A DNA stretch of 64,000 nucleotides from Nymphaea colorata. Lineage: Eukaryota; Streptophyta; Magnoliopsida; Nymphaeales; Nymphaeaceae. Below the pieces are notes generated by a model. That model ran no database searches. It was not told the origin of the DNA and worked only from the letters and a program-made list of their open reading frames with translations. A program made the position numbers and the translations under genes. The DNA lies in assembly GCF_008831285.2 (NCBI RefSeq), contig NC_045141.1, positions 11,272,106-11,336,105 on the forward strand. The letters are read 5' to 3'. Shown here one piece after another: positions 1 through 64,000 of the stretch (positions within the stretch are counted from its first letter, which is position 1; every line of letters begins with the position of its first letter).

Positions 1-1
1 G

Positions 2-1885
2 CCTGAGAAGGAGGAACGGGGTGACAATAGCATTGAGAAAGAAGGCCCTCAGTTGTTTGGACAGTTCTACTCTAGACGAGGTACTCGGACAGAGGTGATG
101 ACTTGTGATGCTAGATCTACTTTCAATCCCAATGCCACTCCTTCCCTGGATGAACCAAGTCCTACCAAGGAGACCGTGGAGACTCATGATGAGGTTGAAA
201 AGAAGAATGACGATCTTCCCATTGCCCTGAGAAAGGGTGTCAGGTCATGTACTCAACACCCCATTGGTAATTTTGTTTCTTATTCCAGACTTGGGAAAGA
301 TTACAAGTGCTTTGTTTCTACTCTCTCTTTGGCTGTGATTCCCAGGACTGTCGCTGAAGCTCAAAGTGACTCCAAGTGGGCTGATGCAATGAAAGAAGAA
401 ATAGATGCCCTAAGAAGAAACTTGACATGGGAAGTGGTGAAGATTCCTGAAGCCGCTCACCTAGTTGGATCCAAATGGGTGTATACCATCAAGTACAAAC
501 CAGATGGGAGTGTTGAAAGATATAAAGCTCGACTTGTGGCCAAGGGGTTTAGCCAGAAATATGGAATTGATTACTTGGAAACCTTTGCTCCTGTTGCGAA
601 AATGAAGACTGTGAGGGTGGTTATATCCCTAGCTGTGATGAAGGAGTGGAAGATGTATCAACTGGATGTTAAGAATGCATTCCTCAATGGTGACCTCGAA
701 GAAGAAGTATATATGCATATGCCTCCAGGATATGAAGAACCAGAAATGTGTTGTAAGCTGAAAAAGGCATTGTATGGCCTTAAACAATCGCCCAGAGCGT
801 GGTTTGAACGACTGAGAAGAGTGATGATACGTCATGGATACAAACAAGGAAATGGAGATCACACTCTGTTTGTGAAGAAGAAGGAGAGCAAGGTTACTCT
901 CCTGCTCGTCTACGTAGATGACATGATTGTTACTGGAGATGATGAGGAGGAGATTATCAAGCTAAAAGGGTTACTGGCTACAGAATTCGACCTCAAAGAT
1001 CTTGGCAAACTAAGGTATTTTCTTGGTATGGAGGTTGCTAGGTCTAGTACTGGTCTTGTACTAAACCAAAGGAAATATACATTAGATCTGCTGGAAGAAA
1101 CTGGTAAATTGGGATGTAGACCTACTCCTACCCCTTTTGACACTGGGCACAAGTTGAGTCTTAGAGATGGAGAGCCTCTCTGTGAAGAAGACAAGGGAAG
1201 ATATCAACGTTTGGTTGGGAAGCTAATTTATCTTACCCTCACGAGACCTGATATCACCTTTGCGGTGAATGTTTTGAGCCAATTCATGCATGCGCCAACC
1301 GATGCACATCTGAAGGCTGTGGACAGAGTGCTATGCTACCTGAAGAAAAATCCTGGTAAGGGACTCCTGTATGTGAAACAAGAGACTGTGGAAATCGAGG
1401 GCTATTCTGATGCGGATTGGGCAGGTTGTGGTGATACCAGACGATCCACTACAGGGTACTGTGTCTACTTGGGAGGAAACCTTGTTGTATGGAGGAGCAA
1501 GAGACAGGATGTTTGCTCTAGATCCAGTGCAGAGGCAGAATATAGGGCAGTTGCTATGGGATTGTCAGAGTTATTATGGTTGAAGATATTGTTGACTGAC
1601 ATTGGAATAGAGATTGAAGGACCTATGAAGATGTATTGTGATAACAAGTCTGCAATCAACTTAGCCAACAATCATGTTCTTCACGACAAAACAAAACATG
1701 TTGAAATTGATCGTCACTTCATTCGGGAAAGGATTGATGCGAAAGAGTTGATCTTACCTTACATGAAGTCTGAAGACCAAACTGCTGATGTTCTGACGAA
1801 AGCTCTTCCTTCAGCTTCATTTGAGAGGAATGTATCCAAGTTGGGCATGTTTGATATGTATGCCCAACTTGAGGGGGAGTGTTGA
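2..1885 (+). CDS. Ty1/copia Pol polyprotein, C-terminal part: reverse transcriptase and RNase H (5' end outside window)
   Basis: The frame is open from base 2 to the stop at 1885, so this is the downstream part of a longer polyprotein and the first ATG inside it is not a true start. Visible landmarks are the entry of the RT domain (SKWVYTIKYKPDGSVERYKA), the LDVKNAFLNGDL block, ALYGLKQSPRAWF, the catalytic YVDDM box at about 910-925, and an RNase H domain (YSDADWAGC, SSAEAEYRA, the DNKSAI block and a KHVEIDRHFIRE tail). The enzyme copies retrotransposon RNA into cDNA in virus-like particles. No stop or frameshift interrupts 1.88 kb, unlike the related copy at 9.9-11.6 kb, so this copy is younger or better conserved. 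The stop codon lies inside the first bases of the 3' LTR. It runs antisense to TAF5. Whether the whole element is intact cannot be judged, because gag and integrase lie left of the window. Confidence 0.93.
   Translation, partial: PEKEERGDNSIEKEGPQLFGQFYSRRGTRTEVMTCDARSTFNPNATPSLDEPSPTKETVETHDEVEKKNDDLPIALRKGVRSCTQHPIGNFVSYSRLGKDYKCFVSTLSLAVIPRTVAEAQSDSKWADAMKEEIDALRRNLTWEVVKIPEAAHLVGSKWVYTIKYKPDGSVERYKARLVAKGFSQKYGIDYLETFAPVAKMKTVRVVISLAVMKEWKMYQLDVKNAFLNGDLEEEVYMHMPPGYEEPEMCCKLKKALYGLKQSPRAWFERLRRVMIRHGYKQGNGDHTLFVKKKESKVTLLLVYVDDMIVTGDDEEEIIKLKGLLATEFDLKDLGKLRYFLGMEVARSSTGLVLNQRKYTLDLLEETGKLGCRPTPTPFDTGHKLSLRDGEPLCEEDKGRYQRLVGKLIYLTLTRPDITFAVNVLSQFMHAPTDAHLKAVDRVLCYLKKNPGKGLLYVKQETVEIEGYSDADWAGCGDTRRSTTGYCVYLGGNLVVWRSKRQDVCSRSSAEAEYRAVAMGLSELLWLKILLTDIGIEIEGPMKMYCDNKSAINLANNHVLHDKTKHVEIDRHFIRERIDAKELILPYMKSEDQTADVLTKALPSASFERNVSKLGMFDMYAQLEGEC
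1871..1879 (+). other. Polypurine tract of copia element 1
   Basis: A purine run (GAGGGGGAG) sits directly before the TG that opens the 3' LTR. This is the usual position of the plus-strand primer in LTR retrotransposons. The same tract, as its complement, borders the 3' LTR of the copy at 9686-9924. Confidence 0.8.
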
Positions 1886-2128
1886 TAGATTGTGGGTTTC
1901 GGGTCCGGATCCATACCCGACCCGCCTTGTAGCCCGTTTTGGGCTCTACTTAAGTCATGTAACCCTAATCCTTAAGTGTTAATGATAATCTTAAGAGAGA
2001 GAGAGTCTGGCTGCTAGTGGGCACCAACTCCTCCTCATTCGTGGTTTTTTCTCCCTCGTGTTGAGGGTTTTCCACGTTACATCGTGATCATTGTTTCTCT
2101 TCGTCTTCTTCTTGTTCGTATTTCTACA
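1880..2128 (+). repeat. 3' LTR of copia element 1
   Basis: The 249-bp sequence starts TGTTGA and ends TTCTACA, the expected TG..CA ends. It follows the polypurine tract directly. Several stretches are shared with the two LTRs of the intron-5 element read on the minus strand: a GA run followed by GTCTGG, TAGTGGGCACCA, and TTACATCGTG. That makes the elements one family with fairly diverged LTRs. The 5 bases after it, ATGTC, would be the target duplication, but the partner lies outside the window. Confidence 0.85.
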
Positions 2129-2355
2129 ATGTCAAATAACAAAGAAGTGAAGAACAATTAATCAGATGAACGAGATTTCCAGTGGCCAAGATCACAAGCT
2201 TGGCTGCAGATGATAAGCAGGTTCAAACTGGTGACATCCACCATAGAATAATTCTCTCTCGCTCTCTCTCTAATATATATATATATATATGCACACAAGC
2301 ACAAATATACATAACAGGAATCCTCCAGAAAACAAGAACTAATTTCCGTTCGTAC
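2129..2355. other. TAF5 intron 8, start (cut by copia element 1)
   Basis: Sequence between exon 8 and the copia LTR. It contains a short TA run (about 2273-2290) and no clear further exon. A stretch encoding KSRSSD on the minus strand near 2160-2180 recalls the next TAF5 residues but has no acceptor site. Confidence 0.4.
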
Positions 2356-2460
2356 CTTGTTATCTTCTAAGTCTCCTTCTTTGGATTCACCTTCTGTCTT
2401 TTCCACATCAGTTGCCAAACCAGCCTTTTCTAATTGTTCCTCTATAGAGTCTTCAAGCAA
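2356..2460 (-). CDS. TAF5: TAF5 exon 8
   Basis: The acceptor TTCTTCAG precedes 2460 and the donor AAG|GTACGA follows 2356. The 105 bp (35 codons) encode LLEDSIEEQLEKAGLA followed by a Glu/Lys/Asp-rich linker. It is the last exon of the gene that can be placed in the window. Confidence 0.9.
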
Positions 2461-5400
2461 CTGAAGAATGCATATGATGAGTAAAACTCAGCCCCACAAA
2501 CATTTGGATGTAATTAAACAAATATAAACTTGATTCAGAAATATAGTGATTGAAAAATATAGACAAATTTGTGGATGCTTAGGTAAATCAAATGGCAAAG
2601 TAAACCATCGAAAAAGCTCAAAGCAACATAAACAGTTAAATACTGGTTTGAAACATAGAGAATAGAACAGAAATATGTGCACGCCATGCTCGCCTAAATG
2701 ATAAACAAACCATAACAACAAACGGTAATACCATCCACAAATACATTATGTGGCTTATACAAGTGAAATAAAGATGAATAGATCCAGATCCACGTCTATG
2801 CAAAATCCTGTCTTGTTTTATTTCTATTGTGGCATAGTATAGTATCAGTTATTGTAGGGGTAAACGTGTCACTAGTTTCTTGTATTAAATAGAACATATA
2901 GTGTTGAAGGTTAGGTCCGTCCCTTGCATCTTGTTGTGGATTGTGACAGATTGCTGCTGTCCTTCCCTCTCTATCATCTCCTTTCTTCACGCAGGATTTA
3001 GCTCTGCTTTCATAGACTCTAGTCCCTAACATGGTCAGGGGACCAATTAGGCGAGGACCTGTGACTGTATTCCAAAAAGAATGCCCAATGAGATTATCCG
3101 ATTGTCTTCCACAAAGAATGTCCAAAGAGATATCCAATCTCTCAGGCCAGAAGTCCCCTTCTTTGTCAAGTATGTTCGGCGCCAATCACTCCACATTCTT
3201 TTTCTTGTTTTAAATTAATTCAACGCCAATCTTCCTCTGCATCTCTTGACATGATTTTGGTCTCTTACTTCTGTTCTCTTCTGTCTGATTTCTCCAAATC
3301 ATCTCTTTTTCTTTCTCTTGAATATAAAAGCTAGATTTGGTTTATTCAATCAGAATCTTAAATGCAGTATTTTCCTTTGCTATAACTGTCTGCATGAATC
3401 TGATTACCCAAATGAAAGATTAAAATCAGATTTTTTTTGCCCATGCAATTTCAAAGTATCATCAGAATATTAACTGATATTTTTCTCCATCAGTGATTTG
3501 TTGTTACTGTTTTTGTTGTGTATTCTCTTTTCCGCATCCTTTTGGTCTATAATCAAAATCTAGTCCGGCAAATAGCCAGCCCCTGATTAATTTTCACTAT
3601 AGTGTGAAAGGGATCAGAAGCATCATTACTGACTTTCTTCATTGATGAGACGTCTGTGTACATAAAACTGATCATTGCTGCCACAGAGAAAAGGACAAAA
3701 ATAAAGGCAGTCTACAGGAGGAAAGATCTTATCAATTGTTCATGAGGGTTGCACATTGTTTTATTTTTTGGAACTGTTTGATCAATGGAGACCTTTTATT
3801 TGTGTCTTTCAGATTCTTCATATCTCTCACAACAATTGGTTTTTCCTTTCTTCAAACTAGTCTTTCTCAAATTTGAGTCAACATGCTACTAAGAAACGTA
3901 TCAGTTCTCATTTCTTGACTTGGAAGAGGCAGATAATCATTAGGAGCTAAGATCTCTCTGGACATCTAGATGGATCAATCCCGGTTCCACCAGAATTTAT
4001 CTCGTGAAGGTTAAAAAGGGGTTGTCACCATCAAATCTGTTCAAAATCCAGAACTATTGCCTGGATAAAAAGAGATCAAACTTTTATTGCACATATTACT
4101 TCTACTTTTTCCAAAAAGGTGTTAGTGGGAATACCAAATAATTGTGTGGCAGTGGAGTTGTGGAGCAATTAGCAAAGGAGCAATTAGCAAACTAGTCTAG
4201 ACCTATCCTCGGACATCTAAAGCAAGGATTTTGTACCTCCAATGTGAGTTTTAATTGTTGAAAAGGGTTCCATGTCAGTTATGGAATATCTAAATAAAAT
4301 GAAGAAAATTATTGATTAGCTAGCTGTAATGGGATGTGAAGTGAATCACAAAGACAAAGTGTGGAAAACTCTTAGTAATTTGGGGCCAAAATATCATGTC
4401 CTAACCATATGCTGATTGTGCTTGCTTGTATTGTCGATATTTGAAGATTTATGTGTGAAGTTGCTGCAATATGAGATGACAATCAAAGGTTTTTTGAAGA
4501 CATACAAACAATGACATAAGATGTTCTTGTTATTGAGACAACTTATGGGCATCTACAAGGAGGAACTAGTTTTTAAGGGGGCAAAGGCCAAGGAATAAGT
4601 GGTTTAGGACCTTAGGTGGTTGAGGAATTTTTCCTATACCTACACCTAATCCTAATGCAAGAAATCAAAATCCAAAACCTATTCCCACTTGCTTCTTGTC
4701 TAGCAGGAGAGGCTACATCAAAGAAAATTGCTATACTCAAAATAAAGCAAAATTACCAAGGGCTGCAACAGAAGTAGTTAGCTGAATGAAACAAACAGCA
4801 TATTTCTGAAATCACTATGAGCATGATATCTAACAATAATGTTCCTACTGGCTTGTGGTCTGAAGCTCTCAGTTCAGCCATGAATGTTACCAATCGCCTA
4901 CCCATGTATATCCAAGTAATAAATCCCCATATTCACACCTTTTTGGAGAGCACCCTCATTATGATCTCCTAAATGTTTCTGGATATGCTTATTACGTACA
5001 TGTTGATAAACCTTTGAGAAAGAACAAGTCTTAGGTGATCCACCTCAATCAGAAGAAAGAGATTCACTGCCATCAGAAGCTCTTAATAAATTTTCAAGAC
5101 AGGCTTACATAGAAGAAGAGAAAATAGACCAATCCTCATTACTGATGAAATTACCCAAAGTCAACCTTCAGTGATAAAGTCAAAAAAAAATTGGCATCTC
5201 ATTCAAAGATGGGTCAGTTATGATCATTTTTCTTTTGATTTCCAACTATTTTTATCTCAGTTTCAAAAGCTAAAAAGAACGCATCACTTTTCATCAAGTC
5301 ATATAATCTCAAATGCAGATAGAGGCAATGAATGAAGAAATGAAAGCATTCTATGAATCCCAAACATGGAAAATTTTATCTAGACCGAACGAGAAAAGGT

Positions 5401-8400
5401 TCATAAGCTCAAAATTGGTATTCAAAACAAAATATAACCTAGTTGGAGAATTGAGTATGGACAAAATTATGATGAAACCCTTGTTGATACGGGTAATACT
5501 TGCACTAAACATTATGGGTGAAATTTGGGCCAACTGGAAGGTTAAATTGCCTTTTAAGTGAGATACTTAAAATTAAAGAAGAGACAGCCACTTGGATATG
5601 TAGAGGGGGATCCTAAACAGTATGTCTATAAACTGAAAAGGGCCCTATATGAACTAAAGCAATGACACAAGAGGCTGCCTGAACAAAAATGAAAACTGTC
5701 GGTACTGGAGCCCCAGAGCATCCAATTCCTTATAGGCATTTCATTAAACTTTTCATGAAGCTCATGGGCTTACCTGTTGGAAAAAAAAATTAGTGTGGCC
5801 CCACCATGAGGCACGAATAAATAAAGTTGTGCTATATGTGCTCTATGTTATACGCTAGGCCACGTAGATGCAGGATGTGGGTGCTGATGAGGCATTCTAA
5901 AAAAAAATTGGATGCAGCAAGTATCTATATCTATATATATATATCTATATATATATATAGAGAGAGAGAGAGGAATTAAAATCAGCCGGCTACCTCTGTA
6001 GCAAGGTGTTTTTTTTTTATTTTATGTCATTAAAAACCATTGCAAAATGTATATTTGCAACGGCCAATTGCTTGGCAATGGCTTTTAGCGACGAATGCAC
6101 CTTTTGCAATGACTTAGACACTTAGTAACATGAAAAAAAAAAAAAACCAACCGGTCACAAAGGTAGGCTGCTGATTCAATTTTCTTATAGGGGAATTCCC
6201 TGTTGTCATGTGCTAGATGTTTGCTGGATGCTTAAAATTTAAAAATGTGTCATTAAAAACAGCTCATAAATTGGCATTAGCCACAGTTTATGGTGCGACG
6301 ATGGCTTATGGTGGCTTTAGCAACGATATGTCTTTTTAACGATGAATTTTTAAATGTTAGCTATCTGGCAACTATCCAGCATGTTCGCATTGACCTACCC
6401 TATATATATATAATAGGATCTTGTGATCATCGCTGCTTTAAAGGACGGGCGGCCAGGTTGTCCACTTTGATGGATGACTAGCACTAGACCCTCATACCAC
6501 AAGAGAGATTGAGTAGGCATGAGAGAGAGTAGGCATGTAGGCATGGATTGTTTAGCTTGGTATCATGCCATGGTAGATTGTAACAGAAAAGAAGTCAGAT
6601 TTCATGTTACAAATGATGTTGAAGCAGTATTTCAAGGAGAATGCAGAATTTTGCCAACGCCTCTGATTTTTTGTCATATTGCCCGAAGAACATACTAAAT
6701 AGGGTTGTATTGTTGGGTGAGCAGATTTGTAGTGTAATTTTTTAAAAGCATACGTTCTTTTTATTTGGTTTAATAATGCATGAACATATGCAACAGATTA
6801 TCAGCACAGCTGAATTTTTATGTTTGATTTATTCGTTGTACAAAGCATGAAATTGATGAGTATAGCAGATGGAGCACGATAGGCATCTTGCTTAACCACG
6901 ATTTGTTAAGTTATCTAAACAAATAGAAATTTAGATGTCATAGCTATCTGAAGTTGTTTTACCTCATTATATTTGTAAAGGTTGATTTGGTAAGAAAGCA
7001 GCTATCTTAGAATTGTTCATATGAGAACTCTAAAAAACTTTTCAGCAAGTCTCTATCGTGACTGGCCGCGAGGGCTGCCAAAGGGCAGTGACCAATGATA
7101 GCCCGCAAGGGGTGAGGAGCAAGTCTCCTCTATTTAAAAAAAAAAAAAAATGGTCACTGGTCGCAAGATTCCACAAAGGAGCAAGTCTTTCAAGTGTGGG
7201 AGTTCAAGTGGAGAGCAAGTCTCTCTTGAGGTGATGGAGCGAACTTAAGAGATTGATATGAGAAGGTTCATTATGCTTGAAAGTTGTGTATGTCAAAATA
7301 TCTCTTAATTGTTGTAGTTTGTATTTGCTTTCAATGATTATCAGCTTATTGTGTGATGTTCACTGAGTCAGTAGGAGTCATCCTTTGTAATTTCTATTTT
7401 CCAGCTGAGTGAGAAAGAAATTTCTGAGCAGGCAGCTAAGCATCATTATATTTCAGCCTCCGGGTTCCCAATGTGATAGTAGAAGTTAGATTCATTTTGT
7501 TGATTATGCACTGCATATCATGTAGAAAGTAGCTGTTACACTTATTTCCACCTTATTTTATCAGTTATATAATTCAAAATTTTATCCTAGTGACCGTTAG
7601 ATTTTGAAATGTGCTATGAAGTTATTGTTTGCTCCTCATCTCCTAGAGCAGGGGATGACAATTGGGTGGGGGGTGGAAGATAATGGTTTAGGGGAAGAAA
7701 ATGGAGAAGAAATAAGGAGGGTAAAATGAGAGGAAAAAGTGAGTGGGTGCGGTCAGTAGCACCTCACTCGCATTGACCGAGTCAGATGCCATGTAGGAAG
7801 CGAATCTGCATAACCAGGTATAACCCCTGTTTTAGTTGTCCATGTGACCTAGGTTACATTGGTGCAGGTGGAAGTGCAAGTATATAATTTCCTAAAAAAA
7901 ATTAAGTGATATATATGCGGCAAATTAACAAAGCATAATGAAAAATGATACATAGGGAAAGCATAAAATATAAAATGTTCATAAGAATAAATTCATGAAG
8001 CTATGAGTTTATCACTCATCTAATAAATCATAACACAGAATTTGAGCTAGTGACTAAGAAAATAATACAAATAAATATGTATGTTCTTATCATCTTTGAG
8101 AGCGAAAGAGAGAAATTGCACTATATACAAATGTATAGTTTTATTTGCACGCATATTTGCATACAAATAGTATGCACACATACATACATACATACACACA
8201 AGCATAAGCATATACGTACATACAAGCATCATACATACATACTACATAGTATATACACAGACATATATGTACATAAGCATATATTTCATATACCTTTTCC
8301 TTTTCATTTTACTTCACATTTCAGCCTGAGATAGTCATTGAAGTAACTACCATTGGGCAATTTCCCCTTTCTTCTTCATGTATAGGGAGTGGCTTACCCT

Positions 8401-11400
8401 GTCAGAATACACTTCCTAATCCTTTCAAATCAATGAAATTTTTTATCTATTGTCTCTTCATTACGCTTAGTTAACTTGGGATTACCCCACATTTGTCCTT
8501 GAGTTTCATGCCCATTTGCAGCTCTTATGGGCCTTGTAAGTAACCAAGCCTCTACGTTGCTTCATTATATTTTTTTGCTGCAATTTTATATACATCATCA
8601 CAATCGAATCATCCAACTCAGCTTGTAAAATGGAAATAAACTAGAATGCTTAATGCTCCACTCACCCCCCAATGAACTTCTTTCTGATTCACCTGCTTAG
8701 CTATATCATTGCTACTGCCCATCAAACTTACCACATCAGCATCATCAGTAAAAGAACCTGGCTGTCCAGGGGAAACTGACAAAATATGAATTAGTATACT
8801 ACGTTACATCGTATAATTTTGAGAAGAAAAAGAAAGTGAATTATGAAGGCCTATAGATAAAGCAGTAGAAAAGCAGTAATCAAACATTAGGAGGACTTCT
8901 GAGTAAGTACCTCGGAAATTGATACGCTCATTTATTATTCCAAGCATTATCATTGACTCGGATTTCTGCAGGTATTGCAGTAGAAGATCATAGGAATACT
9001 GCAGGTTAAAATGTAAAGAGTGAGAGGAGTCAATAAAAACACAAAAGCAATTAGAAAGGTAAGTCAATCAACTTCTAGAACTGTACATGACACAACAGAT
9101 GCTTCAAGCTGCACATGCAAGCACAGATATATTCACAACCTAGTTCTGAAGCTATACATAGCACAAAGGGTCTGTACATGTGCATTGGTTGGTCATAACA
9201 TGTGGATACAGAATCGGAAATGTCAACCAGCATTATGTAGGGCATCTATAACACCATTTAGACAACTACATCAGGTTCAGTCTAATAGTTTGTATTGAAA
9301 ACTCATGCACTCATACAACTATGTTGCATATGTGAATGCACTCATTTCAGATGGTTTGAACTTTAAAGTTAACACAGTGCTAATTGACAGCATTCTTCCT
9401 GACATATATGTGCTCATGTGTACTTGTTTGTGGGGTATATGTGTGTGTGTGTGTGTGCGCGTGTGTGCAGGCCAGAAGGTTTAAAATCCAGAAGGGGATA
9501 AATTCATATATCACCAATCATCCTGATTCCAAGCATCAATTTTTCCCAAACTTGCCAAGAAAAGAAAGCAGTTAGAACAGGGAGTTGAGCCAAAGCATGG
9601 AAGCAAAGGCAATTGAAGGCACAGGCAAAATGACAAACTAAATTGCAAGCAACAAATTAATATTAACCTAAAATGCAATTAGTAATGTAGAATCAAAAAC
9701 AAGAAAGGAACACGATGTAACGTGAAAAACCCCTCAACAAGAGGGGAAAAACCACAGGTGAGGAGGACTGGTGCCCACTAGCAACCAGACTCTCTCTCTC
9801 TTAGAATATCATTCACACATCGAAAATTAGGGTTTACACAGGTTAAGTAGGGCCATAACAGTACCACACTGGATTGGGTCCAAATCCAGACCTGGATAGG
9901 TGACCCAAATAACATATGTCAACACTCCCCCTCAAATTGGACATACATATCAAACATGCCCAACTTGGATACATTTCTTTCAAACTGAGACACAGGTAAG
10001 GCTTTAGTCAGAACATCAGCAGTTTGGTCTTCATATTTCATATATGGTAGAATCAACTCTATGGCATCAATTCTCTCCCGGATGAAGTGACGGTCAATCT
10101 CGACATGCTTTGTTCGGTCATGTAACACAAGGTTGTTGGCCAGATTGATTGTGGACTTGTTATCACAGTACATCTTCATAGGTCCTTCCGTCTTTATCCC
10201 AATAACAGTCAGTAATACTTTCAGCCACAGTAATTTTGACACTCCAGTAGCAACAACCCTATATTCAGCATCTGCACTTGAGCGGGAACAAACATCTTGT
10301 CTCTTACTCCTCCAAACAACAAGATTTCCTTCCAAGTAGACGTAATACCCTGAAGTAGATCTTCTAGTATCAACATAGCCTGCCCAGTCTGCATCTGAAT
10401 ACCCTTCAATCTCAATCGGTCATTGTTTCACATATAGAAGCCCCTTGCCAGGATTCCTTTTCAAGTAACACAAGATTCTGTCGACAACCTTCAAATGAGT
10501 ATCTGTAAGTGTGTGCATGAACTGACTCATTACATTTACATCAAAGGTGATATCAAGTCTAGTCAGAGTGAGGTAGATCAATCTTCCAACCAAACGTTGA
10601 TACCTCTCCTTAGCTTCTTCACAAAGAGGTTCCCCATCCTTAATATTGAGTTTGTGTCCAACATCCGGAGGAGTAGAAGCCGGTCTACACCCTAATTTTC
10701 CTGTCTCCTTATATAAATCCAGGGTATACTTCCTTTGATTTAGCACAAGGGTCGTACCTGATCTCGCAATTTCAATACCAAGAAAATATCTTAGTTTGCC
10801 AAGGTCCTTGAGATCAAATTCAGCAGTCAGTAAACCCTTTAATCTTGTTATCTCGTCTTTCACCTGTAACAATCATATCATCAACATAGACTAACAAGAG
10901 AGTAACCTTACCTTCCTTACTCTTTACAAACAGAGTATGATCTCTGTTTCCTTGATTGTAGTCATGTTGTCTCATTACAAGTCTAAGACGTTCAAACTAT
11001 GCTTGGGGAGACTGCTTGAGCCCTACAAAGCCTTCTTCAATTTACAGCATTTTCTCGGTTTCTGATATCCTGGGGACATACACATATACACTTCTTCTTC
11101 AAGATCTCCATTGAGAAAAGCATTCTTAACGTCAAGTTCGCACATCTTCCACTCCTTCAACACTGCATGAGAAATAATAACTCTAACAGTCTTCATCTTC
11201 GCAACAGGAGAAAACGTCTCCAAATAGCCAATCTCATATTTCTAACTAAACCCCTTGGCAACCAGGCGAGCTTTGTACCTCTCAACATTCTCATCTGGTT
11301 TGTACTTAATGGTGTAGACTCACTTGGATCCAACCAGATGAGCTGCTTCAGGGATCTCTACCACTTCCCTTATCCGGTTTCTGCTCAAGGCTTCCATCTC

Positions 11401-14400
11401 TTCTTGCATAGCATGAATCCACTTGGGGTCACTCTGAGCCTCTGTAACAGTCCTGAGAATCACAGCCAAAGAGAGAGATGATACAAAACATTTGTAATCC
11501 GTACTCAGTCTAGAATATGACACAAAGTTACCATTAGGGTGTTGGGTACAAGACCTGACACTCTTTCTCAGGGCAATGGGAAGCTCCTCATTTTCAGATT
11601 TTGTCTGAACGGTTTCTGTTTGAATGTCTTCCTCAACAGTGGATTTTTGCTGGGACCTCCATCATGAAAAGAAGAATAGTCGAAGGAAACCTTCCAGTGA
11701 GAAGAAATCTACTGCGGATGCTACCAACTCTAGTAGAGGGAAAGCCTCTATCTCAGCTGAACAGATTTGTGAGCTTCGTGCTTATCTAAATCAGATTGAT
11801 GTTGGCCAGGCCGAAGTGTCAAATGATGTGAAGGTTAACCATGCTCTGGCCATTTCTAGTGAAAAAGGTAATTCTTGTATGGAAGAATGGATCGTTGACA
11901 GTGGTGCTACCCATCAATGACTGACAATCCTAAGTTTTTTCATGAGTATAAGCTATCTTCTGGAAAGGAACGTGTTTTTCTTGTCGATGGTTCATTTACC
12001 TCTATGGCAGGAAAAGAGTCTTTCTTTGTTAAAAAAATTTTTAGTGTATGGTGCCTTACCTGTTCCTCATCTTCCCTTGAATATGTTATCTGTCAGCAAG
12101 ATTACTAAGGAGTTGAACTGTGAACTCATATTCTTTGCAAATCGTTGTGTTTTGCAGGACTTGGTGACAGGGAAGAGGATTGGGATTGGTTTGGTGTCTA
12201 AAGGCTTATATCGACTTCCCATCTGTGTGGCCAATGCTCTTATGACAGCAGTTAGCAGGACCGAGACGAAGAGAGAATATTGTCTTCAGTTATTTTTGTA
12301 TTGGCATGAACAACTTGGACATCTCCCTTTTGGAGTTTTGAAACAGTTATTTCCTGAGTTATGTTCTAGTTTGGACATATCTATGATATCTTGTGATGTA
12401 TGTCAGTTTGCTAAACATGTTAGGGCTTCATACCCTGTTTCCAACAGTCGTGCTAATGAAGTTTTTTCCTTGATCCATTCTGATGTGTGGGGTCCTTCGG
12501 GCTTCGGGAATTCATACCCGTTGTGGTTTTCAGTATTTTATAACATTTATAGATGATTACTCACGGACTACCTTTGTTTACCTGTTGAAACATCGTAGTG
12601 AAGTGTCTCATGTCATAGAGACCTTCATTCTTCTTGTAGGGAACCAATATGGTGGTTCTGTTAAGACATTTCGGTTTGATAACGCTCATGAGTATGTGTG
12701 TCATGCTGTTGAGGATTTTCTTCGAAAAAAGAGGATTGTTTATGAGACATCTTATAGTTATACCCCTCCTCAAAATGGGGTCACTGAAAGGAAAAATTGT
12801 CAGTTGCTTAATGTCACCAGAGCCCTCTTGTTTCAAAGGAATCTTCCTAAACATTATTGGGGAGAGGCTGTTCTTACCAGTGCATACTTGATTAACCGCA
12901 TGTCTAGTCGTGTGTTGAATGGGCGGACTCTCCACTCTATGCTTCCAGGGGATCGTTAACCCTTTCACCTTCCCCCTCGTGTCTTTGGGTGTGTTTGCTT
13001 CATTCATGATCACAACCCTAATGTTAGAAAACTTGATCCAAGGTCAATCAAAGGAATATTTGTTGGGTATCCTCCTACTCAAAAAGGGTATAAATGTCTT
13101 GATCCTACCACTGGTTGTGTTTAGGTTACCAAGGATGTCACATTCTTGGAACATGTCTCTTATTTCGGCGAGAATCCTCTTCAGGGGGAGAAGTCTATAT
13201 CAGGGGAAGAGTATTCTCTGAGTCAAGAAATTCAGTTTACAGATTTCTTGGAGTACAAGCGGGAAGAGAGTCCACCGATTGTTGAGGTGCTTGAACATGA
13301 GAGGAATGAAGGGTGTTCCACTGGGACGGAAGAGAAGTGTAATCGCTTGTTTGGGCAGGTGTACTCTAGGTGAAGAGTTCGTACAGATAAGGTGACTGAT
13401 GGTGAGAATTCTACTCCTAATCCCAATCCTACTTCTTCCTTGGATGACCCAAGTCGTGCTCAGAAGAAACATGTTCAATAATATGTAGTCTGTCAGAATT
13501 AAGGATTTGACTCCTTATACCTTCAAAGTCATCATTCAACCCTACTAAAAATAGGAATACCATATTCTCCCATTCTTTGGCTAAATAACGCACTTGATCT
13601 TGAGGACAATTCCAAGTGTCCTCAGAGTAGTAGTCAAGTTCTATCCACTTAGATTTCAAGGCAGCATAGAAATCTACTACAGAGTGTTCACCTTGCCGAA
13701 GAGAATAGGCATCTTTCATCAACTAATACACCCGAACAACTTTCTTCTTTTGGCCATCATCTGCTCAAGTACAACCCACATATCCCTCGCAGTCCTCTTG
13801 CGAAGAATAAGAGGTTGAATCTCGGGGGACACAGAGTTGACAATCCAAGTCTTAACTTGGTTGCAGTGAGTGCACTTGCGAGGAGGTTGGGCAGCTCCTA
13901 CAGGACCACGGCTAAGGGCAGACCTCTCATTATACGAGATGTGATCCCCCTTTTTTCTAGTAATAACAAGGCGTCGTTGCTCTTCAGCCTCTACACGAGA
14001 GTAAACCTCTTCAATAGTAGGTAGTCTGTCAGAATTAAGGATTTGATTTTGACTCCTTATACCTTCAAAGTCATCATTCAACCCTGCTAAAAATAGAAAT
14101 ACCCTATTCTCCCATTCTTTGGCTAAATAACGCACTTGATCTTGAGGATAATCCCAAGTGTCATCAAGTAGTAGTCAAGTTCTATCCACTTAGATTTCAA
14201 GGCAGCATAAAAATCTGCCACAGAGTGTTCACCTTGCCGAAGAGAATAGGCATCCTTCATCAACTGATACACCCGAACAACTTTCTTCTTTTGGCCATAC
14301 ATCTGCTCAAGTATAACCCACATATCCCTCGCAGTCCTCTTGCGAAGAATAAGAGATTGAATCTCGGGGGACATAGAGTTGACAATCCAAGTCTTAACTT

Positions 14401-17400
14401 GGTTGCAGTGAATGCACTTACGAGGAGGTCGGGCAGCTCCTACAGGACCATGGCTAACGGCAGACCTCTCATTACACGAGATGTGATCCCCCTTTTTTTC
14501 AGTAATAACAAGGTGTCGTTGCTCTTCAGCCTCTACACGAGAGTAAACCTCTTCAATACTAGGTAGTCTGTCAGAATTAAGGATTTGAATCCTTATACCT
14601 TCAAAGTCATCATTCAACCCTGCTAAAAATAGGAATACCCTATTCCCATTCTTTGGCTAAATAACACACTTGATCTTGAGGACAATCCCAAGTGTCATCA
14701 GAGTAGTAGTCAAGTTCCTCCCACTTAGATTTCAAGGCAGCATAGAAATTGCTACAGAGTGTTCACCTTGTCGAAGAGAATAGACATCCTTCATCAACTG
14801 ATACACCCGAACAACTTTCTTCTTTTGGCCATACATCTGCTCAAGTATAACCCACATATCCCTCGCAGTCCTCTTGCGAAGGATAAGAGGTTCAATCTCG
14901 GGGGATACAGAGTTGACAATCCCAGTCTTAACTTGGTTGTCCTCAAAAAAACATGTGTCCCAAGCAACATTAGTTTCAGTGGGTTCAACTTTCCTTCCGT
15001 TAACATACGCAATTCAGCCCCGACCAGCAATCCCCTTTGTGATTGTTGCAGACCATTGAAGGTAATTTTCCTTGGTGAGGCGAATTGTAGTGACTTGAAT
15101 TGGAATATTCTTAGTTTTAGATGCCTCAGCATCAGCCTGGTACGTATTGACTATAGAAGAAGAAGAATCTGCCATGATCAGATTCAATACTGCAACAAGC
15201 GGCAAGGCGGCGGCGAGTGAATGGCTGATGTAGTCGCACAAGCAAGGACAGGAAGAAGAATCGGCAGACTGAGCAAGGAGCACGGTGGAGCAGGGAGCAC
15301 GACGGAGCAAGGGGGGGATAGCCGAGGCTCAGGCATCGGTGCCGTGCTCAAGGGACGACGGCAGCAGACAGACAGATAGAGCTCAGGAGACGGCAAATGG
15401 GAGGCGATCAACTGACACTAGCGACGGTAGAAGTATAGCGATAGGCCCCATGCACGACAGGAGAAGGCAGCATGATAGGGGCGCCAGAACTCCACGGCAG
15501 CAACTCAACCGTTGAACAAGGAGCGCAGAACCAATGGCGACCCTTGGGCGATGCGCATAGCAGTGGACTCCGTCGGGCAAACTTCGCCGGAACTCAGGGC
15601 AACGACACCAGAAGACCATGGAGGCGAGCAGTGGGAACAGTGGAGAGCGTCGGGCAAGGGTGGCTTCGAGCGAGAAGTGGGAAGCAGTGGAGAGCGTCGG
15701 TCGTCGGGCGAGGGTGGCTTCAAGCGAGCAGTGGGAAGCCAGAAGATCACAGAGAGTGGAGTCGGGCGATGCATGCAGTGGGACGCCGAAACTTCAAGGC
15801 GGCGGCAGAAACCAGGCAATAGGGAATCGTTCACCCAAACACTGTCGAGGGATTTTCGGTCCAAACTGAATAGTAATTGCAGAACCAACCGGCTCTGATA
15901 CCATGTAGAATCAAAAACAAGAAAGGAACACGATGTAACATGGAATACCCCTCAACAAGAGGGAAAAAACTACGAATGAGGAGGACTGATGCCCACTAGC
16001 AACCAAATTCTCTCTCTCTCTCTCTTAGAATATCATTCACAAACCGAAAATTAGGGTTTACACAGGTTAAGTAGGGCCATAACAGTACCACACTGGATCG
16101 GGTCCCGATCCAGACCCGGATAGGTGACCCAAATACAACATATGTCAACAAGTAACAACTGAATGAGAAACAGAACTTGAATCCAATTATGAAAGTGGAA
16201 TGAGCTGGTAAGGGAAAAAAAAAACTATCCTATCCTTTATAGAGCGAAAAATATAAGTTTGTAATGCTACTATCGAGTATCAAGATATGGAAACCCAAAA
16301 AACTTTATAATCTTATACTCTAAAATGTAAAACTGAACAACATAAAATGTGACTTTTGTTTGGGCTGCTATGTGAATACTTTGTTAAGCCTGCCACACCT
16401 GTCATACCCAGTCGCAACAACAATATACTAGCTACCTCACAATTGGCTACTTAAACATTAAAGCTTTGGGCTGAAAGGTGTCTACTGTTTACTAAACCTT
16501 TTCATTGGGCAAAATGGGGACAGCTATAATTTATGCTGCATTCAAATTGGGCTCAAGTATTTGACCAATAGTCTGTAAGTTGTATTTCACATTTTTATAA
16601 TTTAATTATTAATATATAATTGCTATAGAAACCTTTGGAAACACTTAACGTATTTACCTACTGCATACATGTTTTCAACTTTTTATATACACATACACCA
16701 CTACAAATAACATCCATATAATTATAACTACTGTTTGTAACTAGGGATGTTACCAGGGCTTGAGTCAGCATTCTTCTAACTTAAACACCACTAATCAGCT
16801 ACATATGGTAGCAGCCTTGCAGGACCCAGATGTAGTCAAGCAATTAATAGATATTCCTTAAAATATCAGGTGATTCTTTCTGGTAACAAATACCAAAAAA
16901 AACTGTTGGCACATGTATAATGGTAAAACCTCAAATACATCCAAGCATACATATTTATTACGAAAGTGACTATAGTATACACCACATATACAAAGTAGTT
17001 CTCCATTTCTCCACTTTTGAAACCAAAAATTAAAAAAAAAAAAAAAAAAAAAAAAAGCCTTCAGTTCTGCTTGTGTTGTTCACCTAAAGAGTCAACAGAG
17101 GAGAATAGAGGAAAGGCTTGTGAAGGTCGCCCTTTAGATAATTAAGAAGCTTGATTCCATGTTAACAAACTAGACCATGATCACAAACAAAGGATGAAAG
17201 TTTCCCTGTCAATACTAAATTGTCAGAATGTACCCTGGTTACACAATAGCAACTAAGATACACACCTGACAAATACGTATATTGACTTTGTTATGCCGCA
17301 ACGAACGAGCAAATTCATTTTCCTGCAAAAAATGGTCTTAAGGCTCTGTCCTTGATCATGCGCTCAATATTCCAATAGATAAAAAATGTGTCATAAGGAG

Positions 17401-18989
17401 ATGTGCATTCCATACCTCCAGATGTGAGGGAGAGAGAACTCCTTCTAACTTCTGCAAATCTCTCAGGTGCATTAACTCATGGTCTTCTCGGAAACTATTG
17501 AAGAAATTACGAGCTGTAAAGATGATACCAAATAAATAACAATTTTGATCTATTTTCACTAATAAAATTTCCTTTGTATTTGTCTCTATTTCATGGAAGA
17601 CAAAAATGAAAATGAGCATTTCAGTTGGTAAACAAGCTAAACACAATTTAGGAATCAAAACATGATATAACTTAGACCTTTCCCTTTCAAGTCCTTCCAA
17701 GAAACCAGTTTTGGAAAAAATCACTAGAATTTTCTTGGGAAAAACAGCAACTCACCTTCTTGACTATACCCTTTTGCAACAAGATCCATGTAACAATGGA
17801 TAAATACAGGATAGAGCACACGCAGCAATTCATGCTGCAAAATAAACGACAATGTCAATTAAAATTCATATGAATTATACCAAATTCGAAAAACTATATG
17901 AGAGTCAAAATAGGCATTCAGAAGAAAACAAAAGGATAGCCATGTTAGTTTGCATTTGCTCTTGTGAACTAGATTCAACACAGGCATCTACGACAGGAAG
18001 CAAGAGACAACTTAACAATTACCAACCTCGTGCTCATCAGACAATCATCTATGAGAAAATTTTTCCTAAACCAGAAGTTTGAAAAAAAAACAACGGTTTG
18101 CATTAGTTCTTTTGGTTTTCAAGATTAGGAAAAATAGCACACAAAAGGTACAAAAAAGAGAAACTGTTGCACAACGTAGCAAAATCATAAAATCACAGCA
18201 AAGAACAATCTCATATTGCCCATTAGGAATGGCATTCTGCACTCACTAGTTCCATCTGTTCATATGATCTCGATATGTTTCTCATCCTATGGTAGTGTCC
18301 ATCTTGTTGGCCTTTGATACGTTCCAGATAAAGGTTCTTTCTCTCAACTTTCTCTCAACTTTCAAAAAGAGAAACAATTGAAGGTAAATGACGACTTTTT
18401 TCAAGAAATATGGGAATTGGGAACCAAGCTCCACTTGCAGCATTTGCAAAGCAAAACAAAAGAGTTCAATCCGAGTTTAATCTTATAATTTTGAAAATCA
18501 TGCAAGCGCATGATGACCACAGAATTTCTACAGGAAACATCAGAATCTATAGGTCCAGGTAAAACCTTGTACAAGTCCAACGAATTGTAAGTCCACGACC
18601 TCAGCGTGCTGTATCCCTCGCGATATCGAGCTGGGACACTCTCTACCCTGAAAGAGTAAAGAACAAAGAACGTGCAAAACGCTGAGAAAGAGACAACAGA
18701 GCAAGTGGTTGGTCCGACCGAAGAATCTGGAATCCAGAACTCTCGCAAGGAAGCAGAAGAAGAGCAAGTGGCTAGATCACTAAACCGAAATAAATTGAAG
18801 CAATAAAATGTTGAGTGATTCAGCGGGGGCTTACTCGGAGAAGGAGAGTATCTGCTTAGCGATGTCAGGATCGGTCTTGGTTGTGGAAAGGTTCTTGCTC
18901 TGCTCCTCCTGTAACGCAAGCTCCGTCTGGCGGAATCCCTTCCTCTTAAGGTACGCAATCACCGCCTTCTCGATCTCTTCCTCCTCCAT
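2356..18989 (-). CDS. TAF5: TAF5, TFIID subunit 5: 5' half of the gene, eight exons (WD40 part off the left edge)
   Basis: TAF5 is a scaffold subunit of the general transcription factor TFIID in the nucleus (and of SAGA in some lineages). Eight exons give one continuous frame of 258 codons: 18835-18989, 18566-18647, 17756-17834, 17416-17513, 17266-17322, 8911-8998, 8666-8775 and 2356-2460. Every junction has GT..AG ends and the phases match. Residues about 5-37 form a LisH motif. Residues about 60-190 are the NTD2 domain, recognised by RSWTYNSLDLYK, HELLRVLYPVF, FFNSFREDHELMHLRDLQKL and YSYDLLLQYLQKSESM. An acidic, Lys/Glu-rich linker follows in exon 8. The six or seven WD40 repeats expected next are not in the window. 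Introns 5 (8.27 kb) and 7 (6.2 kb) are enlarged by copia elements. The start is the ATG just after a CT run. Family assignment is from remembered conserved motifs and no search was run. Confidence 0.93.
2461..4240. other. TAF5 intron 7, exon-8 proximal part
   Basis: AT-rich sequence with no recognisable coding motif. Short open frames on either strand carry no family signature. Confidence 0.4.
4250..5665 (+). pseudogene. Decayed Ty1/copia element in TAF5 intron 7
   Basis: Several copia landmarks occur in order but with many stops and shifts. A gag stretch of UBN2 type lies at about 4262-4480 (remnants of KVWKTLSNLGPKYHVL). A broken CCHC knuckle is near 4690-4735. The integrase C-terminal pattern LWSEALSSAMNVTNRLP lies at about 4850-4905. 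The RT entry (EAMNEEMKAFYESQTW, SSKLVFKTKYNL) lies at about 5310-5440. PLGYVEGDPKQYVYKLKRAL lies at about 5597-5656. The interval between RT blocks is shortened by deletion. No LTRs were found. It is antisense to TAF5 and much older than the other two copia copies. Confidence 0.75.
5690..6480. repeat. Unclassified transposon-like sequence with iterated GCAACG/TTGC motifs
   Basis: It includes a TA/GA microsatellite (about 5927-5972) followed by repeated short motifs of the type TTGCAACGGC, TTAGCGACGA, TTTAGCAACGAT on alternating strands (6040-6340). Such iterated subterminal motifs are common in CACTA or Mutator-type non-autonomous elements. No ends could be fixed. Confidence 0.3.
6481..8665. 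other. TAF5 intron 7, exon-7 proximal part
   Basis: No coding signal. A CATA/CA-rich microsatellite lies at about 8160-8260, and the short open frames over it are artefacts of the repeat. A GC-richer stretch at 7055-7240 repeats the phrase GAGCAAGTCTC several times. Confidence 0.4.
8666..8775 (-). CDS. TAF5: TAF5 exon 7
   Basis: The acceptor TTTGTCAG precedes 8775 and the donor GGG|GTGAGT follows 8666. The 110 bp encode VSPGQPGSFTDDADVV then SLMGSSNDIAKQVNQKEVHWG, matching the plant TAF5 pattern SPGQP...NQKE.HWG. Confidence 0.93.
8911..8998 (-). CDS. TAF5: TAF5 exon 6
   Basis: The acceptor CCTGCAG precedes 8998 and the donor GAG|GTACTT follows 8911. The 88 bp encode YSYDLLLQYLQKSESM and IMLGIINERINFR, the end of NTD2, in phase with exon 5 across the large intron. 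Confidence 0.93.
8999..9680. other. TAF5 intron 5, part between exon 6 and the copia element
   Basis: Non-coding. Contains a GT microsatellite (about 9436-9470). No other feature was recognised. Confidence 0.5.
9681..9685. other. Target-site duplication AGTAA, left copy
   Basis: AGTAA lies directly outside the left LTR. The identical AGTAA follows the right LTR at 16151-16155. Five bases is the normal duplication made by copia integrase, so 9686-16150 inserted as one unit. Confidence 0.88.
9686..9924 (-). repeat. 3' LTR of copia element 2
   Basis: 239 bp with TG..CA ends on both strands, bordered inward by the complement of a polypurine tract and outward by AGTAA. It is homologous over its full length to 15904-16150. 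Confidence 0.92.
9919..11640 (-). pseudogene. Copia RT and RNase H of element 2, interrupted
   Basis: The segment is collinear with the RT/RNase H region of element 1. It starts near the motif LPIALRKSVRSCTQHP (about 11530-11585) and ends with the same FEGEC tail. The YVDD box is present at about 10880-10895. RNase H blocks (SSADAEYR, MYCDNKSTINLANN, KHVEIDRHFIRE) are readable. At least one frameshift lies directly after the YVDD box (about 10865), and stops lie near 11000 and 11245, so no full protein can be made. The upstream limit is the inversion breakpoint at 11640/11641. Confidence 0.88.
9925..9933 (-). other. Polypurine tract of copia element 2
   Basis: On the minus strand a GAGGGGGAG run ends directly at the 3' LTR, as in element 1. 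Confidence 0.75.
11641..13469 (+). pseudogene. Inverted internal block of element 2: gag end, protease and integrase
   Basis: This block reads on the plus strand while its flanks read on the minus strand. In order it encodes the last half of a CCHC knuckle (CWDLHHEK), a protease active-site region (WIVDSGATH, about 11888-11914), the GAG-pre-integrase zinc-binding domain (the WHEQLGH..., CDVCQFAKH pattern at about 12300-12420), the integrase core (DDYSRTTFVYLL and SYTPPQNGVTERKN at about 12553-12800), and a C-terminal region ending in a motif (SLDDPS) that matches the part of element 1 just before RT. The natural partner of its right end is therefore the minus-strand sequence at 11640. A stop follows the protease motif and several frameshifts are present. 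Confidence 0.88.
13470..15175 (-). pseudogene. Copia gag of element 2 with tandemly multiplied middle
   Basis: The minus-strand start is the ATG at 15175, giving MADSSSSIVNTYQ and then LTKENYLQWSATI, typical of the copia gag (UBN2 / Retrotran_gag_2) N-terminus. After residue about 80 the middle domain (ILRKRTARDMWVILEQM, MKDAYSLRQGEHSVADFY, FLAGLNDDFEGIR, LPSIEEVYSRVEAEEQR) is repeated. Copies 1 and 2 in reading order are followed by the first half of a CCHC knuckle (KCIHCNQ or KCTHCNQ). The last copy stops at the inversion breakpoint. Small indels put the copies in different frames, so a giant gag protein is not expected. Confidence 0.85.
13485..14939 (-). repeat. Tandem repeat of about 540 bp within gag, two full copies and one partial
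   Basis: The phrase GTAGTCTGTCAG starts at 13485, 14021 and 14563, giving units of 536 and 542 bp. The third copy matches until about 14939. At that edge the phrase ACTTGGTTG is shared by the unit end and the upstream unique gag, a short microhomology that marks where the duplication closed. Copies differ at a few percent of positions and by small indels. Confidence 0.88.
15176..15891 (-). other. GC-rich 5' leader of copia element 2
   Basis: About 715 bp separate the PBS from the gag ATG. The stretch is clearly richer in G and C than the rest of the element and contains a short internal duplication (phrase AGTGGAGAGCGTCGG at about 15639 and 15686). Open frames occur on both strands but none shows a known domain. 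It may be ordinary leader or captured host sequence. The matching part of element 1 is outside the window, so this could not be compared. Confidence 0.55.
15892..15903 (-). other. Primer-binding site of copia element 2 (initiator Met-tRNA type)
   Basis: On the minus strand TGGTATCAGAGC begins directly next to the 5' LTR. This is the standard plant copia PBS, complementary to the 3' end of initiator methionine tRNA. Confidence 0.9.
15904..16150 (-). repeat. 5' LTR of copia element 2
   Basis: 247 bp with TG..CA ends. It contains a longer CT run than the 3' LTR. Directly flanked by AGTAA outside and by the PBS inside. Confidence 0.92.
16151..16155. other. Target-site duplication AGTAA, right copy
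   Basis: Matches 9681-9685 exactly. Confidence 0.88.
16156..17265. other. TAF5 intron 5, exon-5 proximal part
   Basis: AT-rich, non-coding, with a run of about 24 A at 17033-17056. Nothing else recognised. Confidence 0.5.
17266..17322 (-). CDS. TAF5: TAF5 exon 5
   Basis: The acceptor TTTGCAG and donor CAG|GTGTGT bound 57 bp (19 codons) encoding ENEFARSLRHNKVNIRICQ. The next exon is 8.27 kb away because a copia element lies in the following intron. Confidence 0.92.
17416..17513 (-). CDS. TAF5: TAF5 exon 4
   Basis: The acceptor TTTACAG and donor GAG|GTATGG bound 98 bp. They encode ARNFFNSFREDHELM, HLRDLQKLEGVLSPSHLE, the central NTD2 segment. The exon ends on a codon boundary. Confidence 0.93.
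17756..17834 (-). CDS. TAF5: TAF5 exon 3
   Basis: The acceptor TTTTGCAG precedes 17834 and the donor G|GTGAGT follows. The 79 bp encode HELLRVLYPVFIHCYMDLV and AKGYSQE, NTD2 core helices that are highly conserved in plant TAF5. Confidence 0.93.
18566..18647 (-). CDS. TAF5: TAF5 exon 2
   Basis: The acceptor CTTTCAG precedes 18647 and the donor AAG|GTTTTA follows 18566. The 82 bp complete the split Glu codon and encode VESVPARYREGY then STLRSWTYNSLDLYK, the opening of the NTD2 domain. Confidence 0.93.
18835..18989 (-). CDS. TAF5: TAF5 exon 1 (start codon, LisH motif)
   Basis: ATG at 18989-18987. The 155 bp encode an acidic start (MEEEEIEKAV), then the LisH helix pattern AYLKRKGFRQTELALQEEQ, ending at ILSFSE. 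The donor is GA|GTAAGC at 18834-18829, phase 2. LisH motifs mediate dimerisation. No in-frame ATG upstream gives a better start. Confidence 0.93.
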
Positions 18990-18990
18990 T

Positions 18991-19025
<35 letters not shown>

Positions 19026-19300
19026 ACTCGCACTCTTCTTAGGGCTTCCCTCTGTGCTTTGTCTGGTTCGCCTATCTGTGGAACGACAGACCGCAGAAAA
19101 GAAGAGCAGAAGAAGGAAGAAGGAGAGCCTTCCCTTGGGTCCGGCGACACAATGGCGAAGTAGAAGTCCCCGTAGAACGACCTTTTGGAAAGCGGGAGAA
19201 CGAGAGAGGGAGAGAGAGGAGGCACAGGGGCTTCCCAACTGAACGAGTCAGTCTACTATTCAATTGACTAAACTGCAAGGTGATTAACTTGGATCCTAAC
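18990..19300 (-). promoter_or_regulatory. TAF5 5' UTR and proximal promoter region
   Basis: A CT/GA run (about 18991-19024) lies directly before the TAF5 ATG, as in many plant 5' leaders, followed by about 230 bp of GC-richer sequence. No clear TATA box was seen, which fits a housekeeping gene. The exact start of transcription cannot be read from the sequence. Confidence 0.4.
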
Positions 19301-21072
19301 GGTTCTGATTCAGATCCCATATATATGAAGAGTCAGATTTGGATCGGATTCGGATAGATACTCTAATCCCTCCCCTCATTAGATGTTTCTTGGCGGTTTA
19401 TTCTTTGCTTCTTCTAGAGATTACTTGGAGAACACAATGACAGGGCCCCGTTGTTGCTGCTAGCTAAAACTTCACACTATAAGAGGTAAAACTTCACACT
19501 ATAAGAGGTGCTACGTGGATGATTTATTCTTTTGCACCCTCAAACTCAGGGACATTTGAATTCTTCAGATTTTGAATTTGTGATTATCTTAAATGTTAGA
19601 ATTGTTGGTTTTAGAATTTTCAAATCCTTATTTTATAATATGAATCCTTAAATCCTTTGTTTGAAAGATGTATGGAATACACTATAAATTTGCAAGTATT
19701 GCATATTGAAAATTATCGATCTCTAGTGAAGCGTCTCTTCCTCCCTTGGACTTAAAATCCATATATTTGAAGCACGAGGGATCTCGAATCCATGGTTTTT
19801 TAAACCATAATTTTCTAGAATTATAAATTTAAGGTGGGCCTCACGTTAAATCATAACGTCAAATTTTGGATTGATCAGAGTAAGCAAATGCCTTTCCATA
19901 ATTGAATAATAAGACAATATGAATTTCTTTTTTTTTTTGTTACATTTGGGATAATGACTAAACCAACGAGGGAAGAGACCAGCATAAGAAAAAAAAAATA
20001 TCTAGGTAACTCTTCTTCAATATTGTACCCACAATTCCTACCAGCTAACCATAAACTTGAAACTATGATGAATGCTACAATATATCACCATCACCATCAC
20101 CATAGAACCATAATTACTTCTATAAGTAATGGCATTGCACTAGTCATCCAACCCTTTATCTGCCTATGGTACAAGGCTTACTTTTGGTATCTCATAGTGC
20201 CGATGTACAGTGCTTCAACTTACATATCAATGACCCTGTTTTGCAACACAGACATTTGATGCCCCGAATATTCAAAATAGAGACTGGTTGCCTACTAATC
20301 CCCACCCCCAAGTTGTTGCGCCAACTCCCTTAGGGATTACCAGTTATGACTTTCAACACCATCATCATACACAATATAACAGTTGGCAACATGGAGAATT
20401 TGAAAGTTAAAATTTGAAAATGTAGTATTCTTGATACTCCTAATGATATAACATCAAGAGACTTTTAATAGTTGATGATTATGAGGCAATATGAGTTACC
20501 ATTTACCTGATTTTTTTGTGGGATTGATTGTGAAGTGCGGCATTTATAAAGAATATTTATGAATTCGTACAGACAAAGGAAATCACCAAAGAAGTAAAAA
20601 GTTAATCTCTTTATTGCAAAATACAACAATTGTACAAAAGCTTAATAGTAGGGAAGTTTCTTACAATCCTCTAAATCTCATTCTTAACTAACAATGTTCC
20701 CATTAAGTAAACTAGTGACTCACTAAAACCACCAGGACCCTTCATAAGTCACACAACTTTAACATTAACCATAGTGATTCAAGTTCTTAGCTGGCAACCT
20801 CAAACCTTTATCTCCATATTTATAACTTCTTCTTTAAATTTTTCCACCTATTTATGCTATCAAAAACGGAAAATGTGTCTTTAGCAATTTCAAGAACTAT
20901 TACTAGGAAAATGAAAAACCATTCATATAAGTTTTTAGCAATTGTTTCAACCCATTGGTAAAAGTAATGAAAACTGTGTCTAATACTATTGTGCATAAAA
21001 ACTTTTAAGCACTATTTTTAGTACTTGTCCACATACATACATGCGTGCACACACATGTGTGTGTGTATGTAT

Positions 21073-21113
<41 letters not shown>

Positions 21114-21638
21114 TTCTGTTGTTAATAAATTAAACTATTTACAACTTAAAAATTACATATTTTTACATTGATCAACTGATCATTATCTTGACATCCACAA
21201 TATTATTCATGTAGCAACAACAACACTTTTCTTAAATGAATCTAATGTAGACAGCAGCAGTAGAAGTTATGGGCCTACTTGAAGGAGTGATTGTGGCATA
21301 TCAATGCTGTCATTTGTCATCCCAACAAGTACCTGAAAGCCTACATGGATCGGCAGTCAATCTTTTATTTTGAAACCTTCCAATGAAAGTTGCTGGAGGT
21401 AGGTTCTCGACCTTTATTGAAAAAAAATGAAGATATTTACAATAAAATCAGGAAGAAAGTGAGATGAAAGAACATCAAACCTGCCACAAGCCGGACCATT
21501 GGAAGAAGGGGAAAACAAACTATTGAAACATAGAATCTGTACCAGCTCAACAACCAAACTGTCAGAAACGCTGATGCCAAAAAATATCACTCCCAACATC
21601 AGGCACCACCAATGCAAGGAGGGATCCAAGCTTAGCTA
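19301..21638. other. Intergenic region upstream of TAF5
   Basis: No gene recognised. Holds a 22-bp tandem pair (phrase AAAACTTCACACTATAAGAGGT at about 19467-19510), a short CAT/CAC run (about 20090-20105), and a GT then GA microsatellite at about 21050-21113. Confidence 0.45.
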
Positions 21639-24560
21639 TTAGCACATGTTGGGTTTTCCATCATGACCCTTTATTTGCACATCAATAAACATGCATTTAG
21701 CGATAGATGCATTTCTGCAAGAAAAAATGCATTGTAATCTCTTACAACCATTCTTGGGAAATAGTCTATGGCGTGTTAGCATTTGATTAAGCCTCATGAT
21801 CCATGCCTTCTTATTGGATACAACTCCCTTCCTGTCATTGTTCTGGTTAGTAGATCTCAGCCATTTCAAAAGTAATTGCATCTTAATCTTGTTGTGGCCT
21901 CCTTCTGCTCTTAAGAATTCAAGTCTAAAGTTACCCTTTCTTTTATCCATAGTACATTAGGCCCATCTGCTATAGAGCGTGTGAGCGCTCTTCTGTTGCT
22001 CTATCATCCCTAAGAAACTCTTAAAAAAAAATTGAGGCTCCTCTCAAAATGTCCTCCTACCTTTCAAACTTGAGATCTCTAGTACACATACCATAATGAG
22101 GTTCTTGTTCTTCATGCCTTTAGCTAATGTTTGAAAGAATATCTTGCTTTTGTCACCTTTAAGGAACCATCGAGGTTTGGTCTTAACTTTCAAAAGCAGT
22201 TCTTCCATCTTCAAAGCTGCCTCTAGTTCAGAGGACACTATACATTCCTCTTCCATAGCTGCAAAAAACCTTGTGGAATAACTTTTTTGACCTCTACAAG
22301 TTTATGGTATAGGGTGGCCATTCTGTTATCAATTCCACCAAATTTGAGCATGTTCCACTCACTAAAACTTTTCTTAACTCCCGTAAACTTTTGGAGGACT
22401 TTCACCATATGACACTTACTCCATTCATGTATCACAATGTTGCGCACATCAAGATCAAGCATCCAAGGTTTCACAAACTGAAAGCTCTTCTTCCTATGGG
22501 CATTCTCATTCAGTATTTTGAAGCTTACTAGTAGAACCCTTATGATCACTTGAATTGACCTGCCTTGGAGTCGATCTATTGCTAGGTGATGAAAACCTAG
22601 TCAAGCTTATAGTATATACGATCAGCCCCTTAACATTTATTACTCCATGTGTATGTACTCTGATCATCTCTAACTTCTACCAGTCTACAGACAGCTATAA
22701 AGTTGTTAAAATCCCTAAAAGACACTGCATTGGGAGTCATTACAGTTTTATTGCCCATTGATGGCATTGCATTAAAGTTCTCTAATATTATGTGGGAATA
22801 TTAGAGTTTTTCACCTCGTCACTCAACTCCAATAGTGTAGCCCGACACCTTATGGGGTGATTTGGGAGATACACATCAATTGCTCTGAAATATAAGTTGT
22901 CTGTTGCATTTGTGAAACAACCCACCAACAACCACTTGCTACTCCTTCAGTTCATGTGATAACTTGTGTTTGTTTGATAGACAAACTACCCTTGCAAGAG
23001 TCTCATTTACATCTTCATTTACTTTCAATCACTAGTTTCCTTGCCTGGATATCCAACATGAAGCTACAATTGAGCTTCTTCTCATTATATAGATTAATGA
23101 GGTCTTTCTAGGCTGCTGCCTGCACAACTCTCCCCCCAATATTCCAAGGCATGATGTCCATTCAGAACGATTGGTCATTTGTCTTCTCTCTTTTATGTCT
23201 GCTTCCCTTGCCGTCTCATAGACTATATCATTCTCTTTGTTCTAGCTATGATCATTGTTAGTTCTTTTGGTATGTCAATGATTCTTCTTCATCTTAGTCT
23301 ATATTCTTTTCCATCAAGGGGACCCCTTTGTCATGCTTTGCCTTTACTACCTCTCTCATGGCCACCGCCTAAAGGCAGCACCTATACAACGCGACACGTG
23401 AGTTCGTTTCTTTGCCTTTTGCAATATCTCAATTCTCCACTTCCTTCCTTGAAGCCGGCCATGAATTTGAAGCCTAACAAGGGATCATGTGCATCCAAAT
23501 CCATTCCAATGACAAAAGATGAGAAGGGATTGGGGTTTGGTTTAGTCATAGGTGTACCTTGCATCGCTATGAGAGACATCTATGTCGGCCTTTGCGGAGT
23601 TGGTTATGTCTATTTCATCCTTTTTTCCATCTTCCCCAACTTCAGTTACAACGCTAAACTATGGCTGCCCCTGACGCCTTCAGATTTGTATCGACCCACA
23701 TTCCGTGGTCGTCCATATCTGTCATTCCCAAGGGCCTGCGTACCAGTTTTAGGCTGGTTTTGCCTCTGCAAGCTCTCCTTTGTGGGGTCCTTTACTTTGA
23801 ACCTTGCTTGGTGTTTCGAAAGGACCTTCACCCTGCTCCATGGATCATCTATTTGAATGAGCTCAGTACTTTACTTTTGGCTATTTCTGCACACAGTAGG
23901 TGAGTGGGTCGTCGTTCCACAATGGCGGCAAAAGACTATTTTTGACTTATTGATCAATTCCCATAGCACTAATTCCTCTCCTCCTGAACTAAGCTTCATC
24001 TCCAGAGTAGAAGCGAAGCTCACCAAAACATTCAGAGCGATCCTCGCAAGCCCTCATCTACCCCATAACTGCATACTCTAGTCCTTAGCCGCAAATCTCC
24101 CATTCAATGCTTCTGCCACTCCCTGAAACATATATTCATTTCATAATTTTGTTAGGAAGTCAGGCATTTGGATCCAAGCAGTGACTTTAGCTTCCTCATG
24201 TATCTTCATCTTTGCTCTTGGAAGCTACTAGTTGACAACCAAAGTATGAGATGTGACTCCCCATGCTCCTTTTAGCAAGATGGTTTCTAGTTCCTGCGAT
24301 GCTTCAACCTGGATTAGGAACTTCCCATTTCCCGGTCACTGAGAAACAAGGGTTCTTGATTGATTACCATTGCTTCCTTAAATAATCAAAGTATTCAACA
24401 CTTGAGAATGGATTTGTTGACACTTTAGAATGGATAGAAACCATAGGTAATCCATCTTCCATGGTAATAAACTTTTGCTTTGGGGCACATTGATAAATCC
24501 AGCTTCTCTGAGCTATTCACTATATCTGCCCATCTCTTCGGGTAAGCTCCCTCCATTTCC
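21639..24560 (-). pseudogene. Decayed LINE (L1-type): ORF1 and endonuclease part of ORF2
   Basis: On the minus strand the ORF1-like part lies at about 24060-24340, with pieces resembling the DUF4283 domain of plant LINE ORF1 (GVTSHTLVVN, WIQMPDFLTKL). Near 23145 an endonuclease start of the MPWNI type follows. Further pieces resembling the EN domain occur to about 22800. The linker between EN and RT (EELLLKVKTKPRWFLKGDKSKIFF) lies at about 22140-22230. No RT block could be found below 22040. The 21639-21950 piece carries no sure signature and may belong to something else. Many stops show that the copy is dead. Confidence 0.6.
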
Positions 24561-25259
24561 TGCATTGTTTGTGGTGAATCTCTAGCACCCCCTCAACTTT
24601 AGAGGGGTTGTTGGATCTAGAGCACTTGTCGACTCTCTCTACACAACCCTTGACACAACGAGAAGAGAACTGAACACTCTCACTTTTCTTTTGAAGCCTT
24701 CAACTTGAAGTGATCACACACACATTTAATAAAAACGATAAGGCACCTCACAAGAAGACCAAGTACAATAGAAAGGAGCAAGTTAGTGCCCTTACTTGAC
24801 AAATTCTCTTCAGTTGTGCTCCTCTATGGCTCCTTCTTGACCATCAATTTTACCTAAAGCTCTATGAGAGCTTCTTGAACTTACAATATTGGTCTTAGCT
24901 AGAGTGTCACATAAAACTAGCTACGACAGCCTTGCCTTTGCCTTAATGTTAATTGTGTTTCTGTATACAACTGATTTGCAAATGTTAATTTAATTAGCAA
25001 AAACAAAAAATGTTCAATATTGCATTTGTTGTGCATTGCACTATTGTTTGATTGGTATTGTCCATTTTAAGTTATTAAGGTTTCACCACTCTTTTGATTT
25101 TGAAATTATTTTATTGATCATGTTTTAGTTTAATTTTGCTTTTATTTGTTGCTTATTGAGAATTGGTTGGATTTGTTTATTTTGTTTTTGAAGAACTCAT
25201 TCTTAACACTGAAGGTAGTGTTCATTATTTATTTTTTGATAATAAAAGTTATATGATCA
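24561..25259. other. Spacer between two opposed LINE remnants
   Basis: AT-rich, no coding signal seen. Confidence 0.4.
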
Positions 25260-28200
25260 TGTGCAGGCAAGAGCAAATTTGAATCATTCTATGGTTTCAT
25301 CCAATGGTTTAGAACTTCATTTCCTTTGGAAAAGAGAGAAAAATGCATTTTCAAACTAGACAGGTGTATGATAAATCAAGGGTGGAGAGATCAGCAAGGC
25401 CTTAATAGTTGGTGCAATGTTCTGCCACGAAATAGTTCTAAACACAATGCTATCACTTTTTCATCTTTCTTTAGCTAACAAGGTTGCAAATTTCAATCTT
25501 CCTTCAAATACTATTCCTTTTGGTGTAAAAAGGAGGAATATCATCAAATCGTCACCATGATATGAAACAGACCTTTCAAAGGATGCCCACTAATCAGAGT
25601 TATCTCTAAACTTGAAGCAGCAAAGCATGAACCAACTAGATGAAATAGATTGTATGTGGGAAATTTTAGTAGAGATTTCTTCTCTCTGGTGAGCATTAGT
25701 GGACCTCCAATCCAAGGATGGCAATCGAGATCAAGGGGATGAAGATTTATATTATATTTTGTGTAAAGAACTTGAAGAAGCAATAAATGAGGAAGAGCCG
25801 TTGTGGTGTATCAAATCTAGAATGAACTGAATTGTTTCTGGAGACAAAAATACAAAATATTTTTAACTTATTGTAAAAGGACGAAGATCTAAAAGCCTTT
25901 ATTGCAGAACTGGAACATGATTGTCACACCTTTTCCAATCAGTCAAAAATTACGCATCTTTGCGATTTTTTTTAATTGATCTCTTAGGCAAAGAAGAAGA
26001 TTTAGGATATGCATTGCAATGACAGAGATCGATGGGCCAACTATAAAGAAAACTGAAAATCAAGAGTTGCTCTGTCAATTGACTGTGGAGGAACTTAAAA
26101 GAAGTATCTTCAACATTAAGGGTGAGAGGCTCTAGGACTTGATGAGTTCACTAGATGCTTCTTTCAACAACACTAGCATATTCTTGAAAACTATATACTT
26201 GTTATTGTTAACAATTTCATGACAGCTGGTCACCTTGTTAGAAAGATTAATAGAACAGTGATCGTTCTCTTCCCTAAAGGAGATATGGTTAAAAACAATT
26301 CAGGCCTATTAGCAATGCCTTTTACAAAATCATTTCCAAACTCCTTGCAGAATGCATGAAGAGATGCCTTGACAGAGTCAATAGCGAAGAGCAGGCTGCC
26401 TTCTTACCCAATAGAAATTTGGCAAATAATGTTAGTATGGCCCATGAACAGATTCACTCCATGGAAAAATTGAACAAGGGCTCTCTTTGCATAAAAATTG
26501 ATGTTTGGAAGTGTATAATAGAGTGAACTGGATGTTTTCACAAGAGGTACTTCTTAAGTTGGGTTTTTCTCATGAATGGGTTAAGCATCTTATGCTTTGT
26601 GTTTTCTTTATATCATTTGTTGTTCAAGTCAATGGCAAAGCCAGAGATTTTCATTTTGTAAGGAAAGGATTAAGACAGGGAGACCCACTGTCTTCATGTT
26701 TGTTTGTGGTTCTCATGGAAATGTTGTCCAAATATGTGAAATTTAAAGTTTCCAATACTCTACTAGGAGTTCCTAGCAATTACAACTTGGGAAAATTTTC
26801 TGCTCTACTTTGTTTCATCGACAACCTCCTTATATTTTGTGAGGTTGAAAGGAACTCTATAGCATCTCTTTTTTTTTTTTGTTGAGATAAGAGATAGATC
26901 ACATATGGAAATCAATCTAGTTAAAACTAAGATCATCCCATTTAATGTTGGCCTTAAATGAGATAATTGGGACAACAAAGTGGGGTATTTCTAAATTGCA
27001 TATTAGATATTTAGGTTTGTATTTATCTAAGGGCAATCTAAGCACAGATTGGTGTAATGATCGTTTATTTAAAGCATTGTCACAAAAAATGTGTACGAGT
27101 ATTATAAGACAAGGAATTTTTTGGGTATAATACGGTAAAGTTGTATACTTGGAAATAAAATGAAAATATCTCCATAATTTAAAAAAAAATTAAAACATTT
27201 AATAAATCCTAAAATTTATAAAAATAAAAAACACAAAAAAATGCATATAATACGGGTATAATACACATTTTTTCATATTTTTTATTTTTTAGCGTTTTTC
27301 TTAAAGATGCATTTTTTCACGTTTAATACGACTGACTCTGTTTTGGCGTATTATACGTGTCTTTTTTCCAATACGACGTCTTTTTTGTGACAGTGATTTT
27401 TGTGACGTCTTTTTTGACGTGAGACTTTTAAGATTCTTGGAGACATATTGTGAAGAATCAGCTCAGCTATGCCTAAATTCTTATGGGGAGGGGGTTGAAC
27501 AAAAACATAAAATTCCTTTGATAGGGTGGAACACCATATTCCCCCCTTCTTTGGAGGGAGATGCTAATATCCTCAACTTGCATAAGATGAATAGAAGTTG
27601 CCTAGATCTTTGTGCTCTTAAAGGTGATCAAATTTCAATCTTTGTATGCTACTATGATCAAGCGAAAATATCTTCACTTTCATAGCTTACGGACTAGGAA
27701 AGGAAGTACTCCTGGTGGTTTAAAGGAATGAAATGGGGTTAGAAAGCTGGGGCTGGAAAGCCATAGACAATATGTTAAACTTGAGCATTGGTAAAGGACC
27801 TATTAAATTTTGGTAGGACAAATGGTCTATAGTTCGCTTATATTCTATGATGACAAAAAAGGAAACCTTAGAATTGGGGGAATCTCTCCATTTTTAGTCA
27901 AAGAGATGCTTAACTCTTACTGTATTCTTTCTCAAGAGTTCAAACACTTATTTGCTAAGAACAATATAAAGAGACTGATGCTAAAGGAGGAGGAAGACCA
28001 ACTGTTGTTCAATAGCATGCCTATAGCAAAGTTAAAAATTTGGTTACATTTAGTCATTCATAAGAAATTTCCCCATGAGGAGTGGAGAAAGCACATTTGG
28101 TTAAACGACTTCATTTTCATTGCATCTCTTAGTAGAGTCATTGCTCAGGACCAAGAATTGGTGTTACATATGTAAAGAACAAGAAGAACTTCGAGACCAC

Positions 28201-28830
28201 ATGTTTTTTCACTGCAAGATGGAAACACAACCCTCACCATGATTTTATTTAAAAGCTTAAACTTAGTTCACCTATAAATATAAATAGGGATGGCTCAATA
28301 AATGCTGGAATATTACTTTTCACATTGTAATGTGGTGCTTATGGACAACCCGTAATAGTTTTATGATGATAGGATAGAAGCGTAGGTACCCCCAAGAGGC
28401 ATTCAAAATCTGGTAAAAATGCCTTAAGCAATACAACAATATTCTTTGTTGGATAAACTTGAATGCAAAATTTGGTTGAATCTTGGATGTCATATCAACA
28501 ATTGGCCTGAGATTCTTGATAGCATTGTTTGTATCCAACTACTAGTTATTAAGTGAGGTAGATTATGGAATGCTTCTTATGGTATTTCCTGTGGAACCAA
28601 CCACAAAATTAGTTCAGATGTCATTAGATTGACTCTATTACTTTGTTTATTGAAAATTTGCTGTTGGAAAACTTGCTAAGATCTTTGGAGGTGGAAAAGC
28701 TCATCAGTATACGGCCACCAATTAATATTTTGACTGTTGCCGATAGAGTGAGATGGCATAGATGGTTGCAGATGATCCTAGAAGGAAGAAAGAGAACTTG
28801 GGGTCATTCCCCCCTTATTACCTCTGCCCA
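25260..28830 (+). pseudogene. Decayed LINE (L1-type) ORF2 with reverse transcriptase
   Basis: The pre-RT linker (PLWCIKSRMN, VSGDKNTKYF) lies at about 25800-25865. Early RT blocks (NRTVIVLFPK, then remnants of the RPISN..YKIISKLLAE and EEQAAFLPNRN patterns) lie at about 26240-26420. Core RT blocks are YNRVNWMF, the VNGKARDFHFVRKGLRQGDPLS stretch, and FIDNLLIFC in place of the catalytic FADD box, at about 26508-26845. A zf-RVT region (CKEQEELRDHMFFHC) lies at about 28165-28220. Several shifts and stops, the changed FADD box and a foreign AT-rich insert at about 27110-27415 show inactivity. The endonuclease part is not clear. Confidence 0.75.
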
Positions 28831-30215
28831 ATTCTGATCGACTGCCTTCAACAGAAGTTGTTGAAGCTCTCTTGATGTAATGGTCTTTGCCCATCCATTG
28901 TGGTTTGATTAATAAAGTTGAAGGCATAACCTCCAGTAAGATGGTTTTCGAGACATTTAAGATGCCTAATATGCATAATAAGCCTTGTTTTCCTAAATCT
29001 TGAATGTATCGTTTGGGTATTTTGTTTAAAATGCAAATTTTTTACTTTCCATTTATGTATGATGTATCCAATAGGCAAATGTCATGTTTGATTGTATAGA
29101 TGTAGCTGAGAGAATGTGTTTGTTATATGACTTTACCAACATATCATAAGATTCAATTAGACACTAAAAAGACTAGTTATTTACAATTCATTAATGTAGA
29201 AAATGTCTAAAAGTAGTTCAACATGCAGACATATTGAAAGTTGAAAGTTTGTAAACATAAATAAAAAAAAGTATCATACAAAGCACTTCATATGTTGATT
29301 AGTGCAAGAAAGTTCATATTTATGTCTTGATAGCTTGCACTAGAGCCAAATCTTCACTTATTTATAGAAGAGCTTAGGTTGAGTAAGATTTACACGCCCT
29401 TAATCCGAACCTATAAATCTAAGATTTACACTAATAAAGTTCTTGTCTGTCAATTAGCTTTCATTTTTATTTTGTAAATTGGGAGTGTTTGATTATATTT
29501 TATTCTAATTTCACGAAATTAGGAGGCAATTGATCACCTAAGATGACATCTGTGCTAAGAGAGATCCACTATCTAAACAAACACCAAATTTTAGATGCAT
29601 CGTTTTCAATTTCCTTTTATATTAAAAGTGATCAACATGAGATCCAACCTCAAGGTTTAAGATAGCATTTGGCTGAGACATCCACAATCTCAAGTAAAAA
29701 GTTTAGATGCCAATTGGATTTATCAAGTCTTGACCTCAAATTCTTAGTCACTAAATCTTGAAATCTTTCATAATATGCATCTTGTAGATTTGCATACTTA
29801 TGTTTTTCTTTCTTTTTTTCACATAAGGAGAATATTCAAATTCATTTTTGGAATCATACTTGGCAATGTCATTCATTTATTCAAGAGTTTGATTTTAGCC
29901 AATGAACAAATTCCAAATCAACTAAGGATTGGCCTTGCCTTTTACAAGTTCCAAAAAGAAGATCAAAATGCAGTTTCCACATTCTTCTCTTGTCCTCATT
30001 GTTACAGGCTTTTGCTAAACATTAAATATTATGTCACTTTGAAACTAGAAAGATAATTGTCACTTTTTATGTTTAATCACATTATAATTTGACATTCTAG
30101 AGTTTTATTTTCATACAAAGGGAGATCAAGTGGGAGCTTTGTTATTTTAAGGTATTTGAGAAGATGAAAATCATTCATGATTAATTCAAAAAGAAACAAA
30201 CTACTATAAAAGAGG
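28831..30215. other. Intergenic, no gene recognised
   Basis: AT-rich sequence. A 93-codon open frame at 29775-30056 (+) has no known motif. Confidence 0.4.
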
Positions 30216-32450
30216 GAGAAAATCATGATGTTGCAAAGGGAGAAAACCAAGATGTTGTTGTTGTTATTATTGCTAGTTGTTATGCTCCAAAAGCTCATGT
30301 TGGTGGTTTTTTGGAATCTGATTCTCCACCTTTTAAGTATCGATGATTGAAACTGCAAAAAAGTATGGTGAGTGATGTAGAGTGTGATGTCCTACATATG
30401 AGATATTAGTGAATGCGAGAGATGAAGTTAGATGAGCTTATATTTGTTGCGGGTCATGTCAGCACAAACTTTATAAATATCGATCGTCAGGTCTTTAGAC
30501 CGTCCACATAAATTTCAAGTTGCATGGTTACAAAAATTTTCATGGTTGAAATATTCTCCTAAGAATAACAGTGCATATTGTCTACCATGTTATTTTTTAA
30601 CACCCTTACTTCAAGTGGCACCATTTATTACTAAAGGATTGAAGGTCTTGAAGAAGGTAGGTGAAAGTAATAAAGTATGTGCACTTCACTATCATGAGAG
30701 GACAAGTCAAAATTTGTTACATAATATGAATATACAAGCACAAAATGAATTAAATTCTCAAAGCAAACATATAAATAAAATAATTGGAAGGCATAACCAG
30801 TTGATATTGAAAGCATTCGTTGATGCAGTTCATCGGTTTTCATTTTAATGAAAGTTCAAGTTTACTAAATGAATGTATTAAATTTATAAAAATTTACCTA
30901 ATTATATTGAAAATTTCATGTGTTTTAGATAATGCCCAAAAAGATGCTAAGTATACATCACCAACAATTCAGAAATTAATTTTGCAAAAAATGAGAGCCA
31001 AATTGGAGAAGAAATTAGTGATGCTAAATGTTGTACTATTGTTGATGAAACTAGAGATAAATTGAAGAAAGAGCATATGATAGTTGTTCTTAGACTTGTA
31101 ACATTAAAGGTCAAACCCCAAAACCTTTTTTAGATGTTGTGCATGTAAATGATACTACAAAAATTATTGTAAAGAATGTGATTTTCACTTTGTTATCTCA
31201 TCATAGTCTCTGCATGTAAGATATATGGGGTCAAAACAATAACAAGGTGAAGGAATGAGTTTTTAAGTTTTTATTTTTGATGAATGTTCTTCAACATATT
31301 ATACTCGTTGTTGTGTTCATCGATTACAACTTACAGTTGTTGAAACTTCAAGAAAAGCTATATATGTTCATAAAGTTAGTATATGTAATTAATATTGTGG
31401 CTGCAAGTAGTAAATGAAATGATGAATGACATGAAGCCCAATTGAAATTAATTCTACAATTTCTATAGATGAACTTGACAAGAATACAACTTAATCAAAT
31501 TGGAAGACCATAATGATCTAGAAATACTTGATGGGGATATTATTTTTCTTCTATATCTAGTTTGATAAAAATGTTCACTGCAATTGTACATGAGTTTTAG
31601 AAAATGTAGCGAAAGGTGGATCGGCATATCAAATATGTATTGATGGTTATTCAACATATGAAATAATGACCACATTTGACTTTGTATTATTTTACACTTA
31701 GTAAAAAAAACTTTTGGGATATAAGCACTACAAAGACAAGGACAAGACATTTTAAATGCAATGATCTTATTTAACTCTATGAAAAAGTTGTTGCAACAAT
31801 TAAGAAAGATTGGCTTTGGTGCACTTTTAAATATTATGGAAGCATTTTTGTAGGAAACACAAAATTCTCATTCCTAATATGGATGCTCAACCTTTTATTA
31901 AAAGGCCACCTTTTCGTCGTCAATATTGTTGAAACATCATTATCAATTAGACATTTTTATTGTAGCTATTGATTATCAGTAAGCAAAATAGATAATATAT
32001 TTAAGGAGAATTCTCTAAAATTACTTAGTTTGAACTCAACACTTGACCTGAAAACGGATACAAGTTGTTTAATGAAGAATATTTGTACACTCTTGCATGG
32101 AAGTTTATCGTGGAAAATTTTGTGAATTAAATCTACTGTTATTAAGATACAAATTGGCGCATGATACAAACTGAAAAAAAAAAACAAAAAAAAACAAAAT
32201 ATATCTTTCAATATACAAGTTGATTTTCTCATTCTGACATTTTATGTGCATATGGCAACTATAAACCATGCATTTTCTACTACGAAACTTAGAAAAACAA
32301 AATTGCATAGCAAAATGGAGGATAAGTACTTTGGAGATTGTCTAACTTTATATATTGAGATAGAAATAGCTCAAATGTTTGGTCTATATGTTATTCTTAA
32401 TGTTTTTTTATAAAATGAAAGCTCGTTGGGCACAATTGAAACGGTTAAAG
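30216..32450 (+). pseudogene. Decayed hAT-superfamily transposase (TTF zinc finger, DUF4371, dimerisation domain)
   Basis: In order on the plus strand: a TTF-type zinc-finger region (NNSAYCLPCYFL, about 30565-30600), the pattern KNCAFLNH decayed to KVCALHYHE, DUF4371 blocks (NAQKDAKYTSPTIQKLILQ at about 30935-30990, remnants of the GDAKFCILVDEARD pattern at about 31010-31060), the YYHRLQLTVVETS remnant of the AHRLQLALVA block (about 31320-31350), and C-terminal dimerisation remnants (LLSLNSTLD, then the AFSTTKLRKTKLHSKMED-like region at about 32270-32320). This family is shared by plant ZMYM1-like transposase genes. Numerous stops and shifts show it is dead. Confidence 0.75.
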
Positions 32451-33673
32451 TATCTTATCAACTTTTATTTCTTTTCATGTTAATCTTTATTTGCATATTC
32501 TTGGCTTGAATAACTGATAATGCAGTTTTTTCATTTATGTTCTTAATGCAGGGTGTATTGATGAAGATTAAAGAGGTGTAGCTCTTTCTTAGTGAAACGA
32601 ATACAACATTTTTGTTTTGGTTAAGTAACATTTTTATTTTGTATTGTTTACATGTTTTAAAAGGTACTGCTAGGACATGAGATTAGTTGTTTGTTTCAGC
32701 TGTTATTGTTAGGACATGATATAAAACTGTACCTTGTTTTAGAAGTTACTATAAATATTTTTTTTATATGCTTTGATTATATAATTGCATATTGTTTTAG
32801 AAGGTATTGTTAGGACTTGAGATGAATTATAAATACATAGCATTACAAAAAATATTATATTTTTTTATATATTTTGATTATATATATACACACTCACTGT
32901 CACACACACACAGTTGGTCCTCGCTCCGCCCCTGTTTGATGTGAATGTACTTATCATTTGTGAATAACCATTATTTAGAAAACGGCAATAATCTTCAAAT
33001 GAGTGTTGAGGTAGTTTATTCATTTCCTGAAAATATGATGTAACTATCTTTAAATATCATGTAATGGCCTTCACATCTGCGTTAGCATGGATCCGCACCA
33101 TTTTAAGGTGGTAAATATGGAGATGTGCAGGTTTTTTTTTTATCATTTGATCAGTGCAGCATTGCTGAATCTATAGTGCTGCAATAGTACCGTTAGACCT
33201 GTAGACAGATGTGTCTTCTTCTTTGCTGTTGCAGAGCAGCAGCAACGAAGTCTATACGTAAGTAACGATTACTAGCTAGCCAAAATGGGGGTCTTCTACT
33301 TAAAGCACTTGCAACTTGAGCCCAGTTTGCTGCTTTCTTTCTGTAAGTAGTTGAACAGGAAATTTAGAATGAGAGAAAAGGATTGAGGATGTTTACAATT
33401 TAGTTTTAGACTAACTTATAATTATCAACATTCTAGTGTATTCAAATTCGTCAACCATTCGCTTTGTTTATTGAGCCATGATTAATTTTAACTTTAAGCT
33501 CAAAATATTGGATGAGGTTCGCAAACGCCAATTCATCCAACTGCCAAAAGACAGCTGAATTCAAAATGGTCCCACAAACAAGTTATCTTGTCGCCATGAA
33601 TCAAATGGTTTTAGGCATCATAAGTTGGCAGCTTATGTGAATCCACTTGTACACACTTCCAGTGGATGTGTCG
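32451..33673. other. Intergenic, no gene recognised
   Basis: AT-rich sequence following the hAT remnant. Contains three spaced variants of the phrase TGTTAGGAC at about 32660-32820, and a CA run near 32890-32912. Confidence 0.35.
32923..32934 (+). repeat. Possible 3' terminal inverted repeat of the hAT element
   Basis: GCTCCGCCCCTG reads in complement CAGGGGCGGAGC, the common end of DUF4371-type hAT elements. It lies about 480 bp after the decayed transposase. No matching left end or 8-bp duplication was found. Confidence 0.4.
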
Positions 33674-34284
33674 TAGGGATGTACAATGCATTGAGCGAAC
33701 TTGGGATCGACTCGAACTCGCCCATATAAGTTTGACTCATTTGTTAACAAGTTACGCTTGACTTAAGTTAAAACTTGAGTTACAAACAAGTTGAGTTTGA
33801 ATTACATGAACTTGACTTGTTTAAACTCGAGCTTGCATAATACGGATTCCAAACATTCATGAGTCCAATTACTGATTCCTTCATCTGTTGGTGAACAATC
33901 TTCTCAAGGATTGTGAAAGATGTTCCAATAAAAATTTGCTTTGACTCATGTTCCTTAAATAGTAGATCTCGCTCTAATAGCTTCAAATAAATCAAATAAT
34001 GCATTAAAATATGAATGTTTCTTATTTCACAACAATGAAAGCACTTTTTGGTTCTTTGACGTACTAGGGGGTTCTGCTTGGATGTGTCTTCCCTGTATGT
34101 TAATATAATTTTTCACTAATTTGGACACTCTTTTTGTGGTTTTCATTAAATAATATATATATATATATAAGTGACATGAGCTTAACTGAGTCAAGCTCAA
34201 GTTTGCCTCATAAAACTTGACTCGAGCTCGAGACAAGTAATAAACGACTCGAGCCGAGTTCGGCTAGCTCATTGTACATTCCTA
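33674..34284. mobile_element. 611-bp TIR element with GGGATGTACAATG ends
   Basis: The left end TAGGGATGTACAATG is mirrored at the right end, which reads in complement TAGGAATGTACAATG. The similarity continues inward (AGCGAACTTGG against AGCCGAACTCGG). The interior is made of loose variants of GAGCTTGACTCGAGC on both strands. Non-autonomous, no coding potential. Flanks allow only a TA duplication, as in Stowaway/Mariner-type elements, so the superfamily is unsettled. Confidence 0.65.
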
Positions 34285-36617
34285 ATGGCTCACAGGCAAA
34301 GCCTTAAAGATGAGACCAGTTTGAGAATCTTTTGCTGACAACCCCTAGAGAGAATAAACCGGAAATGAAACATGAATTATAAAAGTGAGAGTAGAAATGT
34401 TGCTTAGACAATCCAAGTTTCTTTTTTCCTTCTTTATGTTTAACGCCTTGGTTGGGAGCTTTCCTTTGGAATGAGAAACCCAGGCTTCATGCAGTCGTTT
34501 CGAAAAATATTAGACTGACGAGTGACAAGCAACACAAATGTTTAATTGGTAGGTGGTATTGAGATTTCAACCAATTTGTGTCCAAGATTGAGCCAAAGAA
34601 TGTTAGAGGAAGATCTATTATTCCCTAAATCAGTAAATCCTACCGTAAGCATGTCAACATTTAAAGATTCTCGGTACGAACTTCAGCCCGTATCGATCTT
34701 TCTAACCATTGAAGTTGGAAACAGAAAAAAGATGTGGATGATAACGAAACTAAAGGCAATATCAAGTGCTTAGAGATCACTGCTGAATTTATGAAAGATG
34801 GTCCTGAAGAGAACCTCTTCCAATCGATCTTTTCATGTTGCAAGTTTTGAGTCCTGCAAGGAAGTTCCTTGATGAAAGAGATTGCTGATTTTTTCGGAAG
34901 TTCCTTCTTCAAATGAAACTTTGGGGAGGCCTTTCCCTTTTAGAATGTCATTCCTTCATGATTACATACGACTTGAGATTTTTTTTTGTGATTTTTCTAA
35001 AAGAATTCCCTGCATCTTCGTCGCCGTGTCTGGGCCGAGCACACCCAAATGGAATCCTCAAAACACAACCTACACCAAGGTAAAGCACCCTATTATGGAA
35101 TCCCCGCATACATTCAACACGGATCCATATTTCAATTCTAGCAAGGCGCGACAAGTAGATTGAAGATACACAGTCATTACCCGTAGATTCAGTTAAGAAA
35201 ACTGGAAGTTCCACTCAAAGAATTGATTGCAAGTCGGATTTAAATCTGAACTTTGAACAAAATTTATCGCTATCTAATTTTGATTGTGTTAATATATCAT
35301 ATTTAATTTAGGTTGTGCTTGATAGTCTAAGATCTTAGATCCAATGTTGCATAAAAAAGTGTGTTTTAAGAGATTCTTAGTTTACACTACTAAGAATTCA
35401 AAATCTATGAACTATGTTAAAAACCACGGATTTAAGGTTGAATGAAAGCAACCTTATATCCGACTTATAATGGTACCCCAAGCAGAATCCATTGACAACC
35501 ATAACCTCATAGCAAAGCCGTCACAATTATGTTCAATGGATTTTAAACCTCAATTACTCTTTTGGCAAAAAATAAAATATCAAAAAAAAGTTCAGCAATT
35601 TTTGAGAAAAGAAAAAAATCCTGAAAAATAACAAAAGGCAAAATAACTGATAAAATGATAAAAATGGTATCATTTTTTTAACGTTCTTATCAGATCTTTT
35701 GTAGAAAAAAAAAGACCCCTTGTTTTTTAACTATCGAACAAAGTAAACCAATAAAAAAATCCACGCTCTCTTACAATTAAAGCGTCGCCAACAACCCGTT
35801 TCACTACAGTACACAGTGAACGCCATATGTTCTTGTATCTCACGTGGCCCATCCTGCCTGGATTTAAACCTTCATGTGCAACTTGAACCCGAAGATCCGG
35901 AACGAAATTTAAATTCATCAATGCCAATTCAATCAAACGCCTCTTCCGTTTTGGAAGCCAGCAAACAAGTCGGACGTTTTTTTACTCCACCTTTTCCCAG
36001 GGTTACCATTCGCTGCATGTGCAGAAGGATCCAAGAAAACGGTGTTTAATCCGTCCTTTCTTTTCAACACATTTTCCAAGGCGAAGCCGCGGCACCGCCA
36101 CTCAGAAGCGCAGATGGGTGAATAATTTCAATCAATCAAAAAGCCAATCAGGCAAAGGAATCCTGACATGGATGCCATCCCGTGAACGGTAGTAATTCCT
36201 ACCATAGCCGGCGGAGACACCATGGACAAGCAGAACATCTCCGCCGCAGACTCGATTCCCTTGTTATAACAAGAATGTCATTACAAAGGAGACTGGTAGT
36301 CGTAGATGATGGCAGGGAAACCAGTTTCATTCAGCTTCTAAGCACTTTGATCGCGATAAGAAGGGCAGAAGAGAAGCAACAGAAGAGATTAAACAGAACA
36401 TCTCCACATTCCAGCAACACAAACACAATGCACAATTCAACTTGCAGGACTAAACATCTCAAAAGCAAATGGCTCTCTCTCTCTCTCTCTCTCTGGCAGC
36501 ATGAACAGCCTCATACCAACATTCCAGAAACACAAACACAACGTAAAATTCAACTTGCAGGACTATGTACCACTTAACTTGCAGAACTAATTACATCTCG
36601 AACACACTCGCCCCCCA

Positions 36618-36659
<42 letters not shown>

Positions 36660-36689
36660 GTGTTGGCATGAGCAGTCCTTGAAATTCTT
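34285..36689. other. Intergenic between TIR element and CIPK
   Basis: No gene recognised. A plus-strand stretch at 34540-34850 has short open frames with protein-like composition but no known motif. CT microsatellites lie at about 36474-36494 and 36623-36660 (+ strand), the latter within the likely CIPK 3' UTR. Confidence 0.35.
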
Positions 36690-38003
36690 TCAAGCCGCAG
36701 TGGTGGGATTCTCCCCTTGCCACGACCACACGATGTCCTTGAGTTTGGGCCGCAGCTCGTTGCTGCAGAAGCGGTTGTAATCCAGGGTGTCGCCGCCGGA
36801 CTTCTTCATCTCTACCACCACGAACGACGGCGTCACCGCGAAGACCTCCGCCGATATCGCCAGCTGCTCCCTTCGACCGTTCTCCGGGCCCTGCATCTTC
36901 ACCCTCCTCTCGTTCTTCTTCACGCTGAACTTAACCTCCTTGGCCACCTCCTCCAGCTTGGACAGCACGTTGCTCGCCGACTCCTTGGCGGTGAACCTCA
37001 GCTCCTCCCTGGCCTTCATCTTCTCGTCGAACAGGGGCGACAGGTCGAACCCTTGAGACAATGAAATTATATGGAATGCGTTCAGGGATTCCATGCGGCA
37101 GTCGTCGTCGTCCTGTTCGAAATCGTCGGCTTTCTTCCGCGCCGAGGGGATCGGCGGCAGAGCCGCTGGCTTCTTAAACCAGGTGTTCTCCATGAGCTTG
37201 GCCGTGGTGATTCTGGTATTCGGGTTAGGATCGAGAAGCTTCAGAATTAGGCGCCGGGCGTCCGAGGAGAACCATGGCGGGCACTTGAAGTCTCCCTTGT
37301 AGATTTTCCGGTACATGGCCATGATGTTGTCATCCTGAAACGGGAGGAATCCGGCCAACAGAACGTAGAGGATGACCCCGCACGACCAGAGATCGGCCTT
37401 GGCGCCATCGTAGCCGCGCTTCGCCAGCACCTCCGGCGCGACGTACGCCGGCGTGCCGCAAGTGGTGTGCAGTAGCCCGTCGGGTTGCATGTGTTCCGAA
37501 AGGGCGCTGAGGCCAAAATCCGTGACCTTGAGGTTGCCGTCCTCGTCGAGGAGGAGGTTCTCCGGCTTCAGGTCGCGGTGGTAGACGCCACGGCTATGGC
37601 AGAAATCGATGGCGGAAATGAGTTGCTGGAAGTAGGCGCGGGCAGCGTCCTCCTTCAGACGGCCTTTGGCCACCTTAGAGAACAGCTCCCCGCCCTTGAC
37701 GTACTCCATGGCGAAGTAGATCTTCGTCTTCGTCGCCATCACCTCGTGGAGTTCGACGATGTTGGGGTGCTTCACCATCTTCATCACGGAGATCTCTCTC
37801 TTGATCTGCTCCATCATCCCCACCTTCAAGACCTTCTCCTTCCCCACCACCTTGATTGCAACGCTCTTCCCGGTCACTACGTTCCGCGCATGGTAAACCT
37901 TCGCGAACGTTCCGTGACCGAGCAGCCGCCCGAGCTCATACTTCCCGTCCAGAGCCGGGCTCTTCTTCCCTTCTTTGCCGGAGCAGTTCTTCTCCATCTC
38001 CAA
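36690..38003 (-). CDS. CIPK6: CBL-interacting protein kinase (SnRK3 family), CIPK6-like, intronless
   Basis: A 437-residue Ser/Thr kinase activated by calcineurin B-like calcium sensors, acting in calcium signalling for ion transport and stress. The kinase domain is at about 22-277. It has a glycine loop LGHGTFAKV (28-36), ATP-binding Lys51, HRDLKPEN (142-149), DFG (162-164), and an activation loop up to APE (189-191). The regulatory part has the CBL-binding NAF/FISL motif NAFHIISL (308-315) and a PP2C-interaction (PPI) region at about 337-372. All key residues are present and the length is normal for the family. The gene has no intron, as in the intronless CIPK clade. The opening [17 protein letters not shown] and [15 protein letters not shown] resemble CIPK6 most, by memory. 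It is much richer in G and C than its surroundings. The first ATG of the frame (38003) is used. CIPK number is less sure than family. Confidence 0.93.
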
Positions 38004-38408
38004 CTTATATCACCGATTAAAAAAACCGATCGACGGAGAAAGAGACCAGAAATATGAAAACAGAGAGAAAATACAGAGAGAGTGAGAGAGAAAGAAAGAA
38101 AGGAGATGACTGCGAGGGATGTGAAAGGGCCGTGACGTCCGCCGTGGTTCCAGTAGACTAACCGTCCTCAACGTGTTTCCGGTGACACGTCCGGCTATGA
38201 TTCTTCCTCTTGGGCCGGAATCCGGCGGCGTCAGGGGTGAAGCGCAGGTTCAACCCCATCTCTCTGCATTCCCCAAAACCAGACCTGAGAAGGAGGATGA
38301 CCCCTTCTTTTTCTTCTCTTCTCTCTCTATCTATCTCTCCCTATATGTCACCCACCACTCGCTACTCTGCAAGACCCTCTGAGAGAGGAATTCGTGCGTC
38401 CTTATATA
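38004..38408 (-). promoter_or_regulatory. CIPK 5' leader and core promoter
   Basis: A TATATAA box is readable on the minus strand at 38402-38408, about 400 bp upstream of the ATG. That would place transcription start near 38370 and leave a leader of roughly 370 bp. A GA-rich purine stretch (about 38035-38106 on the plus strand) lies in the leader. Confidence 0.5.
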
Positions 38409-39810
38409 GCAAGTTTGCCCTATCCGAATTACCTAAATGCCCTTAAATTTTGAACAAAATGACAGTTTCGGTGGCGGTGAAGTGTGTCCAACGTGTGATA
38501 CGTTCATTGGCTGATCTAGTTGGCAGCAAGCAGCTTGATAATGCATGAGGGACGAAGGAAACGTCCAAATAAAGATCGAATTTGATATTAAACGATCCGA
38601 CCCGAATTTAGTGTAAATATCGGATCTTATTCATATTGAGCTAAATCCGAACAATATTCGGTTTTTACTTGGATGCAGGAGAAGGAGAACTTAGACACGA
38701 CGCCATGTCGCAGGATCTTTCCAAGGAAATCGAGCTAATTCTGACCGGCAAATGATCTTTTAATGGTTTTAGTGCGTAGTGGTTGGGATAATGGAAAGAG
38801 GGAAAAGAAATCGTCAAACCGTGCATGAGGGAGAAAGGCTATCAGCAGAATCCTTTCATGATTCTAGTTAGATTCTTAAAGGTGAAAGAATTTTAGCTGT
38901 GTACGGTTTTGGATTGAAATTTTCCATCCCGGCAAGTCACCCAACAAACGCGTGGGAAACTTCTCTAGAAAAAATTCACCTGCATGCTTTGCCATGATTA
39001 CGGCTTCTTGTAGTTCCATTTATCCATATCAAAAAGGACATGCTTTATATCCTAATGCCTCCACATATATTTCGAGCTGCATTGGAGTAGTCAAAATTCT
39101 TCCGCCTTACAGATCGTTTCCAAACATGGTGCAATATTCTTACAAGTATTTCACTCATTCTTACAGATCCCTTCCAAACATTGTGCAACATTCTTACAAG
39201 TATTTCACTCATTCTTGACTTGATGGCACAACATTTAAAAGGAAAAATAAAGTTGAGCTTGTGACAAGGAATATCAATGGATTAGACATATTCAAATTAT
39301 TAAATTGATTTTGAAACTACTTATATAAATCTTGCCAACATATTCAAATCCAACTTACTAATCTGATTTGGAGTCGATAATTATATTCAAGACTTCTGCC
39401 AGACTACATCTAAATGTCAAGGAAAAATTAATGTTAAAAGTTAAAAACTCGTCACTTAAATGACCATAAATCATTATTAAAGTCCCCATAAACCAACAGT
39501 GCACCAATAAACTATTGTGAGTGTCAATAATGTAGTGACTATTTCTTAATAATAAATTTTAAATTTTAATCATCTGACAACATTTGATTTGGCATCTGGG
39601 CGGCATGATTAAATTACCCTAAATATAAGATCTCATGCCTAACATGATTAAACTCTTTAAGCATGATGAACTCAACTCATTGGTTTAAGTAGGATCCAAT
39701 TAAGGTGAAGTCGGTAAAAGCAGGTGGGTGGAGCCCAACAGACAGACGCTGGTTCCATTCGTGTTCGGTGGGGCTCGAACTACGCCTGCGCGCCCCCACC
39801 TTTCTTGTAG
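38409..39810. other. Upstream region of CIPK and intergenic DNA
   Basis: No gene recognised. Includes a GATCCGA-type stretch (38570-38660) like the interior of the TIR element at 50643, and a tandem pair of about 54 bp at 39109-39217 (phrase TCTTACAAGTATTTCACTCATTC occurs twice). Confidence 0.4.
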
Positions 39811-40200
39811 CTACCATGGATGATCGAATATATAAGAGCTCGAAGCTTCCCTCCTCTTTCTTCTCTTGTCTTTTTGGTGTTGTTTTTCTGATCTTATTTT
39901 GTGGTTGCAAAAGGCGAGAGACTTTGACCACCTTCCTCCTCACACTGTTGTCGCCTTCACCCCAACTTCACAGCAGCCACCGTTTACTGCTTCATCCTCG
40001 CCTGCCAGCTGCTTCTCGCCGTCTCTTCTTCTTCTTCTTCCCCGAAGCTGGCCCTCACTTGATCAATTGCCAGGCAAAGTAGCATCTTAAACGTGCTACA
40101 AACTAAAGGTTGATGCAATGGATATACAACACCGACTTGGCTATTCGGCCATCGACGGCGATCTTGACGGCGATCTGGCATGATCCACCGGCGGTGGCTG
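39811..40200 (+). other. Gene-like island of unknown nature
   Basis: An ATATATAAG box (about 39828-39836) is followed by CT-rich leader-like sequence and about 250 bp of GC-richer DNA, unlike its AT-rich surroundings. The 125-codon frame over it (39705-40082) has a hydrophobic run (FGVVFLILFCG) but starts before the TATA-like box and matches nothing known. It may be a promoter remnant, a non-coding transcript or chance. Confidence 0.2.
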
Positions 40201-42332
40201 CGTCCCGGAGTTCCGGCCTCACGGATGAAGCTGAACCGTTCAAATTTATTTGAGTGTGCTAATTAAATTAAATATCTGATGTCATTCTTACCTGATACTG
40301 CAGGTATTGGTGTCCGTGCCGTATCTGTTTGCTCATTAGTACGCATTGTCGGCAGTATGAGGTGTCATGTATCGGCGCATATGACTTTTCTTTTTTTATT
40401 TTTAAACGTTAAAAACAATTTTTAAAAAAATACAAGTTAAAAATACAAGCTTGCATTGGCCTCGTATGGTGTACATAATATACATGGGTTCACATGAGAA
40501 ACAGTATCAACGACATTGATTTCATTTGAGTTTATTCTTAACGCTCGTAGATCGGTGATTTGAATTTTATGATTCAAACAGCATTTTTCGATGATTTTCT
40601 TTTACTCTAGTAAGTCTGATTTTTCTGGATTCACCAAAAAACTGGCCAAAATCCACCGGAACCCATCTGTCGGCTGTTTGAGTTCAAAGAGGAAGCCTGC
40701 TGGGATACTCATTGCTTTTATCATTCTTTTTCTCGATGGGAATCCACATTGTGTAACTAAGCTCTCAATGCTAAAGCAAAGCATGACACTTAAAGGTAAA
40801 GGGTACATCACTATTGTTATTGGTGCTGATGCAGCAATACTTTTGCTCACCCAAAAAGAAAAAAAACATTAATTTTGCATGTAATTTTTTTTAAAAATAT
40901 TTATTTAACTTATATAAAAAAAATTTAAAATCATATTTCAACCCTTTTAAATTATTAAAACAATAATTCAACTCTCTTAATAAAAAATTTATAACTCTAC
41001 CTATAACTCGAACGAAACTTGTTCCGAGTTTGGCACCCTCTTGATATACAAAAAGCTACCAGTAGTTCGCCTTCCCATTATAACGCCAGACCTTTCCGGT
41101 GGAGGCTCACCTGCCTTCCCTTCCCGCTCCCGAATAATTCAAGCCCCTTCAGGCCCCACCGCCCTCTCATATTTTACCGCTTCTCTTTCTTTCCGTTCTT
41201 TCTTTCTGCACAATAGAACAGCGAAACTGATGAAACTCATCGGGTTGGGCCCCATGGCTACTCGGTTCGGGTCCTAACAAGGGTCTGACAGCTAATAGGG
41301 CTTCGGTAGAACCACAGTGCTGTTGCCTCTTTTGGGATCGTCAATGTTGTGAATCGGGCCGATCTGGCGAATCCAATTATTTTATGGAATCGGGTCGAAC
41401 CAGATCCGGAAAGGGCCCTCGTATCAGATCTGGTTCCATTGTAGCCACACAGTGGGTATGTTCTTCGTTAGGTTAGGCCGCACTGTCCTGGCAAGGCTGC
41501 AGTGACGCAGTACCTCACATCATTTATCTCTGTCTCTCAATGAGAGTGGGACAAGGACAACCTGTCTTTATTTGATATACCATTTGCTCATACAGTATTT
41601 TGGAGTGTACTCCATGTTCACTTTTTTGAGGCCCATAGTTTTCTCCCCTTATTGGTTGTGTAGGACGTTATCATTTGCAAAGTTACCGTGCCATTATAAT
41701 ATGTAAATTATTCTTATTGTTATATATATTTCTTGAGTTTTAGCTGCATGGATGTGATCTTTTACAAGTAGAAATAGAGACATCCGATAAAATTGGAACT
41801 ATTTACTTTTAAATTGGTCCGATTTGAATGAGTAAATAAAGTTTATAGATGATTGAAAGCCCCGAGGACTAAAAACTTTTGAATTTTCATGAATTATGGA
41901 ATACTTGTACCATAACTTCTAGCTTGTTCGACTTAAGATTCGTCACATGTATTGTTAAAATGGGTTTTCGTGGTTGATATGGATAAGATTTTGTAGCACA
42001 GGAAATTTCACCTTAGATGGTCGATGAACCCGCCATTCCCATTAGCTCTGTCTTACACATCGGACCAACTGCATTTGAGAGTGCATTTCTAGGTTTCATA
42101 GTAAACAAAAATTCACATTCTACCAGTTAGAAAATAAAATAAACTTAAAAATTTGATTTCCAAAATATAAAAATGGATGATATAATCATATAATAACAAA
42201 ATAAATAATAGTAACAACATCGCTAAAAGGACTTGCCAGACGAAAGGTAAGCCAAGCGCTACAAAAAAAAAAAAAAAAAGCAGAAAGAATGGAATGAAAG
42301 ATTTTCATTTCTGCTTAATGCGTACAAAGTGT
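40201..42332. other. Intergenic, no gene recognised
   Basis: AT-rich sequence with a GC-richer interval at about 41010-41530 that has no recognised coding motif. A run of A lies near 42262-42280. Confidence 0.4.
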
Positions 42333-42700
42333 CAAGGTCACAGTGTCCTACGTGATGATGGCTCTTGCACACACAGAGGGGTGGAGTCATAAAATTTTCA
42401 TGAGGGGGTCGAATTAAAGTTTCTAAACTTTGACACAAAATAAAATATCATTTTTCAAAATTTTTATATAAGATAAGTAAAATTTTCTAAAATTAACATG
42501 TAAATTTTTTTAAATTATCAAGGTTACAGTCTCCTACGTGATGATGGCTCTTGCAGACACACAGGGGTGGAGTCATAAATTTTTCATGAGGGGGTCGAAT
42601 TAAAGTTTCTAAACTTTGACACAAGATAAAATATCATTTTTCAAAATTTTTATAAAAGATAAGTAAAAATTTCTAAAATTAACGTGTAATTTTTTAAATT
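42333..42700. repeat. Tandem duplication, unit 186 bp, of a dispersed hAT-like sequence
   Basis: The phrase TACGTGATGATGGCTCTTGCA occurs in both units. Unit starts are at 42333 and 42519, and the copies match closely to about 42700. Each unit contains GGGGTGGAGTCATAAA, FATTTTTCATGAGGGGG-type sequence and a TAAAGTTTCTAAACTTTGAC stretch. The last part recurs as a diverged single copy at 44935-45070. Confidence 0.75.

Positions 42701-43824
<1,124 letters not shown>

Positions 43825-43871
<47 letters not shown>
43825..43871. repeat. TA microsatellite, about 47 bp
   Basis: Second TA run, right side of the fold-back element. Confidence 0.95.
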
Positions 43872-43874
<3 letters not shown>

Positions 43875-44934
43875 TATAGTGAGTGATTGGTGGCTTAGTC
43901 TTTTAAACTCACCAAACCATCTATATTCACTTGATGCAGATAAATGGTTGAGAGAAAAACAAAGAGAAAAATGTATTTAGGCAATTATGTAGAATACGTA
44001 AGTGGGTTGTTAGTCGTCAGATAGAGACCTGTAATTTGTACTCTCTTTGAAAAAGTAGCTTTATATGTATCATATAGATTAAGATGATTGTAGGGCTCCC
44101 AATCAGTCAATATGAGTTTTACATAATTCCTTCAATCTGCATATTTCAAGGAGAGAGAGAATCTTATTCCATCAAACAATGGATAGAAGAAAACTTAGCA
44201 GTAGACAAAGGAAAACCCTTTGCAGGGGATAATCACCCAAAACAGCCAAATAGATTTCTACGAACGGTGAAAAATTTCGAGTGAGACGGAGGAGGGTTTA
44301 CCTTAAGCTAATCAGAATAATTTGAGTGAGCAGGGAAATCCACCACCCGGCCGCAGCCCCTACACAATCCCTTGTTTTACAAAGGGTACAGTGCCTGTTT
44401 TTGGTGTTTTTAGGTACCATCTCAACTATGTTTCAACTTGCACGTCGGTGGTCCCCTTTTTACAATAAATGAAGTTGACGTCTTGAGTATTTGAAATAGA
44501 CACTCTCTACCTACTAATATTCACTCGTATGATTCTGATATGCTAATGAGAACATACAATAAATTTTAGACCGGGGCTAAGTGGACTTCAATTTGATGTT
44601 GAAAGCTCAATTCAGGTCTATTTTTTTCCAAATGCAAGTAATCATATCTTTATAAGATCTTCATTAGGTGTTGGACTTGGATGTGGATTCAGTTACCAAA
44701 TTGCATACCAAATCCACATCTGGTTAGTAATTAATCATGTCACGTAAATTCAAACCGGATCTGGCCAGATGGATCAAAGCATGGATTTATATTTGCTGGT
44801 CAGTGAGATCCTTTATTCCATTAGTAAACACACGGGTCCCGTCCCTTCTACAAAGGCACAAGCATGGTCCTTGTACGTGCATGTTGTGTTAAATATCGCA
44901 CAACTTAATTTATTTTAGTATAGGGACGTTGTCA
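43872..44934. other. Intergenic, no gene recognised
   Basis: A 66-codon frame at 44084-44284 (+) has no known motif. Confidence 0.35.
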
Positions 44935-45300
44935 GAAATTTTTCATGAAGGGGGCCGAATTAAAGTTTCTAAATTACGGTATGAGCCAAAATATTATTTT
45001 TCAAAGTTTTTATATAAAATAAGTAAAATTTTCTAAAATTTACATGTAAATTATTTTTGTTTTTTGAGGGGACACCCACCCTTGGCTCCACCCGTGGTTT
45101 CGTAAATTCCTATTCACAATGATGTGACTGGAGCTCAGAAGCAGAGCTAGGGGAAGTAGAGGCTCTGACCAAAAATTTAAAAATTTACAAGCAAATTTTA
45201 CGAAACTTTATTTATGCTATATAAAAATTTTAAAGATTCATGTTTCTGTTGTTAAAATTTTGAAACTACAATTCCTATAATTCCGCCCCCTTATTAAAAA
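44935..45300. repeat. Dispersed hAT-like repeat fragments
   Basis: 44935-45070 is a diverged copy of the 42333 unit. It is followed by GGCTCCACCC at about 45080-45090, resembling the hAT 3' end motif at 32923. The adjoining 45135-45300 has the inverse type of start (CAGAGCTAGGGG) and ends in CCGCCCCC plus a run of A. Confidence 0.45.
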
Positions 45301-46489
45301 AAAAAAAAAAAAAAAGGAGCCACTCAACCTTCATGGGATTAGCAAGTTGGAGCTGAAACGAACTTGTTCTTGAAAATTGTTCATCGAAATTGCAGTTTAC
45401 TAGTTAACTGTGAAGTTTCTTTTAGAAATTCTAACCATATGATTTGGTTTATTTTTGTTTCTTTTGTTTTCTGTAAATGGGATTTGTATATGATCCAGAA
45501 CTCATAAATCAAAGGTTTGATATTAAATGTCGAAAACGGTCAATTTGAGCAACGTCACAAATATCGTGATATTTTTGAAAATTTCACGTTATTAACATGA
45601 AAAATAAGAAAAAAAAAACGAAGAAAGGGAAATTTCCAACATGTTATTAAATTTTCATTTTCTATTTTTTAGCATTTATATTATCATAGATTCAAACTTA
45701 AATTTAAACTATTAGTTTATATCATTTCCACCATCATTAAAACATTATTCGTATCACTTTTATATACTTTTCTTTATTATGTTTTCTTCTTAGTTTCTGA
45801 TTTTTTTTTCACTTATACCTAATCTTTTATTTTTAAAAGCTCAGCAAGTTTTTTTTGAGATTTTCTAAAACAAAAAAGCCTTGGGCGAGAAGTACCTGAG
45901 AAAAATCTCATCACTAAAAACTCGAAAATGATATTTGTGACAATTTGTCGACTGTATTGGGCTTTATTCAAGCAAAAAAGTGAGTACCTTGTAGCAGGTG
46001 GGCATTCCTTGTAAAACGGTGATCAAATCAAAATATGCTTCTAACATCTCCTTACTTAGGCCGTGAGGACACCATATATTGTGCTTCTGTGAGGACACCA
46101 TATATTGTGCTTCTGTGACGGCCACACGATTCCACCCAACAGCAGACACCGACTTCTATTCTCGATGACTAAAAATTAAAATTTAACGCTAAAAAACAGG
46201 TGCAACCTGAACATTAATGATGTTTGTGCAGTAATTATTTATTAATGATTTCAATAACGGTTTATTGCACTTTTAGCAATAAAATCCAACATTTATTGCA
46301 ATAATAAAAAAATAAATTTTCAGAGTAAGAACCCAACTAAGTTAATTTCCAGTTGTCGATTTAAAGGGTCGATTTTATATAGATTTTGGCAACAATTCAT
46401 TTGCCCGAACCAAGTAGTGAAGTAAATGAACACGATCTTGTACAGTTGCTTATAGGTTTTATCTTTTATTGCTGTCAAATGTCAATTAG
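45301..46489. other. Intergenic, no gene recognised
   Basis: AT-rich. Contains a perfect tandem pair of a 27-bp unit at about 46063-46117 (phrase GAGGACACCATATATTGTGC twice). Confidence 0.45.
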
Positions 46490-46810
46490 TGGATTCAAAT
46501 AGATGTACCCTTAATCATATCCACTTTTCGAATATTAACATATTCCGATTCAAATATGAATAAAAAAAGTAATATCTGAATTCAAACCTGAAATCTGATT
46601 TTATAATCTTGAATCCGATTTTTATATTCATATCTGAATCAGGATTATGAACCAAATTTTGGTAATTTTCAAAATTAATAGCACTAGATAAAAGATATTT
46701 GTCTAAAAATGAATACAATCCGAATCTATATCTGCATCCAATAAAATATTTATGTATATTTGAATCCGATCAAATATTAATTTTTTTTTCATATCCGATT
46801 TTTTCGAATG
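46490..46810. repeat. Fragment of the GGAT/ATCC-rich TIR family
   Basis: Many variants of ATCCGATT and GAATCCGAT, as in the interior of 50643-51072, but without clear ends. Confidence 0.5.
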
Positions 46811-49800
46811 GTCGGCCCCATGACCATATTTCTTTTTAATTAACTTATCATTCACCTCATACCAACCAGAAACAATTTGATGCCTAAAGCGTTTGATTTG
46901 ATTGGTAGGATTATCAACTCCAAGTTGACGCTTAAAAAAGGGAGAAAAAGCCTACCCCAACCCAACCATCATCATTCATCTTTTTTAGTTGTGAAGGTGA
47001 CTGCTGGTTCATCTTGGCTTCCAAAGTGCTCGCCTTTTGTTGGTTCCAGAATCTCCTCCCTCAAACAAACGTCACAGAAAGACAAACAAAAAGCGTAATT
47101 TTTGGAAAAAAATAATAAAAAAATTTCCAATTAATATGAAAACAATTAATGAACTAGCTACCGGTACTTATTAATATTCAACTTGGAATTAGAGGCATCC
47201 AATGACGCACCAGGACCATTTATTAATATATATGAGATGCCATCGGAACTTAGATAAGAATATGGCCCTTGAGGCACCCGCCATTGACATATTCATTATG
47301 TTTGCCTTGTAATTAAGTTTGCATGCAAAAGTAACATTTTATTCAACAGTTGGTATTTACCAAAAGAAAAAAAAGATGAGAAGTAGCAATAGGATGACAA
47401 ACAAATCAGAACATATTAACTACATTAGACTGCTAAATTGATGACTATTGTTCTTAAAAAGAAGCAAAAGAGTGAATTTCTCTTAAGAGTGCGAATTGAC
47501 AGACACGAATTTGCCATTAACAATAGAGGATGGGATGACTTATCAATTGTCTACTTATATACCGTGAAAAAACATTTCTCCTGACGGTAATTCCTTTCTA
47601 ACCAGATCTTCAATAAAATGTGAAGGATCGATTTTAATATAGTGTGATTCCCGTAAACTTAGTGGTTAGGTTGTAACATTTCAAGAATTCAATCTTGCAT
47701 TTAAAATTGTAAAAACTTTTGAAGGACTCATAAAATTTTGAAGGAACTGACTCAGTAAAAACTATTTAAAAAATTAAATCTGGTCAACTTGCAAATAAGA
47801 GTTAGGAGGATCTCGTCGGTATCGCTCGTCCCAGCATTCATATATTAAAATGTTTTTTCAATCCTTACGACAAGATTCCCACAACTCACATTTTCCAAAC
47901 AGAGGCTGCTTGCTTGCTTTTGTGGCTGTCGATTGCTGAGGTTCCTCCTTGCTCCATTCTTGGCCCTTTAAACTTTTTCTTCAATATTTTTATTTTACTA
48001 TGTCTTTTTTCTATGATAGTAGTCACACTTCACAAATATCTTTGAATAAAAAATATGGGCATGATGTGAATCAATCATTGAATTCGCAAATTTTGTATTG
48101 GCCGAGTCTCAATATGGACCGTCGGTTTTAGCTGTGAACGAGGAGCGGCTGGTGGGGATGTTGAGAATTATTGCGCTATTACTGTCATCTCTGCATCATG
48201 CTCTCTCTCTCTCTTATATTATTTCTTTCAGTTGAGAATTATTAACTTCGGTTCTTACTTTATGCCGGAGCTTTCATGTGCCATGGAGACTGCAAAACGG
48301 TGGGAGCGCCTCTGTTTCGGAGGCGGAGAAAGACTGTGGCCCTCTAGCGGTTAGGGAGCCGGTGAATCTCCGTCCTCTGATTCCCACACTGTTGTTTTCT
48401 TGTGGTTTCTTTTCCCTTGACCACTAACAGTTCGTCGTATGTTCATTATAGCATAAGCTGGTTGAAGGATGATTGTCAATCTCTGTGACAAAATGTTGAA
48501 GGTGAAACTTATAGTTGATAGGTGAAACTTATAGTTGATAAGTCATACAGTTTGGAACGTACATGGATGGAGTCTACACAAATATCGTTTTCGTGTTATT
48601 GAGAGGTTTTTGTCGGGGGTATAATACGACAATCATGAAAAAAAAAGAAAAAAACTGAGAAAATATGATAAAAATAAAAAAATTCTAAAAGTCAAGGAAG
48701 AAGAGAAACTAAAGACAACAGAAAAAAAAAGTAAAGAAGTAATAAATAAAAAGTTTTAAAAAAGACAAGGAGTTTTAGGACTTCTTTTGAATGTTTATTC
48801 ATTAGATAGCAAGTGAAACTAATCTGAGTTTCTTTTGTGCACTTTAGCTGACAGTTCCATACTCCATTTTTCTGTTAATTGAAACCAATTTCTTTTTTTT
48901 TATTATTTTTTTTTGAAGTAGTTACATTTTGAGACTTTTTTTTTTATTATTATTTTCTTGAAGTAGTTACATCTTATATAAAAATGTTGAAAACTGATAT
49001 TTTTATACCCCTATCAAAGTTTAAAAACTTTAATTTAAAAAACTGATAGTTTCCATGTTTGAGTGATAAAATTCGATTGATTTCAAAAGGACGTCAAATC
49101 AATAATTTTAAAACTTTATTAGCTCAAATATATTACGCATGTACTTTTTTTACATGATTTTCCAACATAAACGTCACTATATTATGCAGGAATAGAGCCA
49201 AGTACAATAATTTCTTCACACACAAAATTACCTCTTTGGCCTCTCCTAAAATAACAGCTTACGTATAAGTGCCTCTCCTTCCTTAAATTTTTTGTTCTGC
49301 CTCTTTCTAATAACAAATTACATACAAGTGCCCCTTCAATCCTTGAACTTTTGGCTCCCTAGGGCAGAAAGCTCCTATCTTTCCTTTCCTTCCACACGCA
49401 ACTCTCTCTCTTTCTCATACAAATGAGAAGATCTAAAAAAAAAACTGCTCCACTTTTTTGGAAAATAAGCTAATAACGAACCTATTCTCAATTTTTTAGA
49501 ATAAAAGCCCAACCTCTTAATTTTACGTTTAAAAATATTATAAACAAAATGAGAACATCCTAACACGTTTATAAATACTAATTCAGGATAAATCACATTT
49601 TAGTTCATTTTATCTTTGTTAAAAATATCAAAATTTTGCTGTTTATTTATTATTATTAAAAAAACATTATTAAAATAAAAAATAACCAACTTAATACATG
49701 TTTCCCATTGAATCACTCTTAAAACCGTATCGATAAGGTTATATTACACAAAAACACTTTAATAATTATTCTTAGTGGGCTTGGTTTTCGCTTTTTACTT

Positions 49801-50642
49801 AATTGATCAACTAATATTCTCTCTCTCTCTCTCTCTAAAGCAACTTTGCAGAGTAGAGTAAACAAAAACAAAACAAAACAAAAAGGAGACTAACTTATTT
49901 ACCTGTTTAAAAGCCCTTCTATATATGCAATGATGGGGGAAGTTGATCAAAGGTGTGACGTATTTTAATGAATACGCGACTCTAATTTATGGATGCTGCC
50001 CGCTTCCCGCGCTTGTCTTATCTCTCACAGATTCGTCCAAGATGGAAGCAGCGACCGCCGTGGAGTTAAGATGCGTCCGCACATGGCCCAAACCCGTGGG
50101 CTACCTTCTTCCCGCTTCCCTTTCTTGACAGCGCCACGATTATTGGGGCCACGGAGTGACCGCTTGGCCCCAGCCGGACGTCACCGTCCGTCGACCTTCA
50201 TTCTCTTCTTTATTTGCGTCCCAGACGAGACGATATTCCAGTACAGGACATGACGGCTTTGCCTTCCTGAAGGGGGCTGCATGCGACAATGGTGACCACA
50301 GTCCATTATTCGTCTTCCCGAGTCACGGTTTTACATTATTTTTTTCAATTTCGGGTGGGGAAGGAGAGGTGAGAAGTCGAAGCTTTCCAGAATTTTTTTT
50401 TGACAGGGCACTTGTTCTTAGATTTTTACATCCAAAACCAAAAGGGGGCACTAAGCATATAAGAAAACAAATATTGGAAAATGTTAAATATAAAAATAAG
50501 ATTAGATATATGTGGCTTCTTTCGGTTTTTGTTCCACAGGTTTAAAGCTATTTCGAGACTTGGGTAGGAGCTTGCCACCATTTGCAATCTAGAAATTTAA
50601 TACCCAACAAGAATCGAACGACTGCACATGATGAGCTGTGGA
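46811..50642. other. Intergenic, no gene recognised
   Basis: Mostly AT-rich. A GC-richer patch at 48130-48430 and another at 49980-50350 have protein-like short frames without known motifs. A 20-bp tandem pair (AGGTGAAACTTATAGTTGAT) lies at about 48500-48541. Confidence 0.35.
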
Positions 50643-51072
50643 TAAGGATGTCAATATATTCGATTTGAATCGGATATCCGACCGAGCCAATCCGAAAAAA
50701 TCAGATATAGAAAACAAATTTAATATCCGATTAAAAAATCAGATCAGATTCAAATTTAATAAATGGCATCTGATCGGATTTAGATTCAGATATACATAAA
50801 TATCAGATCAGATTCGGATATGGATTCAGATCAGATTCATTTTTAGACAAATATCTTGTATCTAATGATTTGAAAATTAGCAAAATCCAGTTCAAAAATT
50901 GGATTTGGATATAAAAAATAAAAATCGGATTCGGATTGTAAAATCAGATTTTGGATTTGGATTCAGATATGACTTTTCTTTATTCGATTTCGAATCTGAA
51001 CATGTGAATATCCGAAAAAGCTTATATGATTAAGGATATATCCGATCCGAATCCGATTAGTTGACATCCCTA
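50643..51072. mobile_element. 430-bp TIR element with GGATGTCAA ends and GGAT-iterated interior
   Basis: The left end TAAGGATGTCAATAT is mirrored by the right end, in complement TAGGGATGTCAACTA. Both continue into ATTCGGATATCC-like sequence. The interior is a degenerate array of CAGATTCGGAT words. Non-coding. Flanks permit a TA duplication. Related fragments lie at 46490-46810, 38570-38660 and 19285-19370. Confidence 0.65.
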
Positions 51073-52173
51073 GTAGTTGCAGAGACAATTTTTTTTTTGG
51101 CTAGGGAGCACTATCTTGACAATTTTCATTCCTTAAAGGGGATGACTATATAAAATTAGCAAATGTTTGAAGTATGATAAACAGAAATTATAGGACTAGT
51201 GTGCCTACACCACTATCTAATCAATATGTGGCTCCGCCAATGCACATGGCTGCCCGACCACCTATGGTAAGCCCTAGAGGCAAAAATATTTCATGCTCAA
51301 AATGTAAACGATGCTTTTGGACGTCACTCTAAAACGATGTTCTGGTGTTAAAATACTGTTTTGCCTCTAAAATACTACTTAACAGCCAAAAACTTCTGGT
51401 TAAGGGGCACTGTAAGTGTAAATTTCAAACTTGAAGGGCACTCATATGTAAAAAAATTAAAATTAATGAGGTATCTATATATAAATAATATAAAGGTCTG
51501 GTGTGGGCAATTGCCCACGGCTACTGTTAACATGTGTTCTGGTGACAGTTGAAACTGGGTCTGGGAGAAATCCAAGTTTGAGGAAATGGTGCTTTCAAAA
51601 GGACAAAATATTTTACCCCAGGTTTTCACAAAAATGTTGTTTATGGGATGAATACACAAATCAAGTTTCGAAAACTGATTAAAAGTAGTAAGTTTCAATA
51701 AAACCTCATTTTTATAAAACGACTCTTTTTTTTTTTTGGGTTAAGGTGTCATCCAAATGCCACCTAAATTTTAGGTAGAATCATATGTTATTAATTGAAA
51801 GAGGGAAGAAGAAAGACATCTATTATAAAGTACGACCTACATATAACTAAAAATTGTGATGTATATTGGTTTCTAATTAGGTTTTCGAATGACGACACTT
51901 TGAGCATATAGTTGATCTACAACCATAAAATATAAGACTTTCAGTTAAGTGGGTGAGGCATCGATTACATATTTCTATGAATGAAACGGGAGCCATTTTT
52001 GCCGAAGTACTCAAAACATTGCATAAAAATAGCAATTTTGGCACAAACATTGGAGAACCTACAGTGATGAATAAAACAAAATTACTTTTTGTTATTGTTG
52101 TTTTGTTTTTAGAACTGGCAGATTAAAGTCAAGGAATCAAAGATAGTGACAAACTGGTTTATAATAGCCTTTT
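51073..52173. other. Intergenic, no gene recognised
   Basis: Nothing recognised. Confidence 0.35.
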
Positions 52174-52256
52174 TGGTAAACCATTAATCTGCGCATGTCA
52201 TCCTTGTGCAGGGGCCATGCTAATCTTCTCTGTATCATTCCAATTTTATCGGATGT
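52174..52256 (-). ncRNA. U6 snRNA copy, 5'-truncated (likely pseudogene)
   Basis: On the minus strand the sequence follows U6 from the ACATCCGATAAAATTGGAA segment through ATACAGAGAAGATTAGCATG, GCCCCTGC and AAGGATGACA to a diverged 3' end. The functional ACAGAGA box and the AGC triad region are readable. The first dozen bases of U6 (5' stem-loop) are missing, the GCGCAAATCG region is altered to GCGCAGATTA, and no terminal T run follows. No plant USE/TATA promoter was seen upstream. Active U6 normally splices pre-mRNA. This copy is probably inactive. Confidence 0.88.
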
Positions 52257-52537
52257 GGCTTAATTATTGGTTGCATATCTTTTCGGCCGAAACACTAATC
52301 TATGCATTTCGTGCAAACGTTAGGAACCAATTTACAAAAAAACATGCAAAGCGCAAAGTATTTTGCAAAAACAGTCCAATTTCCAGAAGTAACCAAAGTT
52401 GGTCACCTGCCAAACATCTTTCCGGCAAGGCTTATGTCCTCACCGTCAACTGGTTTTTGTCCAACCACCTTCAAAGCAGATAGTTCGCCTCACCATTACA
52501 AGTGTCCCATAGTCGTTGCCCATTACAAATAAAATTT

Positions 52538-52539
<2 letters not shown>

Positions 52540-52617
<78 letters not shown>
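52540..52617. repeat. TA microsatellite, about 78 bp
   Basis: Uninterrupted TA run. The small reading frame over it (IYIYIY) is an artefact. Confidence 0.97.
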
Positions 52618-52618
<1 letters not shown>

Positions 52619-53129
52619 TATATTACTACCAGTTCCTATCTTGTCCATCAGAAGTACTAATTTAATGGCTAATCTGCCTAATAAGAAAAAGTAATATGCT
52701 GCCAGAGCCACTCACCTAATTGATAAAGAGAATCTAGACAGAGATTAGAGCAGAAGAGGTTGAATACTTGGGCCCCAACACTAAAGTGGGCTTTTGGGTT
52801 CTCAAAATTGAGAAAATAAACTTGAGAAGACAAAGTGAAAACCCCTATAAGAGCAAAAGGGAGAAAGGTGAAAGAAAAAAGCACATTTTCAGGAAGACAA
52901 AAGGGTCCTCATGGGGTCAGGTGGTGGATTGTGAAGAGTTGGACAGCGAAGTGCGTGTGGACATCCAAAAACCAGCTAGGTCTAAATATTTGAAAAGGGC
53001 AGCAGTCCATCAAATGACCAACCAAAAGACCAATAATGCATGTAAAAAAAATGAATTATGAGAACTTGATTCAGCAAAAGTAATTAATTTGTCCTTGTTT
53101 GGTGGTCATTTCTACTAAATTTTATGTGC

Positions 53130-53175
<46 letters not shown>

Positions 53176-54601
53176 CTCATGGAGAGAGATGAGTAGAGAA
53201 GAAAAGTAAAAGAAAGGGAAAAGCTCTTTAATTTTCCTCCTTAGGATTAGGGGTTTTGGTGCTAGTTGGTTCAAAGATAGAACTGAATGTAAAGGGGTGA
53301 TGTTATACATTTGCACCAAACATAGGAGTACGTGTTTGGGGCTCTAAAAGATGAAAATGCTTCTCTATGAGAAAAGAATAATGGAAGAGAAAAGTTTTTT
53401 GTTTGGAGAACAAAAACATCCCCTATACACTTTCTTTTGAGGGGTTGAACATGTGGGTAGATTTTTGGGCCCAAAAACCCATCTCAACCTCTTGCCGACA
53501 AATAGAGCCCAACCAGCTATAGAGGAACCCCCTCATAGTTGACAAACTCCAGGTGGCCCCATCTGGCCTTATATACCATATTTGAAGCTAAAAAGGTTGG
53601 TGCTTTACATACTCTTTGATGCAATGACAAAGGCTCTCAAATGAATGCTAATAGGAGTGAATTCCCTCAACCGTAAGGGGTTGATTGGCAATGGCAGCAT
53701 CTTGTTGCTGTTCCATGAATCTACCATAAAGATTTAGGCAGATATGAAATACATACAGTATTCCAGTATTTTATGGATCTACCTTAATCTATGCAGCATA
53801 TTTATAGAACAGTGATAGATTGTTCATATTACCAAATAAAACATAGGGGGACTAGAACATGTTGTACATGGAAATGTTGCTCATATTCCAACTATCTATA
53901 AATGCATTTGGGAACGAAGGGGATGACTTGCAGTTTCTCCAAGTAATCATATACAAGCTTATATGAAATCAGTGCCCTAAATGTGAAAATTATTCTTATG
54001 TTGGGCTCTGTGCCTAGGTTTTTGTGATCATTCCAAGAAGCTATCAAAAAAGAAGATCTCCAACTATTATAGATCATGAAGGGGAATAAAAGGTGATGAC
54101 AGCTGAAGAAAATCTTGTAGGCCTTTAGGCAGTATTTGATTAATTAAATGAGGCAACAAGTGTTTTAAATAACCTAAAAAAGTTGGCCCAAGTACTCAGT
54201 GTAATGGGCTTCAAACCACCTACAGCTAGCTTTCAATTTCGTTCTATAGGGAATGCATGAAATTTCTTAGTTGGATACATGAGTATATAAGCTCTACAAA
54301 TTTCTCAAAATCTTCCACATCAATTATGTCAAGTCCTTTCAAACACATGGGGTGTTACATGAATCATACACTCATTGCTCAGTCTTGATTGGTGGACTCC
54401 ACCAATGAAAGTGAAGAAAATGACCCCAACAAGGGATGACATATATAAAAGTTTTGGCGAGGCTTAGGTGATTACATAGTTGGATATAATAAAAAGTTTA
54501 CATAATTTGATATAACCTTGGGGTTTGAACTCAATGTGAATAGTTCCCCTTATGATATTTACATGTAATTAGATTTTAAGTAATGCTTTGATTTAAGTTT
54601 A
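52618..54601. other. Intergenic, no gene recognised
   Basis: Holds a GA microsatellite (53133-53171). Short frames have no known motif. Confidence 0.4.
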
Positions 54602-55080
54602 GTGTAACAACCCAACAATTCCCACATCAAGCTTGAGCTCCCAATTTATTAGATCCTAACCTGCCCTAGCAACTTCTGTTTTTTCCTAAAAAGGGATAAG
54701 AATCAAGAAAATCAATCACTTAACCACTACCTATATAAGTCCTTAAAGATCTCTTATTATCTTCAATATGAGATTAAATTTCCCAAAGTGGAGTGTGACA
54801 ATCCACCCCTTTAAAGCAGATGCATTTGCATGTATGGGACCCCAAATCTGAGCATTGAACTGATTTTGATACCATTATAACAACCCCATCACTCCTACAC
54901 TAGGTTTAGGCTCTCAAATTGCTCAACCTGCCCCTCAATAGTTTTTGTTCCTCTTCGAGAAAGGATATGAACTACGACAACCAATCACTCAACAATTCTT
55001 TTTATAAGTCATTCAAAAAGTCTAATAGTATTACAATATAGAACTAAACTTTTCAAAGTAGAGTGCGACATTTAGTTCAG
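54602..55080. repeat. Two diverged copies of an intermediate repeat (spacing about 280 bp)
   Basis: The phrases TAACAACCC...CAC...CTC, AAGGATA/AAGGGATAAGAA, CAATCACTTAACCAC, TATATAAGTC and CAAAGTGGAGTGTGACA occur in the same order in 54602-54802 and 54878-55072. Both are directly oriented and strongly diverged. This resembles plant repeats beginning TGATACCATT..TAACAACCC. The source element is not known. Confidence 0.55.
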
Positions 55081-55359
55081 TTTTGAACTAAAACATCATC
55101 CATCATTATTGGTTAATCATGATAACAAGTGGCTACATGTTACAAGTTTGATGTCTCAATTAGAATATTGTTTTATGGTAGTCATTTCACAGCTTTTGTA
55201 TACAAACATTGGTTGTTACTTAAATTATTAGCAACGGTTTCTTAAATAGTTGATGTTTCTATCATCAATATCTTGCAAAATCATTTTTATTACAAATGAC
55301 CTTAAATTTGCCGGACACACCATCTATTTTTGATATTTGGAAGAAGATATACAACTAGT

Positions 55360-55960
55360 CTGAAACAAGAACTAGATAGATTACGGCTATTGAAGAGGGC
55401 CTTGCCTATTAGGAAATTCTTTGTGGGGTTCCAACTTAATTCTAGCCTCCTATAGGATAAAAGAGTTTGATGTTTGGAAAAATGAATCTTAGAGATAAAA
55501 TAAAAATGTTAACAGATTAAAGTCAAATTATATCGAAAAATCAATACTTGTCGTCCAAGATCTTGTTGAGAATTTGAAGTAAATGATGTATAACAATAAA
55601 GGGAAACAAAGTCATGCAACTTAAGATATAGGGGCTATGTGGTTTGACTTAATCTTATATTAATGGAAGAGAACACTAAGAAGATTTTGCTATTATAAAA
55701 TCATACAAGCATATGAGGGCATGCATTATGGAAAGCAATATAATGAAATGGTCAACTTCAAGTGTGTACTCTATGTAGATGACCTTTGCCTCCACTTGAA
55801 TTTACTCTCTCTCTCTCTACCAAAAGATCCAACACTCTATCAACACTATTAATTTCAAAGCACTTGGCATTAAGAGATTTCAGGTTTGGACATCAACTTC
55901 ACAAAGTTCCCTTTGGAGAATTTTTTTTTTTGTAAATGAATCACATATGTACAAGGCCTC
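55360..55960 (+). pseudogene. Possible copia RT remnant
   Basis: A short stretch at about 55760-55790 reads CVLYVDDLCL, the form of the copia YVDD box. Flanking frames are broken and only loosely like RT. Could be chance. Confidence 0.25.
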
Positions 55961-57626
55961 AGTGGAATTTAGGAGACATATTTATATAAGCAAGTTTTCA
56001 TCAAGTAATAGCCACCCATGTGGGTATTATTATGGGAAAAAATTATGTGTATTTACCATTTTTATGTAAATGATTTTTAATTAAATCACATTTTACAAAA
56101 ATAATTTGATAACTGCAACGTATACTAATACCCTCCCAATTCAAGACGAACTATTTAGATGTCTACAACTTATTGCAAAATGTTAATGATTCTCAAAATA
56201 AACCACATAACAATCCTCCATAGTGGTTCTTAATAATTAAGCTATGCATTAATATTTTTCTATATTGGTTAGCTTAAATTGCTTAAAACTTGCCCTTACT
56301 TATACTACATCCAAACAATGCCTAATCTATGTAGTGCTACATCTAAATGATCTTTAGTTGGACTTGTCTTCTATCTACAAATTATATTTGTTGAATGAAC
56401 AAATGCCATGGCATTGCAAAGTACTATTGCATACATTAGAGAATAAACATATGATTTTTTTTTTATTTACACCATTCAATTTGATTTATGGGACATTGAT
56501 TTGTGAATTCATAGAATTGAGTTAGGATGTCAAGAGCAATTGGTTGCACATTGAGTTTTTATTATCATTTTTAATTGAATTTGAGATATAATGTTCGTCT
56601 CAAAAAATTGATATTTATCGATGTTGATTTATTTCTTGAAGGTTCATAGGTTTTGAGCTAGCTGGTTGACTGTCTAGGATTGTTGGATTATATATGTTTT
56701 TTTAGTATGGCTGTTAAAAAGGCTCACATGGATTAGGAGACTTTCAGATCTATTTTTTTCTATCATAGTTGACTACTACTTGTTAGAAGCATATACATTT
56801 TTGTTGCTCGATTTACTTTCTTTACTTTCTTCCTCCTTTACTTTTTTCCTTACGTCATCTTAACATTAACTATATTAATGTTTTTTTGGAAAGTTTGCAG
56901 TTTGGATTTTTGAAATTCATTAACTAGTCATGTGAACTTTGCCATGACTTATTTGTGGAAAACTATATTGAGCTTTACATCTTAAGCATGTTTTTCTATG
57001 CTGAGTTTGTCGTATCTAGAATTAAAGCAACATTTTACAAAAGACTACCTGCTTTGCTAAAAATGTGAATTTATCTTCTTTAGAAAATAGTGTCAATATT
57101 TTCCTTCTGAATGATTATTTATAAACTATTATGACAATGGTCATTTTAGGTTCAATAATGCATGCTTTTGATATGGGATATTAAATTAAAAGTGAAAGTA
57201 GATGCTTGATTGCTGCTTTCGTAATCTTATCTTACGATTCTTCACTAAAATAGTGCCAAAGTAGAGATGACAATTTTTTCTATTTTAAGGGGAAGCTTTT
57301 CATCATTGGTCAAGACTATTGCGCATAAAGAATGCAATCAATCAATTGATCAACTTATTCTACTTGATGTTTCATATGACTGATTCCTTGTTCAAGTATT
57401 GGAGATCATGGTCTATTGTTAGATAAAGAATGTGATTTTTGATGGCAAGACAATCAATCCATCGAAAGGAATCACTCTTTGCCCTCTCAATCATGTGCAT
57501 ATGGTTTTGGTACTAGCATTCCTCCATCACTTTACATGAGACACTGTTTTATCTAGTTTTTTTGCCATTCTATTCATCTTTGCTACAAAAACTTTGAATC
57601 AAGAAAAGTAGTAAGACATCAATCTA
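55961..57626. other. Intergenic, no gene recognised
   Basis: Strongly AT-rich. Nothing recognised. Confidence 0.4.
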
Positions 57627-57634
57627 TAACTGTT
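57627..57634. other. Target-site duplication TAACTGTT, left copy
   Basis: Identical to 58413-58420 on the other side of the GC-rich element. An 8-bp duplication is diagnostic of the hAT superfamily. Confidence 0.85.
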
Positions 57635-58412
57635 TAGGCTTGGGCGTCGGGCCAGCCCGGTTGGGCCCGGGCCCGATAACCCGGCCTGATAACCAAACCG
57701 GGCGGGAAGGGCGGCCCGGCTGCGGCCCGCCCGGCCCGACTCCTGCCCTCGGGCGGTCGGGCAGCCTCCGCCCTCCGCTCGCTCCCTTGACCCCTCCCTC
57801 TCTCTTCCCGTCTCCCTCTCCCTCTCCCTCTGCTGCCTCTCCTTCTCCCTTCCGTCTCCCTCTCCCTCTGCTCCCTCTCCTTTCCGTCTCCCTCTCCCTC
57901 TGCTCCCTCTCCCTTCCGTCTCCCTCTCCCTCTCTGCTCCCTCTCCCTTTTCCCTCTCCCTTTCCGCCTGGCCCGCTCGCTCCCCTCCCTCTCCCTCTCC
58001 CTCTCCCTCTCTGAGTCCGTCCCGTCTCCCTCTCCCTCTCCCTCTCCGCCTCCGTCCCCCGCAGCCCCGCTCGCTCCCCTCCCTCTCCCCCTCCGTCCCC
58101 CGCAGCCCCGCTCGCTCCCCTCCCTCTCCCCCTCCGTCCCTCGCAGCCCCGCTCGCTCCCCTCCCTCTCTGCCTCCGTCCCCCGCAGCCCCACTCCGCCT
58201 CCGTCCCCCGCGGCCCGCAGCTCGCTCCTCTCCCTCTCCACCTCCATTCCCCCGCAGCCCCCGCGCCCAGCTCTGTCTCCCTCTCCGCTCGGCTGCCCCT
58301 TCCCGTGTCTCCCTCTTCGCGGTGGGCCGAGCCGGGCCTGACTTTTGGTGGCCAGGCCCGGTACCCGGCCCGGCAAGATTATCGGGCCGGCCCGGCCCGA
58401 TGCCCACCCCTA
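57635..58412. mobile_element. GC-rich hAT-type MITE (778 bp) with CT-rich minisatellite core
   Basis: The ends are inverted repeats: TAGGCTTGGGCGTCGGGCC on the left, and on the right, in complement, TAGGGGTGGGCATCGGGCC. They continue inward as GCCCG-rich sequence that includes CCCGATAA on both sides. The core (about 57780-58310) is a minisatellite of CCCTCTCCCTCTG and CCCCGCAGCCCCGCTCGCTCCCC-type units. A perfect 8-bp duplication (TAACTGTT) flanks it. The long frames on both strands (up to 265 codons, Arg/Glu/Gly or Pro/Leu/Ser only) are products of base composition, not genes. Confidence 0.88.
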
Positions 58413-58420
58413 TAACTGTT
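58413..58420. other. Target-site duplication TAACTGTT, right copy
   Basis: Matches 57627-57634. Confidence 0.85.
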
Positions 58421-59240
58421 GTAAGTGGCATGACAATCTATGCAGTTACCAGTGTATTCTGTGATGGATTGTGCATCTTTGTCCATCTTGGGGATAATGC
58501 AAGTGCCCTTGTAGATGGGCCAACTAAAGGTAACTGAGATTCAACATGGTTTTGGCTATTGACAGTGAAAAGGCCACATTTTAAGTAATGAGATGGCTTG
58601 CATGTGAACAATGGAAATACCTCGCAAGTTAATACCTTTTGAATCCAAAGATTGAAGAAGTCCCCTGTCCTTGCCAAAATTATTTTTTTCCTTCAAATAA
58701 TCTGAGAGTGTCATTGGGAGTATACTTATTTGTTTGAGAACATTGCATACACTAGGTTCAAAAAGGGGACCAAGCTATATACAACTGACCACGTGAATGG
58801 GCTAATTTATTTTAATCAACTACAACAACTACCAAGCTATTCACATGATTAAATTTAAGATAGCTTAGTCTTTTTGATTCAGGGTACTCACATGCACTCT
58901 AACATAACGTGGCCTGTTTGTCTAATAAAGCTCATAGTGCAGACTAGAAGTTGCTTTTGAAGGTTCAACTTGGGCTGGTGGTCACAACACAAAATCTCTC
59001 TCTCTCTCTCTCTTAATATGATTTTGATATTTCTTTGGGGAAAACAAACTCTTAATGTTTTCCCTTTTTTGTCGCAGAACATTATTGTGGTGTTTTGGGA
59101 CCTAGAAACTAGATTTGTTTTACTAGGATTGACAACCACTTCCTCCTGATAAAGCGAGAGAAGACGTTCTACTTCTTTTCAAGCCTTATGACCCTTAGAA
59201 AGGAGTACAATATTTTGACATATATTTGTAATATATCTTA
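58421..59240. other. Intergenic, no gene recognised
   Basis: Short CT run at about 58994-59012. Nothing else recognised. Confidence 0.4.
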
Positions 59241-60555
59241 CACTAAAAAAAGATGATTTTACCGACACGTAGAAAACATAATGTTGGTCAAAGTCGAGTT
59301 TTATTGGCGTTTGGAGCCAAATGTCGGTAATTATGAATTTTCACCAACCACCAGCAGAGTGCGTGGGTTAAAAGCAGCCTTCATAGATGTGTGCAACTAT
59401 TGTGCCGTTAATGTTGAACCTTTACTGATGCATGGATCTAATATACAGTTTGGCGAAAGTTCTGAGCAGCCATCACGTAGTGAGCTGTTCATTGCTACTA
59501 AGACCAGTAAAAATCTGAACTACTCCAACATTGAAACCATTGTTGTGAGCTTTAGCCTCATTCAAACAATTACATTCTTTTATCTCAACAGACTCGAATC
59601 ATTATATTCTTCATGATATATGTTGTAGGATCAATTAGAAGAGCAACTTCAAATGGTGCCTCAAGGGACACAAGATATAGCGGGAAGTAATGACGTCTAC
59701 TTCAGGGTGATGGGGTATGAGAGACATGGTAGAGCACAGATGATGGGGCTTGGTGTTAGTCATTCTCAGTTTAGTTCGTCCTCTAAATCAAGCGAAATAT
59801 GTACTCTACGGAAAATAAATGCATTACTGAAATATAAAGTTTCTTCTTATGAGTCCTTGTTTCTTCAATTTCATGTTAAATTTACTAAATTTATGGCACA
59901 ACAGCTTGATGATACAAACTTGGGTTACATAATGTTTCATTTGTTGTAATGAGTTATATTTGTTAAACTTCATTTTTGATAGAACTAACATGTTTCTTAA
60001 TGTTCATTGTAGACATGCCGACATCGCGAAACTTTGGATGATTTCCACCTCAACAATGATATTACCATGGGAACACTTTTTATTCATGTTAACATTTGTT
60101 AAAATCATTTTTGTAACTTTGCTACAGTGAATCAGTTATATTGTAATATAAGTTCGAACATTTGCTACACATATACATTTGGTTCATCATCTAATTGTTT
60201 CATTTGATAGATAGAACATATAAGTAGTTATATTGTATATGTATTTTCGATTTTTGAAAAAATTATGTCAAAATCGGATAAAAGAAAAAAAATTAAAACA
60301 CTTTCATCGACACATAAATTTGTGTCAATAAAGAATAATAGTGACGTTTGGCAGACGTTGGTTAAAGTTTTCCCGATCTCCAAGCATTTGTCAGTAAAAA
60401 TTTGTACCGACGTCCATGCATTTGTCAGTAAAATAATTTTCCGACATCCAGGTCCATTGTCAGTATAGTTTTTACCAATGACCCTTAAGATGTCGAAGAT
60501 AATTGATTATTACCGACGTGATTGGATGTCGGTAATAGTAATTACCTATGTTGTG
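59241..60555 (+). mobile_element. Decayed CACTA (En/Spm) element
   Basis: The left end CACTAAAAAAAGATG is followed by TTTTACCGACACG, and subterminal ACCGACA/TGTCGGTAA words recur at both sides (59260-59330, 60330-60540). The right end, in complement, starts CACAACATAGGTAATTAC, a weakened CACTA terminus. Between them, 59653-59949 carries a piece of En/Spm-type transposase accessory protein (DVYFRVMGYERHGRAQMMGLG). 59281-59616 is an open frame over the repeats without clear homology. No 3-bp duplication was seen, so the right limit is uncertain. Confidence 0.6.
59653..59949 (+). pseudogene. CACTA transposase-related fragment (plant En/Spm family)
   Basis: The stretch VYFRVMGYERHGRAQMMGLG resembles the conserved 'VMG.E+.GR.+.MG.G' segment of plant En/Spm-type proteins (Pfam family of Ptta/En/Spm transposases, from memory). 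The rest of the protein is missing and the start codon at 59653 is not meaningful. Confidence 0.5.
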
Positions 60556-61329
60556 AAATCTTTCATTGAAAGAATATACATGGGCTCCTTCTATGTATCA
60601 CTAACATTTACAGGATCAATGCAAACAATTTTTTCTTGACTCAACAAAAAATACTTTAAATGGATACTCTTACAATGTAGACTGCACATGTGATTTTGTA
60701 TACCGACACTCCGGTCTAGTGTGTCGGTGATGATTTTTACCAACACTCTCTTCACCAACATCGGTAAATGGCCATCAAGTAAATTCAGGATATGCAAGAA
60801 GGCTTTTTTGTGAAAGTTGGATGTTAAGACCTTCTCAACATGTTTTTTACCCTTCTAAAGTTGCTTATTGTGGCATGAACCAAAATTCTTTCTAGGCAAG
60901 CAAGTGGAAATCATCTTCAAACAGAAAAAAATTGGTACATTTGGCATTGTCTGTCTTGAGGTACTTTGATTTTGTAAAATGCTCCTTTCAGGCTTGCATT
61001 TAAATTATATTATATATTGTTATGCTTTTCCTTGCAAAATTGTATTGTTCTCTTTAGTATGGTGCTGTTTAGATTGTTTGAAAGTTAATGGAAGTCAAGA
61101 AATTGTAAATTTCTTGTCTAAATTCAGTCTTTGCGATTCAGCTGTAACATGATTCTTTTTTTTATCTTTCTTATGTGTTTTTCTGTGTAATCTGGTTAAA
61201 AGATTTACACTGATTGTGCAGATTTGTTTTTTGGAGCTAATTTAGATTTTTTATGTTGAATATAGAAATGATATTGATAAATTGTCTCTGATATTTCAAT
61301 ATTGTTTGTACCTTTTAGTTACAATAACA
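60556..61329. other. Intergenic, with further CACTA-like words
   Basis: The phrases ATACCGACACTCC and GTGTCGGTGATG at about 60700-60735, and CACCAACATCGGTAAATG near 60755-60772, belong to the same subterminal repeat type. They may mark a second, nested or longer CACTA copy. Confidence 0.4.
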
Positions 61330-62465
61330 ATGTGACGATGTACTCGGCAGCACCCGACCTAGACGAACAAAAGCTTATGATAAGAGACATCACCACTCTC
61401 AGCTTTTCAGCTACGGCCCCAGCCTTACGCAGAACATATTAGGCAAAAGTCTGCATCACACCCACGTATTTCAATTACTAATCTAATGCAAATTTTCTGT
61501 GAAACTAATCCAATTTCTTTCATTCGATGTAGTGGTCCGATTGCCTAGTGAAATCCAATTATACCGAAACAATGAACATCACTAGGTTTAAAGGATATTC
61601 TCCATCTCAAGTATTTATGCTTCCGAAAGTTAGCTTTAGGTAAGTTAAGTGAAAGTTGCGAGCATTTGCATCAATGTTTTAAATTGCCAAGAAAGCAACT
61701 CGAGGTATATATATATATATTAGCAAATAAAAATAGTGAATGATTTTTTTTTTTGTAATGAAGAAAAAGAAATCGAAGCCAAATGCATACAATTAAGTGA
61801 AAGCAACTTTTTCCATAATCTTATAGAACGAGTCTCTTCTCAAGGCATTAATTACTTAAGCAAAACAATGAGGTCCCAGAGAATATATTCAGACTTTGAC
61901 ATCCTTGTCTTCGAAGATATTATATTGAAAGATATCTATTATTTTGAAGAGATAGGTTAAAACAACGTGGACTGCCTCAACAAATAACTTGCCTCGCTTT
62001 CAAGAAGGAAACACTGGAAATGTCCTCCAGGTGGAGATAGAATAAAGCCGTCCTTGTCAGGCTACCGCCTTCATTCAGGTCTGGACGGGCGGTTTTGTAC
62101 TCACCGCCTCAAAGCTGGCAGTCCTACCAAGCAGTCTGCACCATACGTCGGTTCTAGATTAGAAAAATTTTAAGAAATGGTTACCAAAATAGTGTCAAAT
62201 ATCAAAAACATGATGGAGTTTTTCATTAGAAAAAATAGCTTCACTTTTCTTTTTAGTTGACCTTAAAATAAGATAAGACATAGAAGGAAGCTTCAATTGA
62301 GATCTTAGTGTTGGGTATTGAAGCAGCAGCGGAACGATGCCCTGAATCAAGTCGTCGTCGTCGCTACAGGTTCACCAGCGGCTCCATCTTGCATGTGAAG
62401 AAGCTGTCGCAACGGCTGTTCAAAGAAGCAGATAAAGAAGAAGAAGAAGAAGCAGATGAATAGTT
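61330..62465 (+). other. Possible gene scraps of unknown identity
   Basis: Three patches of higher GC stand out. 61337-61440 reads MYSAAPDLDEQKLMIRDI on the plus strand. 62040-62150 reads protein-like in more than one frame. 62316-62461 ends in a stop after YRFTSGSILHVKKLSQ and a Lys/Glu-rich tail. The last looks like a terminal exon, but no family is recognised and no continuous splice model could be built. Confidence 0.2.
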
Positions 62466-62829
62466 TTTGGGTTTGCTTCTAAGAGGCGCAGGCTTCGGCT
62501 TGAGCTAGTGGTTAGGAGGAGGCTACTCATTCATTCGTGTAGCATGAGCACTTAGAGCATTTTATGAACGATGTGCAAAAAAATTGGTGGTCGACCAATA
62601 TGTAATTAAAACCACGTTGGTGGACTGCATAAACAAATTTTCCCACACGTTCCGCCCCGAATCACATGATTTACATACTTCATGTAAAATGTGCAAGTAC
62701 AACTAGAAATTAATTCAATCTTTTCTTGCACAACTTGACCAGTTTCTAACAATTCCTTTAGAAAATTTTGCTTGAATTTCGAGAGTTTCAAAAAGCTGAA
62801 AAGATAATTGTTCTAATGTCCAAGAAATT

Positions 62830-63060
62830 TCATTTTAGTTACCATAATCGAGTTTTCAACAACACATATATAGAAAGCTCGAAAAAATAAGAGATGAAAT
62901 CCAGGAGGTGATATATATTATCGTCATCGGAGAAACAGCCGTCAAGTTCTTCAATTGACGTTTGCTTGTAGCCCTTGGTGGGCGTCCAAACGATGATGGC
63001 TTTGCCTGTAGGCAGCAGACATAATCGTAACCTTCATCCTTAAATGCCCTGCATGAAAAT
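62830..63060 (-). other. Possible exon of unknown identity
   Basis: On the minus strand an acceptor-like TGCCTACAG near 63003 is followed by an open frame reading KAIIVWTPTKGYKQTSIEE and LDGCFSDDDNIYHLLDF. Another frame (AFKDEGYDYVCCLQ) is open upstream. Family not recognised. Confidence 0.2.
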
Positions 63061-63084
63061 GAGAAGCGAACACACACATATATG

Positions 63085-63190
63085 TATATATAAAAGAGAG
63101 GCTGGCATGGGCCTCGGCCCCACCTCAAAAATTTTTTGTTTAAAAAATAGAAAATTTTATATTATTTTATATAAAATATTTGAAAAATGA
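63085..63190. repeat. Dispersed hAT-like repeat fragment
   Basis: GGCCTCGGCCCCACCTCAAAAATTTTTTG then an AT stretch with TTTTATATAAAATATTTGAAAAATGATAT matches in complement the 42333/44935 repeat family. Ends in a short TA run (63189-63203). Confidence 0.4.
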
Positions 63191-63301
63191 TATATATATA
63201 TATACACACACGTCTCGATCTGTTCAAAAGAATATCAGCAATAGATTAAATTGCTCATTATTTTGTTTGTGTGGTAAAGAACATGAGAAAATTTTGTTGA
63301 G

Positions 63302-63709
63302 ATGCTCTCAAGGTCTAGAGGCCTCTACTTCAACTGCGTCATTCTGGCGCTCTCTATCGCAAAATTTTTAGACAGCAACCATGGATATTTAGCTTTCTCA
63401 TTGCACTTGCACCAAAAAAAATTGAAACAATCTATCAGAATTTTGTGTGGTCAATCACATCGAACATACGCAAGATCAAGCAGAGCAAATCTTAGTGAAA
63501 AGTACACATTTGGTGATCAACTCCATTGCTATTCTTGTCCCGATCAGTCTCGAAGAAATACAGTACTGGCCGTCAATGAAAATGGAAATTTAAACATGAT
63601 TGAAGTTCGTTTTCGTCCTAAATCTCACCCAGACCACATGTGGTCATTTGCTCACCATAAATTTATAAAGAAAATGGCGCAGAACTGCACAATAAATCTT
63701 GTGAAATAG
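63302..63709 (+). CDS. Hypothetical open frame of 135 codons
   Basis: The frame contains a Cys/His-bearing stretch (QLHCYSCPDQSRRN) and VNENGNLNMIEVRFRPKSHPDHMWSF, with protein-like composition. No family recognised. It could be an exon or a transposon scrap. The preceding frame at 63180-63371 overlaps it. Confidence 0.2.
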   Translation: MLSRSRGLYFNCVILALSIAKFLDSNHGYLAFSLHLHQKKLKQSIRILCGQSHRTYARSSRANLSEKYTFGDQLHCYSCPDQSRRNTVLAVNENGNLNMIEVRFRPKSHPDHMWSFAHHKFIKKMAQNCTINLVK

Positions 63710-64000
63710 TTTTTTGAAAAAGTTTGGGTTCTTGGCATATTTCCGCCGTTTAAATGTTAGTGGTTTATATCATCACTATTTCATGTGATGGAATGGGCAT
63801 GTTAATGATTTTGCCTACTTGCGAAGACTGTATAATTGAGTTTTCTTTCCAGTTTTCTCGAGTCTTAGACATCCAAGTGAGATGGTGCTTGGAATTTAGC
63901 TTAAAAATGCATAATTTTCAAATACTGAAACAATTTCTACAAGAAAAATATTGCAGAAATTTGCAATTATTTACACGTGTAACAGACATTTTGAGTAAGG

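Follow-up and report, generated by a model that had tools for sequence, protein, structure and literature searches.

Rearranged retroelements are on record from plants, fungi and retroviruses. At maize CEN10, microhomology-mediated repair has been held responsible for many partial, deleted and chimeric retrotransposons (PMC4806543, excerpt). Internal inversions were found in 6 of 575 HIV-1 proviruses, and how they formed is not stated in the excerpt of PMC11219899. Autointegration products are described in the excerpts of PMC4751563 and PMC9694575 as circles in which an LTR end is joined to an internal site, and an inverted circle may be among them (PMC4751563, excerpt). Among the titles and abstract openings listed in literature searches, none describes an LTR retrotransposon with an inverted internal block, although full texts may hold one. 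Here we describe a Copia element of Nymphaea colorata whose protease-integrase block is inverted within the element. It lies in a window (the whole stretch analysed, 64,000 nucleotides) at C4:11272106-11336105 of a 407.8-Mb assembly.

Structure of the element

The Copia element spans window positions 9686-16150 on the minus strand and is bordered on both outer sides by the same five letters, AGTAA (9681-9685 and 16151-16155). Its two LTRs with a target duplication, the primer binding site (PBS) and polypurine tract (PPT) next to the LTRs, and its Retrotran_gag_2, gag_pre-integrs, rve and RVT_2 domains are those of a Ty1/copia element. Read in the coding direction, it consists of the 5' LTR (15904-16150), the adjoining PBS (15891-15903, TGGTATCAGAGCC), which we take to match the initiator tRNA, a leader (15179-15890) with partial matches to other copies (73% to L010, and 79% over 75 bp to L015), the 5' part of gag (14940-15178, 72-87% identical to other copies), three tandem gag units, the inverted protease-integrase block, the reverse transcriptase (RT)-RNase H region, the PPT (9925-9933, GAGGGGGAG on the minus strand) adjoining the LTR, and the 3' LTR (9686-9924, 90% identical to the 5' LTR). 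The RT-RNase H region (9934-11639, minus strand) is colinear with L010 and L016. The 1.84-kb block (11636-13475) reads on the plus strand and carries the remaining gag zinc knuckle, protease and integrase.

Pfam searches placed gag_pre-integrs (8.8e-10, piece 11921-12556), the rve integrase core (8.9e-10, 12474-12959) and SH3_retrovirus (1.4e-20, 12960-13124) on the plus strand, and Retrotran_gag_2 (5e-10, 14123-14656) and RVT_2 (4e-7, 10420-10872; 30.3 bits, just under the curated cut-off of 31.6) on the minus strand. No Pfam family was found in the protease piece (11624-11920), the RNase H piece (9919-10419) or the piece 11320-11661; the latter two were assigned by alignment to other copies, and the first is presumably the protease, judging from its position and a DSGAT-type motif. 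The initial annotation had read gag, RT, LTRs, PBS and PPT on the minus strand and protease and integrase on the plus strand, and the strands of the Pfam domains together with the placement of LTRs, PBS and PPT bear this out; its view that the element inserted as one unit holds up, as does that of a block inverted within the element. The open-frame lists show gag, block and RT all to be interrupted, so that no part of the element looks functional.

Several other features were observed in the window. Another Copia element belonging to this group, 78% identical to the one at 9686-16150, lies on the plus strand at 1-2130 and is cut off by the window start. An RVT_1 reverse transcriptase fragment (26502-26885, plus strand) is probably a LINE remnant. 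A 439-aa open frame on the minus strand (36690-38009) encodes a protein kinase domain and a NAF domain, the pairing known from CBL-interacting kinases (CIPKs). Further along are a 184-bp tandem duplication (42326-42714) with a more distant partial third copy 2.4 kb away (44949-45074), a full-length U6 spliceosomal RNA gene (52167-52274, minus strand, 73 bits), and a low-complexity region (57600-58540) with long open frames in several frames on both strands.

Domain order in other copies of the genome

The gag unit, the block and the RT were compared with 57 loci, several of which overlap, corresponding by coordinates to 42 distinct places; matches of at most 68% or at most 60 bp were dropped from the comparison of order. 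At all 40 other places that hold both, the gag unit and the block are on one strand, the order at 20 places being read from 3.5-kb loci that cover gag and block but in most cases stop short of RT, and the inverted order occurs at 0 of the 40. Block and RT share a strand at 15 places. The gag unit, block and RT follow one another on one strand at 14 places other than our own, L012 holds block and RT only, on one strand, and in L013 RT shares its strand with 43 bp from the end of the block. Judged by position, other elements account for the RT matches that precede gag in L014 and L026 and for those on the opposite strand (68-70%) in L061. Identity between the block and its counterparts in the other copies compared is 84-94%, apart from a 69% match in L014 that comes from a different element; such a level reflects homology and not chance. 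The order gag-protease-integrase-RT on one strand is thus lacking in the element at 9686-16150 owing to the inversion.

Two further observations concern the family at large. Six copies (L003-L008) are 84-95% identical to the element in the gag core and 57-87% identical between one another in the leader and 5' gag, and the 5' end of this Copia group may have evolved in a modular manner. Two loci 1.1 Mb apart, L056 (C7:191300-197391) and L059 (C7:1291600-1297646), have exact 120-base words in common and may represent a segmental duplication that contains a single family member. When viral contigs were scanned with the integrase piece, no relative was found, and none of 9 pattern matches was confirmed.

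Breakpoints, shared bases and missing gag

The initial annotation had put the breakpoints near 11640/11641 and 13469/13470; alignment to other copies refines them to 11636-11639 on the left and 13467-13475 on the right. At the left junction, RT-side matches to other copies stop at 11638-11639 and matches on the gag/protease side start at 11636-11638, thus defining a 4-bp exact microhomology, ACAG. In most other copies the zinc knuckle reads ...GGTCATACAGTGGATTTTTG... and the integrase/RT linker ...AAACCTGTTGAGGAAG..., or nearly so. At the right junction, matches on the integrase side mostly stop at position 46 of the query and those on the gag side mostly start at 38, giving an imperfect 9-bp microhomology. 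The coding strand of the window reads AACATGTTT here, compared with AAGAGGTTT in the element's own gag units 1 and 2, AAGATGTTT in the gag of L010 and L014, and AACAGGTTT at the integrase end of L009-L011 (reverse complement). Own units 1 and 2 agree with that integrase end at 8 of the 9 positions. One later change or an L010-like gag base would explain the mixed letters. The exact microhomology at this junction can only be given as 2-6 bp, since the observed letters call for either a subsequent base change or an ancestral gag with another base there, such as L010 and L014 have. In 20,000 trials of random joins within the element, a 4-bp match was reached in 2% and a 6-bp match in 0.24%.

Next to the right breakpoint, gag sequence is missing between the end of unit 3 and the start of the block: 166 bp by 4 of the 6 measurable copies (L009, L010, L011 and L015), in agreement with the approximately 165 bp suggested in the initial annotation, 162 bp by L014, and 135 bp by L016, which has a deletion of its own. 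The loss is up to 9 bp larger if the shared bases of the right junction are given to integrase. On the other side, the end of the block overlaps the start of RT by 4-5 bp in L009-L013; the two meet without a gap in L016, and 15 bp separate them in L015. The fit of about 5 bp at the integrase/RT breakpoint, together with the loss of about 166 bp from gag, shows that the block was flipped in place.

Both junctions are confined to this locus in the searches that were run. Among the best 40 of 641 candidates for a 301-bp query across the left junction, its own place alone spans the junction, and the other matches start at query position 137-139 (gag/protease side) or stop at 139-140 (RT side). Similarly, among the best 40 of 350 candidates for a 96-bp query across the right junction, only its own place spans, the others stopping at 46 (one at 55) on the integrase side or starting at 38 (one at 34, one at 45) on the gag side. 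A 40-bp pattern across the left junction has a single genomic hit when as many as 3 mismatches are allowed (control 0); since about 3 of the 40 bp could be altered in a sister copy at LTR-like divergence, the pattern alone would miss some such copies. The 301-bp and 96-bp DNA searches tolerate more divergence than this, and a much more diverged sister could still escape them. The idea in the initial annotation that the inverted form was mobile thus gains no support, and nothing found suggests that this form moved. A mobile inverted subfamily was rejected as a candidate, as no second place with the left, right or tandem junction turned up in these searches.

Triplication of gag and the order of events

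The gag core is triplicated in tandem at 13467-14939, a feature that the initial annotation had not reported. All three units are on the minus strand. Unit 1 (U1, 14406-14939) measures 534 bp, unit 2 (U2, 13864-14405) 542 bp, and unit 3 (U3, 13467-13863), which is cut short by the inversion, about 397 bp. The junction between tandem units occurs twice genome-wide, both times within this element (control 0), and among 42 matches to unit 2 (best 40 of 542 candidates) adjacent units were seen here alone. In a tree of 32 rows, U1-U3 form one clade (96/72, the 72 being SH-aLRT) with a stem of 0.0018, within which U2 and U3 group together (99/93) on a stem of 0.011, i.e., on changes that they share and that are absent from U1.

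U1 and U2 are complete and retain the part of the unit lost from U3, which was cut by the inversion; therefore at least one duplication predates the inversion. As the changes common to U2 and U3 are missing from U1, some time also passed between the two duplications, which would be simplest if both were chromosomal. Divergences (K) were 0.071±0.018 for the LTR pair, 0.053±0.010 for U1-U2, 0.057±0.013 for U1-U3 and 0.043±0.011 for U2-U3. These point estimates would favour events after insertion, with a difference that is not significant (z = 1.34 for the LTRs vs U2-U3; Fisher tests, p 0.29-0.87). They hold for the unit edges given above; with edges shifted by 8-9 bp, K becomes 0.061 (U1-U2), 0.077 (U1-U3, above the LTR value) and 0.049 (U2-U3).

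Origin of the inverted block

We consider it likely that gag was duplicated after insertion and that microhomology-mediated end joining later sealed two breaks with the segment between them turned round. The element, now decayed, would have inserted in the usual way and been rearranged later in the chromosome. The gag core would first have been duplicated in tandem, probably twice. A break in the integrase/RT linker and a second one where the last gag unit ends, with loss of about 166 bp, would then have freed the 1.84-kb protease-integrase segment, and microhomology-mediated end joining would have rejoined it the wrong way round. What is seen directly is an inversion in place, a deletion, a microhomology on the left and an imperfect match on the right; that the events followed insertion, and by which repair pathway, we infer. 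Bases shared by the joined ends (4 bp left; 9 bp, imperfect, right) and sequence loss at a break (about 166 bp of gag) are both as in microhomology-mediated end joining.

Template switching in reverse transcription can yield both tandem duplication and inversion, and the scrambling could have occurred before insertion. During the last reverse transcription, the RT would have switched template and strand twice, producing a cDNA with repeated gag and inverted protease-integrase that integrated with its ends intact. The perfect outer duplication and the intact LTRs, PBS and PPT fit any internal change, the divergences of gag units and LTRs overlap within error, and integrated retroviral copies do carry internal inversions, as the HIV-1 proviruses of PMC11219899 attest. 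But three events in one cDNA would leave the units equally diverged, whereas here the two duplications are separated by the changes shared in U2 and U3 and the inversion cuts the last unit. The point estimates of K also make U2-U3 younger than the LTRs, not significantly so. We regard an origin during reverse transcription as unlikely, with an appreciable chance nonetheless.

Misassembly is a concern in a repetitive family, in which the left-junction query alone has 641 candidates. Nevertheless the locus lies within a 27.7-Mb contig, and the shared junction bases and the loss of about 166 bp look biological. A mix-up between copies is made unlikely by their divergence, the best other scored copies being 95% identical on the gag/protease side of the left junction (best 40 of 641) and 96% identical over 46 bp on the integrase side of the right junction (best 40 of 350). 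Altogether we hold an assembly error to be very improbable.

Given how numerous the other copies are, a protease-integrase fragment from one of them could have been inserted backwards, with the element's own block lost. This would need a separate deletion of the own block whose end fits the RT start to 4-5 bp, as in L009-L013, and because the block end is nearly exact at the RT start, a block from another copy is not expected. Moreover, there is no LTR piece inside, and a second target duplication was not seen by eye. A foreign fragment is thus scarcely credible.

Of the two explanations offered in the initial annotation, inversion after insertion gives the best fit, with dating that is not significant, and autointegration, in which the cDNA attacked itself before insertion and which can yield inverted sequence, has a negligible chance, because the expected LTR-internal junction is absent at both inversion junctions, no LTR piece lies between the LTRs, and both LTRs occupy the outermost positions, flanked by a matching target duplication.

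Three further candidates were tried and rejected. A nested insertion is at odds with the lack of any LTR piece between the LTRs and of a second target duplication, which was sought by eye. Recombination between long inverted repeats fails because the junctions share 4 and 9 bp and no more. A mosaic of two subfamilies was considered on account of the 5' gag, which is 72-77% identical to most copies and 87% to L010; L003-L008, too, differ among themselves in leader and 5' gag (57-87%).

Comparison with known systems

Repair after insertion remains our preferred reading, and the element is most likely the product of an ordinary kind of repair accident in an old element, found in one copy. It is a clean case of a retrotransposon segment inverted in place: the two junctions and the ancestral order are resolved, and LTRs and gag units serve as an internal clock. 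It provides no evidence for a rearranged form that moves. Strand-based annotation may mistake such an element for nested insertions. We consider it rather doubtful that a plant Copia cDNA was scrambled in reverse transcription, with gag repeated and protease-integrase inverted by strand switching, and yet integrated normally; if true, this would be a plant counterpart of scrambled retroviral proviruses and would mean that integration needs no internal order.

The element resembles plant Ty1/copia LTR retrotransposons in its LTRs, 5-bp target duplication, PBS, PPT and gag, integrase and RT domains, and has orderly copies in the same genome; it differs from them in the inverted protease-integrase, the gag core present three times and the interrupted frames. 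Like the Ty1 and fungal autointegration products, which according to the excerpts of PMC4751563 and PMC9694575 may contain inverted element sequence, it holds an inverted part, but those are circles with LTR-internal junctions, which are absent here. The HIV-1 proviruses in the excerpt of PMC11219899 share with it an inverted internal part in an integrated element, although they are those of a retrovirus in recent infections. The rearrangements at maize CEN10 are alike in that partial, chimeric and deleted retrotransposons are ascribed to double-strand break repair, often with microhomology, whereas the inversions discussed in the excerpt of PMC4806543 are chromosomal and not inside one element.
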